A DNA stretch of 64,000 nucleotides from Desulfobacterales bacterium (GTDB lineage: Bacteria > Desulfobacterota > Desulfobacteria > Desulfobacterales > JAAELO01). Below the pieces are notes generated by a model. That model was not told the DNA's origin. It made no database searches and saw only the letters and a program-made list of their open reading frames with translations. This document shows, one piece after another, positions 1 through 64,000 of this stretch. The DNA lies in the NCBI GenBank assembly GCA_024226555.1, contig JAAELO010000457.1, positions 62,001 to 126,000 of the forward strand. Direction: 5' to 3'. A program made the position numbers and the translations under genes. Positions within the stretch are counted from its first letter, which is position 1. The number at the start of each line of letters is the position of its first letter.

Positions 1-722
1 AAAATAGGAGCTTCAAGCATTGGATAATGTCCTGCATTTTTACAGAGTACCATTCTGGAAAAAGGAAAATGTTTTTTAAAAAAACCCTCAAGAGTTTCTC
101 TTCTAAAATGTGGAAGATCATGCTCTCCGGTTAATACAAGTAAAGGCAAATCAACATGGTGCATCTCATCAGCAAAATCAGTTTCTGTGAACATTTCAAT
201 ATAACCCAATCTTGCAGCCTGAACTGAAGCATCTTTTGCTTTCTTTAGTTTATAATCTATCCAGTTTGCTGAAAGCCTGTTTCCTGTTCTATTATCAATT
301 AAAGCCCTTGCAATGTCGTCATCTGTAACAGACTTCCTTAGTTCCTTTAGGTCAGAATCATCAAGTTTAAGTCCACATCCAGGAACAGGGGTAACTGCAA
401 CTAAACTGTGAATAAGATCTGGTCTGTCAACGCAAATCCTTTGAGCTACCATAGCTGACATTGAGTGACCCACAAGATGAACTTTTTCATTGAAAAGTTT
501 TTCTATAAGGCTAATTATATCTGATGTTGCTTCATGAACTGTGAATTTACCATCAAGTTTTCTTGAGAAACCATAGCCTCTTAAATCCACAAAGATATAT
601 GTGAATGCTTCCTGATCAAGGTATGGTAGCAAATTAGTGTAATTATTATGGTCTCCTAACCATTCGTGCATAACTACAACTTTTTCACTTCCCTCTCCAT
701 GTATTTTATAACCAAGCATCAT
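1..722 (-). CDS. alpha/beta hydrolase (3' end outside window)
   Basis: Translation from 722 leftwards gives an alpha/beta-hydrolase fold protein that is still open at base 1, so the C-terminus is missing. Visible are the nucleophile elbow GHSMS (Ser), the late acidic motif GEHD (Asp) and the terminal AGHYP His, so the Ser-Asp-His triad looks complete. The family covers esterases, C-C hydrolases and dehalogenases, and the substrate cannot be read from sequence. Two in-frame ATGs are adjacent at 722 and 719; GGGAA in the end of the preceding gene can serve as ribosome binding site. It starts 5 nt after the Lrp-type regulator stop on the same strand, so the two are probably one transcript. Confidence 0.85.
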   Translation of the reverse strand, partial: MMLGYKIHGEGSEKVVVMHEWLGDHNNYTNLLPYLDQEAFTYIFVDLRGYGFSRKLDGKFTVHEATSDIISLIEKLFNEKVHLVGHSMSAMVAQRICVDRPDLIHSLVAVTPVPGCGLKLDDSDLKELRKSVTDDDIARALIDNRTGNRLSANWIDYKLKKAKDASVQAARLGYIEMFTETDFADEMHHVDLPLLVLTGEHDLPHFRRETLEGFFKKHFPFSRMVLCKNAGHYPMLEAPI

Positions 723-727
723 TTTTC

Positions 728-1204
728 TTATTTCCCAGTTTCAGTTTCAAAGTAAAGCTTTGTTTCTGTTTTAACGTCATCAAGAACAAATGATGATTTT
801 ATATTTTGAATACCTTCTATACCTGCCAGTTTTTCATTAACAAAATTTCTGTAAGCCCTTATGTTATGAAGCACAACTTTAAGAATAAAATCATACTCAC
901 CAGAAACCTGATAGCATTCAAGAACTTCATCTAACTTAGATATCTGGTTTTTAAAAGAATCCAGAGATTTTAACTGATGTAAACCAAGTGAAACAGTTAT
1001 TATGGCAAGAAGTTCATAGCCTGTTTTTTCACGATCAACAATTGCTGAATATCTTGTAATTAATCCGGCTTTTTCAAGTCTTCTTACTCTTTCAAGCATA
1101 GCAGGAGGAGAGATACCAATAGATTCGGCAAGTTTAGCATTCGTAATTCTTCCATCATTTTGAAGAATATTTAGTATTTTTCTGTCTGTTTTATCAAATA
1201 ACAT
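728..1204 (-). CDS. Lrp/AsnC family transcriptional regulator
   Basis: N-terminal winged HTH (about residues 4-60; KLAESIGISPPAMLERVRRL recognition region) followed by the RAM/AsnC ligand-binding domain (about residues 65-150), the usual length for the family. These proteins sense amino acids or other small metabolites and often regulate the neighbouring gene. The frame is open up to 1231, but the ATG at 1204 is preceded by TTAGGA at good spacing and gives the canonical DKTDRKIL N-terminus, so that start is preferred. It lies divergent from the ADP-forming acyl-CoA synthetase across a 300-bp region with repeats and a palindrome, which suggests that gene as a target (inference). Confidence 0.9.
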   Translation of the reverse strand: MLFDKTDRKILNILQNDGRITNAKLAESIGISPPAMLERVRRLEKAGLITRYSAIVDREKTGYELLAIITVSLGLHQLKSLDSFKNQISKLDEVLECYQVSGEYDFILKVVLHNIRAYRNFVNEKLAGIEGIQNIKSSFVLDDVKTETKLYFETETGK

Positions 1205-1231
1205 AGCAATTCCTAAGCTGTTGAATAACAT

Positions 1232-1535
1232 TTAACCAAATCTATAATCTATAATCTATAATCTGTAATTTTAATTTTAATTTTTTCATTTATTGTGATC
1301 TAAACAAAATAACATTTTTTTTTAAAATATCAATAGTAATGTTGACCTGGAACTTTGACTTTCATTTGATGAACCTTTAAAATCAATATGCAGTGAAGGT
1401 CTTAATAAAAAAAACCTGCACATTCTCACTTGATCACTTATAATTAATAATATAACGTTATATATCATTTAATATTAATATAATAAAGTGCATAATCTAT
1501 ATAGACAATTATAATTAACATATAGGGGTTAAACA
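1232..1535. promoter_or_regulatory. divergent intergenic region with 14-bp palindrome
   Basis: This 304-bp gap separates the Lrp-type regulator from the acyl-CoA synthetase. Besides the 7-bp tandem repeat it holds a perfect palindrome ATATAACGTTATAT at 1450-1463, about 75 nt before the synthetase start, and very AT-rich flanks. It may hold both promoters and an operator. No RNA gene or further coding region is seen. Confidence 0.5.
1241..1268. repeat. 7-bp tandem repeat (four units) upstream of the Lrp gene
   Basis: Three exact TCTATAA units followed by one TCTGTAA, read on the plus strand, 37-64 nt before the preferred lrp start. On the minus strand they give repeated TATAGA, a -10-like string. 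Unit-number change by slippage could alter promoter spacing; this is inference. Confidence 0.8.
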
Positions 1536-3926
1536 ATGGAGACTTCAATAAATTTTGAAAAAATAACCAGGTGCTTCGAAAATGCAGATAAACAAAAAAG
1601 GTCTTTTTTGTATGAGTTCGAAACCTACGAACTACTTAAAAATTCTGGTGCGGAGACTCCACCACCAGTTCTGTTTCTTGAAAAAGGTAAAAGGCTTGAT
1701 GACGAATATTTATCAAAAATGATTGGTAATAAAGTTGTTTTAAAAATAGTATCTCCTGAAATCATCCATAAAACAGAGGTTGAAGGGGTTAAAATCATAG
1801 AAAATTCGCCCTCTAAAATTAGATCTGCATGGCGAAGAATGATTGATGAAGTACCTGATAAATATCATACGTGGATAGAAAAAAATAGAAAATCTGCGCC
1901 TCAAAATTACAAGAAACTGAATAATAAAGAGCTTTTAAAAAAAATCTCTTCCGACATAAAAGGTGTTCTTCTCTGTAAATTCATGCCCCCGGATTCAGAT
2001 GCTTTTGGGAATGAACTGATTGTTAGTATTAGATGCACAAGAGAGTTTGGGATGGTCATTACCGCAGGGCTTGGTGGTACAGACACAGAACTTTATGCAA
2101 AAAGATTCAGAAAAGGCCAGGCTGTTGTATCGGCTTCAACTAAACAGACAACAGGAGAGACATTTTTTAAACTCTTCAAGAATACAATTGCATATAAAAA
2201 ACTTGCAGGGATTTCAAGGGGTCAAAAAAGAATTGTATCAGATGGTCAGCTTATTGAATGTTTTTCTTCATTTATAGAGCTTGCAAATCACTATTCTCCC
2301 CTAAATACAGATGCACCATATATAATCGAAGAACTTGAAATAAATCCATTTGCTTTTACAGATTACCAAATGGTGCCGCTTGATGGTATGTGCAGATTTA
2401 TAAAAAGTTCTAAACTGCCGGTTAAAAAGGACCTTACTAAAATAAACTCAATGCTTCATCCTGAAACGATTACGATAATTGGTGTGTCAGAAACTAAAAT
2501 GAATTTTGGTCGTATTATACTTAATAACATAATAAATAGTGGGTTTGAAAAGAACAGTATCTCCATAATTAAAAAAGGACCAAAAACTATTGATAGTGTC
2601 AAATGTATTGATCAAATCTCAGATATGAAAAAAACAGATCTTTTTATAGTAGCTGTTTCAGCAGATGTTGTCCTAAATATTGCTGAAGAGTTAATTGAAA
2701 AAAAGCTGGCAAACTCTGTTATGCTAATTCCAGGAGGAATTGGTGAGAAAGAAGGCAGTGAAGATATGGCTCATGCTCTTACATCAAAAATTGAATCTGC
2801 ACATCTAAATGGAGATGGTCCGGTTTTTCTTGGAGGAAATTGCATGGGTGTAATATCTCACCCTGGTAAATTTGATACAATCTTCATTCCGGAAGAAAAA
2901 CTTCCAAAACAAAGAACTTCTGCTAAAAAGAACTCTGCTTTCATTAGTCAGAGTGGGGCTTTTTTAATAACAAGGACAAGCAAATTTCCTATGCTTGACC
3001 CGTCATATATGATCTCAATTGGAAATCAAACGGACCTTACAGCCGGTGATATTGTAACTTACATAAAGGATCTTGATCATATCGATATAATAGCGGTTTA
3101 TATGGAAGGTTTTAATGATTTCGATGGACTTAATTTTGTTAAAGCTGTCAAGTCAGCTGTTTTAATGGGAAAAACTGTTCTTTTTTATAAAGCAGGTAGA
3201 ACAGAAGAAGGAAAAAGTGCGACATCTGGCCATACAGCCTCCGTTGCCGGGGATTACATGGTTTGTGAATCCTGTGTTAAGCAGGCAGGAGCTATTGTTG
3301 CAGATACATTCTCACAGTTTGAAGAACTTTATATGCTATCAGTAAGATTAAATGACAAGGAGATAAATGGAAGGCGCCTTGCAGCTCTAAGCGGTGCAGG
3401 TTTTGAGGCTGTAGGAATGGCAGATAGTATTCAGGGTGATGATTTTTCAATGGAGATGGCGGAACTTTCAAAAGAAACCACTGAACAAATTAAAGAGATA
3501 ATAAAAGAGAATCGCCTTGAAAAACTTGTGGATATCAAAAACCCAATGGATATAAATCCAGCTGCAAACGATCTTTTACATGTTTCGATCACAGAAAAGA
3601 TGCTGGAAGATGATAATGTGGATGGAGCTGTTGTCGGACTTGACCCGATGTCTCCAGCTATGCAAACTCTACCTTTTGGTGTTAGAAAAAATGAATCATT
3701 AGATTCAGATAAAAGTATAGCAAAGTTAATGCCGGAATTATTTGAAAAAACAAATAAACCTTTAGTAGGCGTTGTAGATGGAGGCAAATTGTACGATGAT
3801 CTGGTGGAAATGCTTGAAGAATCAGGGGTTCCTGTGTTCAGATCCAGTGATAAAGCTGTTCTTGCACTTGCAAAATACATTGAAGGAAGGCTTTATGCAA
3901 AAGAGATGATAAATATGAATCAATAA
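1536..3926 (+). CDS. acyl-CoA synthetase (ADP/NDP-forming), beta-alpha fusion
   Basis: 796 residues with the domains of ADP-forming acyl-CoA synthetase, which makes ATP from acyl-CoA (acetyl-CoA or branched/aromatic acyl-CoA). Order here is ATP-grasp first (about 25-290; VVLKIVSPEIIHKTEVEGV, LGGTDTEL, LEINPF), then CoA-binding Rossmann (about 305-440; IIGVSE, GGNCMGVI), then the flavodoxin-like ligase part (about 465-790; FISQSGA). The phosphorylated His is probably H566 in SGHTASVAGD. Many bacterial relatives (Pat/ACD type) have CoA-binding first and ATP-grasp last, so this is the swapped arrangement. There is no GNAT domain. AGGGG precedes the ATG. Likely role: substrate-level phosphorylation in fermentation, or acid activation. 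Confidence 0.88.
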   Translation: METSINFEKITRCFENADKQKRSFLYEFETYELLKNSGAETPPPVLFLEKGKRLDDEYLSKMIGNKVVLKIVSPEIIHKTEVEGVKIIENSPSKIRSAWRRMIDEVPDKYHTWIEKNRKSAPQNYKKLNNKELLKKISSDIKGVLLCKFMPPDSDAFGNELIVSIRCTREFGMVITAGLGGTDTELYAKRFRKGQAVVSASTKQTTGETFFKLFKNTIAYKKLAGISRGQKRIVSDGQLIECFSSFIELANHYSPLNTDAPYIIEELEINPFAFTDYQMVPLDGMCRFIKSSKLPVKKDLTKINSMLHPETITIIGVSETKMNFGRIILNNIINSGFEKNSISIIKKGPKTIDSVKCIDQISDMKKTDLFIVAVSADVVLNIAEELIEKKLANSVMLIPGGIGEKEGSEDMAHALTSKIESAHLNGDGPVFLGGNCMGVISHPGKFDTIFIPEEKLPKQRTSAKKNSAFISQSGAFLITRTSKFPMLDPSYMISIGNQTDLTAGDIVTYIKDLDHIDIIAVYMEGFNDFDGLNFVKAVKSAVLMGKTVLFYKAGRTEEGKSATSGHTASVAGDYMVCESCVKQAGAIVADTFSQFEELYMLSVRLNDKEINGRRLAALSGAGFEAVGMADSIQGDDFSMEMAELSKETTEQIKEIIKENRLEKLVDIKNPMDINPAANDLLHVSITEKMLEDDNVDGAVVGLDPMSPAMQTLPFGVRKNESLDSDKSIAKLMPELFEKTNKPLVGVVDGGKLYDDLVEMLEESGVPVFRSSDKAVLALAKYIEGRLYAKEMINMNQ

Positions 3927-4000
3927 TCATTAAAACAGCTATATTTTCTATGTCATTACACATCTTAAAAAAAATATTTTTTTTAGAAAAAAAGAGTTGA

Positions 4001-4045
4001 TTTATGCTAAGTTTTATATATAATATTCATAAATCTTAGCATAAA
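4001..4045. promoter_or_regulatory. 11-bp perfect inverted repeat before the recombinase-like gene
   Basis: TTTATGCTAAG at 4001-4011 is matched by CTTAGCATAAA at 4035-4045 with 23 nt between. It lies 30 nt before the start of the recombinase-like gene. It could be an operator, a hairpin in the leader, or a binding site of the recombinase-like protein; the spacer is longer than the usual 6-8 bp recombinase core. Confidence 0.6.
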
Positions 4046-4075
4046 TATTATTTCTTTAAAAAAGGAGATGATCAT

Positions 4076-4663
4076 ATGACCAGTGGAAACAAAAATCATC
4101 CTAAAGCCGGATCACAAATCAAAGTAGAGCCGATTAAAAACCTTAAAGATATTAAAGCTATTAAAACATTACTAAAGGATAGCCCGAGAAACTCCACACT
4201 TTTTATATTGGGTATAAATACCAACCTTAGTCCCAGCGAGTTAATACATCTTAAATATACCGATGTTAAGGATCTGGGAGACAATGGAATAATAAAAATT
4301 GAAGATGAAAATGGAAAAGTAAAGGAAGTCACTTTAAACCGTTCCTGCATACTATCCATAAAAAGCCTTATTGAAGGTAATGAATATGAAGAAGATGACT
4401 TTCTGTTCAAATCACAGCGTGGTAAATTAATTGTTCCATCAGTCCACAGACTTATTGATAAGTGGTGCACGGCTGTTAATTTGAAAGAGAACTATGGTTC
4501 CCATACATTAAGAAAAACATGGGGTTATCACCAGCACCACACATTTGGAGCTGAAATCAAGGATCTGATGGGTTATTTCAATCATAGTTCGAAGAAACAA
4601 ACCATGGATTATCTATGTATTGATGAGAAGAAAGCCCAGGATCTTTTCCTTAATGAATTATAA
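4076..4663 (+). CDS. tyrosine recombinase-like protein lacking the first catalytic Arg
   Basis: 195 residues corresponding only to the catalytic domain of phage-integrase/XerC-type tyrosine recombinases; there is no N-terminal core-binding domain. The box II motif is present (H143-T-L-R146), H170 occupies the later His position (FNHSS), and Y179 in the TMDYL context is the expected nucleophile. At box I the usual TGLR-x-SEL reads TNLSPSEL, so the first catalytic Arg is replaced by Ser52. This predicts weak or no strand cleavage, or a DNA-binding role only. A strong AAAGGAG precedes the ATG. It stands alone, with no excisionase, att repeat or phage genes beside it, and an 11-bp inverted repeat lies just upstream. 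Confidence 0.8.
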   Translation: MTSGNKNHPKAGSQIKVEPIKNLKDIKAIKTLLKDSPRNSTLFILGINTNLSPSELIHLKYTDVKDLGDNGIIKIEDENGKVKEVTLNRSCILSIKSLIEGNEYEEDDFLFKSQRGKLIVPSVHRLIDKWCTAVNLKENYGSHTLRKTWGYHQHHTFGAEIKDLMGYFNHSSKKQTMDYLCIDEKKAQDLFLNEL

Positions 4664-4692
4664 ACAGCTATTTTAGTACCTTAAGACCAAAG

Positions 4693-4715
4693 TTGGGTAC
4701 TGTCATAGTACCCAA
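4693..4715. terminator. hairpin after the recombinase-like gene
   Basis: Perfect 9-bp stem TTGGGTACT / AGTACCCAA with a 5-nt loop, 30 nt after the stop. A strong T-run is lacking, so termination is plausible but not certain. Confidence 0.5.
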
Positions 4716-4787
4716 TACTCTTTAGATATTTGACTTTCTTGTCCAAACAGATTAAAAGAGATTTTTCATTTAAAGGAAATCTTTATC

Positions 4788-6758
4788 ATGTGCTCAAAAC
4801 AAAAAAGTTTATTTATCTTTTTCACATTTATTCTGACGTTTATCATTGCGACCCCTTTAGTCACTGCAAAAGAACAAAAACTAACTATAATTCACAGTAA
4901 TGATATCCATTCCCATCTAATGAGTTTCTCTCCATCAATGGATTTCACATATGAAGTTAACGATGATTCTACAGTTGGTGGCATAGCAAGAATAGCAACA
5001 GTGATTAAAAATATTAAATCCAAAAGAAAAAATCCTGTTATAGTAGTAGATGCGGGGGATTTTATGATGGGCTCAATATTCCATACCCTTGCTCCGGAAA
5101 AAGCATTTGAATTAAAGATAATGAAAAAAATTGGTTATGATATGCTCACCTTAGGAAATCATGAGTTTGATCTAACACCAAATATACTTGCAAAAATCCT
5201 CAATAAGGCTAATGAAAATAATTCCCTGCCACCAATAGTTCTCTCAAATATGAAATTCAACTTGTATGACAAAAGAGATGATACATTGTTTGATGCTTTT
5301 CAAAAGGGTTTAATAAAAAATTACAGGGTAAAAAAGATAAATGGTCTCAAGATAGGTTTCTTTGGTCTTATTGGTAAAGATGCCGCTTTTAAAGCAAAAT
5401 ATTCAGAACCTGTAAGCTTTAAAGACCCTGTTAAGAGTGCAAGAACAATTGTCAAAGTATTGAGAGATGTGGAAAAAGTTGATTTGGTTGTATGCCTTTC
5501 CCATAGCGGCCTTAAGAGAAAAAGAGGTGTTTCTGAGGATGAGAATTTAGCACAAAAAGTTAAGGGAATTGATGTAATAATCAGTGGACATTCACATACT
5601 ACGACAGACAGACCAATAAGGGTAAATGGTACTCTAATTGTTCAATCCGGATATTATGGAAAAAATCTTGGTATATTAGACATTTCAAAGGGTGCAAAAG
5701 TTAAATTGTCTTCATACAAACTCTTGAAAATTGATGATAAAATTTCAAGTGATTTATCGATTTTAAGAGAGATTAGTGATTATAGAAATGAAATTGATAA
5801 AGAGTTTTTTTCAAAATATGACCTTGAATCCAGAAAAATAATTGGTGAAACAACATTTGATCTTAAAAGAGAAGCAGCCGAGTGTAGTATTGGAAATTTA
5901 CTCTCAGATTCCATCAAATGGTATGTTAATAAGCACTCCTACAATAAAGATAACCCAGACTCTAAAGTCATAGGATCAATTATTGCTCACGGAATGGTGA
6001 GAGAGGGTCTGATGAAAGGCAAAACTGGAAAATTAAGCGTTGGGGAGATATTTAAAACAGTCCCTATGGGTATAGGTGAAGATTTATCAATGGGATACCC
6101 TCTTGTTTCTTTTTATATCTATCCCCATGAACTAAAAAAAGGTCTTGAGATTATAACGAGCCTGAGGCCAATTATTGGTGATAGCTTTTTCCTCCACATT
6201 TCAGGTGTTAAATTCAAATATAATCCCAATAGAATGATTTTTGATAAAATTTCAGAGATCTACCTTGGAAGTGAAGAAAGTGGTTATACAGCATTTGATT
6301 ATTCAAAATCCAGAAAAAAACTTTTTCGTATAGCAACAAATATATATGTGGCAAGTTTCCTTAAAGAAGTTGGTAAAAGGACCTATAACATACTGAAAAT
6401 TATTCCAAAAAATAGTAATGGAATTCCGATAAATAATGTCAAAGATCTGATTGTCGACGCTGATAATACAATTGATGGAATACAGGAATTAAAAGAATGG
6501 AAGGCTCCTGTTGAGTATATCGCAAGTTTTAAAGATACCAACGGAAATGGCATACCTGATATCCCATTAAGTTACAGTAAGAAAAAAGGGATAATAACTG
6601 TTGAAAAAAGTGTAAACCCTTACGAATTGATTAAAAACGGAACATTTATAACCTGGGTAGGTTTTTTATGTGTTATTGGTGTTTTCTTTATATTTATTTT
6701 TATTACAGGATTTATTTTAAATAAAATATATCCTGACAAATTTACCAGAAATTCATAG
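4788..6758 (+). CDS. secreted, C-terminally anchored 5'-nucleotidase / metallophosphatase
   Basis: 656 residues. A signal peptide (about 1-27, ending near TAKEQ) is followed by a calcineurin-like metallophosphatase domain with the metal motifs HSNDIHSH (near 35), DAGDF, LGNHEFD, SHSG and SGHSHT. A 5'-nucleotidase C-terminal substrate domain covers about residues 350-545. UshA-type enzymes hydrolyse nucleotides and UDP-sugars in the periplasm. Unlike soluble UshA, this one has a hydrophobic segment at about 620-645 followed by a basic tail, which predicts anchoring to the membrane with the enzyme outside. AAAGGAAA precedes the ATG. Its 3' end overlaps the convergent aldolase gene by 6 nt. Confidence 0.88.
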   Translation: MCSKQKSLFIFFTFILTFIIATPLVTAKEQKLTIIHSNDIHSHLMSFSPSMDFTYEVNDDSTVGGIARIATVIKNIKSKRKNPVIVVDAGDFMMGSIFHTLAPEKAFELKIMKKIGYDMLTLGNHEFDLTPNILAKILNKANENNSLPPIVLSNMKFNLYDKRDDTLFDAFQKGLIKNYRVKKINGLKIGFFGLIGKDAAFKAKYSEPVSFKDPVKSARTIVKVLRDVEKVDLVVCLSHSGLKRKRGVSEDENLAQKVKGIDVIISGHSHTTTDRPIRVNGTLIVQSGYYGKNLGILDISKGAKVKLSSYKLLKIDDKISSDLSILREISDYRNEIDKEFFSKYDLESRKIIGETTFDLKREAAECSIGNLLSDSIKWYVNKHSYNKDNPDSKVIGSIIAHGMVREGLMKGKTGKLSVGEIFKTVPMGIGEDLSMGYPLVSFYIYPHELKKGLEIITSLRPIIGDSFFLHISGVKFKYNPNRMIFDKISEIYLGSEESGYTAFDYSKSRKKLFRIATNIYVASFLKEVGKRTYNILKIIPKNSNGIPINNVKDLIVDADNTIDGIQELKEWKAPVEYIASFKDTNGNGIPDIPLSYSKKKGIITVEKSVNPYELIKNGTFITWVGFLCVIGVFFIFIFITGFILNKIYPDKFTRNS

Positions 6759-7916
6759 AACTAACTTAAAATACTCCTCCATACATCTGTTTTCTATCTC
6801 AAGAAGTCTCTTGAAAGGTTCATTAAAATCTTTTTCTCCTGTTGCAAAAACTCCATGACCATAAACAATAACTCCATTATTATTTTTAAGTTCCGGCGGC
6901 ACAGTATTGCATAAGCCAAAACTACCTGTACCAACTTCTCCTGGAACGATTGGAATACCAGATATCTCTCTTTTTTCAGGGCAAATCTTGAAACAGCTTC
7001 CTTCATTTTCACAATCATTTTTATCACAGTTCATGGACATTATAACTGAAAACAGAGGATGTCCATGTAGTATTGTTCTGCAATCAGTATCAGATGCTAT
7101 TTTCATATGGGCTGATAATTCACTTGATGCTGTCAAACCTGTACATGTTGAACCATCAAATGGACATGCATCTATATATCCATCAAGTTCATCTAAAGAA
7201 CTGCCTGTTTGACTAATATAGATATTTCCATTATAAAAAGCAGAGACATTACCAAAAAATGAATCAACTAACCCGTATTCAACTGTTAGTTTCCCAGCTT
7301 TTGCTACAGCTGAATAAACAGATTCTTCATTTTCAAAAATATCTTTAGAAAGTGTATTTTTAAAATCAGGATATGATCCTTTATAGTTTTTTACGAAATT
7401 AAAAACCCCTTCCATTTCCTTATCCGATCGATTTTCCTTTTTTAACTTCAGATAATCGGAGAAAAACTTTACAAATGTTGAAAAGCAAACAGAACTGAGA
7501 GTCACAAAACATTGCTCAGGTGAGACAGTGCCATAGGTAATAACTCCAAAACCATCAATTATTACACATTTTCGTTCCTTAAGTACCTCTATCGCCTCTG
7601 ATGTAGAATAATTATTAAGAACAGGAAGATCATGCAGAAAAGTTCTTGTTTCACAATCTTTTGGCTCTATCTTATCAGCGTTTTCTTCCAAAACTCTTTT
7701 GGAAAGAAAATTTATAATTGACCCGTAAGGCTCTTTTGGCTTAGCAAAAAGAAGTGAGTTAATGCTTAATTTATCGAAGATCTCTTCAAGGCCTTTTACT
7801 TCAAGGAGCCCTTCCCATAAAATATCATCATCAATACCACCTATTAAAAATCTATCTTTATCAACTAGCCCGGCTTCTAATAGTTTTGTTGCGTACTTAT
7901 TAATTAGTTTTTCCAT
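6753..7916 (-). CDS. class II aldolase/adducin family protein, two-domain, with Cys cluster
   Basis: 387 residues. The C-terminal half (about 200-385) is a class II aldolase domain with the zinc ligands H284 and H286 (HGHP) and H354 (YGHGVF). The N-terminal half (about 60-160) looks like a degenerate copy of the same fold (FLHDLP, DGFGVITYG) without the full His set. A four-cysteine insertion, C297-x4-C302-x5-C308-x3-C312, lies between the zinc motifs and could bind an extra metal or Fe-S centre. The family includes fuculose-1-phosphate and ribulose-phosphate aldolases and dehydratases. It overlaps the end of the aldehyde oxidoreductase gene by 13 nt, implying translational coupling and a shared pathway: a sugar-phosphate-like aldol releases an aldehyde that AOR oxidises (inference). 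Confidence 0.82.
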   Translation of the reverse strand: MEKLINKYATKLLEAGLVDKDRFLIGGIDDDILWEGLLEVKGLEEIFDKLSINSLLFAKPKEPYGSIINFLSKRVLEENADKIEPKDCETRTFLHDLPVLNNYSTSEAIEVLKERKCVIIDGFGVITYGTVSPEQCFVTLSSVCFSTFVKFFSDYLKLKKENRSDKEMEGVFNFVKNYKGSYPDFKNTLSKDIFENEESVYSAVAKAGKLTVEYGLVDSFFGNVSAFYNGNIYISQTGSSLDELDGYIDACPFDGSTCTGLTASSELSAHMKIASDTDCRTILHGHPLFSVIMSMNCDKNDCENEGSCFKICPEKREISGIPIVPGEVGTGSFGLCNTVPPELKNNNGVIVYGHGVFATGEKDFNEPFKRLLEIENRCMEEYFKLVL

Positions 7917-9655
7917 ACAAGTCCAAGCTCTTTTACTTTCTCTTTTGTCGGCATACCTTCACTTGATAAGCCCCTTACTTTATAATATTTACTTCTCGCT
8001 TCTAAAAAATCTTCTCTATCTATGGGAGGAACGTTAATATTGTTACCAGAACTGCCTTGCTCTTTAAAAAACCTTACAGGTAGATCATCTTCTTCCTTTG
8101 AAAAACCATTTAATGAATTGATAACCCTGTCATTATAAAAAATCCTTTCACCACAATCCAAAAGATCCTGAGCACTTTTTTTATCCCCAGTTACAGCTGA
8201 ATAGATTTTTGAATACTCCTCAAGTGATGCAGCAAAAAGAAAAAATTTACATATTGTCAGAGAATCTGCCATTGCATTTACATCCTCTGCTATCTTTATT
8301 ATTCTTGCTTTTCCACTGAAACTGAATCTGTCTGTTGCAACTGGTTTTCTTAAAATTTCATGACTTACAGGATATGCTCTAAGATGACAGCCGCCTCTTG
8401 TGGATGTTGCATAGGAAAGAGCCATTCCATATGCTCCTCTTGGGTCATAAGCAGGGAGTTCCTGTTTTTTTACAGTTATGGAAAGATCTTTTTTTCCCTT
8501 CTCTTTTGCATATCGATATGAGCCCTTTGATAAAAGTCTTTCAGAACAGGTGCCCTCACCAATATCCTTCAACAAATTTGTTATTGTCTCTGGTTTCAGA
8601 ATTTCACCTGTTAACTCCGAATGACATGCGAGAGTGGCTGCTGCACTAATTGTGTCCATTCCATACTCATTACATATAAAATTAGCATTTACTACAGATT
8701 CTTTATCCCGGTTGAGTAGTAATGCACTGAAATGAGACATTGTTTCATATTCAGGAAGAGGCCTTCCATCTTTAGCTATTTTTTTACATCTTACATGACA
8801 GCCTTGACAACCTGCATGTTTAACACCGAATTCTTTCTGATATGAAAAAGCATTCATTTTTTCAGGATCTTCAAAAGATGTTTCCTTAAAATTCATGGTT
8901 GGAATCATCCTTCTTGAACTTATAAGATCAAAAAGTGCTCCCGTTCCAAATTTTGAGATTCCTGCATCTCCCATCAAAACAGGTGAAGCCGAAACCAGCC
9001 TTAGGATATCTTCCCTTGCTTTTTTTAACTCAGTTTTATCGGCAATACTGGTCTTTTTACTTCCTTTTACAGCCAGATATTTTAAGTTCTTAATTCCACA
9101 AATAAACCCAAGTCCGTTTCTACCAGCTGCATAGTGACCATCTATCATAATGTTTGAATAGAGAACACCATTAAAAGCTGATGGACCAACAGCAGCAACG
9201 GAACCTTGCCATGAGAGTTTCTTTAATACTTCAGATATTTTTAGGTCTCTGGCTTCATCACAGGCCTTGAAACTAACTTTTTCATCAATTATTTCAATTC
9301 CACACAGTTCATCGCTTTTACCAGTTATAACAATTCCATCAAAACCAGTTTTTTTTAGCTCACTACCAAATTTACCCCCAACAGATGTATCTCCAATTGT
9401 TCCGGTTAAAGGTGAAATTGAAGTTATATTTATTCTTCCCGGAGATGGAGATGTTGTGCCAACTAATGGACCGGTGAAAAAAAGAATAGCCATCCCATCT
9501 GAATCTATCTCTTTTGTTGCACACTTTCTAAGATAATATCCAGAGAGCCCTTTTCCACCTATAAATTTATAATAAAGTTCATGATCGGGTCTTTCAATTG
9601 AAGACTCTTTTTTTGTCAGATTTATATGAAGAATTTTACCATGCCAGCCGTTCAT
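7904..9655 (-). CDS. aldehyde:ferredoxin oxidoreductase (tungsten enzyme)
   Basis: 583 residues, close to the usual ~600. The N-terminal AOR domain (1-~205; FIGGKGLSGY, GPLVGTTSPSPGR) binds the bis-pterin tungsten cofactor, and the C-terminal domains bind the 4Fe-4S cluster through C283, C286, C290 (AGCQGCHVRC) and C469 (SLTICKF). All four cluster cysteines are present. The enzyme oxidises aldehydes to acids with ferredoxin as acceptor in the cytoplasm of anaerobes, or runs in reverse. AAAGGAATCAA before the ATG is the ribosome binding site. It is first in a two-gene transcript with the aldolase, and a Fur-like box lies just upstream. Confidence 0.9.
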   Translation of the reverse strand: MNGWHGKILHINLTKKESSIERPDHELYYKFIGGKGLSGYYLRKCATKEIDSDGMAILFFTGPLVGTTSPSPGRINITSISPLTGTIGDTSVGGKFGSELKKTGFDGIVITGKSDELCGIEIIDEKVSFKACDEARDLKISEVLKKLSWQGSVAAVGPSAFNGVLYSNIMIDGHYAAGRNGLGFICGIKNLKYLAVKGSKKTSIADKTELKKAREDILRLVSASPVLMGDAGISKFGTGALFDLISSRRMIPTMNFKETSFEDPEKMNAFSYQKEFGVKHAGCQGCHVRCKKIAKDGRPLPEYETMSHFSALLLNRDKESVVNANFICNEYGMDTISAAATLACHSELTGEILKPETITNLLKDIGEGTCSERLLSKGSYRYAKEKGKKDLSITVKKQELPAYDPRGAYGMALSYATSTRGGCHLRAYPVSHEILRKPVATDRFSFSGKARIIKIAEDVNAMADSLTICKFFLFAASLEEYSKIYSAVTGDKKSAQDLLDCGERIFYNDRVINSLNGFSKEEDDLPVRFFKEQGSSGNNINVPPIDREDFLEARSKYYKVRGLSSEGMPTKEKVKELGLVWKN

Positions 9656-9677
9656 TTGATTCCTTTATAATTAAAAT

Positions 9678-9696
9678 ATAAAAGATTATCATTATC
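9678..9696 (-). promoter_or_regulatory. Fur-box-like site upstream of the AOR operon
   Basis: On the minus strand GATAATGATAATCTTTTAT matches 15 of 19 positions of the classical Fur box, ending 22 nt before the AOR start. Iron control of an Fe-S enzyme would make sense, but AT-rich DNA gives such matches by chance, and no fur gene is in the window. Confidence 0.4.
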
Positions 9697-9774
9697 ATAG
9701 AAACAACAATATTACTCTTTTTTCTTATTCTAAAATGTGATCAATTTAATTGTCACACTTTATATTATCATATA

Positions 9775-9800
9775 ATTGTTAATTATTTAGAGGTTCCCTT
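9775..9800 (+). repeat. solo end of the AGGGAATCTC element
   Basis: AATTATTTAGAGGTTCCCTT matches the right terminus of the window's MITE family. No matching left end is found, so this is a remnant. It lies immediately before the start of the next membrane-protein gene and places TTAGGA near its ribosome binding site. Confidence 0.55.
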
Positions 9801-9815
9801 AGGATATCATTTTTT

Positions 9816-10256
9816 ATGTATAAAAATTATTTTAACTCAATAAAATACAGCATCCCACTAACAATAATTCTGTTTGCAACGGTTACAATGCGAACAGAAG
9901 TTTCTTTTATAGATGGTCCATCATTTAATTATTATGGTTTTCCTTTTACCTATCTTAGGTGGTGCGGTTTCTCATCAATTGAGTACAATCTTGATATTAT
10001 AAACTTTTTCTTAAATTCTATAATTTATTTTACATTTTGTACTTTTATTGTCTCATTAAAAGCTATTTTAAATATTTTAGAACAAAAAAGAATTTTAAGC
10101 CTGATCGTTCTAATAACTTTATCTCTCTATCCTTTATTTTTTATATATGTAGAGCTGTTTTTTATGGGGGAATATTACAGAACTGTTAGTATTAATCTTG
10201 ATGGAGGAGATATAGTCGCAAGATTTTGGCATTTTGGCTTTGATCGACCATACTGA
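9816..10256 (+). CDS. hypothetical membrane protein
   Basis: 146 residues with three predicted membrane segments (about 12-30, 58-85 and 93-118) and a short polar C-terminal tail containing LDGGDIVARFWHFG. I do not recognise the family. The start follows TTAGGATATC, partly supplied by a transposable-element remnant. A MITE follows the stop after about 35 nt. It could be a small integral membrane protein of a local accessory cluster together with the next gene, which is also a small membrane protein. Confidence 0.6.
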   Translation: MYKNYFNSIKYSIPLTIILFATVTMRTEVSFIDGPSFNYYGFPFTYLRWCGFSSIEYNLDIINFFLNSIIYFTFCTFIVSLKAILNILEQKRILSLIVLITLSLYPLFFIYVELFFMGEYYRTVSINLDGGDIVARFWHFGFDRPY

Positions 10257-10290
10257 AAAAAATCTGGATTAATTATTATAATTTGATTAT

Positions 10291-10420
10291 AGGGAATCTA
10301 ATAACTGACTTTTGTATTAATTACTGCGTTACAAGAAAAAAATAACTGTTGTAAAATCGGCTCGTTACATTTTTCTCAAACCTTGTAGTTAAACCAAAAT
10401 TCTAATTATTAAAGATTCCA
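10291..10420 (+). mobile_element. MITE copy A (AGGGAATCTC family)
   Basis: 130-bp imperfect palindrome starting AGGGAATCTAATAACTG and ending CTAATTATTAAAGATTCC, with the family interior strings AAAATCGGCTCGTTA and CCTTGTAGTT. Degenerate termini suggest an older copy. Confidence 0.75.
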
Positions 10421-10465
10421 TATAGGGGAATCCCTGAATATGATTCAAAAAAATGTGAGGATAAA

Positions 10466-10915
10466 ATGTTTAAATACGATAAAAATGAAGCTATTCAATC
10501 ATTAATTAAAAGTAATTTCTTTCTATTCAATGATTGTCTTGTAAAACAGGATGATAAAGAAAATGCTGTTGCACACTTTAAACTTGATGATATTGAAAAT
10601 ATTACATCCACTAAAAAAGTTTGTAGCTGGGCTATTTTCTTTTTTCTACTCTCAGCTTTATTCTCCTCATTAGCATATTTTGTTGTTCAGTCAGAGATAT
10701 GGACTATTATAAACTACGTCCTTGGAGGACTTTCATTCTCAATTTTCCTTCTGTCTTTTATTGAAAATGTATTGGTTCTTACTGTTGCCGGTGAAATCAT
10801 AAAATACGAAATCCGTGAAGATACTAGTGAATTAAAAGGTTTTGTTGTAAGCGTACGTCAGTACAAAAACTCATATAAAAAACATGAGAACAAAGTTGTG
10901 TATAGAAATTTGTAA
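10466..10915 (+). CDS. hypothetical two-TM membrane protein between two MITEs
   Basis: 149 residues. An N-terminal soluble part (1-50) precedes a hairpin of two membrane segments (about 52-74 and 79-103) and a charged C-terminal region (110-149), which may form a small beta-rich membrane-associated domain. No family is recognised. GTGAGGATAAA precedes the ATG. MITE copies in opposite orientation flank the gene (130 bp at 10291, 132 bp at 10931), so the unit MITE-gene-MITE could in principle be mobilised together; no target duplication around the whole unit is evident. Confidence 0.65.
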   Translation: MFKYDKNEAIQSLIKSNFFLFNDCLVKQDDKENAVAHFKLDDIENITSTKKVCSWAIFFFLLSALFSSLAYFVVQSEIWTIINYVLGGLSFSIFLLSFIENVLVLTVAGEIIKYEIREDTSELKGFVVSVRQYKNSYKKHENKVVYRNL

Positions 10916-10930
10916 AATAACTACTATTTA

Positions 10931-11062
10931 AGGGAATCTCTAATAATTAGAATTTTTGATGAAAAACAAGGCATAATAAAAAACAACGGGTTGATTTTAC
11001 TACAGTTTTATTTTTGTTATAACGCTGTGTTTCGCAAAAAGATCAGTTATTAGAGATTCCCT
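10931..11062 (-). mobile_element. MITE copy B (AGGGAATCTC family)
   Basis: 132 bp, AGGGAATCTC to GAGATTCCCT, flanked by TA on both sides. It is the reverse complement of the copy at 34211-34342 with only 4 differences counted over 132 bp, so these two spread recently. Confidence 0.88.
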
Positions 11063-11066
11063 TAAG

Positions 11067-11220
11067 TAGGTATGAACCTTCATTTTTAATGATAAGAAAG
11101 TAAAATGCCAGGGCTTCTTCCAGCTTCTCCATTTTAATAGAGGATATTTTTCTTATCACTACGTCAAGGGATAGCAAGGGGACTTGCCTACGCTGCAAAA
11201 AGCATTTCAGCTCTCTATAT
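11067..11220 (-). pseudogene. possible 3' remnant of an Rpn/DUF4351-type gene
   Basis: One minus-strand frame stays open here without a start codon and encodes segments such as LKCFLQRRQVP and IKMEKLEEALAFY. The spacing of hydrophobic and Leu-Glu positions resembles the short C-terminal DUF4351 region found behind Rpn-family transposase/nuclease proteins. The resemblance is from memory and weak. It abuts MITE copy B, which may have broken it. An inverted repeat TGATAAGAAA / TTTCTTATCA (11090-11099, 11149-11158) lies within. Confidence 0.25.
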
Positions 11221-11330
11221 TCTCATTTCTAAAAATATATGTTATTATATTTGCACACAGATATCTTTAAAGCTACTTGATAATTAGTAATATTTTTTCT
11301 TTTAATTAATCAACAGGAAAGAGGTTTTAA

Positions 11331-11738
11331 ATGGCATTTATAAACTGGAATGATAGTCTAAGTGTTGGTGTTGAAAAATTTGATAAGGAACATAAGGTTC
11401 TTGTTGGGATAATAAATGATCTTAGTGATGCCATGAAACAGGGTAAAGGGAAAGAGGTTATTGGTAAAACTTTGGATGGCTTGATTGATTATACAATGAA
11501 TCATTTCAAAAACGAAGAGATGTATTTTAAAAAATTCAATTATCCTGATAAAGCAGATCATATAAAAGAACATCTGAGCTTTGTTGAGAAAGTTTCAGAG
11601 TTCAAAGAGGGGTTTGAAACTGGAAAACTATCCCTTTCTATTGAAGTTATGAATTTTCTCAAAGATTGGTTACAAAAACATATTAATACAACAGATAAAA
11701 AATATACTGCTTTTTTCAATGAAAAGGGTTTAAATTAA
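11331..11738 (+). CDS. bacteriohemerythrin
   Basis: 135 residues, a single four-helix hemerythrin domain. All seven diiron ligands are at expected spacing: H21, H58, E62, H77, H81, H117 and D122. Such proteins bind O2 reversibly in the cytoplasm and serve anaerobes and microaerophiles as oxygen buffer, scavenger or carrier. AGGAAAGAGG precedes the ATG. It is monocistronic; the convergent B12-protein remnant starts right after the stop. Confidence 0.95.
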   Translation: MAFINWNDSLSVGVEKFDKEHKVLVGIINDLSDAMKQGKGKEVIGKTLDGLIDYTMNHFKNEEMYFKKFNYPDKADHIKEHLSFVEKVSEFKEGFETGKLSLSIEVMNFLKDWLQKHINTTDKKYTAFFNEKGLN

Positions 11739-11774
11739 GGTTAAGTTTGGAGGGTGCGTTAGATTTATCGCACC

Positions 11775-12043
11775 TATACAGGCATCAATCTTGTGAAAAT
11801 TATTTGGAGCAGATGTTATAACAATGCTTCCCTTTTTTGTTTCTGGTCTTAATTTAAGACTTGTTGTTGCAATAACTCTTAAAACATTTGCTGAAGCGAG
11901 ATGTTCCTGTGCAACAGATATATCGCCACGTCCCCACAGTATACCTACTTCATACATTAAAGGTTGTATTATTTCCAGATAGTATGATTCAATATCATGA
12001 CTTTCATTTATTGATTCATTTGAATTGTTAGAGGGTTCACTTT
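11775..12043 (-). pseudogene. fragment of a cobalamin-binding (B12-binding) protein
   Basis: The minus strand encodes a clear piece of a methionine-synthase-like cobalamin-binding module: YYLEIIQPLMYEVG, WGRGDISVAQEHLAS and then GSIVITSAPNNFHKI. These match the cap-helix domain and the start of the B12-binding Rossmann domain of MerR/corrinoid-type regulators. The DxHxxG loop is absent, there is no proper start upstream (a stop lies near 12050) and the frame is unrelated after about residue 60. It is therefore a remnant, truncated on both sides, lying between the hemerythrin and esterase genes. Confidence 0.7.
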
Positions 12044-12046
12044 ATA

Positions 12047-12940
12047 TTATTTTCTTTTGCTCAGGTATACAAGGTTCAGGAATTTTGCAATTTCATCAAA
12101 AACACCTTTTGCAATCTCACCATTGACAATTCCATGTTTGTAGGAATCTATATCTTTATAGAAAGATTTTTTCTTACTTATCCGGCTACATATAATTTGA
12201 GTGTTTCTTTTATGCAGTAAAGGGTCGTTTTTTGCCTGCATTATGATTGAGGGGACATTAAGATTTGGAAGGGCCTGGTAAACATTATTCATCAGCTTTT
12301 TTAACTGAACAACACTTTGAACAGGGCATTTAAAGTAATTGATATGAGGATTATCCGGTTTGTTCTTAACAAACTCTTTGCAAAATATTTGTAAACCAAT
12401 TTTGTTCATCCAAGTGTTCCAGAAGTTAACCACTTCTGCAAAGCCAAATGCGGAACTTTTAAATTGAAGTGGAGCACTGATTGATATTACAGCATCATAA
12501 GCTTCTGGTTTTTCAATTGCATTAAGAAGAGCAAGCCCAGCACCAGCTGAAAATCCTCCAATAGAGACATTTTCACAGCAACTCTTTAAAATTTCATAAC
12601 CACTATCAACTGATTTAACCCACTCGTTTAAACGTCTTTTTGAAAGGTCGTAAGGAGAGGTTCCGTGGCCTGCTAACCTTATTGCATAAACAGAATAACC
12701 TTTTGAATATAAAAAATCTGCTAATTCACGAAGCTCGTAAGGTGCTGCCATAAGCCCATGTATAAGCAAAACACCTGCAACTGATTCAGGATTATGAAGA
12801 AAGTATGGTTTACCAATGTTTTTGGGTTTTGACTCTCCCTCGATATAGTGCAAACTATATTCCTCTTCAAACAATTTAACTTCATTATTAAGAAGATTTT
12901 CACAGGAATGATCAGAATTTAATTGTGCTTCATTATTCAT
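12047..12940 (-). CDS. alpha/beta hydrolase (esterase / monoacylglycerol lipase-like)
   Basis: 297 residues. The oxyanion-region HG lies in LLIHGLMAAPYEL, the nucleophile elbow is GFSAG, the acid is probably the Asp of AKNDPLL, and the His lies in DSYKHGI. The pattern HGLMAAPYELRELAD is typical of carboxylesterase Est30/monoglyceride lipase-like enzymes. The first ~40 residues are polar and probably an extension. No signal peptide is seen, so it should act in the cytoplasm. The ribosome binding site is weak. The true substrate is unknown; hydrolysis of short acyl esters is the conservative call. Confidence 0.85.
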   Translation of the reverse strand: MNNEAQLNSDHSCENLLNNEVKLFEEEYSLHYIEGESKPKNIGKPYFLHNPESVAGVLLIHGLMAAPYELRELADFLYSKGYSVYAIRLAGHGTSPYDLSKRRLNEWVKSVDSGYEILKSCCENVSIGGFSAGAGLALLNAIEKPEAYDAVISISAPLQFKSSAFGFAEVVNFWNTWMNKIGLQIFCKEFVKNKPDNPHINYFKCPVQSVVQLKKLMNNVYQALPNLNVPSIIMQAKNDPLLHKRNTQIICSRISKKKSFYKDIDSYKHGIVNGEIAKGVFDEIAKFLNLVYLSKRK

Positions 12941-13101
12941 TTTATATACTCATAATACATGTTTTTAAACGTTAAAAATATGCTAACTATTTAACACTAA
13001 ATAACTATGCAGACAAGAAAACATTGCTATTTAATTTAGAATCATACAAAATATAAAGAAATATCACCTAAATATAGATTTCCTAAACAAAGTGGGAAAA
13101 T

Positions 13102-14310
13102 ATGAAAAAAAATATACTGATTGCCTTTTTAATCTTTGTTAGTTGTAGTAACGGATCTGGAAAGAAAGAGGAAAAGAGAATAGAGTATAACGATATATCA
13201 AAAATCAGCAAAAAAGTATTATTAATAAAAAAAATTGAGAACAAGGGTGTTTTAAAACTCAATGAGCTTTCTGATGGGAAACAGGTTATAACAATAACTA
13301 ACAGTAGTAATGGAATTGTTTTAAATCAGGTATTTTCAAAAGATACAATAGTACATTCATTTAATTTTACAGGTTCATTGGATTTACTGAACTTTGAAGC
13401 TTTAGATACATTAAATCGTGTAAAATATTACTGGGATATAAGTAAAAACAAACTCTATTTCAGATCTTTAAATAACCAGAATGGTAAAGAATACAGATCT
13501 GAAAATATAGAACAAAGTCCGGCTCTAAAATCATTTATAAAGAAAGAAAATTTTAGTGTTATCAGAAAAGTTACAAATCCTCCTGAGTTGAAATATTTTC
13601 TGAAAAATGAAGAGAGTGTTTTTCAATCAAATTCTATTAAAGCATCTGTTTCTGGTACAGTTTTTGATGTACCAGGTAAAGAGAGTTGTCTGATGTTAGT
13701 TGATCAAAATGATTATGATGGTGATGGATATAAAGATGCACTCCTTGAAAACGCTGTGGCCTGTGGTGGTAATTGCTGCCCAAATAGTTTTTTTATAGTG
13801 ACTTACAAAGGTGATGGTAACTTTAAGGTTTTAGATAGTTTCAATTCTTCCTGGGAGGGTGCTGACCTTCAGAAGTGGAAAGGCAGATGGTCTATTGTTA
13901 CAAAATTTGTAAATGCAGGCAGCAACACTTCAGATTATTATGAATCAAGATCAAGGCATATGCTGATAAATGGAGAAACTGTTCTGGTGGAATTTGATGA
14001 AAAGAAGGAGATTGAAGCTCTTATGAACATCAGAGCTAAAGAGTTTGATATTAGTAAAGTAAATCAATCAAAAAATTACAGATTTGATCTTGATGGAGAT
14101 GGAGAAAAAGAGTTAATGCAGTGCAAGCTCTGGAATCGATGGGGCGTAGTCCAGTGTGAAATAAAAAGAAAAGAAAAGATAATTCTTAAAAATATTGGTG
14201 GAAAAAGGGTTGGAGTTTTAAAAAGAAAAACCAATGGTATGCATGATATAGTTAGTAATCATGAAGAAATATATAAGTGGAACGGATCAGAATACAAAAA
14301 GGAGAAGTGA
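13102..14310 (+). CDS. lipoprotein with Asp-rich (FG-GAP/EF-hand-like) motifs
   Basis: 402 residues. The N-terminus has a basic start, a hydrophobic stretch and a lipobox (FVSC, lipidated Cys at 15), so it is a lipoprotein. Two Asp/Gly-rich loops, DQNDYDGDGYKDALLE near 202 and FDLDGDGEKELMQC near 330, resemble Ca-binding FG-GAP/VCBS-type loops that open beta blades. Between them is a Cys-rich ACGGNCCPNS stretch. The fold could be a partial beta-propeller. The function is unknown. Its stop codon is directly followed by the stop of the convergent small gene, with no spacer. Confidence 0.75.
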   Translation: MKKNILIAFLIFVSCSNGSGKKEEKRIEYNDISKISKKVLLIKKIENKGVLKLNELSDGKQVITITNSSNGIVLNQVFSKDTIVHSFNFTGSLDLLNFEALDTLNRVKYYWDISKNKLYFRSLNNQNGKEYRSENIEQSPALKSFIKKENFSVIRKVTNPPELKYFLKNEESVFQSNSIKASVSGTVFDVPGKESCLMLVDQNDYDGDGYKDALLENAVACGGNCCPNSFFIVTYKGDGNFKVLDSFNSSWEGADLQKWKGRWSIVTKFVNAGSNTSDYYESRSRHMLINGETVLVEFDEKKEIEALMNIRAKEFDISKVNQSKNYRFDLDGDGEKELMQCKLWNRWGVVQCEIKRKEKIILKNIGGKRVGVLKRKTNGMHDIVSNHEEIYKWNGSEYKKEK

Positions 14311-14619
14311 TCACTTCTCCTCTCTGGTATTTTGTTTAATCTGATAAAGATAAACCCTGTTGGGATCGTCCATATCAAGATCGTCACTGTTTTTACAACC
14401 CATTGAAACAAGTCGTTTTTTTACATCAGATAGAACCTGGGGAGTACATTGATTGCTTAATATCCAGTTCTTTGCAATCATATCAACTCTGTGAACTGTC
14501 AAGAGGTTATGCTTGGGGTCAGCTGTTAATCCAACATACCATTCTTCAAATTCTCCTTTAATGTGTCTTGTAAAATCTTCAGCACCGTCAGTAAAGTAAG
14601 GATCGATATCAATATACAT
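14311..14619 (-). CDS. small conserved protein, degenerate GIY-YIG-like
   Basis: 102 residues. The central EEWYVGLTADPKHNL followed by a HRV motif and a later KKRLVSMGC helix resembles small proteins related to GIY-YIG nucleases (pattern W-Y-V-G-x-T-x-x-P...H), but the first GIY and the distal Glu are not obvious, so activity is doubtful. AGGAGG before the ATG is close to a perfect ribosome binding site, which supports translation. It lies between a MITE (upstream) and the convergent lipoprotein gene. The family assignment is tentative. Confidence 0.6.
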   Translation of the reverse strand: MYIDIDPYFTDGAEDFTRHIKGEFEEWYVGLTADPKHNLLTVHRVDMIAKNWILSNQCTPQVLSDVKKRLVSMGCKNSDDLDMDDPNRVYLYQIKQNTREEK

Positions 14620-14650
14620 TTAATGAAACCTCCTATCCTTTTCTATTATA

Positions 14651-14810
14651 GGAATCTCTAATAACTGCCTATAAAACAAAACAACTGAGTATGTTTCGAA
14701 AAAAAAACTGTAAAATCGTCTCGTTATTTTTTTTTAAGCAGAGACTTTATAAAACTAAAAGCTTTTATAAACGCGATATTTCAATAAAAATTCTAATTAT
14801 TAGAGGTCCT
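14651..14810 (+). mobile_element. MITE copy C, enlarged variant
   Basis: 160 bp, GGAATCTCTAATAACTG to CTAATTATTAGAGGTCC. It carries an interior segment (around 14743-14785, AAAACTAAAAGCTTTTATAA) not found in the 132-bp copies. A related string occurs at 38258-38281, so it is a sub-family trait. Confidence 0.75.
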
Positions 14811-14858
14811 AGAGGTATGGCATAATTACCATACCTTTATTATCTAAAGACCTGTTAT

Positions 14859-16505
14859 CTATTCGTTATAAGTCGACCTGATATCCTTTTTGCTGATTTT
14901 TCCAACACTTGTTTTTGGAATTTCACTGTTTAAGATTATTTTGGAAGGAATTCCATATTTTGGAATTACTCCTTTATCAACAAATCCCATGCAAAAATCC
15001 TGTATATCTTTTTCTGAAATTTTGTCCTGATATCCATCATTTAGCATGACCATTGCAAGGGGGCTTTCTCCCCATTTTTCGTCATTAACGCCTACAACTG
15101 CAACTTCATTAACAGCTTCATGCTGGCTTATTATATCTTCTAACTCAAGGGAAGATATCCATTCGCCGCCTGTTTTAATTACATCTTTTAAACGATCTGT
15201 TATTTTAAGATAACCTTCAGAATCTATAACACCAATATCGCCGGTGTGAAGCCAACCATTTTCCCAAAGTTCTTCACTTTTTTCTTCATCCTTAATATAT
15301 CCCTGGGTGAGCCATGGAGTTCTTGTCACAACTTCACCCGCTGTTTTACCATCATGTGGAAGTGGATTTCCATCCATATCCACTATTTCAAGCTGAACAT
15401 TTGGAACAGGTAGTCCTGTTTTACAACGAACTTCAACCTGGTCATCTTCATCCCAATCCAGCATATGAGGTTTCATGTTAGCTAAAGTAAGAAGGGGACA
15501 TGTTTCTGACATTCCGTATCCGGTATATAGGTTTATACCATGTTTTAAAGCTGCTTTACAAAGGCCTTTGGATAAAGCAGAACCTCCAATAATTACTTTC
15601 CAACCCTTTAGATCCAGCTGATCGATAACAGGACTTGAAACAAGCATATTTAATATTGTTGGAACACAGTGGGAATAGGTAACCTTTTCTCCAATTATTA
15701 GTTTAAGAAGCATTTCAGGCTCATATCTTCCAGGATAAACCTGTTTGGCTCCTAACATTGTCATAAGGTAGGGCATTCCCCAGGCATGTACATGGAACAT
15801 TGGAGTGATCGGCATGTAAATATCTTTGGAGGAGATCCTTGCCTGGGAATCATATGCGCAAAGTCCGGACATTGCTCCATAAGTATGAAGTACAATTTGA
15901 CGATGACTAAAGAAAACACCTTTTGGTAGTCCCGTTGTGCCTGTAGTGTAAAACGTTGTAGCCATGGTGTTTTCGTTAAAATCAGGAAAATTGTATTCCT
16001 CAGATGCGCTACCCATAAGACTTTCATATTCACCGGCGAAATCAAGTGTTGATTCCGGTTGAACCTGATTATCTGTTAATAGAACAACATTTTTAACAGT
16101 TTCAAATTTATCTTTTACTGATTCAAGAAGTGGAAGGAACTCTTCATTAACAAGAATAACATCATCTTCTGCATGGTTAATTGTGTAAATGAGCTGCTCT
16201 GAAGTTAAACGAATATTTACTGTGTGAAGTACAGCTCCCATCATTGGGATTGCAAAAAAACATTCGAGATAACGATGAGAATCCCAATCCATTACTGCGA
16301 CGGTATCTCCTGGTTTTACACCAATAGATACAAGCATGTTCGCAAGTTTTTTGACCCTTTTACCAAAATCCTTGTAGGTGTACCTTAAGCTGTCTCTGTA
16401 AACTATCTCCTGATCTGGTGAATAAATAAGAGGAGTATCAAGTAAATTTTTAATTAAGAGTGGATAGTCGTAGGCGCTTTTTGTTGGATTGATTAATTTC
16501 GTCAT
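14859..16505 (-). CDS. AMP-dependent acyl-CoA ligase (medium/long-chain fatty acid type)
   Basis: 548 residues, full length for the ANL superfamily. The P-loop is YTTGTTGLPKGV near 190, the A5 motif is YGMSETCP near 335, GWLHTGDIG is near 425, and the catalytic Lys is in SVGKISKKDIR near 538. It activates a fatty or aromatic acid to acyl-CoA through an acyl-adenylate in the cytoplasm. The overall pattern is AlkK/FadD3-like, suggesting medium- to long-chain substrates. GGAGATAATAA precedes the ATG. It is monocistronic, between a MITE and the NarL-type regulator. Confidence 0.9.
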   Translation of the reverse strand: MTKLINPTKSAYDYPLLIKNLLDTPLIYSPDQEIVYRDSLRYTYKDFGKRVKKLANMLVSIGVKPGDTVAVMDWDSHRYLECFFAIPMMGAVLHTVNIRLTSEQLIYTINHAEDDVILVNEEFLPLLESVKDKFETVKNVVLLTDNQVQPESTLDFAGEYESLMGSASEEYNFPDFNENTMATTFYTTGTTGLPKGVFFSHRQIVLHTYGAMSGLCAYDSQARISSKDIYMPITPMFHVHAWGMPYLMTMLGAKQVYPGRYEPEMLLKLIIGEKVTYSHCVPTILNMLVSSPVIDQLDLKGWKVIIGGSALSKGLCKAALKHGINLYTGYGMSETCPLLTLANMKPHMLDWDEDDQVEVRCKTGLPVPNVQLEIVDMDGNPLPHDGKTAGEVVTRTPWLTQGYIKDEEKSEELWENGWLHTGDIGVIDSEGYLKITDRLKDVIKTGGEWISSLELEDIISQHEAVNEVAVVGVNDEKWGESPLAMVMLNDGYQDKISEKDIQDFCMGFVDKGVIPKYGIPSKIILNSEIPKTSVGKISKKDIRSTYNE

Positions 16506-16834
16506 TTATTATCTCCAAAATATATAGTTATTTGTAAAATCACTTTTAAAATGGATCACGAACTTTTTATATCAGGAATAAATTATTTAATAATTTAGTA
16601 TTAAATCCAAATGAATAAGTATATAAGTTTGGAAACCAAATTGTTGTAAGGTGAAAAACTATAGGGGTAGGTAAATTACCTATAGGGGTCAGGAATGATG
16701 AAAATAAAGAGGAATTAATAAATTATACGTAAAATAAAAGGGTTAATATTTCTCATTTCTGTAAAGTAATTAAAATTATGAATCTATAAAAAAAAATGAT
16801 TGAATTTATTAAACTAAAAATATAATAAGAAAAC
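16506..16834. promoter_or_regulatory. intergenic region with palindrome and repeated TATAGGGGT
   Basis: 329 bp between two minus-strand genes. The palindrome TAGGTAAATTACCTA (16668-16682) is flanked by two copies of TATAGGGGT (16660-16668 and 16681-16689). This compact pattern could be an operator for the acyl-CoA ligase. Nothing else is seen here. Confidence 0.4.
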
Positions 16835-17500
16835 TTATCCTTTTAAAACACCTGTTTCAACCCATATAACTGCATTTCTTACAAGTTCGCCACTATGTTT
16901 AAAAAACAGTTTTTCTTTAATTCTTTCACGATAGGTACCAACAGTTTTTGTGCTGATATTCAATTGATCTGCAATATCTTTTGAAAGTAAACCCTGACCT
17001 ATAAGTTGGAAAATTTCAAGTTCTCTGTCTGTAAGCCTTTTTAGAGGAGATTCATGGACGAGATCTGGTTTGCTGCGGAATTTATTTAATATGGTACTCA
17101 TAATTCTTTGGCTTACATAAATGTTACCAGCCATTATCTGACGTATAGCTTCAACAACAGATTCAGAAGCTTCCTGTTTCATTATATATCCTTTGGCACC
17201 GGCCATTATGCTTCTTTCAGCATGGAGAGACTCATCGTGCATAGATAAAACAAGTGTCGCGATATTACTTTGATTATCGTTTATCTCCTTAACGAGGTCC
17301 ATACCATTACTATCTTTTAATGAGAGATCAACAATGACAAGGTCAGGGTTGTTATTACTGATTACTTCCCTTGCTCCTGAGACATCTTCAGCATCACCAC
17401 ATACATCCATGTCTTCTTCTCTATTGATTAACTCTTTCATCCCCATACTGAAAATTGGATGATCCTCAACAATTACAATTTTAAAAATATCAGACATCAT
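16835..17500 (-). CDS. response regulator, NarL/LuxR family
   Basis: Receiver domain (residues 1-~125) with the acidic pair in IVEDHP, phosphoacceptor Asp in LVIVDLSL and conserved Lys in IMKQEA. A LuxR-type HTH follows at the C-terminus (LTDRELEIFQLIGQGLLSKD...). The frame is open to 17554, but AAGGGAG lies just before the paired ATGs at 17500/17497, and these come after the kinase stop at 17508; they are preferred. It is the partner of the kinase directly upstream and is transcribed with it. Targets are unknown. Confidence 0.92.
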   Translation of the reverse strand: MMSDIFKIVIVEDHPIFSMGMKELINREEDMDVCGDAEDVSGAREVISNNNPDLVIVDLSLKDSNGMDLVKEINDNQSNIATLVLSMHDESLHAERSIMAGAKGYIMKQEASESVVEAIRQIMAGNIYVSQRIMSTILNKFRSKPDLVHESPLKRLTDRELEIFQLIGQGLLSKDIADQLNISTKTVGTYRERIKEKLFFKHSGELVRNAVIWVETGVLKG

Positions 17501-17507
17501 TTCTCCC

Positions 17508-19694
17508 TTAAACTGAAAGCTCAAGCTCAACAACGGTTCCATCAGGTTCATCACTTATTATATTCAGGGATGCTCCAATTCGGGTTGCCCTGTATTGCAT
17601 TATTTTCATTCCAATACTCTTTGTCTCAATCTGACCAGTTATACCTGTTCCATCATCTTCAATTTTTAACTTTATATAACCGCTTTCTTCAAACAGAGAA
17701 ATATTAACACTTTGTGCATTAGCATGCTTTACGGAGTTATGTACAGCTTCATGGACAATATAGTAAAGATGTCCCGCTATAGAGTTATCTTCTAAATTGT
17801 GTGTAATGTTGTAACTCAATTTACATTTGATATTGAAAATATCCCTGATGTAGCCAGCAAGATCTTCAAGTGAGGTTTCAAAATCTTTTTCAGCAAGATT
17901 AATTGGGTAAAGGCCCATTGAAAGTTGTCTCGTTTTATCAATACTATCCAAAATGAGTGATCTTATTTTGTCTGCACTATCTGCTTCAGCAGATGATGTT
18001 TTATCCAGTTTCTCTTTTAATATTTTAATAAGAACTTCTATTCCTATGAGTTGGGGGCAAAGATCATCATGCAGTTCCATCGCAATTTTCTGACGTTCCT
18101 TTTCGCTTATGTTTAATATTTCCCTTTCAAGCTGTCTTGCTTCTGTCATATCTTCAATAGCTACCAGTAAACATGATTCCCCCCAGACATCTACTGATTC
18201 TGCCGATATCATACCAATCCTCTTATCACCATCAGAATTAAGAAATTTAAACTCAATTGGTTTCTGTCTTCTGCGTGAAATTTTTTTAACAATTTCGCGC
18301 CCATCCTGTAAGTGGGGAAAAAAGCGGATTGTCATGAGTTCCCTTCCGATTATATCAAACATAGACAAACCAGTTATTTTGATGAAACTATCATTAACAT
18401 TTATGATTTTTGTACCATTAACAGTTGCTATAAACATTCCGCTGGGACTACTTCTAAATGCTTTGGAAAACATCTCCTCAGATAGTTTTAAAGCTTTTTC
18501 ACTTTTCTTATGCTCCATTATTGTAAGTTCAAGATTGTGGCTATAATTTTCAAGCTTTTCCATGAAATCATTGAAATACCTTGCTAATTCACCAATTTCA
18601 TCTTTTGATCGAACTGGCATTCGTACTTTAAGATTTCCTGAAGCTCCTTCATGGAGGTTACTCATCAAAGATTTCAATGGATTTATAACTGATCTGTTTA
18701 TACCCAATGATGCAAAAGATACAAAAGCGATTATAATTAAAATAGTTGCTATAAAAATGTGACCAATTGTTACAAGAGGTTTGTAAATTTCATCATGATA
18801 TACAGCGGAAGCTATTATCCAGTCATATTCAGGGATATAGTTAAAAATAACCATCTTTTCTCGTTCTGTTTTGTCACCAGGGTTTTTCCAGGCATAGGTA
18901 AGCTTACCACTTTTTTGCCTGCATATATCCCTTACAAAATAATTCCCATTTTTATCTTTTTTATTGTAATAATTTCCTTTAAGAAAGGGATGAACAAGTA
19001 TGTTTCCTTTACTGTCTGAAATGTATGTGTAGCCGGAATCTCCATATTTCAGTCCTAAAATACTATCTTTAAAATCTGAAATATCTATCAACTCTTTAAA
19101 TTCATAACGATATGAAGTGGCTGTTATAATCCAATCCCACTCTTTAAAATAGGACATGTACATAGCTTTGGGTTTTTTGAATTTATCTTCAGGATTTTTC
19201 CATTCGTACTCAAGATACCCCTGTTTCATTCTCATCATATGTTTAACAAAATTACGATTCATGAAATTTTTGCCTGCGACACCAGAATTTGGGTGTTCTT
19301 CAGCAATACCTTTTGAATTAGCACAAAAGATATAACCTGTTTTACCTATTGTCTGACTAAAAAGTACTTTTCGTGAGAGGTTTTTTGCAACAGCTTCCGT
19401 AATTTTACCATCTTTATAATCCTTATAAAAACCTGCAACAATCTCTTTATTTTTCTCAGCAACAGCTTTTAAATGGTTTTTTATTGAAGTACTTGCAGCT
19501 GTTCTTACCATATTCAGGATTGTAGAAGTTGCATTTGTAAGTTCGCTCTCTATGTTGGTTTCGATTGTGTCCCTTACAGTGAAGTAGATAACAGAACCAC
19601 CCAAGATAGTAGCTATTACAAAAATAAAGGTATAGCCAATGAGTAACTTAAATTTGATTTTAATATTTCTAAAGTAATTAACAAAAAAATTCAT
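17508..19694 (-). CDS. sensor histidine kinase, double Cache-HAMP-PAS-HisKA_3 (NarX-like)
   Basis: 728 residues. TM1 is at about 14-37. The periplasmic part holds two similar Cache modules, visible from the repeated pattern YxWKNPxDK...DWIIxAxxY at about 155-185 and 270-300. TM2 is at about 310-335, then HAMP, a PAS domain (about 400-500), the HisKA_3 dimerisation helix with the phospho-His in MELHDDLCPQL, and an HATPase domain ending at 728. Cache domains bind small organic ligands outside. The response regulator begins 8 nt after the stop, so the two form a two-component operon. Confidence 0.92.
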   Translation of the reverse strand: MNFFVNYFRNIKIKFKLLIGYTFIFVIATILGGSVIYFTVRDTIETNIESELTNATSTILNMVRTAASTSIKNHLKAVAEKNKEIVAGFYKDYKDGKITEAVAKNLSRKVLFSQTIGKTGYIFCANSKGIAEEHPNSGVAGKNFMNRNFVKHMMRMKQGYLEYEWKNPEDKFKKPKAMYMSYFKEWDWIITATSYRYEFKELIDISDFKDSILGLKYGDSGYTYISDSKGNILVHPFLKGNYYNKKDKNGNYFVRDICRQKSGKLTYAWKNPGDKTEREKMVIFNYIPEYDWIIASAVYHDEIYKPLVTIGHIFIATILIIIAFVSFASLGINRSVINPLKSLMSNLHEGASGNLKVRMPVRSKDEIGELARYFNDFMEKLENYSHNLELTIMEHKKSEKALKLSEEMFSKAFRSSPSGMFIATVNGTKIINVNDSFIKITGLSMFDIIGRELMTIRFFPHLQDGREIVKKISRRRQKPIEFKFLNSDGDKRIGMISAESVDVWGESCLLVAIEDMTEARQLEREILNISEKERQKIAMELHDDLCPQLIGIEVLIKILKEKLDKTSSAEADSADKIRSLILDSIDKTRQLSMGLYPINLAEKDFETSLEDLAGYIRDIFNIKCKLSYNITHNLEDNSIAGHLYYIVHEAVHNSVKHANAQSVNISLFEESGYIKLKIEDDGTGITGQIETKSIGMKIMQYRATRIGASLNIISDEPDGTVVELELSV

Positions 19695-20196
19695 TTAAAT
19701 CCTTTGGAAAATTTCTTTTAAGATTTTAAAATCAATACTATTGGGATTGATCTATTTGTCAACGTATAAAAAAATAGAAAGGGAAAACATAATAATAAAA
19801 AATTAACAGAAATGTACATATTTTATAACCGGGTGGATATTTGCAGAACTATCGCAAAAAGATTTATGATTCATAAAGATAAAGAGGTAATTTTGTGTAT
19901 CGATTTTGATTTGTAAGAATCTTACATGATAAAAACTAACATTTTCCTGATAAATTGAAAATAATTGTATTATTTTAAAATTCTATAAATAAAGAATAAA
20001 GCTTTAAACAAGGTATTTTGTATATATTGTATTGAATTTAAAGAAAATATTTTTTAAAATCAAGATACGTTGCTATTGATTTTTATATTCTAATATGAAA
20101 ACTATAATATCAAAATTAGAATCTATATTACCAAAATCGTTTTTTCTTGCTAACTTAAAGTTGTAAAATAGGATGTCCGTTTAAAAGTATGACGCT
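19695..20196. other. 502-bp AT-rich gap, divergent promoters
   Basis: Region between the divergent kinase and thioesterase genes. It is very AT-rich. A near-palindrome GTAAGAATCTTAC is at 19915-19927. A 23-codon open frame at 20095-20166 has no ribosome binding site. No RNA gene or repeat is recognised. Confidence 0.5.
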
Positions 20197-20631
20197 ATGA
20201 ATTTGGATACAATATTTAAAAATATGGAAAATATGGCTGGTGGTGCAAAACTGACACTTCCTCCAAATAGTTTTATCGAAATGGACGGTAAAGTTATAGA
20301 TTATATTGATGGAAAATCAATAAAAGTTTCATTTCCTGTTTATGAAAAATATAATAATCCAGCCGGCATAATGCTGGGAGGCTTTTTACCTGTTTTCTTC
20401 GATCTTAGTTTCGGACCGCTTTCTTACCTTGTTGCAAAAAAACCTACATCAAGCCTTGATCTCAATACCACTTTTATAAAACCAGTAACTGCAAAAGATA
20501 AAGAGATTATAATTGATGCTAAAGTTGTTAATCATAGTAAATCCTACCTCATACTTGAAGCGGAAGCTTTTAACAATAAAGACGTGTTGGTAGGAAAATC
20601 AACATCAAGAATGTTGATCTTTAATAGTTGA
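20197..20631 (+). CDS. PaaI-like hotdog thioesterase
   Basis: 144 residues, one hotdog-fold domain of the acyl-CoA thioesterase PaaI/4HBT family, which hydrolyses acyl-CoA thioesters in the cytoplasm. The characteristic segment reads NPAGIMLGGFLPVFFDLS. The usual HGG is LGG here, while the following Asp is kept, so substrate or rate may differ from PaaI. No good ribosome binding site precedes the ATG; an alternative start at the internal Met10 or Met14 cannot be excluded. A MITE follows directly. Confidence 0.8.
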   Translation: MNLDTIFKNMENMAGGAKLTLPPNSFIEMDGKVIDYIDGKSIKVSFPVYEKYNNPAGIMLGGFLPVFFDLSFGPLSYLVAKKPTSSLDLNTTFIKPVTAKDKEIIIDAKVVNHSKSYLILEAEAFNNKDVLVGKSTSRMLIFNS

Positions 20632-20634
20632 TTA

Positions 20635-20776
20635 AAGAGAATTTTTAATAATTAGAATTTTTTATGAAATAAGGTTTATAAAAACTTTCAGTTTTGTAAA
20701 ACCTCTGTATGACAAAAAATGACAAAAAGTTTTTTTGCATATATTTGGGAAAATGATCAGTTATTAGAGATTCCCT
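20635..20776 (-). mobile_element. MITE copy D
   Basis: 142 bp from AAGAGAATTTTTAATAATTAG to CAGTTATTAGAGATTCCC, reverse orientation, with TTA at both edges. The left terminus is degenerate. Confidence 0.75.
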
Positions 20777-20828
20777 TAAAATATTTAAAAAAGGTTAGTT
20801 TTATAAATTTATAAAGGGGTTTTTTTTT

Positions 20829-22556
20829 ATGAAGTTTTCTATCAATGACTCAATAATGAAAAAATTTGCGTCTCTCATCCTTATAGCTTTCATAGGTTTT
20901 GTCTTAATTAGCATTTTAAGTATTGTTGCTATTAATAAAGTTAATAAACTTGGAAAGATTGCAAGTATGGAAAGAGATGTTACTGTCAATATGTACAGAG
21001 CAGCAAAAAGTTTAGAAAAATATGCAACCACTGATGATGAACGATATTATAATAATTTTTCCCAATTAATAGGTGAAGTATTTTATGCATCAGATGCTAT
21101 TGGAAAACTCTATAATTACGTTCAGGAAGGTAAATCCGAAGATGAGATATTTCAGATTCTGGTAAAAAGAAAAGGAAGGGAATATGCTGAAGGTAGACTA
21201 GGCGCAATTAAAATGTTCTCTTCATTTAGCTCTGCAGATGAGTTGAAAGCTGTTGTCCAGGCTGCAAAAACATATTCGATTTTTGTTAATAATTACCTCG
21301 CACTTGCTAAAAAATATAAAGATTCAGGTGACGCACAAGTCAAATCATTCACATTAAGAGATATTGATAATCTGGCTGATGCAATAAATAAGGAAGGAAA
21401 GAATTATTTAAGTAAACTTCAGGGTCTTGCTGAAATGATCTCATCATTTTTTACAACCCTTCTTTTTGGATGTATTTTTATAGTTCTTGCTATAATTCTT
21501 GTTATGTCAGTTTTAATAATCAGATCTATAACCAAGCCGCTTAATGAAACGGTATCTTTTTCAAAAATTATGGCAGGTGGTGATTTTACAAACACGCTTT
21601 CGATAAAAAATAAGGATGAACTGGGACAACTTGCAACAGCTTTTAATTCAATGGTTACAAGTTTGAAAGGTATGATTTCTGATGTAACATCCGGTACTGA
21701 AACTTTAACATCCTCATCCACAAATCTTCTTGAGATATCAGATCAAATGAGTTCTGGAAGTCATAACACACTTATGAAATCAGAAAAAGTTGCTAATGCT
21801 GCTCAGGAGATGAGTTCTAACATAAATTCAGTGGCAGCAGCAATGGAACAAACTGCAACAAATATTAGTCTGGTAGCTTCAGCGGCAGAAGAGATGACAT
21901 CTACAATTACTGAAATTGGTAATAACTCAGAAAATGCAAGGGTAATTACAGGTGAAGCTGTAAAACAGGCCGGTGAAACATCCCAACGAGTCCAGAATCT
22001 TGGGATTGCTGCACAGGATATTGGAGCTGTAACACAAACAATTACCGATATATCAGAACAGACAAATCTTTTAGCATTGAATGCTACAATTGAGGCAGCA
22101 CGTGCTGGTGAATCAGGTAAAGGATTTGCAGTTGTTGCTGGTGAGATTAAAAGTCTTGCACAGCAAACAGCTGATGCTACACTTGAGATAAAAGGTAAAA
22201 TTCAGAGCATTCAGGATTCAACAAACTCCACGATAACTGATATTGATAGCATAACAAATGTTATTGGTAATATTAATGATATCGTATCAACAATAGCCTC
22301 TGCAGTTGAGGAGCAATCAATCACAACAAAAGAGATTGCAAGCAATATTTCCCAGGCAGCGACAGGTGTGGATGAAGTTAATACAAAAGTTTCATCAAGC
22401 TCTGTATTTGCAGCTGATATATCTACCGATATTCAGGATGTGAACCAGGCAACCAATGAGATGACAAGCAACAGTTCTATTGTTCAGGATAGTTCCGAAG
22501 AACTATCTGAGTTATCTGCTCAGCTAAAAGATATGATAGAAAAGTTTAAAATATAA
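20829..22556 (+). CDS. methyl-accepting chemotaxis protein
   Basis: 575 residues. TM1 is at about 13-33, an all-helical periplasmic sensor at about 35-195 (four-helix-bundle type, no PAS/Cache pattern), TM2 at about 200-228, then HAMP and the long signalling coiled coil. The hairpin tip reads [20 protein letters not shown]. There is no C-terminal CheR-binding pentapeptide. It should signal to the che operon encoded at 52.6-58.4 kb. AAAGGGG is followed by a run of nine T before the ATG. An 11-bp hairpin follows the stop. Confidence 0.95.
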
Positions 22557-22563
22557 AAGGATG

Positions 22564-22590
22564 ACTAAGGGGCTTTTTTAGCCCCTTAGT
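22564..22590. terminator. hairpin after the chemoreceptor gene
   Basis: Perfect 11-bp stem ACTAAGGGGCT / AGCCCCTTAGT with a TTTTT loop, 8 nt past the stop. There is only a weak T-tract behind it. Confidence 0.65.
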
Positions 22591-22619
22591 AATATTTAGA
22601 ATTCCTCAAAAATGAATAC

Positions 22620-22751
22620 AGGGAACCTCTAAAAAATAGAAATTTTATTGAAATACAAGGATGAGAAATAAATAACGAAGCGATTTTACAACAGTTTTTT
22701 ATTTCGAATAACACAGTATTTCGGTCAAAGATCAGTTTTTAGAGGTTCTCT
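22620..22751 (-). mobile_element. MITE copy E
   Basis: 132 bp from AGGGAACCTCTAAAAAATAG to CAGTTTTTAGAGGTTCTC, reverse orientation, same length and interior order as the other copies. TA lies on both sides or overlaps the ends. Confidence 0.78.
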
Positions 22752-22828
22752 ACAGTTCTGAAGAAGGTTTTCAAGATTTTTTTTATTAAATCGCAGTAAC
22801 GTTAGTTTATCTTTAAATCTCTTTATTC

Positions 22829-25669
22829 TCAGGGAAGCCACTTGTTCAACATATCTATAACATTTTTCTTAATAATTGGTTTTGTGATGTAGTCATTCAT
22901 TCCAACCTCTAAACACTCATCAAGGTCTTTTTGCATAGCATTTGCTGTAACAGCAACAATTGGAATATTATGATCGAGAACATCGGAAGTTATATCACGT
23001 ATAATATTTGTAGCTTCAATACCTCCCATTACTGGCATTTGGAGATCCATAAACACAAGATCATATTTATTCTCTTTTAAAGCCTCTACGGCTTCATGAC
23101 CATTTATTGCAATATCAGCAGTAATACCAATTTTTTTAAATATTGAAAGTGCAACAGTTCTGTTTATTTTATTATCTTCAACAAGAAGTAGTTTTTTATC
23201 TGGTTTTCTGTTTTCATTGATGGAGTGTAAGGTGATGAGAGAATCGGGTTTATCTTCAATAGAGATACCCATAACATGTGCAAGGCAGTCGTACAAATCT
23301 CTTTCACGAATAGGTTTTGTTAAAAAAGCAGCGAAATCATTATCTTTACAGTTTTTAGCATCTCCACGAACACCCATTGACGTTAATAATATAAGGTGTG
23401 TATTTTTAAGATTTTCATCATTTTTAATCACTTCACCAACTTCGATTCCATTCATTCCTGGCATATACATATCTAATAAAACAATGTCAAATGGATCATT
23501 CTCTTCATAAGCCTTTTTTATTAAAATAATACCTTCACTTCCATCATGGGCAATTGAGTGATTGACTTTCCAGAATGATAGCATGGAACCAATTACTTTA
23601 CGGTTTGTTGCATTATCATCAATAAAAATAACTCTGGCCTTACTGAGATCTCCAATTTTCAGGACTGTGCTTTTTTGATTTGAATTTTTTAGTTCAATAG
23701 TAAACCAGAAAGTTGAACCTTTACCAAGCTCACTCTCAAGTCCTATAGTACCTCCCATAAGTTCCGCTAACTGTTTTGAAATTGCAAGACCAAGACCTGT
23801 ACCACCGAAAGTTCGTGTTGTTGAAGTATCTGCCTGAGTGAACTTTTCAAACATTTTTTCCTGATTCTCTTTGGATATACCAGGGCCGGTATCTCTTATA
23901 GAGAATTTTAAAATGTGATATTCGCTATTTACCTCTTCAATACTGCAGAATACTTCAATTTCACCTTTTTTAATAAACTTTATGGCATTGCCAACAAGGT
24001 TAGTAAGTATTTGTCTTAATCTTCCCGGGTCACCCTTAAAAAATTGTGGGATTTCAGGATTTACTGAGCTGATGAATTCAACATTTTTCTCATTTACTCT
24101 GAAAGCTACAGATTCAGAGAAATTATCGAGCAATCTTCTCAGGTCAAAGTCTATTTCTTCTATATCAAGCTTACCAGCTTCGATTTTTGAAAAATCAAGA
24201 ATGTCGTTAATCAGGAGAAGTAGGGCTTCTCCACTGTGTTTAACTGTATTTGCAAACTGTTTTTGTTCATTGCTTAGTTTTGATTCTAAAATAAGATCTA
24301 TCATTCCGATAACTCCATTTAGAGGAGTTCTTATTTCGTGGGACATATTAGCAAGAAATTCAGATTTTGCAATACTTGCGGCTTCAGCCCTGTCCTTTGC
24401 AGAAATCAGTTTAGTTGAGGTTATCTCAAGTTTATCTGCCATGTCATCAAAGGAGTTTGCAAGGGATGCGAACTCATCTTTTGCAGTTGTTTTAATTCTA
24501 TGTTTCAAATTTCCCTGTTTGAACAGAACTGTTCCTGAAATAACTACGGCCAGAGATTTTAAAAATGTGCTTTGAAGCGTGAAAAGTAAAGTGGAAATAA
24601 ACAATATTGTTACTGCAATAATGGTTGTTCCGGTCAAAGCTGAAAATAATGCGGATTCTGTTAAGTTACTGAAATCTTCAAGAAATTCTTTATACTCTCT
24701 ATTGATAGAGTTATTAACGTAATGAACTAATTCCTCATTTAGATATTTTTCAAGAGTAGTAGTAGTTAACCTTATTGCATTACTTTTATCCCTCTCTTCT
24801 ACACTTCGAAAAATCATGGTAGTAACTTCATCTAAACTATCAAAACTATCCCTTATTCTTATTCTTTCAGCTTTTTCTTTTACACTCTCTTTACCTATTT
24901 TTCTTTTTTGATCACGAGCCTCATCAAGGGATTTAAATTGTTCTACTACAACTGAATTGTATCTATAGAACTCTTCTCTATCTTCAAGTTCTTCTGTCAA
25001 AGTAAAGTCTACAACTTTTTTAAACATTCTTAATAGCGTAAAATGAATTTCCTGAACGGATACATATTCATTATATGTAGCATCAATTTTCTCAAATTTT
25101 ATTAAATTATCATCCCAGAAAAAAGTTCCCAGAGAAAGAGCAAGAGCTCTTAAGGAGTTAACATATCTGGTGCGTTCTCTTCTTTCTATATCATCTATGA
25201 GAAATACAAGTTTCTCATTAAAACGAAATTCCATTTTGTTTTTTATAAGATCGATCGCTGTAGTTTTTTTTCCTTTATTAATTAGTTTAATAGCTTCAAA
25301 AGACTTTTTATCGATATATTTATAATCTCTAACGGCTTGCTTGATTTTTCTATTTTCAATATTACTAATTCCTCTGGACTTTAAGATCTTATAAAGTTTA
25401 TCAGAAGCTTCATTACGCTTTGACTTATAAAATTTAAAAGATTCTAAATTCTTTTTGTTTTTTGTTAATGCATAATCACTCAGTTCCTTTAATTGACTAA
25501 TTATTGCACTTCTGATGCTGTAAGTATGTTTTAATGCTTCATAGGATCTTTTTGTGGATTCGATCTGGTCATTAACATTATATGCTGATCGGAGCATGAC
25601 AGCTACAACAACCAATAGAAAAACAATGTTAATAACTAATACTAATGTAATTCTTTTTTTTAGTGTCAT
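22829..25669 (-). CDS. hybrid histidine kinase with two receiver domains (BarA-like layout)
   Basis: About 946 residues. TM1 is near the start, then a long helical extracytoplasmic sensor (about 20-325) rich in charged residues, TM2 (about 335-365), HAMP, a HisKA domain with phospho-His in [12 protein letters not shown], an HATPase with [10 protein letters not shown], and two receiver domains with Asp in IVLLDMYMP and LVFMDLQMP. There is no C-terminal HPt, so a separate phosphotransfer protein or response regulator outside the window is needed. The frame is open to 25708, but AAGG lies before the ATG at 25669, and that start leads straight into the membrane segment. Confidence 0.92.
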
Positions 25670-26512
25670 TAATTTTGCCTTGTAACTTACAGAAAAATCA
25701 TAAAACATTTTTTCTGTAGTATTTTCAAAAACAATAAATTATGCGGGTAAGTTCCTTAAAATTTAATGGATAAGTTATCACATTCTGATTTTTGTATTTT
25801 GTCATTAATACTTATTCGTAATAATAACAGTTCAATACTTTGTTTGTCAAAAATAATTAAAAAAAACGAGCCACAAACCAACTGTTATTAATGAGGGCTC
25901 CTGATAATCTGTTTATAGATTTAATTCTCCCCTCCCTTATTAAGAAAAGTACGAAGACTGTTGCCTCCGGCATATAGGACAAGGCATAAAAATTCTGTAA
26001 TAAGAATTATTGATAGCAGAATTGAAAGTTGCGGTTATTAATAAAGAAGGATCTATAAATGGTGGCAGAAGGGATATCATAAATGCCCTTTAGGATTTGC
26101 TAAGTCTGTAAGGAACCCTTGAATAAGGTATTTAAAACCTGATTCCTCGGAAATACTGTTATGGGAATCTCCATTTTGAAGAGTATAATTTTCACCCAAA
26201 AAATATCAAAAAGAATAATTTATGTTTGGGCTCGGTGGAAGATTAAGGAAGGAAACATATATATAAATTAAAAAAAAACTATAGTTTTGTTTTTGCTAAA
26301 AACAATTTTAGATTATGTCCTTAATTATTTATGTATCCTTTGTTTACTCCTTTCTAATTTACATATTATATTCAATAAAAAAGAGATTTTGTCATCTTAA
26401 AAAGTTATTCAGTTGTTGTATTATTACTTAATGTTCTTGCTTAATAAGTTGATAACATATAAAATATAATAATTTTTAGTCTAAAAAATAAATCCAAAAA
26501 AAAGGAGTCGTT
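25670..26512. other. 843-bp gap without recognised gene
   Basis: No convincing gene on either strand. The minus strand has a short open stretch around 25928-26040 ending in a plausible membrane-helix string (LLSIILITEF) plus an AGGN tail, and the plus strand around 26045-26130 reads a short frame with KWWQKGYHKCPLGF. Both look like decayed coding remnants. GAGCC at 25868 and GGCTC at 25896 could pair. The last 250 bp is AT-rich leader of the DUF805 gene. An unrecognised small RNA cannot be excluded. Confidence 0.4.
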
Positions 26513-26824
26513 ATGAATTTCTACTTAGACGCATTAAAAAAGTATGCTGTTTTTTCAGGTCGTTCAACAAGACAAGAATTCTGGATGTTTACTCTAATTA
26601 ACCTTCTTATTAGTATTGCTATAAGTGTTATAGCAACAATAATTAAAGTTCCTATTATTTCATCTCTTTATAGTTTGGCTGTTATGCTACCCGCAATTGG
26701 TATTGGTGTTAGAAGGTTGCATGATATTAACAAAAGTGGTTGGTGGTGTTTATTGCCATTTGTTAACATATATTTCTGGTGTTTACCTGCAACTGAAGGT
26801 GAAAACAAATTTGACGATAAATAG
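26513..26824 (+). CDS. DUF805 membrane protein
   Basis: 103 residues with the family signatures YAVFSGRSTRQEFW at the N-terminus and GVRRLHDINKSGWW near residue 70, plus three hydrophobic segments. DUF805 proteins are small inner-membrane proteins of unknown function. AAAAAAGGAG precedes the ATG at good distance. It is monocistronic, ending at a bidirectional terminator shared with the convergent regulator gene. Confidence 0.92.
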   Translation: MNFYLDALKKYAVFSGRSTRQEFWMFTLINLLISIAISVIATIIKVPIISSLYSLAVMLPAIGIGVRRLHDINKSGWWCLLPFVNIYFWCLPATEGENKFDDK

Positions 26825-26830
26825 TTAAAA

Positions 26831-26856
26831 AAAAGCGGAGCTTAAGCTCCGCTTTT
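26831..26856. terminator. bidirectional terminator
   Basis: Perfect palindrome AAAAGCGGAGCTT followed by AAGCTCCGCTTTT; an A-run and a T-run flank the GC-rich stem. It serves both DUF805 and the regulator, whose stop codon overlaps the edge of the stem. Confidence 0.9.
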
Positions 26857-28777
26857 ATTCTATCCCCAAATCCTTCATTTTTCTCCAAAGTGTTGATCTG
26901 CTAATATTCAATTCTTTTGCTGTTTTTGTTTTATTAAATCGAAATTTTTCAAGTGTTTCTTTAATTATTTTAGATTCACTTTCCAATGCATTTTTCTTAA
27001 TCTTATTTTTCAAAGAACTTTCTAATATTGATTCAGGTATTTCTATTTCAACTAATTGACTATATTCGATGAGCTCCTGGTACAGATATTCCAGGCTATC
27101 ATCTTTGGAAATAAGGTTGTAGTTCAGAACAAGTTTTTCACTGAAATTCCTTAACTGTCTGACATTTCCAGGCCATTGATAATCTACTAGTTTCATAACA
27201 TATGAATCGGGAATTTTAATTAGCTTCATCTCATTTTTTTGAGAGAAGTATTTTATAAAATATCTGAGTAGATAAGGTATATCATCTTTCCTTTTTTTAA
27301 GAGCTGGGATTGAAATTCTCAAGACATTAAGTCTGAAGAAAAGATCTTCTCTAAAGGTACCGCTATGCATCGCATTTGTAAGATCTCTGCCAGCTGCAAC
27401 AATTCTTACATCCACAGGAATACTTTCTTCCCCGCCTATTCTTCTAACCTCTTTTTCCTGAATTACCCGAAGTAAAAGAACCTGAACATTTAAAGGCGTT
27501 GAGTCGATCTCATCTAAAAAGATTGTACCTTGATGGGCGATCTCAAAAAGACCAGGCTTTCCTCCTTTTCTTGATCCTGTAAATGCACCTTCCACATATC
27601 CAAACAGTTCACTTTCAAGAAGTTGATCTGGAAGAGCAGCACAATTTACAGAGACAAAAGGATGTTTCTTTCGGGGGCTCAAGTTGTGAATACTACTTGC
27701 TACAATCTCTTTACCCGTTCCTGTTTCGCCAATGATAAGAATGGATGAATCTGTTTTTGCAAACTGCTTACACATTTTTGCAACAATTTTCATGGATTCA
27801 TCTCTGTGGATCAGATCTTTTAAATTATATTTTGCTACAAATCCTTTGGAAAAAGATTTTCTTACAACTTTCTCTGACCGCATAACATTTGAAACATCCT
27901 GTATTATAGATACAGCACCAATAATATCATCGTCTAAAGTTATTGGCAGATGGCTGGACATGTAGTTTTTGTTTTGAATTTTATCAAGCTGATCCTCAAG
28001 TGGAACTTTTGTTTTTATTACGTCATTCAATGGGCTTGTTATAAATTTGTTAACAGGCATACCCACAACATCTTCTTCTATCCCAAGAATTCTTTTAGCA
28101 GCGCTGTTAAGTATAGTTATATTTTCTTTTTCATCCACAGAGATTATCCCATCATTTGAAGATTCAATAATTGATCTATATCGCTGGGTCTTGGCTTTCT
28201 CTTCTCTGTTAGAGAGGGCTACAGATTTTGCACTTTCTATTGTTGAAGCGATATCATCATTTGAGGTATCTATTCCAACAAAATTCATATCTAAATCCCT
28301 GGCAATTTTATTTGTCAGATTTCCACCTAAAACAACATCACACCCTTCTGATTTTCCTTTTTCAATAACTTTTATAAGGCTGTTGTTGTCTTTATAGATT
28401 CCCTGAGTGACCTTAATATTAAGTAGTTTTTCAAGTGTTTTAATTGCATCGATTTTTTGCCTGAAAACCGGAAACAGAATTTTAACTCCATACTCTTTTG
28501 CTTTATTTAGACTTGTCAAAACATCAAGTGAACGATGGGGAAATGATAAAACAGGTATTGTAAGGTTTTCTCTTAATATATGTGCTGTTCCACGCCTGCT
28601 GATTATAACTTCAACACCATTTTTTACCATACCTTGTGCGGTTTGGATAGACTCGCTCAAACCAATTGAACTTATATAGAGATCAAGATCTTTATTTGCA
28701 TCACTACTCGTAATTCTTTCGCTGAATGTTTCGCTTGAAGCCAAAATACCAATTTTAATTTTTTTATCTTGTATCAT
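26855..28777 (-). CDS. sigma-54-dependent regulator, PrpR_N-PAS-AAA+-HTH_8
   Basis: 640 residues. The N-terminal PrpR_N domain (about 5-190), a ligand-sensing domain known from propionate regulators, is followed by a PAS domain (about 200-310), the AAA+ activator domain (about 330-565; Walker A GETGTGKE, Walker B FLDEI) and a Fis-type HTH at the end. The sigma-54 contact loop reads GAFTGS rather than the usual GAFTGA. It is divergent from acnA-icd, whose upstream region has a sigma-54 promoter, so it most likely activates that operon in response to an acyl-CoA or TCA-related metabolite (inference). A 16-bp palindrome lies 15 nt upstream of its start. Confidence 0.92.
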   Translation of the reverse strand: MIQDKKIKIGILASSETFSERITSSDANKDLDLYISSIGLSESIQTAQGMVKNGVEVIISRRGTAHILRENLTIPVLSFPHRSLDVLTSLNKAKEYGVKILFPVFRQKIDAIKTLEKLLNIKVTQGIYKDNNSLIKVIEKGKSEGCDVVLGGNLTNKIARDLDMNFVGIDTSNDDIASTIESAKSVALSNREEKAKTQRYRSIIESSNDGIISVDEKENITILNSAAKRILGIEEDVVGMPVNKFITSPLNDVIKTKVPLEDQLDKIQNKNYMSSHLPITLDDDIIGAVSIIQDVSNVMRSEKVVRKSFSKGFVAKYNLKDLIHRDESMKIVAKMCKQFAKTDSSILIIGETGTGKEIVASSIHNLSPRKKHPFVSVNCAALPDQLLESELFGYVEGAFTGSRKGGKPGLFEIAHQGTIFLDEIDSTPLNVQVLLLRVIQEKEVRRIGGEESIPVDVRIVAAGRDLTNAMHSGTFREDLFFRLNVLRISIPALKKRKDDIPYLLRYFIKYFSQKNEMKLIKIPDSYVMKLVDYQWPGNVRQLRNFSEKLVLNYNLISKDDSLEYLYQELIEYSQLVEIEIPESILESSLKNKIKKNALESESKIIKETLEKFRFNKTKTAKELNISRSTLWRKMKDLGIE

Positions 28778-28792
28778 TTCAGACCTATTTGC

Positions 28793-28808
28793 GTTTCATT
28801 AATGAAAC
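28793..28808. promoter_or_regulatory. 16-bp palindrome, probable binding site of the PrpR-type activator
   Basis: GTTTCATTAATGAAAC is a perfect palindrome in the 272-bp divergent region. It lies about 165 nt upstream of the -24 element of acnA, a normal enhancer distance for sigma-54 activators, and 15 nt from the regulator's own start, which would allow self-control. Confidence 0.6.
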
Positions 28809-28971
28809 ACATTGTTACATGAAAAGAACGATATGTCAAAATTATAGAACATTTTATTTTACGTTTTATTTATTTTAAATATATTATTTAATAATAAAAT
28901 ATTATATAAAATAGGTGTAATATTGATTCTTTGCTTGCTTTTAAAATATAAAACCAGTCATAATTTTCAGA

Positions 28972-28987
28972 TGGCATTCTAATTGCA
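28972..28987 (+). promoter_or_regulatory. sigma-54 (-24/-12) promoter of acnA-icd
   Basis: TGGCATTCTAATTGCA has GG at 28973-28974 and GC at 28985-28986 with exactly 10 nt between, matching the RpoN consensus TGGCAC-N5-TTGCA at nearly all conserved positions. Transcription should begin near 28998, leaving a ~50-nt leader. Confidence 0.75.
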
Positions 28988-29049
28988 AAATATTGAAGAA
29001 ATTATAAATGTATTGAATTGTTGCATAATCTTTTATTACGGAGAATTAA

Positions 29050-33935
<4,886 letters not shown>

Positions 33936-33967
33936 TTTCTGGATATATTTTTTAAAATTATTTTTAG

Positions 33968-33993
33968 AGGGAGGGCTTGTGTCCTCCCTTTTT
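33968..33993 (+). terminator. rho-independent terminator of acnA-icd
   Basis: Stem AGGGAGG / CCTCCCT, 8-nt loop, followed by TTTT, 33 nt after the icd stop. Confidence 0.85.
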
Positions 33994-34024
33994 AAGTTTT
34001 GTCTACTTTTCTATAGATGGGTAA

Positions 34025-34518
34025 ATGAATAAAATATTAACTATCATATTATTAACAATTTTTTTAACAAGTTGCTCAACTGTTTTTTCTAAAAAAGAAG
34101 TTTTAAAACTTTAAGTGAAGCCACTTCTTTTATTCAAAAATCTCTAAAAGACCGTAATTATACAGCATTGGATAGTTCGCTTTTAGTAAAAGAGAATTCG
34201 AATTATCTTTAGGGAATCTCTAATAACTGATCTTTTTACGAAACACAGCGTTATAACAAAAATAAAACTGTAGTAAAATCAACCCGTTGTTTTTTGTTAT
34301 GCCTTGTTTTTCATCAAAAAATCTAATTATTAGAGGTTCCCTTTATATACTCTGATTTAGCTAAATATAATCTTGTTGAAATATACAAAGATGAAGTTTT
34401 CAACGAAGAATTTAAACGGCATACGTTAGGTGGACATTTGGGTAAATTAGGTTGTATTCATATTGATTTCTTAAAAAAAGAGAAGTGGCATATTGAAAAG
34501 ATTTGGAGGTGTAAATAA
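34025..34518 (+). pseudogene. lipoprotein gene broken by a frameshift and a MITE
   Basis: The start gives a lipoprotein signal (MNKILTIILLTIFLTSCST) and then hits a stop after 29 residues. One base changed in the T-run near 34101 restores a frame reading LSEATSFIQKSLKDRNYTA, which continues to the MITE at 34211. After the element the coding sense resumes (YSDLAKYNLVEIYKDEVF ... HIEKIWRCK) up to a stop at 34516-34518. So one ~125-residue lipoprotein gene carries both a single-base loss and a 132-bp insertion. The product family is not recognised; the tail resembles small calcium-free SnoaL-like or lumazine-free lipoproteins too weakly to name. Confidence 0.85.
34211..34342 (+). mobile_element. 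MITE copy F inside the lipoprotein pseudogene
   Basis: 132 bp, AGGGAATCTC to GAGGTTCCCT; TTTA lies at each edge. Nearly identical to the reverse complement of copy B (4 differences counted). Its left and right halves are imperfect inverted repeats over almost the full length, so a single-stranded copy would fold into one long hairpin. Confidence 0.92.
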
Positions 34519-34763
34519 ACTAATCAAATCAGACGTTCTTAATATGCTGTTTTATTCAATGTTCATTTAATCAATGTTAAGAATTTTTCATCCCATCCTT
34601 TATTCTTTATCCTGACCCTTGATCCTCAATAAAGAATATCTTCTTTTGTAAATATTAAACAATAAATAGCTTTTTATATTAATAATCTGAATTGGTTCAA
34701 AAAAAGCAGCTATTAGAAACCCATTAATACCAGTCGGTTAGTATTTTAAAACAAATTTTGATC

Positions 34764-34807
34764 TTGACAAAACTACTAAAAATGAGCTAACGTTTACGTT
34801 AACGTAA
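34764..34807 (+). promoter_or_regulatory. promoter and palindromic operator of icmF
   Basis: A -35 TTGACA at 34764-34769 is followed at 18 bp by TAACGT as a weak -10. The perfect 14-bp palindrome TTACGTTAACGTAA (34794-34807) overlaps the start-site region. Palindromes with ACGT cores are used by MerR-family regulators of acyl-CoA catabolism (LiuR type, from memory), and a MerR gene lies at 63.1 kb; the link is inference. Confidence 0.6.
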
Positions 34808-34861
34808 GTGTGGTTTTGCCGTTTTTTCTTATCAATTTTTTGCATATTTCCAGGAGTCGAT

Positions 34862-37800
34862 ATGAGTTTTGATACAGAAGTCTACAGTCCCTCAAATAAC
34901 GTAAGAATAGTTACAGCAACAGCCCTTTTTGACGGTCATGACGCATCAATCAGCATTATGAGAAGAATGCTTATGGATACTGGCGCTGAAGTTATTCATC
35001 TTGGACATAACCGATCTGTTAAAGATGTTGTGGATGCAGCAATAGATGAAGATGCTCAGGGCATTGGTATCTCAAGTTATCAGGGTGGGCATGTTGAGTA
35101 TTTTAAATATATTATTGACTTGCTGAAAGAGAGAGATTCTTCCCATATAAAGGTTTTTGGTGGTGGTGGTGGTGTTATTGTTCAGGAAGAGATTGATGAG
35201 CTCGAAGAGTATGGGGTTACAAAGATTTATTCTCCTCAGGATGGGACTGAGATGGGATTACAGGGAATGATCAATCATATGGTTGAAAACATGGATTTTC
35301 CTGTTACAACCAGTGATGAGTTTGACTTTGATACACTTTCTCCTGAAAATCCTTCATCCATTGCAAGATTAATAACTATCACTGAACAGGTTAAAGCCGG
35401 AAAGTTTGGTGATTACAATAATCTCCTTTCAAAAATAAAAGATAAAATAGGTGAGAATAATACACCTGTTATTGGAATAACCGGAACTGGTGGTGCTGGA
35501 AAATCTTCACTTACCGATGAACTTATTTTAAGAATTATGCGTGACCTCGATGATGTGAGGGTTGGTATAATAAGTTGTGATCCATCCAGACGAAAAACAG
35601 GTGGCGCTCTTCTTGGTGACAGAATAAGAATGAATGCTATAGATAATGACAGAATCTATATGAGAAGCCTTGCAATCAGAAGGTCAAACTCTGAGGTTCC
35701 TGAAGCTCTTCCAGAAGCAATACTTGCAGCAAAATCAGCTGGTTTTGATATAATAATAGCTGAAACAGCTGGAATTGGTCAGGGAGATTCCTCGATTTTC
35801 GATATAGTTGATATTTCTATTTATGTTATGACAAGTGAATTTGGAGCAGCTTCACAACTTGAAAAGATAGATATGCTCGATCTTGCTGATCTTATAGTAA
35901 TAAATAAAATGGAAAAAAGAGGAAGTGATGACGCAATCCGTGATGTCAGAAAACAGGTTCAGCGTAACAGAAAAGCCTTTGACAAGTCCCCTGATGAGAT
36001 GCCCGTATTTGGAACAATAGCTTCCAAATTTAATGATGATGGTGTGACTGCTTTATATTATGGACTTCTGGATGTTATTAATGAAAAAAAGGGCATCTCT
36101 TTTAAATCTCAATACGAAAGACCTGATACTAAAATATCCTCTTCAAAAACTATTATTATTCCACCAGACAGAGTACGCTATCTTGCTGAAATTGCTAAAA
36201 CTGTAAGAGATTACCATAAAGAGACTGACAAGCAGTCAGATGCATTGAGAAAAAAGTGGCACCTTGAAGAGTCTTTGGATATTCTTGATTCAAATGATTT
36301 GATTGCAAAGCTTAAAGAAGAAGTAGTAAAAGCGGAAAAAGCTATAGATAACGAAACAAAGGAACTTGTTGATTCATGGATTGATATTGCAGAAAAATAT
36401 TCAAAGGATGAGTTGGTATATCAGGTGCGTGATAAAGAGATAAGAATTCCTCTTAATTCAGAATCACTATCACATACTAAAATTTCCAAGATATCACTAC
36501 CTCAATTCAAAGATCCTGGTGAGATATATAAATTCAGACGCAAAGAGAATCTACCAGGTTTTTTTCCTTTTACAGCAGGGGTTTTTCCACTTAAAAGAGT
36601 TGATGAAGATCCAACAAGGATGTTTGCGGGACAAGGAGACCCCTTCTTTACAAATAACAGATTCAAAATGTTGTCTGCAAATTTTCCATCGAAAAGACTC
36701 TCCACAGCTTTTGATGCTGTCACGCTTTTTGGGTGTGATCCTGATTTAAGACCAGACATATACGGAAAGGTTGGAACTTCAGGCGTAAGCGTTTGCACAC
36801 TGGATGATGTTAAAGTTTTATACAGTGGTTTTGATCTTTGTGTACCAACAACATCTGTATCTATGACTATAAATGGGCCTGCTCCAATGATGCTCGCTAT
36901 GTTTATCAATACAGCAATAGATCAGATGATAGAAAAATTTGAAGAAGAAAATAATCGTAAACCTACTCCTGATGAATATCTTGAACTAAGAAATTGCGCT
37001 ATGTCCAGTGTGCGTGGAACTGTTCAGGCTGACATTCTTAAGGAAGATCAGGGACAGAATTCATGCATCTTCTCGGTTGAATTTGCACTAAAAATGATGG
37101 GTGATATTCAGGAATTTTTTGTAGAGAACAATGTTAGAAATTTCTATTCAGTATCCATATCAGGTTATCATATTGCTGAAGCAGGTGCTAATCCTATATC
37201 ACAGACTGCTTTTACTCTTGCCAATGGTTTTACATATGTTGAGTACTATCTGTCGAGGGGACTTGATCTGGATAGCTTCGCACCAAATCTGTCATTCTTT
37301 TTTTCATGTGGTATGGACCCTGAATATACAGTAATAGGAAGAGTTGCCAGAAGAATATGGGCTGTTGCACTTCGAAATATGTACAAAGGATCTGAAAGAT
37401 CACAGAAGCTGAAATATCATACACAGACTTCAGGGAGGTCTCTGCATAGCCAGGAAGTTCAGTTTAATGATATCAGGACAACAATACAGGCATTGACTGC
37501 TATCTATGATAATTGCAACAGCCTACACACAAATGCTTATGATGAAGCGATTACTACTCCTAGTGAAGAGTCTGTGAGACGTGCTCTTGCAATTCAGCTT
37601 ATTATTAATAATGAAGCAGGTCTTGCCAAAAATGAGAACATGAATCAGGGTAGTTTTATTGTTGAAGAGTTAACAGATCTTGTTGAAGAAGCGATATTGA
37701 AGGAATTTGACAGTATGACCGATAGAGGTGGTGTTCTTGGTTCAATGGAGACTGGTTATCAGAGAAGTAAAATCCAGGATGAATCCATGCACTATGAGAT

Positions 37801-38119
37801 GCTTAAACACTCCGGGGAATATCCATTAATTGGAGTTAATACCTTTATTAATGAAAATCCTGATGCAGCAGAGGAGATTGCAGCACTTGAACTTGCAAGA
37901 GCCACTGAAGATGAAAAAGAGTCTCAGTTAAAAAGACTTAAAGAGTTCCATGATAAAAACAGTGATACCAGTGATGAAGCACTTAAAAAACTTCAAAAGG
38001 CTGCTTTAAATGGTGAAAATATTTTTGCAGAACTTATGGAAACTGTCAGACATTGCAGTCTTGAGCAGATTACGAATGCTCTATATGAAGTGGGGGGCAA
38101 ATTCCGCCGAACAATGTAA
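34862..38119 (+). CDS. icmF: fused isobutyryl-CoA mutase IcmF
   Basis: 1085 residues. Order: B12-binding domain (about 10-140; DGHDAS with the cobalt-ligating His), MeaB-like G-protein chaperone (about 165-400; P-loop GTGGAGKSS), linker, and the TIM-barrel substrate domain (about 520-1085; [18 protein letters not shown]). This architecture defines IcmF, which interconverts isobutyryl-CoA and n-butyryl-CoA, some members also pivalyl-CoA, with adenosylcobalamin. The frame is open from 34808, but CAGGAGTCGAT before the ATG at 34862 sets the start. It has its own promoter and terminator. It may feed branched-chain (valine) carbon into butyryl-CoA metabolism. Confidence 0.95.
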
Positions 38120-38150
38120 CCAATTGTCTTTTGAGCGAAATTCTTTGTTA

Positions 38151-38246
38151 TACGATAATGATAATTACGTAAATAAAAAATGTTTTAATTTTATTTAACT
38201 GCAACGAAATATTAAAAACATATTCCTGCGAATTATCATTATCGTA
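38151..38246. repeat. 16-bp inverted repeat with Fur-like halves after icmF
   Basis: TACGATAATGATAATT (38151-38166) and AATTATCATTATCGTA (38231-38246) are perfectly complementary, 64 nt apart. Each half contains GATAATGATAAT, the left part of a Fur box, pointing toward each other. It could be paired Fur-type sites, a large hairpin, or ends of a decayed element. Confidence 0.55.
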
Positions 38247-38248
38247 AT

Positions 38249-38320
38249 GCAGAGTTTTTATAAAACTAAAAGCTTTTATAAACGTTGTATTTCATCTCAA
38301 AATCCTAATTGCTATATTTG
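38249..38320 (+). repeat. remnant of the enlarged MITE variant
   Basis: TATAAAACTAAAAGCTTTT and the following ~40 bp closely match the interior and right half of copy C (14743-14800); termini are decayed. Confidence 0.6.
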
Positions 38321-38384
38321 TTCATATTGGATTTAAGAAAATAAATTAGAAACGATTTCTTGTGAAGAGTTCTACTCCTTTTAT

Positions 38385-38413
38385 TGGGAGGGTTTAAAAA
38401 CCCTCCCATTTTT
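38385..38413. terminator. terminator between icmF and the convergent small gene
   Basis: Stem TGGGAGGGT / ACCCTCCCA, loop TTAAAA, then a T-run. It probably serves both icmF and the minus-strand genes that end at 38416. Confidence 0.85.
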
Positions 38414-38415
38414 AT

Positions 38416-38520
38416 CTATTCCCTTTTACCACGTAAAACACCTGCTTTTTTTCCATTGTGAAGAATTATTACTTCTTTTTTATTTTCTTTAAAAGAAAAT
38501 CCAATGGCTTTTGATTTCAT
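38416..38520 (-). CDS. 34-residue protein translationally coupled to the membrane protein gene
   Basis: A small frame whose ATG overlaps the stop of the upstream gene in a TAATG arrangement, ending next to a terminator. The peptide (MKSKAIGFSFKENKKEV, then HNGKKAGVLRGK) is basic. Its final part resembles short conserved proteins with an H-x-K-x-x-x-x-LRG motif, recalled from memory, but shortened. The coupling and the position before the terminator support translation; function unknown. Confidence 0.45.
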   Translation of the reverse strand: MKSKAIGFSFKENKKEVIILHNGKKAGVLRGKRE

Positions 38521-39359
38521 TATACACCATGAAGTTCTTTTATTTTATTGTATTGATCAGATGTTAAAACGAAGTTTTCAATGATATCATCATCATTCTT
38601 TTCAATTTCACCCTTATCATCTTCGGTTATTTCAACAGAAGTTACAGTTAAGAAATAGCTGTCCTGGCAATCAGGACAAAACAAAAGTTTTAACTGGGTA
38701 TAAATAGATGCATCATCATCTGTCTCTTTTAATAAATTTAAAATTGTAAAATCACTACCTTCAAGTTGAGAAGTTAATATTTCTACATTCTCAATGGGTT
38801 CTAAAGGGAAAATAAACTCTTCTTTATCTATCCATTTATTGCAACGTTCACAGAAAGGTGTGGATACAATTGGTATACAGGCAAACAGCGTTGAGGCACC
38901 AATTATCATTAAGGCTTCTATTGTCCAGATTGAATAGATTGAGAATCCTTTAGGAGTCCAGCCAAAAATGCTCCATGCTCCATTATCTGCAACCATTTTT
39001 ACAACATAATACATATTGGAAGGAGATGCTACCATTGCTCCTTCTTTTCCTGAGAATGCATGAATCCAACTAACCCAACCAATGTATTGTGCGAAAATTC
39101 CAAATATTAAACCAAAAAAAACAAGAGCTTTCGTGTTTCTTACTTTGCCAAATTTTCCACTATATCCAATCAATAAACCGAGAATTCCACCAAAGCCAAG
39201 CGTGATGAAGAAGTTCAAATAGATAAAAGGAATATAGAAAATAGCATAACCATAAATTGCTCCAAGTAGTAATGAGCCAATAGCTCCTGCTAAAATAATA
39301 TAAATTAATCCCATGAGTCCAATTGTACCTGAATGTTCGTAATACTTACTTTTTTGCAT
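38520..39359 (-). CDS. membrane protein with C-terminal zinc-ribbon-like domain
   Basis: 279 residues. Four to five membrane segments occupy the first ~170 residues. The soluble remainder has two CxxC knuckles, CERCNKW near 170 and CPDCQDSY near 230, about 60 residues apart, which could bind one zinc, and an acidic tail. I do not recognise the family. CAGGGGATTT precedes the ATG. It is followed by a coupled 34-residue frame and preceded by the DUF5713 gene 22 nt upstream, so the three are probably one transcript. Confidence 0.75.
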   Translation of the reverse strand: MQKSKYYEHSGTIGLMGLIYIILAGAIGSLLLGAIYGYAIFYIPFIYLNFFITLGFGGILGLLIGYSGKFGKVRNTKALVFFGLIFGIFAQYIGWVSWIHAFSGKEGAMVASPSNMYYVVKMVADNGAWSIFGWTPKGFSIYSIWTIEALMIIGASTLFACIPIVSTPFCERCNKWIDKEEFIFPLEPIENVEILTSQLEGSDFTILNLLKETDDDASIYTQLKLLFCPDCQDSYFLTVTSVEITEDDKGEIEKNDDDIIENFVLTSDQYNKIKELHGV

Positions 39360-39380
39360 AAAATCCCCTGTTTAATATGT

Positions 39381-39719
39381 TTACCAATCTCTTGGAGCAA
39401 TAACTTCTTCAATATCAAGATCAAATCCATAGGATTTAACAATAAAATCAAAGTCCATTCCAATACAATCCCTTGCAGCGGTTTCTATTTCACTTCCATT
39501 CTCTCCAAACTCATGGTTAAGGTCATTAAATTTTTCTGTTGCTGCATGTGTTAGCTTATAAATTAAGGCATCATCCTTAGGGTTTGTCTCTTCTATCAGT
39601 GAGCAAAGTTTCAAAAGAATCTCTTTTCCTTTATCCACAAGGAAATCCGGAAAATATGAGTCTCTATACATATCTTCAAGAAAATTATAACTTTTGATTT
39701 TACTGTTTTCTAAATCCAT
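39381..39719 (-). CDS. DUF5713 family protein
   Basis: 112 residues matching the whole DUF5713 pattern: FLEDMYRDSYFPDFLVDKGK, KLTHAATEKFNDL, ETAARDCIG and the terminal EEVIAPRDW. It is a small acidic cytoplasmic protein of unknown function. AGGAT precedes the ATG. It lies between the interrupted acetyltransferase (19 nt upstream) and the zinc-ribbon membrane protein, in the same direction. Confidence 0.88.
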   Translation of the reverse strand: MDLENSKIKSYNFLEDMYRDSYFPDFLVDKGKEILLKLCSLIEETNPKDDALIYKLTHAATEKFNDLNHEFGENGSEIETAARDCIGMDFDFIVKSYGFDLDIEEVIAPRDW

Positions 39720-39738
39720 TATTTATTTATATCCTAAT

Positions 39739-40221
39739 TTATATTGAATATTTATAAAACATTGAATCAACTTCCATAACCGGAAACGATTCAGGAAGAT
39801 TATTTTTATCAATATCTAAAAATCCATTTTTATCATAAAATATGTGTGCAGCATGATATTTTGAAGTAGTTCCCAAATAAATCTCTTTAACACCTTTCTT
39901 TTTACACCAGTCAAACATCTTCTCTAAAAGTTTTTTTGCCACACTCTATTCAGAGCCTCTGAACTCCTTTTTTACAAACATTTTTCTGAGAGCACACAAA
40001 CCATTTCCAATATCGATCAGAGATATTGTTCCCACAACTTCAGACCTGTATAAAGCTACCCAAAAATTACCCAGTCCTTTTTGATAAAAATCCGGAATTT
40101 CAAGAAGGTCAGGCTGGTCTTCCAAGGTTATTGAAATATTAAACTCATTTTGCTGGATAGGTAAAATGAGTTTTGGCACATCTTCTATATATTTTTTTTC
40201 ATATGGGATTACTTCTATCAT
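39739..40221 (-). pseudogene. GNAT acetyltransferase interrupted by an in-frame amber codon
   Basis: A GNAT domain is encoded in one frame from 40221 (MIEVIPYEKKYIEDV) to 39739 (ending YKYSI), but a TAG at 39946-39948 splits it. Before it reads RKMFVKKEFRGSE, after it SVAKKLLEKMFDWCKKKG, which is where the acetyl-CoA-binding R/Q-x-x-G-x-G/A loop and helix sit. The rest of the fold is intact (FYDKNGF motif). No frameshift is needed. Readings: a nonsense mutation, or readthrough. TAG is a common normal stop in this window, so a nonsense allele is the simpler view. A GTG just after the stop could start a truncated second peptide. Confidence 0.8.
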
Positions 40222-40241
40222 GATTTATCCTATTCAAAACG

Positions 40242-40558
40242 AGGGAATCTCAAAAACTACCTTTTATCTGAATTACTTATGTTGTTAAAAACAAAACAAC
40301 AGAGTATACGAGAAAAAAATAACTGTGAACTTTATTAAGGGAATCTCTAATAACCTCTCTTTTGGCGAAAAACTATGTTATTTCCAAAAAAAACTGTAAT
40401 AAAATCGGCTCGTTAATTTTTGAAATGCCTTGTATTTCATCCAAAATTCTAATTATTAGAGATTCCCTTAAATTAAACCTTTTTTATAAACGAATCGGCT
40501 CGTTATATTTTTCTCAAGCCTTGTAATTAAACCAAAAATATTATTTTTAAAGGTTCCC
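40242..40558 (+). mobile_element. MITE copy G (outer), split by copy H
   Basis: Left part 40242-40337 (AGGGAATCTCAAAAACTAC...) and right part 40469-40558 (...CGGCTCGTTA, CAAGCCTTGTAATTAAACC, AGGTTCCC) belong to one copy of the type seen at 10291. Copy H sits between them. Confidence 0.85.
40338..40468 (+). mobile_element. MITE copy H (inner), inserted into copy G
   Basis: 131 bp, AGGGAATCTC to GAGATTCCCT, flanked by TA at 40336-40337 and 40469-40470. It closely resembles copy J at 50346-50475. The clean ends and TA duplication show a transposition into an older copy. Confidence 0.9.
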
Positions 40559-40610
40559 ATGAGATAATTAAGAGAATCTTGATTTAATTTATTGGCAAAT
40601 AATGAAAAAA

Positions 40611-41303
40611 TCAATCACTTAGTGAAAAGTCCACTGCTTTTGTGGCATGTATTTTTGTTGTATCATACAATGGAATGGTACTATTTTCTTTTAATAAAAT
40701 ACCGATTTCGGTACAACCAAGTATTACAGCTTCACAACCTTTAGAGGAAAGCTTACTCACAACTCTATCAAACTCATCTCTTGATGAATCTTTTACTATT
40801 CCAAGGCATAACTCTTTATAAATAAGATCATTAACAATTTTTCTATCTTTTTCATCCGGAACGATTACATTTAAACCATATTTTTCAGTTAAGCGTCCTT
40901 TGTAAAAGTCCTTTTCCATCGTATATGATGTTCCTAATAAACCAACATTTTTAATTCCATCTGTTATAAGAGCTTCACCAGTAGCGTCTGCTATATGTAT
41001 TAGTGGGATATTAACAGATTCTTCGACCTCTTCAGCAATTATATGCATGGTATTAGTACATATTAAGAGAAAATCAGCACCTGCTTTTTCGACTTTTTGA
41101 GCGGCATCTATCAAAAATGTACTGGTTCCTTCCCAGTCACCACTACACTGAAGCTTTTCGATCTCTCCAAAATTTACACTATATAAAGCTATTTTAGCTG
41201 AGTTAAATCCACCAACTCTTTTTTTCATTTCAGTATTGATTATCCGATAATAATCAGAAGTACTTTCCCAGCTCATTCCGCCTATTAAACCAATCGTTTT
41301 CAT
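40611..41303 (-). CDS. aspartate/glutamate racemase family protein
   Basis: 230 residues. Both catalytic cysteines are present, in LLICTNTMH and LGCTEI, as is the N-terminal IGLIGGMSWESTSDYY pattern of the YgeA/aspartate racemase group. PLP-independent enzymes of this family interconvert L- and D-amino acids in the cytoplasm. The frame opens at a TTG (41315), but the GGAG of that stretch is the ribosome binding site for the ATG at 41303, which is preferred. It is a single gene, convergent with nothing near; MITEs lie downstream. Confidence 0.9.
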   Translation of the reverse strand: MKTIGLIGGMSWESTSDYYRIINTEMKKRVGGFNSAKIALYSVNFGEIEKLQCSGDWEGTSTFLIDAAQKVEKAGADFLLICTNTMHIIAEEVEESVNIPLIHIADATGEALITDGIKNVGLLGTSYTMEKDFYKGRLTEKYGLNVIVPDEKDRKIVNDLIYKELCLGIVKDSSRDEFDRVVSKLSSKGCEAVILGCTEIGILLKENSTIPLYDTTKIHATKAVDFSLSD

Positions 41304-41771
41304 ATTTTTCTCCAATATTAAATATTCATTTTTTTATACTTTAGCAAACGAACTGTATATATAGACAGATACAAAGTGAATCAAAATTAACAATAACAAA
41401 TACGATGTTATAGGGGAATTATTAAAGTTCCCTTTAAAAGCTTTGCTACAATCCATTCCTTTCCTATTTTCAAAATGAAAACAACCCGCAAACTAAAAAG
41501 CATACATTACAGACACTTAGGTAATTTGATAGGAAAAAATTACGAAATTGTTTCTGATTTATTTGTTTTTTTTAATTTAAAAGGTTAAAAACATACGTTT
41601 GTATTTTATTATAGACTATTTTACATTCATTAATTTACATTTTAATAATTAAAAAAAGCAGTTTGAAATTTTAGGATAATAAATTTAATAGAAGTGATTT
41701 AGTTAATAGATATGAAAGTAATTATGTAATAAAAGCTGAGAAACAACTTAAGCTAAAAAAAATATGGGGAT
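41304..41771. other. 468-bp leader region of the phosphonate operon
   Basis: Divergent gap between the racemase and the phosphonate operon. No gene. At 41411-41435 a GGGGAATTATTAAAGTTCCC string looks like a collapsed pair of MITE ends. The rest is AT-rich; the operon promoter must be here but no convincing -35/-10 pair stands out. Confidence 0.45.
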
Positions 41772-43370
41772 ATGAAATTGAAAAAAACAACACAGTTAAA
41801 GAATTTAATTTGTTCTAATGGTCTTTCTTTCATAATGGAAGCTCACAATGGTTTATCAGCAAAAATTGTTGAAGAAACCGGTTTTAAAGGTATGTGGGGG
41901 AGCGGACTTTCAATTTCAGCTGCTATGGGTGTTCGTGATAATAATGAAGCTTCCTGGACTCAGGTTCTTGAGGTAATTGAGTTTATGAGTGATGCAACAA
42001 CAATACCTATGCTTTTGGACGGTGACACTGGTTATGGAAACTTCAATAATATGAGGCGTCTCGTAACAAAACTTGAGCAAAGAGAGATCGCAGGTGTTTG
42101 TATTGAAGATAAATTGTTTCCAAAAACCAATTCTTTTATAGGTGGAGAAACTCAACCTCTTGCTGATATGGATGAGTTTTGTGGAAAGATCAAAGCAGCA
42201 AAAGATACTCAAAAGGATGACGATTTTGTTGTTGTCGCAAGGATAGAGGCTTTTATTGCCGGATGGGGTTTAAGTGAAGCTCTTAGACGTGCTGAAGCAT
42301 ACAGATTGGCTGGAGCAGATGCTATTCTTGTTCATTCAAAAAAAGCAAACTCTTCAGATATTGAGGCTTTTATGGCTGAATGGGCTAACAGGCATCCGGT
42401 TGTTATAGTTCCAACAAAATATTATTCCACGCCAACTGACAAGTTCAGAGATCTTGGAATTAATACAGTTATCTGGGCAAATCACAACATGCGTGCTGCA
42501 ATTACAGCAATTCAGAATAATTGTAAGGATATATATGACAACGAAACATTGCAGAATGTTGAGGGAAAAATAGTTTCCGTTGCTGAAATCTTCAGAATTC
42601 AGGGAGCAGATGAGCTTAAAGAAGCTGAAAAGGTATATCTGCCTACCAGTGGAAAAGAGGTTAACTCAATTATTTTGGCTGCGAGCCAGGGTAGTCTGAA
42701 TGAACTAACCACTGACATTCCAAAGACACTTCTAAAAGTTGGAGAGAAATCAATCCTTCATAATCAGGTCGATACTTACAACAGACTTGGAATTAAGGAT
42801 ATTAGTGTTGTGAGAGGTTTTGCCAAAGATAAAGTTACTGGAACAAATCTTACATTTTTTGATAATGATGATCATGAAAACACGAAGGATCTCTATTCCC
42901 TCTATCTTGCAAAAGAAAAAATGAAAGAGCTTACTGTTATCAGTTACGGTGATATTGTTTTTAAAGATTACATATTAAATGAACTTTTAAATGACGAAAA
43001 TGACATCACAATCGTAGTTGATGCAGATTTTGAGCATACAGATGATACTCAGGATTTTGTTAAAACAGATAAAGGGTACTCAAAGAAAGTTTATTTTGAA
43101 GATGTTAAACTTGATGAGATCTCAAACAGCCTTTCAAAAGATATTATAACTGGTGAATTTATTGGGCTTTGGAAAGTAAGTGGAAAAGGAATTGAGGTTG
43201 TTCAAAAAATTCTGACTGACCTTTCTCAAAGAGAAGATTTTAAGAACCTTTCTGTTTCAGATCTTTTCAGTGAAGTAGTCAAAGAGCATAGAATATCAGT
43301 AAAATTTATAAAAGGTTCATGGCTTGATGTTGATACGATTGTGGATCTGGAAAAAGCGAAGGAGTTATAA
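41772..43370 (+). CDS. pepM: phosphoenolpyruvate mutase fused to a nucleotidyltransferase-like domain
   Basis: 532 residues. The N-terminal domain (1-~300) is PEP phosphomutase, making phosphonopyruvate: signature [10 protein letters not shown] at 112-121, Mg-binding DGDTGYGN at 83-90. The C-terminal domain (~305-532) is a nucleotidyltransferase fold; its loop reads [19 protein letters not shown], without the GxGTR of active sugar/choline nucleotidyltransferases, so it may be structural or inactive, whereas the third gene of the operon carries an intact one. It is first gene of the operon; its stop overlaps the next start (TAATG). Confidence 0.95.
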
Positions 43371-44491
43371 TGCTTGATACAAAACTTTTCGGAAACAAAA
43401 TGAAGGAGATGGGGTTTAACTTTTATAGTGGCGTCCCATGTTCATTTCTTAAATATCTGATTAATTATGCAATTAATGACTGTGATTATGTTATGGCTGC
43501 AAACGAAGGTGATGCTGTTGCAATTAGTGCTGGAGCATACCTTGCAGGAAAAAAATCAGTTGTTCTTATGCAGAACTCAGGCTTAACAAACGCAACCTCA
43601 CCTTTGACCTCTTTAAACTACTCTTTCAAAATACCAGTTCTGGGTTTTGTTAGTTTAAGGGGAGAGCCTGGAATATCGGATGAACCACAGCATGAACTAA
43701 TGGGCCCAATAACAACAGGCATGTTAGAACTTATGGAGGTTAAGTGGGAATATCTTGCAGATAATATTGATGAGGCGCAAAAGCAGCTTGAAAGAGCAGA
43801 TAAGTTTATTGCTGAAGGTCAGACTTTCTTTTTTGTTGTTAAAAAAGGGACTTTATCTGAAGAAGTATTAAAGGAAGTACCACGAAATATAGTTGAAAAT
43901 AAAAATCTGATACAAAAATCAAATGATGATGAAATTCCCACAAGAAATAGTGCTCTTGAAAAGATAAATGAATTGAAAGAGGATGCCGTTTGTCTTGCAA
44001 CAACCGGAAAAACCGGAAGAGAGCTTTATGAAGTAGAAGATAGTGACAGCAATCTTTATATGGTCGGTTCAATGGGGACAATTAGTTCCCTTGCTCTTGG
44101 TATATCACTTTCCCATGAAAAGAAAGTGATTGCCATAGATGGTGATGGGTCATTAATGATGAGAATGGGCTCTCTTGCAACAAATGCGAGTTATAATCCA
44201 AAAAATATGCTTCATATCCTTCTTGATAATAATTGTCACGATTCAACAGGAGGTCAGTTTACATGCTCTCATAATGTTGACTTTGTGAATGTTGCAGCTT
44301 CCTGTGGTTATGTAAATGCATTTTATGCACACAGCGTTGATGAACTCGGAAAATATATGGAGCAATGGCAGAAAGAGCCAAATCTTACATTTATTCAGTT
44401 AAAGACAGCAAAGGGTTCTAAAAAAGATCTTGGTCGTCCAAAAATTAAACCCTATGAAGTTAAAGACAGATTAATGAAATTTATTAATTAA
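43370..44491 (+). CDS. ppd: phosphonopyruvate decarboxylase
   Basis: 373 residues, a thiamine-diphosphate enzyme that makes phosphonoacetaldehyde and CO2 and pulls the unfavourable mutase step. The N-terminal part has FYSGVPCSFLK, AANEGDAVAISAG and the SDEPQHELMG loop. The C-terminal TPP-binding part has IDGDGSLMMRMG followed by LLDNNCHDSTGGQ. The length is typical. The start codon overlaps the mutase stop in TAATG, indicating translational coupling. Cytoplasmic. Confidence 0.95.
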   Translation: MLDTKLFGNKMKEMGFNFYSGVPCSFLKYLINYAINDCDYVMAANEGDAVAISAGAYLAGKKSVVLMQNSGLTNATSPLTSLNYSFKIPVLGFVSLRGEPGISDEPQHELMGPITTGMLELMEVKWEYLADNIDEAQKQLERADKFIAEGQTFFFVVKKGTLSEEVLKEVPRNIVENKNLIQKSNDDEIPTRNSALEKINELKEDAVCLATTGKTGRELYEVEDSDSNLYMVGSMGTISSLALGISLSHEKKVIAIDGDGSLMMRMGSLATNASYNPKNMLHILLDNNCHDSTGGQFTCSHNVDFVNVAASCGYVNAFYAHSVDELGKYMEQWQKEPNLTFIQLKTAKGSKKDLGRPKIKPYEVKDRLMKFIN

Positions 44492-44525
44492 GATTTGATA
44501 CAAATATAGTGATTCAGGAGAAGAT

Positions 44526-46358
44526 ATGAAAACAGCAGTTATTATGGCAGCCGGGATGGGAACGAGACTTGAAGAGAGAACTAAAGATATGCCTAAAGGT
44601 TTCTTAAAGATTGGATCTGTTCCAATTATTGAGGAATCAATCATAAAGCTGCTTAATGTTGGTATAGAAAAGATATTTATTGGAACTGGTTACTTATCAG
44701 AGCATTTCGACAGGTTGAAGGATTTTTATCCTGTGGAACTTATTAAAAGTGAAAAATTTGAAACAACAAGTAGTATGTACACTCTTTATAATATGAGAGA
44801 TCGTATCAAAGATGATTTTTTACTACTTGAATCGGATTTAATGTACGACCAAAAAGGTTTGAATTATCTCCTTGAAGCGAAAGAAAATGATGTAATTCTT
44901 GCAAGTGGTAAAACCAACTCCGGTGATGAAGTATATATAGAAACGGATAGTAATGGTTTTTTGGTAAATATGTCTAAAAAATCGGATGACCTTGGATCTA
45001 TTAATGGAGAACTTGTTGGTATTACAAAAGTCTCATACAATACATTTAAAGAGATGTGTGTATATGCAGAAAAAGCTTTTGAAACCAACCCTAAAATAGA
45101 TTATGAAACAGTACTCGTTGGAATAACTGAGGAACTTCATTATAGTGTAAAAGTTGTTGAGGATTATACATGGTGCGAAATTGATGATGAAAGTCATCTT
45201 AAAAGAGCAAATGAGTTAATCTACCCTGAGATCCTGAGAAAAGAGGCCGGAAGAAAAAGTGTAAAAAGGAATATTCTTTTAAATCCAGGTCCTGCAACAA
45301 CAACAGATACTGTTAAATATGCCCAGGTTGTTCCGGATATCTGTCCCCGTGAAAAAGAGTTTGCTGATCTGGTTCGTAAAGTTCAAAAAGATATGGTCGA
45401 TATCGTCCATGGCGGTGATGAGTATGCCTCTGTTTTCTTTGCCGGATCTGGAACTGCAATAATGGATGCTGTTATCAATTCAGTTGTTCCTGGAGATGGT
45501 AAGCTTTGTATAATTGTTAATGGTGCATATGGCAGCAGGATGGTTAAAATTGCTGAAGCCTATAGTATTGATCATATGGTAATTGATTTTGGGTTCGGTG
45601 GTAAGATTGATCTTGAAAAGGTTGAAAGTGAAATAGCAAAAGACAAAGAGATCAAATGCGTTGCTGTTGTACACCACGAAACAACAACAGGTATCTTAAA
45701 TCCGGTTGATAGGATTGCAGACTTAAAAGCAAAGTATAATTTCTCATTTGTTGTTGATGGTATTTCAACCTATGCCGGACTTCCAATTAATATTAAAGAG
45801 AGCAAAATAGACTTTCTTCTTTCAACTTCAAACAAGTGTATTCAGGGCATGGCTGGTTTATCCTTTGCGATTTGCAAAATAGATGAATTGATTAAAACAA
45901 AGGATTTTCCAGTAAGATCTTTCTATCTGAATCTTTACAATCAGTACATTCACTTTGAAGAGAAAGGTCAGTGGCAATTTACCCCACCAGTACAGATTCT
46001 TTATGCCCTTGATCAAGCAGTGAAAGAGTATTATGCAGAGGGTGAAACAGCTCGTTATGAAAGATATGATGCTTGCTGGAGAAAATACAGAGAGGAACTT
46101 CCAAAACTTGGATTTAATTTCCTACATGATGCTGAAGAGGATTCTAAAGTTCTTTTAACCATTATGGAACCTGATCATCCAAATTATTCCTTTAACAGAA
46201 TGCATGATTATCTTTATGAAAGAGGATTTACAATCTACCCGGGTAAAGTTGGAAATAAAAATACTTTCAGACTCTCTAATATCGGAGATGTTCATCCGGA
46301 AGATATAGAAAATTTTATCAAAGTTTTAAAACAATATGTTGATAAAGAACTAGTTTAG
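44526..46358 (+). CDS. pntC: CMP-aminoethylphosphonate cytidylyltransferase fused to 2-aminoethylphosphonate transaminase
   Basis: 610 residues. The N-terminal nucleotidyltransferase (1-~240) has an intact AAGMGTRLEERTKDMPKGFL loop (8-27) and ESDLMYD at 102-108, as in PntC/LicC enzymes. The C-terminal fold-type I transaminase (~248-610) starts LLNPGPATTTD and carries the PLP lysine K437 in STSNKCIQG. The transaminase makes aminoethylphosphonate from phosphonoacetaldehyde, and the other half activates it to CMP-AEP. The same fusion is known from Treponema denticola. GGAGAAG precedes the ATG. Confidence 0.93.
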   Translation: MKTAVIMAAGMGTRLEERTKDMPKGFLKIGSVPIIEESIIKLLNVGIEKIFIGTGYLSEHFDRLKDFYPVELIKSEKFETTSSMYTLYNMRDRIKDDFLLLESDLMYDQKGLNYLLEAKENDVILASGKTNSGDEVYIETDSNGFLVNMSKKSDDLGSINGELVGITKVSYNTFKEMCVYAEKAFETNPKIDYETVLVGITEELHYSVKVVEDYTWCEIDDESHLKRANELIYPEILRKEAGRKSVKRNILLNPGPATTTDTVKYAQVVPDICPREKEFADLVRKVQKDMVDIVHGGDEYASVFFAGSGTAIMDAVINSVVPGDGKLCIIVNGAYGSRMVKIAEAYSIDHMVIDFGFGGKIDLEKVESEIAKDKEIKCVAVVHHETTTGILNPVDRIADLKAKYNFSFVVDGISTYAGLPINIKESKIDFLLSTSNKCIQGMAGLSFAICKIDELIKTKDFPVRSFYLNLYNQYIHFEEKGQWQFTPPVQILYALDQAVKEYYAEGETARYERYDACWRKYREELPKLGFNFLHDAEEDSKVLLTIMEPDHPNYSFNRMHDYLYERGFTIYPGKVGNKNTFRLSNIGDVHPEDIENFIKVLKQYVDKELV

Positions 46359-46378
46359 ATAAAAAGGGGAAGTTTTTA

Positions 46379-47371
46379 ATGTTTAATGAGTACAAGTACC
46401 AGTGTAAGGATGATTCTGTTTTATTAGATCCTTTCAAGAAATTTGTTGTAACACCATTGATGAAGTTTATGCCTTACCGCATTCCGGCAAATACAATTAC
46501 AATAATTTCAAACATGTTTATTTACTACGCCCTTTATCTATCATTTATCCATGATGGTGCTCCAGCTAATTATTTAATTATATCACTTCTGATATTAACA
46601 TATGTTGTTGGGGATCATTTTGATGGGATGCAGGCGAGAAGAACCGGAACCGGCTCACCCCTGGGGGAGTTTTGTGACCACTATCTTGATATTTTTAATA
46701 ACGGAATAGTACTTATAATTGTATTTAATCTGTTTGGAATTACTAATTTATATATAGTGGTATCAGCTTTTTTCATATCCTATCTTTCACATTCATCTAT
46801 AATCTATGAACAGTTTGCTACTAAATGGTTAATTTTTGACAAAATTGGTTCATTAGAGGGGCTTTTCTTAACACTGTGTTTACTGGTTGCAAGTTTTTTT
46901 AAGCCAGTACGGGAATTGCTAACAAGTAATGTTGTTTCAAATCTTACTTTAATTGAAGTTATCCTTCTTGTTACCTATATTCTTGGCATAGGAACTATGT
47001 TTACAGTTTCTAAACGTGTCGGAAGATTCTCACTTAAGTTTGTAATCTATGTGCTTTTTATGGCACTGTTATCAATATATAGTATCAAATTTCTAAGTTT
47101 CAACTACTCAGTACTTTTATTAACTCTTTATAATGCAATTTATATCGGAAATTTAATGAAAGCGCATTTAATTGACAGCAAAGAAAGATATGCTGACATT
47201 GTTGTGCCGGCTCTTATTCTGATTCACTGGGTAATTGGTGGAAATGCAGCTGAATTTTACATCTATGCTGTTTTATATATGATTCTTTATCTTGTTTTTA
47301 TAACAATAACTATATCATATCCACTTAGACAATTCTGGTTCTGGATCAATCCCTCAAAAAAAGAATCTTAA
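46379..47371 (+). CDS. CDP-alcohol phosphatidyltransferase family protein (probable phosphonolipid synthase)
   Basis: 330 residues, about eight membrane segments. The complete family motif is present: D79-x2-D82-G83-x2-A86-R87-x8-G96-x3-D100-x3-D104. Such enzymes displace CMP from an activated head group with a lipid alcohol. Placed 20 nt after pntC, its likely job is to move aminoethylphosphonate from CMP-AEP onto diacylglycerol or another polyprenyl/glyceryl acceptor at the inner membrane. The acceptor cannot be seen in sequence. AAAGGGGAAG precedes the ATG, and a strong terminator follows. Confidence 0.92.
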   Translation: MFNEYKYQCKDDSVLLDPFKKFVVTPLMKFMPYRIPANTITIISNMFIYYALYLSFIHDGAPANYLIISLLILTYVVGDHFDGMQARRTGTGSPLGEFCDHYLDIFNNGIVLIIVFNLFGITNLYIVVSAFFISYLSHSSIIYEQFATKWLIFDKIGSLEGLFLTLCLLVASFFKPVRELLTSNVVSNLTLIEVILLVTYILGIGTMFTVSKRVGRFSLKFVIYVLFMALLSIYSIKFLSFNYSVLLLTLYNAIYIGNLMKAHLIDSKERYADIVVPALILIHWVIGGNAAEFYIYAVLYMILYLVFITITISYPLRQFWFWINPSKKES

Positions 47372-47406
47372 AAAATATATAAAAACATTTCTTTATAGTC
47401 TTAATG

Positions 47407-47440
47407 AAAGAGCTACATTATTTATGTAGCTCTTTTTTTT
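47407..47440 (+). terminator. rho-independent terminator of the phosphonate operon
   Basis: 12-bp perfect stem AAAGAGCTACAT / ATGTAGCTCTTT, loop TATTT, followed by T8. Confidence 0.92.
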
Positions 47441-47611
47441 ATAACCCTCCATAAGTTTCCTATAGTTTTAATTTCATTTTTAATTTTATCGTTTCAGGCC
47501 TTTGGCAATAAACTTTATGGTTTAGATAACGAAATTGAATAAAAATGTTGTTGATAAGCTCTATTATAGCTTGAGGTTTTGAAGATTATTAAAGATTCCA
47601 AATAAAAAAAC

Positions 47612-47640
47612 TTGACATAATGTTATACCTACACTATCTA
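47612..47640 (+). promoter_or_regulatory. sigma-70-type promoter of the macrodomain-DUF4291-kptA operon
   Basis: TTGACA (47612-47617), 17-bp spacer, TATCTA (47635-47640). Predicted start near 47647, about 70 nt before the first gene. It is one of the best housekeeping promoter matches in the window. Confidence 0.75.
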
Positions 47641-47667
47641 TGTGTCATAAATACACTATACTGGTGT
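47631..47667. promoter_or_regulatory. two tandem 15-bp operators, ACACTAT-N4-GTGT
   Basis: ACACTATCTATGTGT (47631-47645) covers the -10 box and ACACTATACTGGTGT (47653-47667) lies just after the start site. Both show ACAC-N7-GTGT dyads and they are 22 bp apart, two helical turns, so dimers would sit on the same DNA face. This is a repression layout. The regulator is not in the operon. Confidence 0.7.
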
Positions 47668-47716
47668 AATTAAAAAACAGTTTAACTTTTGAGATAGTTA
47701 ATGAAATGGTATTATT

Positions 47717-48190
47717 ATGAAATCGATTAAATACATAAAAGGGGATGCTACAAGTCCACAAACTAAGGGAATTAAAATAATTTGCCATATTTGTAATGAC
47801 CTTGGAGGTTGGGGAAAGGGCTTTGTGCTTGCTATCTCAAAACGCTGGGAAGAACCTGAAAAAGACTACAGAAAATGGCACAGGGAAAGATCAAAAAATG
47901 ATTTTGAATTGGGTAATGTTCGTTTAATAAAAGTAGATAAATATATTTATATTGCAAATATGATCGGACAAAGAGGTATGAAAACAGGTAGTAATGGACC
48001 TCCAATAAGATATGAAGCAGTTCAATCCTGTTTGGAATTTGTAAGTAATAAAGCAATTGAACTAAACGCATCAGTCCATATGCCAAGAATTGGTTGTGGT
48101 TTAGCTGGTGGCAAATGGAACAAAATTGAACCTGTTATTGAAGATACGTTATTAAAGAAAAATGTATCCGTGTATATTTATGATTATTAA
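47717..48190 (+). CDS. macrodomain protein (ADP-ribose-1''-phosphate phosphatase / de-ADP-ribosylase type)
   Basis: 157 residues, a single macrodomain. Key strings are YIKGDATSP at the start, HICNDLGGWGKGFVLAISKRW (nucleotide loop) and IGCGLAGGKW (second loop). The pattern resembles the Poa1/TARG1-like branch, which removes phosphate from ADP-ribose 1''-phosphate or ADP-ribose from proteins. Followed by DUF4291 (20-35 nt) and kptA, whose reaction produces an ADP-ribose cyclic phosphate; recycling of that product is the obvious role (inference). The ribosome binding site is weak. Confidence 0.88.
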   Translation: MKSIKYIKGDATSPQTKGIKIICHICNDLGGWGKGFVLAISKRWEEPEKDYRKWHRERSKNDFELGNVRLIKVDKYIYIANMIGQRGMKTGSNGPPIRYEAVQSCLEFVSNKAIELNASVHMPRIGCGLAGGKWNKIEPVIEDTLLKKNVSVYIYDY

Positions 48191-48225
48191 ATGATACAAA
48201 AAATTAAAAATTGAAAGTTAAGAAA

Positions 48226-48852
48226 ATGAATTTAGAAACAGAAAAATATATAAAACAGAAAACAATCTGGCCGCAGGAAGGACAATGTGTTTTAGCCCAG
48301 TATGATGAAAAAACGATAATTGTATATCAGGCTTATAGGCCATCTATTGGTAATGCAGCAGTAAAAAATCAAAGTTTTGGAGAGGGTGGATTTAGTTTCT
48401 CAAGAATGAGTTGGATTAAAACCAATTTTCTTTGGATGATGTATAGATCAGGTTGGGGGACAAAAGATGGTCAGGAAGTAATTCTTGCCATTCGTTTGAA
48501 AAGAGATTTTTTTGATGAGATTCTCTTAAATGCCTTCCCTTCATCAAATAAAAACAGGTTGGCAAAAGATGAATGGGATAAAATAATCTCAGGTTCCGAT
48601 GTAAGGCTACAATGGGACCCGGATCATGCTCCAAATGGAGACAAAGAAGAAAGAAGAGCAGTTCAGTTAGGTTTAAGAAACGGTTTTCTTAAACCCTTTG
48701 AAGGGGATGGAATTTTAGAAATAACAGATATCTCAGAATTTGTTAATGGACAGAGAAAAATTTTGGAAGAAGGGTTATTGGAAGAATTGATTACTCCGAA
48801 AGAAAGAGTTTACCCAGTAAGTACAGAACAAATGAAAGCTCTTAGAATGTAA
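48226..48852 (+). CDS. DUF4291 family protein
   Basis: 208 residues. The family pattern is clear: TIIVYQAYRPSIGNAAV, then FSRMSWIKTNFLWMMYRSGW and later VRLQWDPDHAPNG with ERRAVQLGLRN. DUF4291 has no established function known to me. The invariant Arg, Trp, His and Gln residues suggest an enzyme rather than a structural protein. The frame is open from a TTG at 48211, but the ATG at 48226 gives the better N-terminus. It sits between macrodomain and RNA 2'-phosphotransferase genes in one operon, which ties it to ADP-ribose or RNA end metabolism (inference). Confidence 0.85.
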   Translation: MNLETEKYIKQKTIWPQEGQCVLAQYDEKTIIVYQAYRPSIGNAAVKNQSFGEGGFSFSRMSWIKTNFLWMMYRSGWGTKDGQEVILAIRLKRDFFDEILLNAFPSSNKNRLAKDEWDKIISGSDVRLQWDPDHAPNGDKEERRAVQLGLRNGFLKPFEGDGILEITDISEFVNGQRKILEEGLLEELITPKERVYPVSTEQMKALRM

Positions 48853-48874
48853 AGATAATGAGGAATAAAAAAAA

Positions 48875-49414
48875 ATGCAATCAACAAGAAAAATATCAAA
48901 ATATTTTAGCTATATACTAAGACACCATCCTGAAGCGATAGGTATAACTTTAGATGACGAAGGATGGGCACAAATTGATGAACTTATTGAAAAAACAAAA
49001 AAATTCAAACTAACTATGGAGATGATTCAAACCGTAGTTGATACGAACGATAAGAAAAGGTTTACACTAAGTTCAGATAAGAGAAGAATAAAAGCAAATC
49101 AGGGGCATTCAATTGAAGTTGACCTTGCCCTTGAACCAATAGATCCACCGGATTTTCTGCTCCATGGAACAGCTCAAAAATCTATTGAATCTATTATGGA
49201 TAAAGGAATTTTAAAAGGACAAAGACATCATGTCCATTTATCAGAAACTAAAGAAACTGCTTTTGCAGTTGGCCAAAGATATGGAAAACCTGTTCTTTTA
49301 AAAATTGATTCTAATAAAATGGCAGGTGATGGTTTTAAATTCTACAAATCTTTAAATGGAGTCTGGTTGGTAGAGGGGGTTCCACCACGCTATATTGAGA
49401 TTATAACGAACTAA
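48875..49414 (+). CDS. kptA: RNA 2'-phosphotransferase (Tpt1/KptA)
   Basis: 179 residues. The enzyme moves an internal RNA 2'-phosphate to NAD, releasing nicotinamide and ADP-ribose 1''-2''-cyclic phosphate. The essential Arg-His-Arg-Arg set is in place: R16 and H17 (LRHHPE), R71 (in R-x4-QGHS) and R117 (RHHVHLS). HGT at 97-99 belongs to the ADP-ribosyltransferase core. Bacteria lack the yeast-type tRNA splicing that makes 2'-phosphates, so the natural substrate is open. GAGGAATAA precedes the ATG; it is last gene of the three-gene operon. Confidence 0.95.
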   Translation: MQSTRKISKYFSYILRHHPEAIGITLDDEGWAQIDELIEKTKKFKLTMEMIQTVVDTNDKKRFTLSSDKRRIKANQGHSIEVDLALEPIDPPDFLLHGTAQKSIESIMDKGILKGQRHHVHLSETKETAFAVGQRYGKPVLLKIDSNKMAGDGFKFYKSLNGVWLVEGVPPRYIEIITN

Positions 49415-49427
49415 GAAGAGAACTACT

Positions 49428-49458
49428 AATCTCCTTTTCATTCATTGAAAGGGAGATT
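49428..49458 (+). terminator. hairpin after kptA
   Basis: 13-bp stem AATCTCCTTTTCA / TGAAAGGGAGATT with one wobble pair and loop TTCAT. No strong T-run follows. Confidence 0.55.
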
Positions 49459-49715
49459 CATAAATACTTAACTATTAATTGATGGCCATTTTTTGTTCTT
49501 TATATAATAAATTGATTTTGAATCAAAATGAATATTATAAAGAGAAATTATGAGAACTTTTATTGTTAAACAGTTTCTATCCACAAAAAGTTTTGCGTTC
49601 AATATTACTGGGGACAATAGTCTCCTTAGTTTACAAGGTTTTTTTTCTTATGCAGATATTTTAGAAAACTGAAAACTCATGGTTTTTATTTTACTTAAAT
49701 TCAAATTGTTTGAGT
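49459..49715. other. gap after kptA with one doubtful small frame
   Basis: A 40-codon frame at 49550-49672 (start MRTFIVKQFLST) has only AAAGAGAAATT in front and no recognisable family. Otherwise nothing is seen. Confidence 0.35.
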
Positions 49716-50171
49716 TTACCTATTTATTTTGTGAATCATTGCTGTTTCATCGCAATCAGGAAATTTTACACAAGTTATACAATCCTGCCATATCTTCAAC
49801 GGAAGCTCTGACTTATCAACAATAGTGAAATTAAACTGCTTAAAAAAATCTGGTTGATATGTAAGAGTAAAAAGGTCTGATATATCATATTTTTTTGCTT
49901 CTTCAATTAGAGCATCTACAATGATTGAACCTATTCCCTCGTTATGAAATTTACGCAAAACTGCAAGTGATCTTATTTCAGCAAGATTCTTCCAACAAAA
50001 TTGTAGAGCGCCAAATCCTGCAACTTCTCCATCTATTTCATATATGGTAAAATCCCTGATATGATCATAAAGTTGACTTAATGGTCTTGGAACCATTAGG
50101 TCATCATTACCAAAACCTGTTAATGTTTTATGTATTATTTTTATGTCACTCATGCATGCTTTTCTTATCAT
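49716..50171 (-). CDS. GNAT acetyltransferase, N-acetylglutamate synthase-like
   Basis: 151 residues, full GNAT domain. The string RPLSQLYDHIRDFTIYEIDG near 29-48, EIRSLAVL near 65, the acetyl-CoA loop (NEGIGS) and the C-terminal KIWQDCITCVKFPDCDE match the short, ArgA-type N-acetylglutamate synthases that stand alone without an amino-acid kinase domain. This would be the first step of arginine synthesis. No other arg gene is nearby, so the assignment is by sequence only. AAAAGG precedes the ATG. Confidence 0.85.
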   Translation of the reverse strand: MIRKACMSDIKIIHKTLTGFGNDDLMVPRPLSQLYDHIRDFTIYEIDGEVAGFGALQFCWKNLAEIRSLAVLRKFHNEGIGSIIVDALIEEAKKYDISDLFTLTYQPDFFKQFNFTIVDKSELPLKIWQDCITCVKFPDCDETAMIHKINR

Positions 50172-50201
50172 TTTTTTTACCTTTTCAAAATAATCATATT
50201 A

Positions 50202-50257
50202 AGGGAATCTCTAATAACTGTAGTTACAATCAAAATATTTGTTATTTGAGGTTCCTT
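50202..50257 (+). mobile_element. MITE copy I, internally deleted
   Basis: 56 bp only: AGGGAATCTCTAATAACTG at the left and GTTATTTGAGGTTCCTT at the right, with the interior missing. Confidence 0.7.
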
Positions 50258-50310
50258 TGAATTGGTGATAATATGGATTTTTTTAATAAAATGCAACCTC
50301 TATAATATGA

Positions 50311-50322
50311 TAGGGAATCTTT
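50311..50322 (+). repeat. solo left end of the MITE family
   Basis: TAGGGAATCTTT, 35 nt before copy J, without a matching right end. Confidence 0.35.
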
Positions 50323-50345
50323 AATTCTTTTAATCGAACTACATA

Positions 50346-50475
50346 AGGGAAGCTCTAATAACCTCTCTTTTGGCGAAATACATTGTTATTTCAAAAAAAA
50401 CTGTAATAAAATCGGCTCGTTATTTTTTTAAATGCCTTGTATTTCATCTAAAATTCTAATTATTAGAGGTTACCT
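50346..50475 (+). mobile_element. MITE copy J
   Basis: 130 bp from AGGGAAGCTCTAATAACC to CTAATTATTAGAGGTTACC with TA at both edges, close to copy H. It lies just before the end of the PBP1A gene. Confidence 0.88.
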
Positions 50476-50483
50476 ATAGGTAT

Positions 50484-52424
50484 TTATAGTGATGGCTCTT
50501 TACCTTTTTTAAATAAAGCTGAAACAGATCTCTCACTTTCATCTCTTTTCCCTGTATCAGGATCAATATGAACATTTTTTGTGTTATCAGGAATATCAAA
50601 ATAGTTAATAGATTGGTTTTCAAATGTTTTGTTCATATAATCTATCCAAATTGGCAAAGCTGCTCTGGCACCTGTTTCACCTTTTCCAAGTGTAGTGTTG
50701 TTATCATTACCAACCCAGACACCAACAGTAGTTTCTGGTGAAAAACCTACAAATAATGCATCTATATAATTATCTGTGGTACCTGTTTTTCCTGCAACAG
50801 GCCTGCTTAAAAAACTGGCTTTTTTTGCTGTCCCCTCTTTAACAACCCCTTCAAGCATATTGCTTATAATTGCTGCACCAGATCTTGACATAACAATCTC
50901 TTTTATTACTCTTTTTCGGAAGATAATTTTACCGTTTTTATCAATAACCTTTTCTATAGGAAATGGGGTATTTTTCTGACCCATATTTGAAAAAACAGAA
51001 TATGTTGAAGTGAGGTTTATAAGAGTAACTTCAGATGTTCCAAGTGCAAGAGAAAGGTTTTGCCTCAATGTATTTTTAATACCAAGTTTGTTACCGAAAG
51101 CTGATACAGAATTTGTCCCCAATTTATCGATTAATCGTATAGCTGGAATATTTTTTGATAGAGCAAGCGCTTTTCTCATTGTTATTTCACCAAGAAAAGT
51201 TTTAGAAAAGTTTTCAGGCCTCCATATTTTTGATCCGGTTTTAAAAACTATTGGAGAATCAAGTAGTATATTATTTTGAGAAAATCCCTGCTCAATAGCA
51301 TAAGCATATACTATTGGTTTAAATGCTGATCCAGGTTGTCTCTTAGCTATAGTTGCTCTGTTAAAAGCACTTTTCATATAGTTTAGACCACCAATCATAG
51401 ATATAATCGCTCCATTTTTATTGTTAAGAGCTATAAGTGCACATTCAGGATCTGGCTTTGATATACCATTTCTTTTCATCCTGATTTTTAATCTCTTCAT
51501 ATGCTTTAGTGCAGAATTTTCAGCTTCCTTTTGAAAACCCATATTTATGGTTGTGTAAATGGATAAACCACCTTTGTATAGTATAGATGGACCTAATTCT
51601 TTTTCCATTTTATTTCGAATAAACTCTACAAAATGTTGAGCAATTTGCTTTTTATTAGTTTCACTTAGTTTAAGTTTAGTTTTTATAGCTTTATCATAGG
51701 TAACTCTATTAATTTTATTGGTTTTCAGTAGTACTTTTAAAACAATATTTCTTCTTTTTACAGCCAGTTTTAAATTATTTAAAGGAGAATATCTTGATGG
51801 AGATCGTGGTAGAGCTGCAAGCATTGCACTTTCAGATAGATCACAATCAGTTACAGTTTTACCAAAATATGTTTTTGATGCTGAGTCTACACCATAGGCA
51901 CCACTACCTAAATAGATCTGGTTCAGATAGAGAGCAAGAATTTCATCTTTTGTGTATCTTCTCTCAATTTGTAGAGCTACAATAGCTTCTTTTATTTTTC
52001 TAACAATTGTTTTTTTTGATGTAAAAAAAAGGGTTTTTGCAAGTTGTTGGGTTATAGTACTCGCTCCTTCAACAAATTCTCCAGCAATAATATCTTTAAC
52101 AATAGCTCTAAATATTCCTTTGATGTCCACACCGATATGACTATAGAAGTTTCTGTCTTCTGTCATTACTATTGCATTTTTAAGGTGAGCAGGTATATCT
52201 GTAATACTAACCTGTCTCCTTCTTTCAATATAAAATTCAGTTAACAATTGGTTGTCTGATGTGTAGACTTTGGTTACTTCAGAGGGTTTAAATGAATTTA
52301 ATTCTCTAATTTCAGGTAAATCACTTGTGAATGTATAAAAAAAACCAGTGAGAATGCCACTGAATGGCGCTGCCATGAAAACTATAAATATAAGTATTTT
52401 ATGATTTTTTAAAAAATTAATCAC
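50484..52424 (-). CDS. mrcA: penicillin-binding protein 1A (bifunctional class A PBP)
   Basis: 646 residues. A short cytoplasmic tail and TM (about 9-30) precede the GT51 glycosyltransferase domain (about 55-230; EDRNFYSHIGVD, GASTITQQLAK) and the transpeptidase domain (about 310-620) with RQPGSAFKP (catalytic Ser), ALSKN as the SxN box and GKTGTTDNY as the KTG box. It polymerises and cross-links peptidoglycan at the outer face of the inner membrane. It is a compact member without the long inserts of E. coli PBP1A. It is a single gene, downstream of the che operon. Confidence 0.95.
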   Translation of the reverse strand: MINFLKNHKILIFIVFMAAPFSGILTGFFYTFTSDLPEIRELNSFKPSEVTKVYTSDNQLLTEFYIERRRQVSITDIPAHLKNAIVMTEDRNFYSHIGVDIKGIFRAIVKDIIAGEFVEGASTITQQLAKTLFFTSKKTIVRKIKEAIVALQIERRYTKDEILALYLNQIYLGSGAYGVDSASKTYFGKTVTDCDLSESAMLAALPRSPSRYSPLNNLKLAVKRRNIVLKVLLKTNKINRVTYDKAIKTKLKLSETNKKQIAQHFVEFIRNKMEKELGPSILYKGGLSIYTTINMGFQKEAENSALKHMKRLKIRMKRNGISKPDPECALIALNNKNGAIISMIGGLNYMKSAFNRATIAKRQPGSAFKPIVYAYAIEQGFSQNNILLDSPIVFKTGSKIWRPENFSKTFLGEITMRKALALSKNIPAIRLIDKLGTNSVSAFGNKLGIKNTLRQNLSLALGTSEVTLINLTSTYSVFSNMGQKNTPFPIEKVIDKNGKIIFRKRVIKEIVMSRSGAAIISNMLEGVVKEGTAKKASFLSRPVAGKTGTTDNYIDALFVGFSPETTVGVWVGNDNNTTLGKGETGARAALPIWIDYMNKTFENQSINYFDIPDNTKNVHIDPDTGKRDESERSVSALFKKGKEPSL

Positions 52425-52634
52425 GAATCTTAAATAAAAATGCTAAGCATTTTTATACCTCTCATAATATTAAACTATTAAATCATTATTATCAGACAAC
52501 ATAAGCTTGAGTCAACTCAGGAATGTTTTAGTAATACAAAAGCAGCATAGTTGAACTTAGAATTTAAGGATCTAAAATGTTCCTTAGGTATGATATCAAG
52601 ATAAGTTTTTTGACTTGTCTGCTTTTAAGGATAG

Positions 52635-53477
52635 TTATGATTTAAGTTGATAAAAAATTGATTTTAAATATTTCTTTGGTTCAAACAGATCTGTATCATT
52701 AACAAGCGATTCTGTGGACCCAATTATAAGGTAACCATTTGGATCAAGGCATCCTGCGATTTTTTTATAGAGTTCCTTACGAAAATCAGGAGTGAAATAG
52801 ATAGCTACATTTCTGCAAAAAATAATATCAAATTTTCCAAGCCCTGAAAAAGGTTCCATAAGATTCATCTTTCGAAACATTGCCATTGACCTTATTTCAT
52901 CTTTAATACGCCAGTGGTCTCCATCAGGGTTAAAATATTTTTTTAATTTATTTTCAGGCAATCCCCGGGCAACTTCAAATTTATTGTATTTACCATAACT
53001 GGCTTGGGCTATGGCAGCATCAGAAATATCAGTTCCTAAAAGCTGTATATTATACTTTTTTGGATCAAGGAAAAGCTCCTTAAAAGTCATAGCAATGCTA
53101 TAAATTTCCTGACCTGTAGAGTTAGCAGCACTCCAATGTCTAATTCTAATAGGACTGTTAACATTTAAATTGCTGGCTTTACTTTTTTGGTCAATAATAT
53201 CAGGTATAACTTTGTGTTGTAGTAATTCAAAAGGACTTGAATCCCTAAAAAAGTAGGTTTCGTTTGTTGAAATAGCATCAACAATTCTTTTCTCAATAGA
53301 ATTATCCTTTATAGAAGCCTGTAAAAGCTCATTATAATTTTTACACTGCTTCTCTTCCATCAGTGGATTCAATCTCGTTTCAATAAGGTACTCTTTACCT
53401 TTGTCTAGAGATATCCCTGAAATCTTTAGAATATACTTAGAGAAATTTTGAAATTCTGGAGGAGTAATATTTATCAT
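52635..53477 (-). CDS. cheR: chemotaxis protein methyltransferase CheR
   Basis: 280 residues. The N-terminal helical domain (1-~75) and the SAM-dependent methyltransferase domain are complete; the string RHWSAANSTGQEIYSIAM carries the SAM-binding GQE motif, and IIFCRNVAIYF and YLIIGSTESL mark the end. It methylates glutamates of chemoreceptors. It begins 5 nt after the cheB stop and is last in the cheA-cheW-cheB-cheR operon. No TPR or pentapeptide-binding extension. Confidence 0.94.
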   Translation of the reverse strand: MINITPPEFQNFSKYILKISGISLDKGKEYLIETRLNPLMEEKQCKNYNELLQASIKDNSIEKRIVDAISTNETYFFRDSSPFELLQHKVIPDIIDQKSKASNLNVNSPIRIRHWSAANSTGQEIYSIAMTFKELFLDPKKYNIQLLGTDISDAAIAQASYGKYNKFEVARGLPENKLKKYFNPDGDHWRIKDEIRSMAMFRKMNLMEPFSGLGKFDIIFCRNVAIYFTPDFRKELYKKIAGCLDPNGYLIIGSTESLVNDTDLFEPKKYLKSIFYQLKS

Positions 53478-53482
53478 ACTTT

Positions 53483-54607
53483 TTACTTTTTAACAGTTTT
53501 AGTTATTTCAAATGCAATCTTATCCAGTGGGGCTACAATATCAGCAATTTTCGATTCTATAGGCTCTTTTGGCATTCCAAAAACGGTACATGTAAATTCA
53601 TCCTGGGCTATAACCACACCTCCGTTTTCTTTTATATTTGTTAAGCCTTTAGTACCATCTGAACCCATTCCAGTCATTATAACTCCAGTTGTTCTTCCAA
53701 CATAATGTGAAGCTACTGACCTGAAAAGATAATCTACTGATGGCTTACAACTGTTTTCAGGGGGATCATCTGTTATTTTTACTCTTCTTGTTAATCCATC
53801 AGAACCAGCAACAATTTTCATTTGTTTGCCACCGGGAGCTATAAGGGCGACATTCGGTTCAACAATATCACCATCTGAAGCTTCTTTAACCGAAATAGAG
53901 CACTTTGTATCTAAGCTCTTTGCCAGAGATTGAGTAAAAATTGGAGGCATGTGTTGGACTATTAAAATCGGTACACCAATATCAGCTGGAATTTCAGGCA
54001 TCATTTTGGCAAGAGCATTGGGCCCTCCTGTTGAAATTCCAATTGTTATAATTTCTGATTTTTGAGATGCAGATCTTCTACCTAACTTTTTCATCCTATT
54101 GATGATATCGTTGGTTTGTGATTTTAAAATCGAAGGTTTTTTCTTTACTAAAGGTCTTTTAGGTGCTTTTTTGCCACCTTTTAAAATGGATTGAATTTCA
54201 AACTTTCTTTTAAGAACTTTTACTATAGGAACGAGAGCTTCATGGATCTTCTCAGTGTTCTCTTTCATCGTTCCTTCAAGAGGCTTAGGGATAAAATCAA
54301 AAGCACCTAATTCAAGTGCTTTTATTGTCATCTCTCCACCTTCTCTTGTAAGAGTACTAACCATGATAGTTTTAATATCAGGATACTCAGAATTCAATCT
54401 TTCTAATACATCAAGCCCATTCATTTCGGGCATCTCAATATCAAGTGTAATAATATCAGGATTTAGGGTCTTGATTTTTGACATGGCAATTTTGCCATTG
54501 TTTGCGGTACCAACCACATCAACGCCAGGAATAGTGGATAGTACATCACCGACTATTTTCCGATACACAATAGTATCATCTACAACTAATGCTTTTAATG
54601 GTTCCAA
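53483..54607 (-). CDS. cheB: chemotaxis response regulator methylesterase CheB
   Basis: 374 residues. The receiver domain (1-~120; VVDDTIVYRK, phosphoacceptor Asp in IITLDIEMPEMNG) is joined by a basic linker to the methylesterase domain (~185-374; catalytic Ser in GISTGGPNAL, His in VQHMPP, Asp in IMTGMGSDG). It demethylates or deamidates receptors. The frame opens at 54628, but GGAG with 7-nt spacing points to the TTG at 54607 (LEPLKALVVDD), so a TTG start is proposed. It lies between cheW and cheR. Confidence 0.93.
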   Translation of the reverse strand: MEPLKALVVDDTIVYRKIVGDVLSTIPGVDVVGTANNGKIAMSKIKTLNPDIITLDIEMPEMNGLDVLERLNSEYPDIKTIMVSTLTREGGEMTIKALELGAFDFIPKPLEGTMKENTEKIHEALVPIVKVLKRKFEIQSILKGGKKAPKRPLVKKKPSILKSQTNDIINRMKKLGRRSASQKSEIITIGISTGGPNALAKMMPEIPADIGVPILIVQHMPPIFTQSLAKSLDTKCSISVKEASDGDIVEPNVALIAPGGKQMKIVAGSDGLTRRVKITDDPPENSCKPSVDYLFRSVASHYVGRTTGVIMTGMGSDGTKGLTNIKENGGVVIAQDEFTCTVFGMPKEPIESKIADIVAPLDKIAFEITKTVKK

Positions 54608-54692
54608 AGCAATTCTCCGATTTATCAAGAAGGCTATTAGTTAGAATAGACAAATTACATTTAAAACTGAAATTTGTTATAAATTTTTATCT

Positions 54693-55136
54693 TTAATCAT
54701 TTAGTACTTCATCAATATTTAAAATACCAATCAGGCTGTTATCAGTTTTATAAACACCTTTAAAAAACTTACCCTGAATGTTACCAATATTTGCCGGGGC
54801 AGGCTCAATTTGTGAAGATTTGGCAATTAACACGTCACTGATTCTATCAACCAAAAGACCAATTTGCTCATCCTTTGAATCGACAATAATATTTCTATTA
54901 TCTTTACTCATCTCAATTGAAGAAAGTCCAAGTTTTTTACCAAGGTCAACAACAGTAACAATCCTTCCTCTTAGATTGAGAACTCCTGTTACAAAATCTG
55001 ATGATTGAGGTACAACAGTAACCTCAATTTGTTTATTTATTTCCTGAATATTTAATATATCTATTCCACAAAGTGCTTCACCAACATAAAAAGTTGCAAG
55101 TTCGACATTTGTACTAACTATATTATCAGATGCCAT
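54693..55136 (-). CDS. cheW: chemotaxis coupling protein CheW
   Basis: 147 residues, one CheW SH3-like double barrel with the usual strings YVGEALCGIDILNIQEI, GVLNLRGRIVTVVDLG and DEQIGLLVDRISDV. It bridges receptors and CheA. It starts 20 nt after the cheA stop. It is the separate coupling protein in addition to the two CheW-like modules inside CheA. Confidence 0.95.
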   Translation of the reverse strand: MASDNIVSTNVELATFYVGEALCGIDILNIQEINKQIEVTVVPQSSDFVTGVLNLRGRIVTVVDLGKKLGLSSIEMSKDNRNIIVDSKDEQIGLLVDRISDVLIAKSSQIEPAPANIGNIQGKFFKGVYKTDNSLIGILNIDEVLND

Positions 55137-55156
55137 GTTTACTCCATTTCAGAAAA

Positions 55157-58100
55157 TTATTTTAAATTAGATGCTTTTTGCTTTATTGATTCAAGAAGTT
55201 TCTCTTTATCAAGTTTTATCAGATATTCATCAATGCCTACTGTTCTACCCTTTGCAATATCACCTTCTCCTGCAAGAGATGTAAGAGCAATAACCGGAAG
55301 ATGTGAGAATTTCTCATCCCCTCTTATTTTCGCAGTTAACTCAAAACCATCCATATTAGGCATTTCAAGATCTGTTAGCACCATCATTATATCATCAGAT
55401 ATTTCATTCAATAAATTCCATGCTTCAAGTCCATCTTCAGCAGAAACAACATCATATCCTTCCTCCTCAATAAATCCAGATACCTGGGTTCTAAAGAAAG
55501 CAGAATCTTCAGCAAAGAGTATTTTCTTCTCTGATGCAATAATCTCTTTTTTCAGACCAGTTTGTTCTTCAATAAACCAATCAGGATTAAGAACTTTCAT
55601 CATTTCAAAGATATCTATCAGCATTGTTGTTTTTTCATTAACAATTAATGACCCCATTACACCATCTTGTCTTAATGTGGAATCATCAATTTCCAGTTCA
55701 ATCTCAACTGCATCTACAGGTGGTACAACAATTAAACCAATCTCTTTATTAGCAACCTGAAAAACTATAACCTCAAGCTGATCCTTGTCTGGAATTTTTT
55801 CAACATTAGCAACCTCAGACATTTCGTATAAAGGAAGTGATCCCCCTCTGTACTGAATAACCCTTTTTCCACCAACAATTTCAATATCAGTGGACTGAAT
55901 TCTTTCTATTCTCTCAACAAGATTAAGTGGGGCAGCCAGTTGCTCATGTTCACCATTTCTAAACAATAATAGAGATGCTCTATCCTGGCCTGTGTCTTTA
56001 ACTTCTTTCTTACGTGCCGCTTCAATCTGTTGTGTATCCAGTGCCATAAGATCTGCCATTTTTGCAAGACTTGCAACATCAAGAATAAGAGCGACTTTTC
56101 CATCTCCCATTATTGTAGCACCTGCATAACCTTTACAATCATTAAGATGACGGCCAAGGGGTTTTACAACAATCTCTTCCGAATCATGAAGCTTATCAAC
56201 AATAAGTCCATATTTAAATGTTCCGGCAGAAACAACAGCTATATTTATTGCGCTTGCAGCTCTATATCTTCTATCTTCACCTTCACGCAGATTTTCGTAC
56301 TCTTCATTTTTTTCTATACTTTCTTCAGTTTCATCGCCACCAGAATCTAAAATCTTAGACCTTCTGTCAGAGATTGATCTTCTATCGATTTTCTCTTCGT
56401 TAGTAACAGGGTCGACAAATATTTTATCAATGTCAAGAACATCCGCAAGGTTAAGAAGTGGTAACAAAGCACCTCTTAATCTAACAACTTCAGCGTCTCC
56501 AACTCTTTCTATTCTTTTGTGTACCTGAGCAGCAGGAATCCTAAGCAATTCATCAAGGTTAACCTGTGGTATTGCAAATCTTTCCTTTCCTATTGAAATT
56601 AGCTGACTTGGTATAATTGCAAGTGTTAGCGGAAGTTTTATTTTTATTGTTGTTCCAACCCCTAACTTTGAGTCTATATCAACAATTCCACCTAACTTAT
56701 CTAAGTTAGTTTTTACAACGTCCATTCCAACACCACGACCAGAAACATCTGTAATCTCTTTGGCAGTAGAAAATCCTGGTAGAAAGATAAGCATAATCTT
56801 CTCTTTTCCAGAAAGACTATCTGCCTGATGCTCATCTAACAAACCTTTTTGAACTGCAGATAAAGCTAATTGATCTCCATCCAATCCTTTTCCATCATCG
56901 GAAATCTCAATATTAACCTGTCCTGCTTCATGGTAAGCTCTAAGCTTTATGCTTCCAACCGGAGGTTTGCCTGCTTTTGCTCTGATATCTGGCAACTCTA
57001 TTCCGTGATCTACAGAATTTCTAACTAAATGAGTAAGTGGATCGTTAATAGATTCAATAATTGTTTTATCTAATTCTACTTCTTTACCTTCGAGGGTCAG
57101 TTCAACCTGCTTATTAAGTATTTGAGCAAGATCCCTTACAACTCTTGTGAATTTAGTAAAAACATTGGATATGGGCTGCATCCTCGTTTTCATAATAGCT
57201 TCCTGAAGCTCAGAAGTTATCATATCTATGCGCTGACTGGAGGATTCCATGGCTCTATCATTTTTTGAACCAACACCTTGTAATAATTGATTTCTGCTGA
57301 GAACTAATTCTCCAGCAAGAGTCATCAATGTATCTAAAAGATTAACATTAACTCTCAAAGATGTTTGTGCTTTAACTTTTTCCGGACCTTTATCCTGTAT
57401 TGGAGGTAAATTTTCTTTTGAAACCTCAGCAACGGGAACCGGTTCTACAACTTTTTCAATTACAGGTTCTGCAACAGGAGTTGGTATTTGTTCAACTACT
57501 TTTACTGGCTCCGGAGTTGTTACAGGTTCAGGAGTGACTACAGGTTCAGGTTTTTTAACTTCTGTAGCAGTTGCACCCTCTAAGGCAATCATATCTTCAC
57601 TAACCATATGTATAAATTGTTCATCTATGTCAATCAAAGTTGGGGCAATATCTGGTTCAATTATTGATGCAAACAGAACAAAAAACGGAATTTTAACAGG
57701 TGTATTTTCCTCAAGAGTTCCCACAGATAAAAAGTCGATCTTTGAATCAATGATCACACCACTGCTTAGAAGTGAATTCATAACAGTTATTGGGTTTTTA
57801 TCCTGACGATGTATGTCATTAATAAGGTCAAATTCAATAATATATATAAATTTCCCTTGTTTAGCGGATTGTTCAATATCATACTGGGAAACAATAAAGT
57901 TTGTTTTTGTCGCTGGGTGTTTAATCTCAACCTCATTGCTAAGGCTCCCTTTTTCTGAATCAGGAAGAGAATCTGTTGTCACGCTAATTAGAGCTTCAAC
58001 AAATTCCTGAATATCTGCAGTGTTGCTATCTTCTATTGACTCAATTAGTTCACGCAGCTTATCAAAGGATTTTAGGAGTATGCTGATCATATCTGGTCTT

Positions 58101-58354
58101 GGAACTAATTCTTGCGTTCTGATAAGGCCTAAAACATTTTCAAGGTTATGTGAAAGGTCTTTGATCGTTGAAAGCCCCATGAATCCGGCCCCTCCCTTAA
58201 TTGAGTGGGCTGCCCGGAATACATTATTCACAAGATCTTCGTCTATATTGGCTCCGCCTTCTTCAATCTCCAACAAGTCATTTTCAATATCTGATAAATG
58301 TTCTAAAGATTCTTCAACATACATGCGCAAGGTTTCGTCATCTTCAAAAATCAT
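55157..58354 (-). CDS. cheA: chemotaxis histidine kinase CheA with two CheW domains and a receiver domain
   Basis: 1065 residues. HPt (1-~105; phospho-His H50 in AAHSIKGGAGF), a P2-like region, a Pro/Val/Glu-rich linker (~265-325), dimerisation and HATPase domains (~330-560; HLVRNSVDHGIE, GRGVGMDVVK), a CheW domain with a charged insert (~565-770), a second CheW-like domain (~790-925) and a C-terminal receiver (~945-1065; FAEDS, phospho-Asp in VLTDLEMP). Standard CheA has one CheW domain and no receiver. The ATG at 58354 is behind AGGAGATAGTG. It is first gene of the operon; no separate cheY is linked. Confidence 0.95.
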   Translation of the reverse strand: MIFEDDETLRMYVEESLEHLSDIENDLLEIEEGGANIDEDLVNNVFRAAHSIKGGAGFMGLSTIKDLSHNLENVLGLIRTQELVPRPDMISILLKSFDKLRELIESIEDSNTADIQEFVEALISVTTDSLPDSEKGSLSNEVEIKHPATKTNFIVSQYDIEQSAKQGKFIYIIEFDLINDIHRQDKNPITVMNSLLSSGVIIDSKIDFLSVGTLEENTPVKIPFFVLFASIIEPDIAPTLIDIDEQFIHMVSEDMIALEGATATEVKKPEPVVTPEPVTTPEPVKVVEQIPTPVAEPVIEKVVEPVPVAEVSKENLPPIQDKGPEKVKAQTSLRVNVNLLDTLMTLAGELVLSRNQLLQGVGSKNDRAMESSSQRIDMITSELQEAIMKTRMQPISNVFTKFTRVVRDLAQILNKQVELTLEGKEVELDKTIIESINDPLTHLVRNSVDHGIELPDIRAKAGKPPVGSIKLRAYHEAGQVNIEISDDGKGLDGDQLALSAVQKGLLDEHQADSLSGKEKIMLIFLPGFSTAKEITDVSGRGVGMDVVKTNLDKLGGIVDIDSKLGVGTTIKIKLPLTLAIIPSQLISIGKERFAIPQVNLDELLRIPAAQVHKRIERVGDAEVVRLRGALLPLLNLADVLDIDKIFVDPVTNEEKIDRRSISDRRSKILDSGGDETEESIEKNEEYENLREGEDRRYRAASAINIAVVSAGTFKYGLIVDKLHDSEEIVVKPLGRHLNDCKGYAGATIMGDGKVALILDVASLAKMADLMALDTQQIEAARKKEVKDTGQDRASLLLFRNGEHEQLAAPLNLVERIERIQSTDIEIVGGKRVIQYRGGSLPLYEMSEVANVEKIPDKDQLEVIVFQVANKEIGLIVVPPVDAVEIELEIDDSTLRQDGVMGSLIVNEKTTMLIDIFEMMKVLNPDWFIEEQTGLKKEIIASEKKILFAEDSAFFRTQVSGFIEEEGYDVVSAEDGLEAWNLLNEISDDIMMVLTDLEMPNMDGFELTAKIRGDEKFSHLPVIALTSLAGEGDIAKGRTVGIDEYLIKLDKEKLLESIKQKASNLK

Positions 58355-58694
58355 CACTATCTCCTAATGAATTTATTCGCCTATGTTAAACATATAACAT
58401 AATAGCCAATTGTAATTAAATTTATTTTGATATTTTTAACAAAATAAACTATTAAAGTCAATAAAAGCAAGTATTACAATTATATTTGGCTAATTTAGTT
58501 TTATATTTTGACACAATTAAGTTTAGTATAATAACATTCTTATAAAATATTTAAAATCAATGAATAAAAAAGTTTTATTAGATTCTCTAATTTTGATTTG
58601 GTTAAAGGAACAATTTCTATCAACTATAACTTTTTTTAAACAATATGACAACCTATTAGTAATTTATAAGCGTCTGTTACATCACTATAAAAAG
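58355..58694. other. 340-bp AT-rich gap, cheA promoter region
   Basis: Upstream region of the che operon, nearly all A/T. A plus-strand frame of 48 codons (58560-58706) overlaps the U32 gene end and has no ribosome binding site. No repeat or RNA gene is seen. Confidence 0.45.
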
Positions 58695-59915
58695 TCATTC
58701 CGATAGAATTCTTATTAGATCATTGCTGTTATAAACACCATTTAGAGATAAATAAACCTGCATATTTGGTTGCGCTACATCAATTTCTATTCCCTTTAAG
58801 TCAGTTATTTTTTTTACAACATCATCATTGGAAGGACCTTTTTGTGATGTGAACACTTTTATTTTATCATTTTTAAAAAACCTGTTTCGAACAATAACTT
58901 TATAACCAATATCATCTGTCTCCAATATTTTACCTATTAAATTTTGAACAGCATTTGGTTTTAGATCCTCATAATTAGGAATAACTTCATCCTGATTGCC
59001 AAAATAAAATCCAGTACAATATGTTCTGTTATTTATCAGGGTTAGTTCCTTTAACCAGTGATTTTTTACTTTGTATTTTTTAGGTGATTCTGTATAGAGA
59101 TCTATTGCTTCTCTGTAAACTTTAACGACAGATGCAAGGTAATTTATCCCTTTAATACGTCCCTCAATTTTCAGTGAATCAAGGCCTGATTCTATTAATT
59201 CAGGAATATGCTCAATCAGATTAAGATCTTTTGAATTAAAAAAATATGATCCCCTTTCATCCTCAGTAACGTTGACGTATTCCCCAGGTCTTTTCTCCTC
59301 AACCAATGAATACTTCCATCTACATGGATGACTGCAAAGGCCTCTGTTTGCATCTCTGTTTATCATAAAACTGCTTAAAAGACATCTCCCTGATTGAGAG
59401 ATGCACATTGCTCCATGTACAAAGGCCTCGACCTCAAGTCCACCTTTCTGAGCAATTATCTCAATATCTTTTAATGAGAGTTCTCTTGCAGTATTAACCC
59501 GTGTAATACCAAGTTTTTTCCAAAACTTAACAGTATTATAGTTTGTAGTATTTGATTGGGTACTAAGATGAATATCTATTTCAGGTGCTATACCCTGTGC
59601 GAGCATTATTATACCAGGGTCAGAAATGATAAAAGCATCGGGTTTCATTTTTTTTATTTTTTCAAGATAATTTGCAATCTCTTCCTGTTCATTATTTCTT
59701 GAGTATATATTGCAAGCCACATAAACCTTAACATTGTTATTATGGGCAAACTCTATTCCCTTTTCTATATCTGTAAGTGAAAAATTATCGGAATAGCTTC
59801 TTAAACTAAACTCTTTTCCAGCAAGATATACAGCGTCAGCGCCGTATTTAATTGCAATTTCAAGTTTTTCATAATTACCAGCTGGAGCCAGCAGTTCCGG
59901 TTTTTTTAAAGACAT
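58695..59915 (-). CDS. peptidase U32 family protein (TrhP/YegQ-like)
   Basis: 406 residues. The family start PELLAPAGNYEKLEIAI, the TIM-barrel segments ADAVYLAGKEFSLR and IDIHLSTQSNTTN, and the U32 signature EAFVHGAMCISQSGRC are present. The cysteines of MCISQSGRC and GLCSHPCRW are the four expected to hold an Fe-S cluster. Characterised relatives (TrhP, RlhA) hydroxylate RNA bases, e.g. tRNA U34, using prephenate, rather than acting as peptidases. It is a single gene on the minus strand, after the tRNA gene. Confidence 0.88.
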   Translation of the reverse strand: MSLKKPELLAPAGNYEKLEIAIKYGADAVYLAGKEFSLRSYSDNFSLTDIEKGIEFAHNNNVKVYVACNIYSRNNEQEEIANYLEKIKKMKPDAFIISDPGIIMLAQGIAPEIDIHLSTQSNTTNYNTVKFWKKLGITRVNTARELSLKDIEIIAQKGGLEVEAFVHGAMCISQSGRCLLSSFMINRDANRGLCSHPCRWKYSLVEEKRPGEYVNVTEDERGSYFFNSKDLNLIEHIPELIESGLDSLKIEGRIKGINYLASVVKVYREAIDLYTESPKKYKVKNHWLKELTLINNRTYCTGFYFGNQDEVIPNYEDLKPNAVQNLIGKILETDDIGYKVIVRNRFFKNDKIKVFTSQKGPSNDDVVKKITDLKGIEIDVAQPNMQVYLSLNGVYNSNDLIRILSE

Positions 59916-60023
59916 CTATCTTTTTCCAATCTTCCATAATTATTATATTAAAAATTCAAATCGTAAGTAGCAGTTTTTAATAAGAAATTCAAATGAATTA
60001 GTGGTGTTTTTTTGAAATGCAAC

Positions 60024-60098
60024 TGGTACCCCCGGCAAGAATCGAACTTGCGCTCAAGGATTAGGAATCCTATGCTCTATCCACTGAGCTACGGGGGC
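60024..60098 (-). tRNA. tRNA-Arg (anticodon CCT)
   Basis: A complete cloverleaf is read on the minus strand: acceptor GCCCCCG / CGGGGGT with A discriminator and encoded CCA, D-arm GCTC...GAGC, anticodon loop TTCCTAA giving anticodon CCT (Arg, AGG codons), and T-arm GCAAG-TTCGATT-CTTGC. 75 nt including CCA. It lies between the transglycosylase stop and the U32 gene. Confidence 0.97.
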
Positions 60099-60133
60099 GC
60101 ACAAATTAAATGAAAGACTTTATCTCACAAAAA

Positions 60134-61840
60134 CTACTCAATGTAAAGTCTTTGCCCGGGATATATTTTACTGTTTGATTTTAAGCTGTTTAAGCTGAGT
60201 AATCTGTGAAGTTGCATATTGTGTTTAGCTGCTATTGTGAAAGGAGAGTCCCCACTTTGAACTCTATAGAGAGCTGAGTTTGAAGAAACTCTTTTTTTAC
60301 CAGGAAGTTTAATAATCTGATTTATATTAACCTTTGATGATGTTAATTTATTTAAAGATTTAATTATAGCTGGTGTAGTATTATATTTTCTTGCAATACT
60401 CCAGAGAGAGTCCCCGCTTTTTACTTTATGTGTTTTTGCATATTTATTTCTAACTGCTTTTCTTTTTTTATATGCTAAAGTCTGAGGGATTTTAAGAATT
60501 TTACCAGCAACTATATAATTGCTTTTAGAAATCTTATTCATCCGTTTAATTGATCTGATTGAAGATCTGTATTTTCTTGCTATTCCAGAAAGCGACTCTC
60601 CCAATCTAACTCTATGAAATGTAAAAGCTCTTTGAGGCGGTCTTGAGACTTTGATTGAACCAATATTAGCCAAGAGAACTTTTGTTTTTCCAAATGGTAT
60701 CCTAAGAGAATATTTTTTATCAGGTACTATATTGTATCTAAGTTCTGGATTCAGGTTTTTTATAATCTGGCTTGAAGTATTTAGTATTCTTGCAATATCT
60801 TTTAGGTGAACCTGTTTTTCAATCTCAACATATTCATACTTGTATGGTTTCATCAATTTTACCTTATCAAAACCATATTTTTTTAAATTTTTTACAATAT
60901 GCAAAGTAGCTAAAAATCTCGGAACATAACGTGCCGTTTCTCTGGGGAGCCTGCTGTACAAATCCCAGAAATTATCTAAATAATTGATATTTTGACTTCT
61001 AATAAGTCTTAAGGTCCTTCCTGGACCGCAATTATATGCAGCAAGGACTGTTGACCAGTCACCAAACACTGAATGCATTTTTTTAAGATATGCCACAGCA
61101 GCATTAGTTGATTTAACCGGATCTATTCTTTCATCAATAAATTGATCTCTTTTTAATCCGAACATATAACCGGTTGTTGGAACAAACTGCCACAAACCTA
61201 AAGCCCTTGCTGAAGATAATGCCTTTAGTTTAAAACCACTTTCAACAAGTGGAAGCCATGACAATTCTGCCGGTAGTCCGGCCTTTTTCAGGGATTTAAG
61301 CATCATTTCCCTGTACATACCTGAACGTGCGAGCGATTGGGCAAAAAATTTCTTTTCATATGTCGTAAATCTTCTTATTTCAGCAAAAACTTGTTTATTA
61401 AGAGTTACAGGTATTTCTTTATGATCACCTTTTAACTTTATGTTTCTGGATGCATAAATTTCAAGAATTCGCTTGCTAATCATGAAGCGCAAATCTTCTT
61501 TTTGCTGAATGAGCTTGGGAACACTTAAATCGTCAACATTCAATATTAATGAATATGCCTGATCCAGACTTTGAATTGCATTTTCAATCTCACCATTCTG
61601 CCAGAATTCCTGTGATGCTCTACAGAAATCCAGTGCCTGATCAAAGCATGGTTCTATAACTGCTGATTCATCATAAAGATTTTTATTTATATCTGAGAAA
61701 CCGGAAAGGACCGGTGCAATATTTAAATTATTTTCCTGAGTTAATTTGTAATTCAAATCCTGGGTTAGAGAGAGGGCGTTGCTGGATATTAGTGTAATAA
61801 TAAAGATAAGAATTAAGTATCTTAAGTTATATATTTGCAT
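60134..61840 (-). CDS. mltD: LysM-containing membrane-bound lytic transglycosylase (MltD-like)
   Basis: 568 residues. A signal peptide (about 1-24; no lipobox Cys seen) precedes a helical region and the SLT domain (~185-330) with the catalytic Glu in LVESGF (E200), LGLWQFVPTTG and AAYNCGPGR. Three clear LysM repeats follow: HRVRLGESLSGIARKY (~405), HKVKSGDSLWSIARKY (~465) and YRVQSGDSPFTIAAKH (~525). A weaker LysM-like stretch is at ~345. It cleaves peptidoglycan glycan strands, forming 1,6-anhydro ends, in the periplasm. It is a single gene; the tRNA gene follows 35 nt downstream. Confidence 0.93.
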   Translation of the reverse strand: MQIYNLRYLILIFIITLISSNALSLTQDLNYKLTQENNLNIAPVLSGFSDINKNLYDESAVIEPCFDQALDFCRASQEFWQNGEIENAIQSLDQAYSLILNVDDLSVPKLIQQKEDLRFMISKRILEIYASRNIKLKGDHKEIPVTLNKQVFAEIRRFTTYEKKFFAQSLARSGMYREMMLKSLKKAGLPAELSWLPLVESGFKLKALSSARALGLWQFVPTTGYMFGLKRDQFIDERIDPVKSTNAAVAYLKKMHSVFGDWSTVLAAYNCGPGRTLRLIRSQNINYLDNFWDLYSRLPRETARYVPRFLATLHIVKNLKKYGFDKVKLMKPYKYEYVEIEKQVHLKDIARILNTSSQIIKNLNPELRYNIVPDKKYSLRIPFGKTKVLLANIGSIKVSRPPQRAFTFHRVRLGESLSGIARKYRSSIRSIKRMNKISKSNYIVAGKILKIPQTLAYKKRKAVRNKYAKTHKVKSGDSLWSIARKYNTTPAIIKSLNKLTSSKVNINQIIKLPGKKRVSSNSALYRVQSGDSPFTIAAKHNMQLHRLLSLNSLKSNSKIYPGQRLYIE

Positions 61841-62084
61841 AGTTTTATAAAAACCGATCTCTTTTATATATTATAGTTTCATTTATTTTTTAAAAAAATA
61901 TAGAGTCTATAACTATTTGTCAAGAAACAATACTATATTTATAAAGTAAATAATTTTAAAAAGCAAAATAAAACACCATAATTACAAGGCTTTAATAGCA
62001 ATAAAGTGCTTCTTACGAAGTACATTTCTAATATGAAATACTTCTACCAAAAAGCTATAATCAAGCAATTACAAGGAGGTCATG

Positions 62085-62156
62085 ATGAATTTGTCTTTAA
62101 TAAATAATTATATTATATATGAAATCTATTTATTTGTTGATAATTTTGAGATATGA
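62085..62156 (+). CDS. possible 23-residue leader peptide
   Basis: AAGGAGGT at 62073-62080, a perfect anti-Shine-Dalgarno match, stands directly before ATGATG; the second ATG (62085) has workable spacing. The frame has 23 codons (MNLSLINNYIIYEIYLF...) and ends 37 nt before rnhB. It could be a leader peptide, a small membrane protein, or the stub of a lost gene. Such a strong site in otherwise AT-rich intergenic DNA is unlikely by chance. Confidence 0.4.
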   Translation: MNLSLINNYIIYEIYLFVDNFEI

Positions 62157-62193
62157 ATAAAAATTTATATAATTTATAAGGTTAAGCATTAAA

Positions 62194-62817
62194 ATGACAA
62201 AAGAGACACAATATCCTGACTATTTGCGTGAAAAAGCTCTTATTGAAAGGGATGGATTTAAACGAATTGTTGGAGTTGATGAAGCAGGAAGGGGGCCTGG
62301 AGCTGGACCTGTAGTCGCTTGTGCACTTTATGTGCCTCCTGATCAGGTTTCATCTCTTGCTGGAAGAGTAAAAGATTCAAAAAAGATGACAAAAAAGATG
62401 CGTGATAAGATGTATAGTTTTCTAGTGACATCTTTCGATTATGCTATTGGTATTGTTGATAATAAAGAGATTGATAGAATAAACATACTTGAAGCAACAA
62501 AAGTTGCTATGAAAAAAGCAATTAGTCAAATACCAGATGTGGATTATGCATTAATAGATGGTAACATGACGATCAATGACCTCACAGTTCCATATGATTC
62601 AATTATTAAGGGTGATAACATCAGTATCTCAATTGCTGCGGCTTCAGTTGTTGCAAAAGTTACCAGAGATCGAATGATGAAGGAGTTACATGATCAATAT
62701 CCTTTATATGGATGGAACACAAATAAGGGTTATCTTTCAAAAAAACATATTGAGGCTATAAAAACACATGGAACTACTCCATATCACAGAATGTCATTTA
62801 GAAAAGTGGGTAGATAG
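62194..62817 (+). CDS. rnhB: ribonuclease HII
   Basis: 207 residues, typical length. Catalytic D29 and E30 are in VDEAGRGPGAGPV, a further Asp in ALIDGN (D122), and SVVAKVTRDRMM contributes the last acid. The C-terminal GYLSKKHIEAIKTHG and TPYHRMSF motifs are present. It removes RNA from RNA-DNA hybrids and single ribonucleotides in DNA. The ribosome binding site TAAGG is moderate. It may be transcribed with the small frame upstream. Confidence 0.95.
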   Translation: MTKETQYPDYLREKALIERDGFKRIVGVDEAGRGPGAGPVVACALYVPPDQVSSLAGRVKDSKKMTKKMRDKMYSFLVTSFDYAIGIVDNKEIDRINILEATKVAMKKAISQIPDVDYALIDGNMTINDLTVPYDSIIKGDNISISIAAASVVAKVTRDRMMKELHDQYPLYGWNTNKGYLSKKHIEAIKTHGTTPYHRMSFRKVGR

Positions 62818-63020
62818 TTTCAGGAAATTGAAAAGGTGTTATTTTTATAAAGTCTATTATTGTTTGGGATAAAGGTAGGTTATGTTAATATTATGAATTT
62901 TACTATAGGGAATATATGTAATATTATTTTCCTTTAAAAAAACAGAAAATATTATAAAAACTGAGTTGTTTGATTTCATAGAAAAACAGGGAGCCATTTT
63001 TTTAGAAAAAAATATCAGCC

Positions 63021-63055
63021 TTGACTCAAGTTAACCTTTACGTTATGGTTAACTT
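63021..63055 (+). promoter_or_regulatory. promoter and inverted-repeat operator of the MerR gene
   Basis: TTGACT (63021-63026) and TATGGT (63044-63049) at 17 bp form a promoter. Between and over them lies the 9-bp perfect inverted repeat AAGTTAACC (63028-63036) / GGTTAACTT (63047-63055), with TTTACGTTA in the spacer. This is the usual MerR operator position, between -35 and -10, so autoregulation is likely. The spacer shares TTTACGTTA with the icmF operator. Confidence 0.65.
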
Positions 63056-63138
63056 TAAAAAAGCAATCTAAATTATAATATGAACAATATCATACCTTTA
63101 AAATACAAAAGATTTAAATAAAATTTATGGAGCAGTTA

Positions 63139-63513
63139 ATGAAAAGATTCTCTATTTCTGATCTTGCAGAAGAATTCAATATAAGTAGTCGTTCTTTACG
63201 ATTTTATGAAGAAAAGGGCTTAATAACGCCAGAACGCTCAAAAGGAAATCAAAGGGTTTATGATGAGAGAGATTTTGAGCGAATGAAGCTAATCCTGAGA
63301 GGGAAAAGGTTAGGCTACTCTTTAAATGAAATTGGTGAGATGATTGGCTATGATAATATTGATATGGATGAAATTACTCAAATAAAAAAGGGTATTGAGT
63401 ATGGAGAAAGAAAATTGATTGAGGTCAGAAGAAAAATAGATGAATTAAAAGCACTTGAAGAGGATTTGGTTAAAGTTGACACAAAATTAAAAGGGAGACT
63501 TGGTGATATTTAA
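63139..63513 (+). CDS. MerR family transcriptional regulator
   Basis: 124 residues. An N-terminal MerR winged HTH (FSISDLAEEFNISSRSLRFY, EEKGLITPERS, then the second helix pair up to ~72) is followed by a short dimerising coiled coil (~80-115). There are no metal-binding cysteines at the C-terminus, so it is not a metal sensor; the layout fits the LiuR-like MerR regulators of acyl-CoA and branched-chain metabolism. The frame is open from 63127, but GGAG lies before the ATG at 63139. An inverted-repeat operator covers its promoter. Confidence 0.88.
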   Translation: MKRFSISDLAEEFNISSRSLRFYEEKGLITPERSKGNQRVYDERDFERMKLILRGKRLGYSLNEIGEMIGYDNIDMDEITQIKKGIEYGERKLIEVRRKIDELKALEEDLVKVDTKLKGRLGDI

Positions 63514-63519
63514 AATAGT

Positions 63520-64000
63520 TTAAACGATATTTTTGATCTCATTAATCGAAAGGGGTCTTTCCTTTAAAGCTGACATATCTTTAATATCTTTAATAACTCT
63601 TTTCAAATCTTCTTTGTCAAAATCAATACCATTTCTTTTAAGAACCTTCTTAACAAGATTTTTCCCACATAAAACATTTACATAAAACTCTTCATCTTCT
63701 GAAAGACCAAAACTATTATCACCATGGGTTCCTGCCACATGGGTTTTTGAAGAAGAACCAAAAAAAGGTGTGTTATAATTCAGTATAGAAAAACCTGTTT
63801 TTTTAAAGCAAATTTCATTAACATATTCATAGTACTCTCTAAACAGTTCTTTATTTTCTATTGAAAGATCAATTTTAAATCCTTTTTCCTTTAAAACTTT
63901 TCCCACTGTAAACAGATCTCCAATTCCGTTTCGCTCTCCAATTCCCAAAGCAGAAACTTCAATTATACTCCCACCGTTTAAAACCCCCATAATTGTATTT
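63520..64000 (-). CDS. HMGL/isopropylmalate-synthase family enzyme, 5' end outside window
   Basis: The C-terminal part of a DRE-TIM metallolyase-type enzyme. The frame is open to the right edge without the N-terminus; an internal ATG at 63990 is not the true start, because the family motif (NTIMGVLNGG, then EVSALGIGERNGIG) begins before it. Later, THVAGTHGDN resembles the metal/substrate H-x-x-G-x-H loop. The choices are isopropylmalate, homocitrate or citramalate synthase, or HMG-CoA lyase; the C-terminal fragment is not enough to decide. Convergent with merR, 6 nt apart. Confidence 0.75.
   Translation of the reverse strand, partial: NTIMGVLNGGSIIEVSALGIGERNGIGDLFTVGKVLKEKGFKIDLSIENKELFREYYEYVNEICFKKTGFSILNYNTPFFGSSSKTHVAGTHGDNSFGLSEDEEFYVNVLCGKNLVKKVLKRNGIDFDKEDLKRVIKDIKDMSALKERPLSINEIKNIV

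Follow-up and report, generated by a model that had tools for sequence, protein, structure and literature searches.

KptA (Tpt1) is an enzyme of the ADP-ribosyltransferase (ART) fold that works through an Arg-His-Arg-Arg set, other residues than those of the canonical ART triad, and to our knowledge bacterial KptA has long been without a physiological substrate or signal. KptA, SCO6735-type macrodomains and NrtR regulons are already known, as are host ADP-ribose islands (Iyer et al., 2022; PMC9503650) and bacterial NARP1, the pair Adps and Namat (PMC12774641). SCO6735, which has no counterpart of the TARG1/DarG lysine, removes ADP-ribose linked to thymidine (PMC9411070). It was found inactive on 5'-phospho-ADPr RNA/DNA and on 2'-OH-ADPr RNA, whereas the discussion of the same paper describes it as active at RNA phosphate ends (PMC11833690). 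RhsP2 is an ART with an R-Y-E triad whose targets are the 2'-OH groups of RNA (PMC12340436). NrtR-type regulators sense ADP-ribose, as stated in PMC9503650 with reference to earlier work. Here, by computation, we identify the genes of a three-gene operon and describe their conserved linkage, the operator that they share with nrtR, the predicted fold of the DUF4291 protein and the identity of Namat in related islands. We consider it probable that the locus is a small NrtR-regulon operon that clears ADP-ribose-linked and 2'-phosphate-linked lesions from nucleic acid.

The operon lies in the window, the whole stretch of 64,000 nucleotides that was analysed, which belongs to a 7.69-Mb assembly of 904 contigs with an estimated contamination of 3.7%. 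Its features are:

47612–47617, + strand: -35 element TTGACA, seen in the sequence; the same element stands at the same operator distance ahead of this genome's nrtR.
47635–47640, + strand: probable -10 element TATCTA, after a 17-nt spacer; a weak match, inside the operator.
47630–47668, + strand: putative NrtR-type operator ladder with ACAC (47631–47634), GTGT (47642–47645), ACAC (47653–47656) and GTGT (47664–47667) in 11-bp steps.
47717–48190, + strand: macrodomain protein, 157 aa, of the SCO6735/Bt_1257 (ALC1/TARG1-like) class; PF01661 at cut-off, matches to 5e3b and 2fg1.
48226–48852, + strand: DUF4291 protein, 208 aa, in a frame open from TTG 48211; PF14124, predicted ADP-ribosyltransferase fold.
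48875–49414, + strand: kptA/tpt1, NAD-dependent RNA 2'-phosphotransferase, 179 aa; PF01885 and NF002014, tetrad R16-H17-R62-R117.
49428–49458, + strand: hairpin 3' of kptA and possible transcript 3' end; 13 bp, no U-run, -16.7 kcal/mol, z -3.7.

Pfam profile matches identify the three same-strand reading frames at 47717–49414 as macrodomain, DUF4291 and kptA. The gap between macrodomain and DUF4291 is about 35 nt if ATG 48226, the probable start and the one that agrees with starts in relatives, is used; that between DUF4291 and kptA is 22 nt. The operon is flanked by a phosphonate gene cluster on one side and a convergent GNAT gene on the other. The upstream phosphonate cluster ends in a rho-independent-looking terminator (47406–47436), which, together with the hairpin behind kptA, makes a single transcript most likely for the three genes. 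The original prediction of one short repressible operon is thus supported by three genes on one strand, a regulated promoter ahead and a hairpin behind.

The centre of the ladder is a palindrome, GTGT-N7-ACAC (47642–47656), and the ladder overlies the -10 and start region; the mycobacterial NrtR site is also an N7-spaced palindrome (PMC6800001). The promoter was missing from a generic sigma-70 scan because its -10 is weak. A dual-operator promoter had been proposed, and both of its sites, TACACTATCTATGTGT (47630–47645) and TACACTATACTGGTGT (47652–47667), are real and lie within the ladder, but a better description is a row of four half-sites, ACAC-GTGT-ACAC-GTGT, one every 11 bp. TACACTATNNNNGTGT has two copies in the whole 7.69-Mb genome, both at this promoter and 22 bp apart. 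Two NrtR-like genes are present in this genome, the better one on another contig (C821). The promoter of that nrtR and the operon promoter both carry the 15-mer ACACTATCTATGTGT 13 nt past TTGACA, and in both another ACACTAT stands 22 bp beyond it. Further, GYGT-N7-ACRC is found within about 150 nt upstream of 15 of the 21 nrtR starts in the DUF4291-bearing islands described below, against 0.37 expected. The regulon search within this genome was by patterns only; a genome search with a two-mismatch operator pattern returned fewer matches than its reversed control and is uninformative, and a fourth ACACTATNNNNGTGT site, intergenic and without promoter elements, was set aside as chance. Since the operon and this genome's nrtR carry matching switches, the cassette appears tied to ADP-ribose/NAD status, a link that the original prediction missed. 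The evidence for placing the operon in an NrtR regulon is good, though indirect, with the ladder as a candidate operator that NrtR would bind.

KptA scores 178 bits against PF01885, 248.9 against the NCBIfam equivalog NF002014 (cut-off 239) and 180 bits against the solved tRNA 2'-phosphotransferase 7kw8. As a separate observation, the same genome carries one more KptA-like gene, a divergent one (50 bits), and most of the order's other sampled genomes show comparably weak matches. With positions assigned via PMC6333775, the tetrad of the operon's KptA is kept in every aligned relative covering those positions, so that the complete Arg-His-Arg-Arg set claimed for it is both present and conserved. 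The protein is by its sequence an ordinary Tpt1/KptA, and removal of 2'-phosphates is predicted. In a 297-genome sample of the phylum, every other KptA scores 135 bits or less, against 178 for the operon copy, a gap suggesting acquisition of the operon.

The macrodomain scores 22 bits against PF01661, right at the cut-off, but its full length aligns with SCO6735 (PDB 5e3b) at 233 bits, and it scores 194 bits against Bt_1257 (2fg1). In the alignment, H24, N27, K34, Q85 and K89 are the same as in SCO6735, where mutagenesis tested them. Against NF048014, the model for full-length DarG, it reaches 34.5 bits (cut-off 250), over the macrodomain part only. A role as a generic Appr1p phosphatase was dropped on the 5e3b match. 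The original prediction saw in this protein a natural consumer of Appr>p; that role is left unsupported by its SCO6735/Bt_1257 class, known for thymidine-linked ADP-ribose removal, and by the substrates reported for SCO6735, which make a nucleic-acid ADP-ribose eraser more likely. In a classical Appr>p pathway, the Appr>p formed by KptA would be opened to Appr1p by DUF4291, and the macrodomain would dephosphorylate the latter; this is hard to credit for the operon. The gene order and the minimal three-gene set would suit it, some macrodomains act on Appr1p (PMC9503650), and DUF4291 is the sole gene remaining for the cyclic phosphodiesterase step; however, the DUF4291 model shows no 2H or metallophosphatase fold, DUF4291 has no invariant His, and the class of the macrodomain points elsewhere.

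The DUF4291 protein matches PF14124 with 205 bits, and a 59-sequence alignment of the family has about 20 invariant columns (YQ, RMxWxK, LWxMxR, QxDP, QxG, PxE). A sequence search of the PDB gave no match, and a profile-profile comparison with KptA detected no relation. Its AlphaFold model (pLDDT 96.1), compared with the PDB by Foldseek, has RhsP2 (7rt7) as sole match below 1e-3, followed by ParT and other ARTs. The model of a second, 41%-identical member again has RhsP2 alone below 1e-3 (E 1.4e-5, TM 0.70). The match to RhsP2 has probability 1.00, TM 0.68–0.70 by target and 12–13% identity. DUF4291 is therefore predicted to have the ADP-ribosyltransferase fold, and the comparison with ADP-ribosyltransferase and phosphatase folds that had been proposed came out on the side of the former. 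In the open-access literature searched, we found no paper naming DUF4291 and none tying KptA or DUF4291 to NrtR islands; at this open-access scope, absence is no proof of novelty.

Judged by strand order only, the triad places of DUF4291 would be taken by the invariant Gln40 at R/H motif I and by Trp68 at the Y/S of motif II, and strand 5 would start without an invariant Glu. A canonical R-S-E, H-Y-E or R-Y-E triad is thus not evident, and DUF4291 may not be a transferase. It could instead be a non-catalytic protein of the ART fold that binds or senses NAD, ADP-ribose or ADP-ribosylated RNA and guides KptA and the macrodomain to their substrates, a reading that we regard as doubtful. About 20 other columns are invariant although the R/H-Y/S-E residues are not evident, and the invariant or near-invariant residues are often basic or aromatic (R65, K70, R79, K85, W68, W75, W82), like a nucleotide pocket. 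Against it, KptA uses another active site, Arg-His-Arg-Arg, so that absence of the triad does not exclude catalysis, and the strict polar set Q40, Q88, Q134-W-D136, Q152 and E198 resembles an active site. The leading guess for DUF4291 is an NAD-dependent step like that of KptA, directed at RNA or phosphate, to which we give somewhat less than an even chance. More tentatively, it may be a new ART of a housekeeping, non-toxin type with RNA (2'-OH or phosphate) as its target; with KptA and the macrodomain it would form a cycle, under NrtR control, that writes and erases RNA ADP-ribosylation, or an RNA repair route based on ADP-ribosylation.

Another alternative casts the operon as a cassette for phage defence or as a toxin-antitoxin pair, in which DUF4291 would be an ART toxin countered by the macrodomain in the manner of DarG; this seems unlikely. 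The nearest fold of DUF4291 is that of an antibacterial RNA ART, RhsP2; the macrodomain resembles DarG, and DarT is neutralised by SCO6735 (PMC9411070). There is also a published prediction of host islands directed against ADP-ribosylation (PMC9503650). However, tblastn found no DUF4291 in phage records, the ART triad is not evident in it, PADLOC has no model for these proteins save for a weak DarG match of the macrodomain, and the operon is apparently regulated from a metabolic NrtR-type operator. In addition, DUF4291 often stands without a macrodomain or other ADP-ribose hydrolase gene nearby among the best 80 of at least 582 loci. A viral fold library gave nothing below 1e-3 for DUF4291, and only six IMG/VR contigs hold the family, one of them as a DUF4291-NADAR-ARH operon (L094).

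The reading of the operon as a nucleic-acid clearing unit also draws on its conserved linkage. GTDB species contigs were scanned for DUF4291 loci, and the best 80 of at least 582 were taken; the counts over 80 in this and the next paragraph refer to that set. kptA is present at 25/80 loci, always on the strand of DUF4291, and a macrodomain of the operon's own subfamily at 15/80. The kptA-bearing loci span Bacteroidota, Verrucomicrobiota, Pseudomonadota and Cyanobacteriota, and presence of kptA switches 8 times across the DUF4291 tree. Anywhere in the genome, kptA was found in 42 of 50 DUF4291 genomes tested versus 24 of 247 in a Bacteroidota sample. Among 246 Bacteroidota genomes (centre genome left out), DUF4291 occurs in 6, kptA in 23 and both in 5 (Fisher p = 2.6e-5); in those five and in the centre genome, kptA lies at most 6 kb from DUF4291 on the same strand. 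The original prediction had named random distribution of DUF4291 relative to kptA as what would refute it; what was found is conserved adjacency of kptA, DUF4291 and macrodomain genes. Incidental linkage of three accessory genes, co-transferred with no joint function, is already disfavoured and very improbable: the nearest relatives are mosaic (DUF4291 is nearest gammaproteobacteria, the macrodomain and KptA nearest Bacteroidota among the fetched loci), but the same-strand linkage recurs across phyla, the co-occurrence is significant, and the operator is common to operon and nrtR. At 45/80 loci no ADP-ribose gene is within reach, although contig ends truncate some loci, and this genome's other DUF4291 copy has none beside it; DUF4291 can thus act alone.

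The three genes in the window are a reduced form of the large islands that recycle NAD and ADP-ribose. Neighbours at the DUF4291 loci include ARH (26/80), MacroD (25/80), NrtR (21/80), NADAR (20/80), a Prs-like gene (15/80), a metallophosphatase (14/80) and a NAMPT-like gene (12/80); the separate metallophosphatase in many islands further weighs against the Appr>p pathway. Islands in Bacteroidota and Verrucomicrobiota also hold microbial PARG, Sir2 and nicotinamidase-like genes. The NAMPT-like protein of the islands is Namat, with 617 bits to 9w5x/9w5w versus 239 for animal Nampt and with the clamp residues R40, F392 and Y396 kept; the Prs-like protein, going by its Prs match, is presumably Adps. 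The presence of Namat and Prs-like genes among ADP-ribose removers suggests that the islands plausibly take ADP-ribose off macromolecules and remake NAD from it. Smaller forms include NrtR-DUF4291-ARH (L017), DUF4291-NADAR-ARH (L081 and the IMG/VR contig L094) and the macrodomain-DUF4291-kptA operon of the window, which has no adjoining ARH, NADAR or NARP1 (Adps and Namat) genes. What looked like a fusion of DUF4291 with ARH in L081 proved to be overlapping frames.

In the working that we propose, the repressor is NrtR, a Nudix-type protein that senses ADP-ribose and is encoded at another place in the genome; it would sit on the ACAC/GTGT ladder and so cover the -10 and the start region. A rise in ADP-ribose, through NADase attack, ADP-ribosylating toxins or RNA repair, would release NrtR, and the three proteins would be made. 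The SCO6735-type macrodomain would then strip ADP-ribose off nucleic acid and perhaps off protein too, while KptA would spend NAD to clear 2'-phosphates left by RNA damage, yielding Appr>p. DUF4291, with its ART fold and a non-canonical active site, might act alongside KptA in another NAD/ADP-ribose step, directed at RNA or phosphate, which is speculative. In the larger islands, freed ADP-ribose would probably be rebuilt into NAD by the Adps-like/Namat pair. The NrtR-type operator and the NAD/ADP-ribose islands tie bacterial KptA to ADP-ribose status and make its role testable, and a fold nearest an RNA-modifying enzyme makes DUF4291 a concrete biochemical target. Two long-standing puzzles, DUF4291 and the retention of KptA in bacteria, are thereby given a testable common context.

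Compared with described systems, the operon's KptA is like KptA/Tpt1 in sequence, tetrad and length, with no difference found. Its macrodomain shares full-length likeness with SCO6735 and Bt_1257 and keeps the active-site residues of SCO6735, but has Ile for Val25 and Asn for Lys93 and is encoded beside kptA and DUF4291. DUF4291 shares its predicted fold with the ART domain of RhsP2 (7rt7), but is about 60 residues longer, stands outside any Rhs polymorphic toxin and has no evident R-Y-E triad. The ARG-centred host islands predicted to counter ADP-ribosylation likewise bring together ADP-ribosylglycohydrolase, Macro, NADAR, phosphatase and a Nudix-HTH repressor; KptA, DUF4291 and Adps/Namat are unnamed in the section on those islands (Iyer et al., 2022; PMC9503650), and the window operon has no adjoining ARH gene. 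The Adps-Namat pair of bacterial NARP1 (PMC12774641) has its counterpart in the Prs-like and Namat genes of Bacteroidota DUF4291 islands, and is absent beside the window operon. With NrtR-regulated NAD operons, the system has in common a Nudix-WHD repressor, an N7-spaced palindrome, an operator at nrtR itself and NAD/ADP-ribose gene targets, whereas here the target is macrodomain-DUF4291-KptA, control would be in trans, and the ACAC/GTGT half-sites are repeated as a ladder.

Directly upstream of the macrodomain-DUF4291-kptA operon lies a further gene cluster:

41772-47371 of the window: apparent phosphonate operon

It encodes a fused PEP mutase and NTP-transferase-like domain, a TPP enzyme resembling phosphonopyruvate decarboxylase, a nucleotidyltransferase-aminotransferase fusion and a CDP-alcohol phosphatidyltransferase, which together suggest aminoethylphosphonate lipid synthesis.

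The same genome carries further relatives of the operon's genes on other contigs:

1483-2196 of locus L002 (contig C735): second KptA-like protein of 237 aa, divergent (50 bits)
2430-3023 of locus L110 (contig C184): second DUF4291 gene

KptA matches of similar weakness turn up in most of the other genomes sampled from this order, so the L002 gene could be a paralogue native to the lineage and serving another role. The second DUF4291 gene adjoins a DUF6678-like protein and has no neighbouring ADP-ribose genes, and a DUF4291 fragment is present on contig C385 (L005). In one Bacteroidota genome, kptA lies immediately behind DUF4291 in two frames with one stop (G430:C8:7319-8431), and is either a pseudogene or a sequencing error.

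A different or broader role of DUF4291 is possible in Nostoc-type cyanobacteria (L024, L042-L046, L050, L051, L059, L068, L072, L073, L090), since an NAD-dependent epimerase gene is its conserved neighbour at these loci and ADP-ribose genes are absent from them.

Two further gene types recur in the NAD/ADP-ribose neighbourhoods (islands) around DUF4291:

8333-8749 of L040, 5651-6040 of L018, 4075-4491 of L086, plus relatives: family of ~138 aa
6655-8124 of L074, 7868-9337 of L052, and others: NAMPT-like gene, Bacteroidota islands

The ~138-aa family, found repeatedly (about 18 of 80 islands, the best 80 of at least 582 loci), has no Pfam match, is apparently joined to microbial PARG in L066, L071 and L082, and is an uncharacterised component of ADP-ribose islands. 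The NAMPT-like gene is, judged by its sequence, Namat, the partner of Adps in the NARP1 pair; bacterial NARP1 may therefore serve macromolecular ADP-ribose recycling, beyond anti-defence alone.
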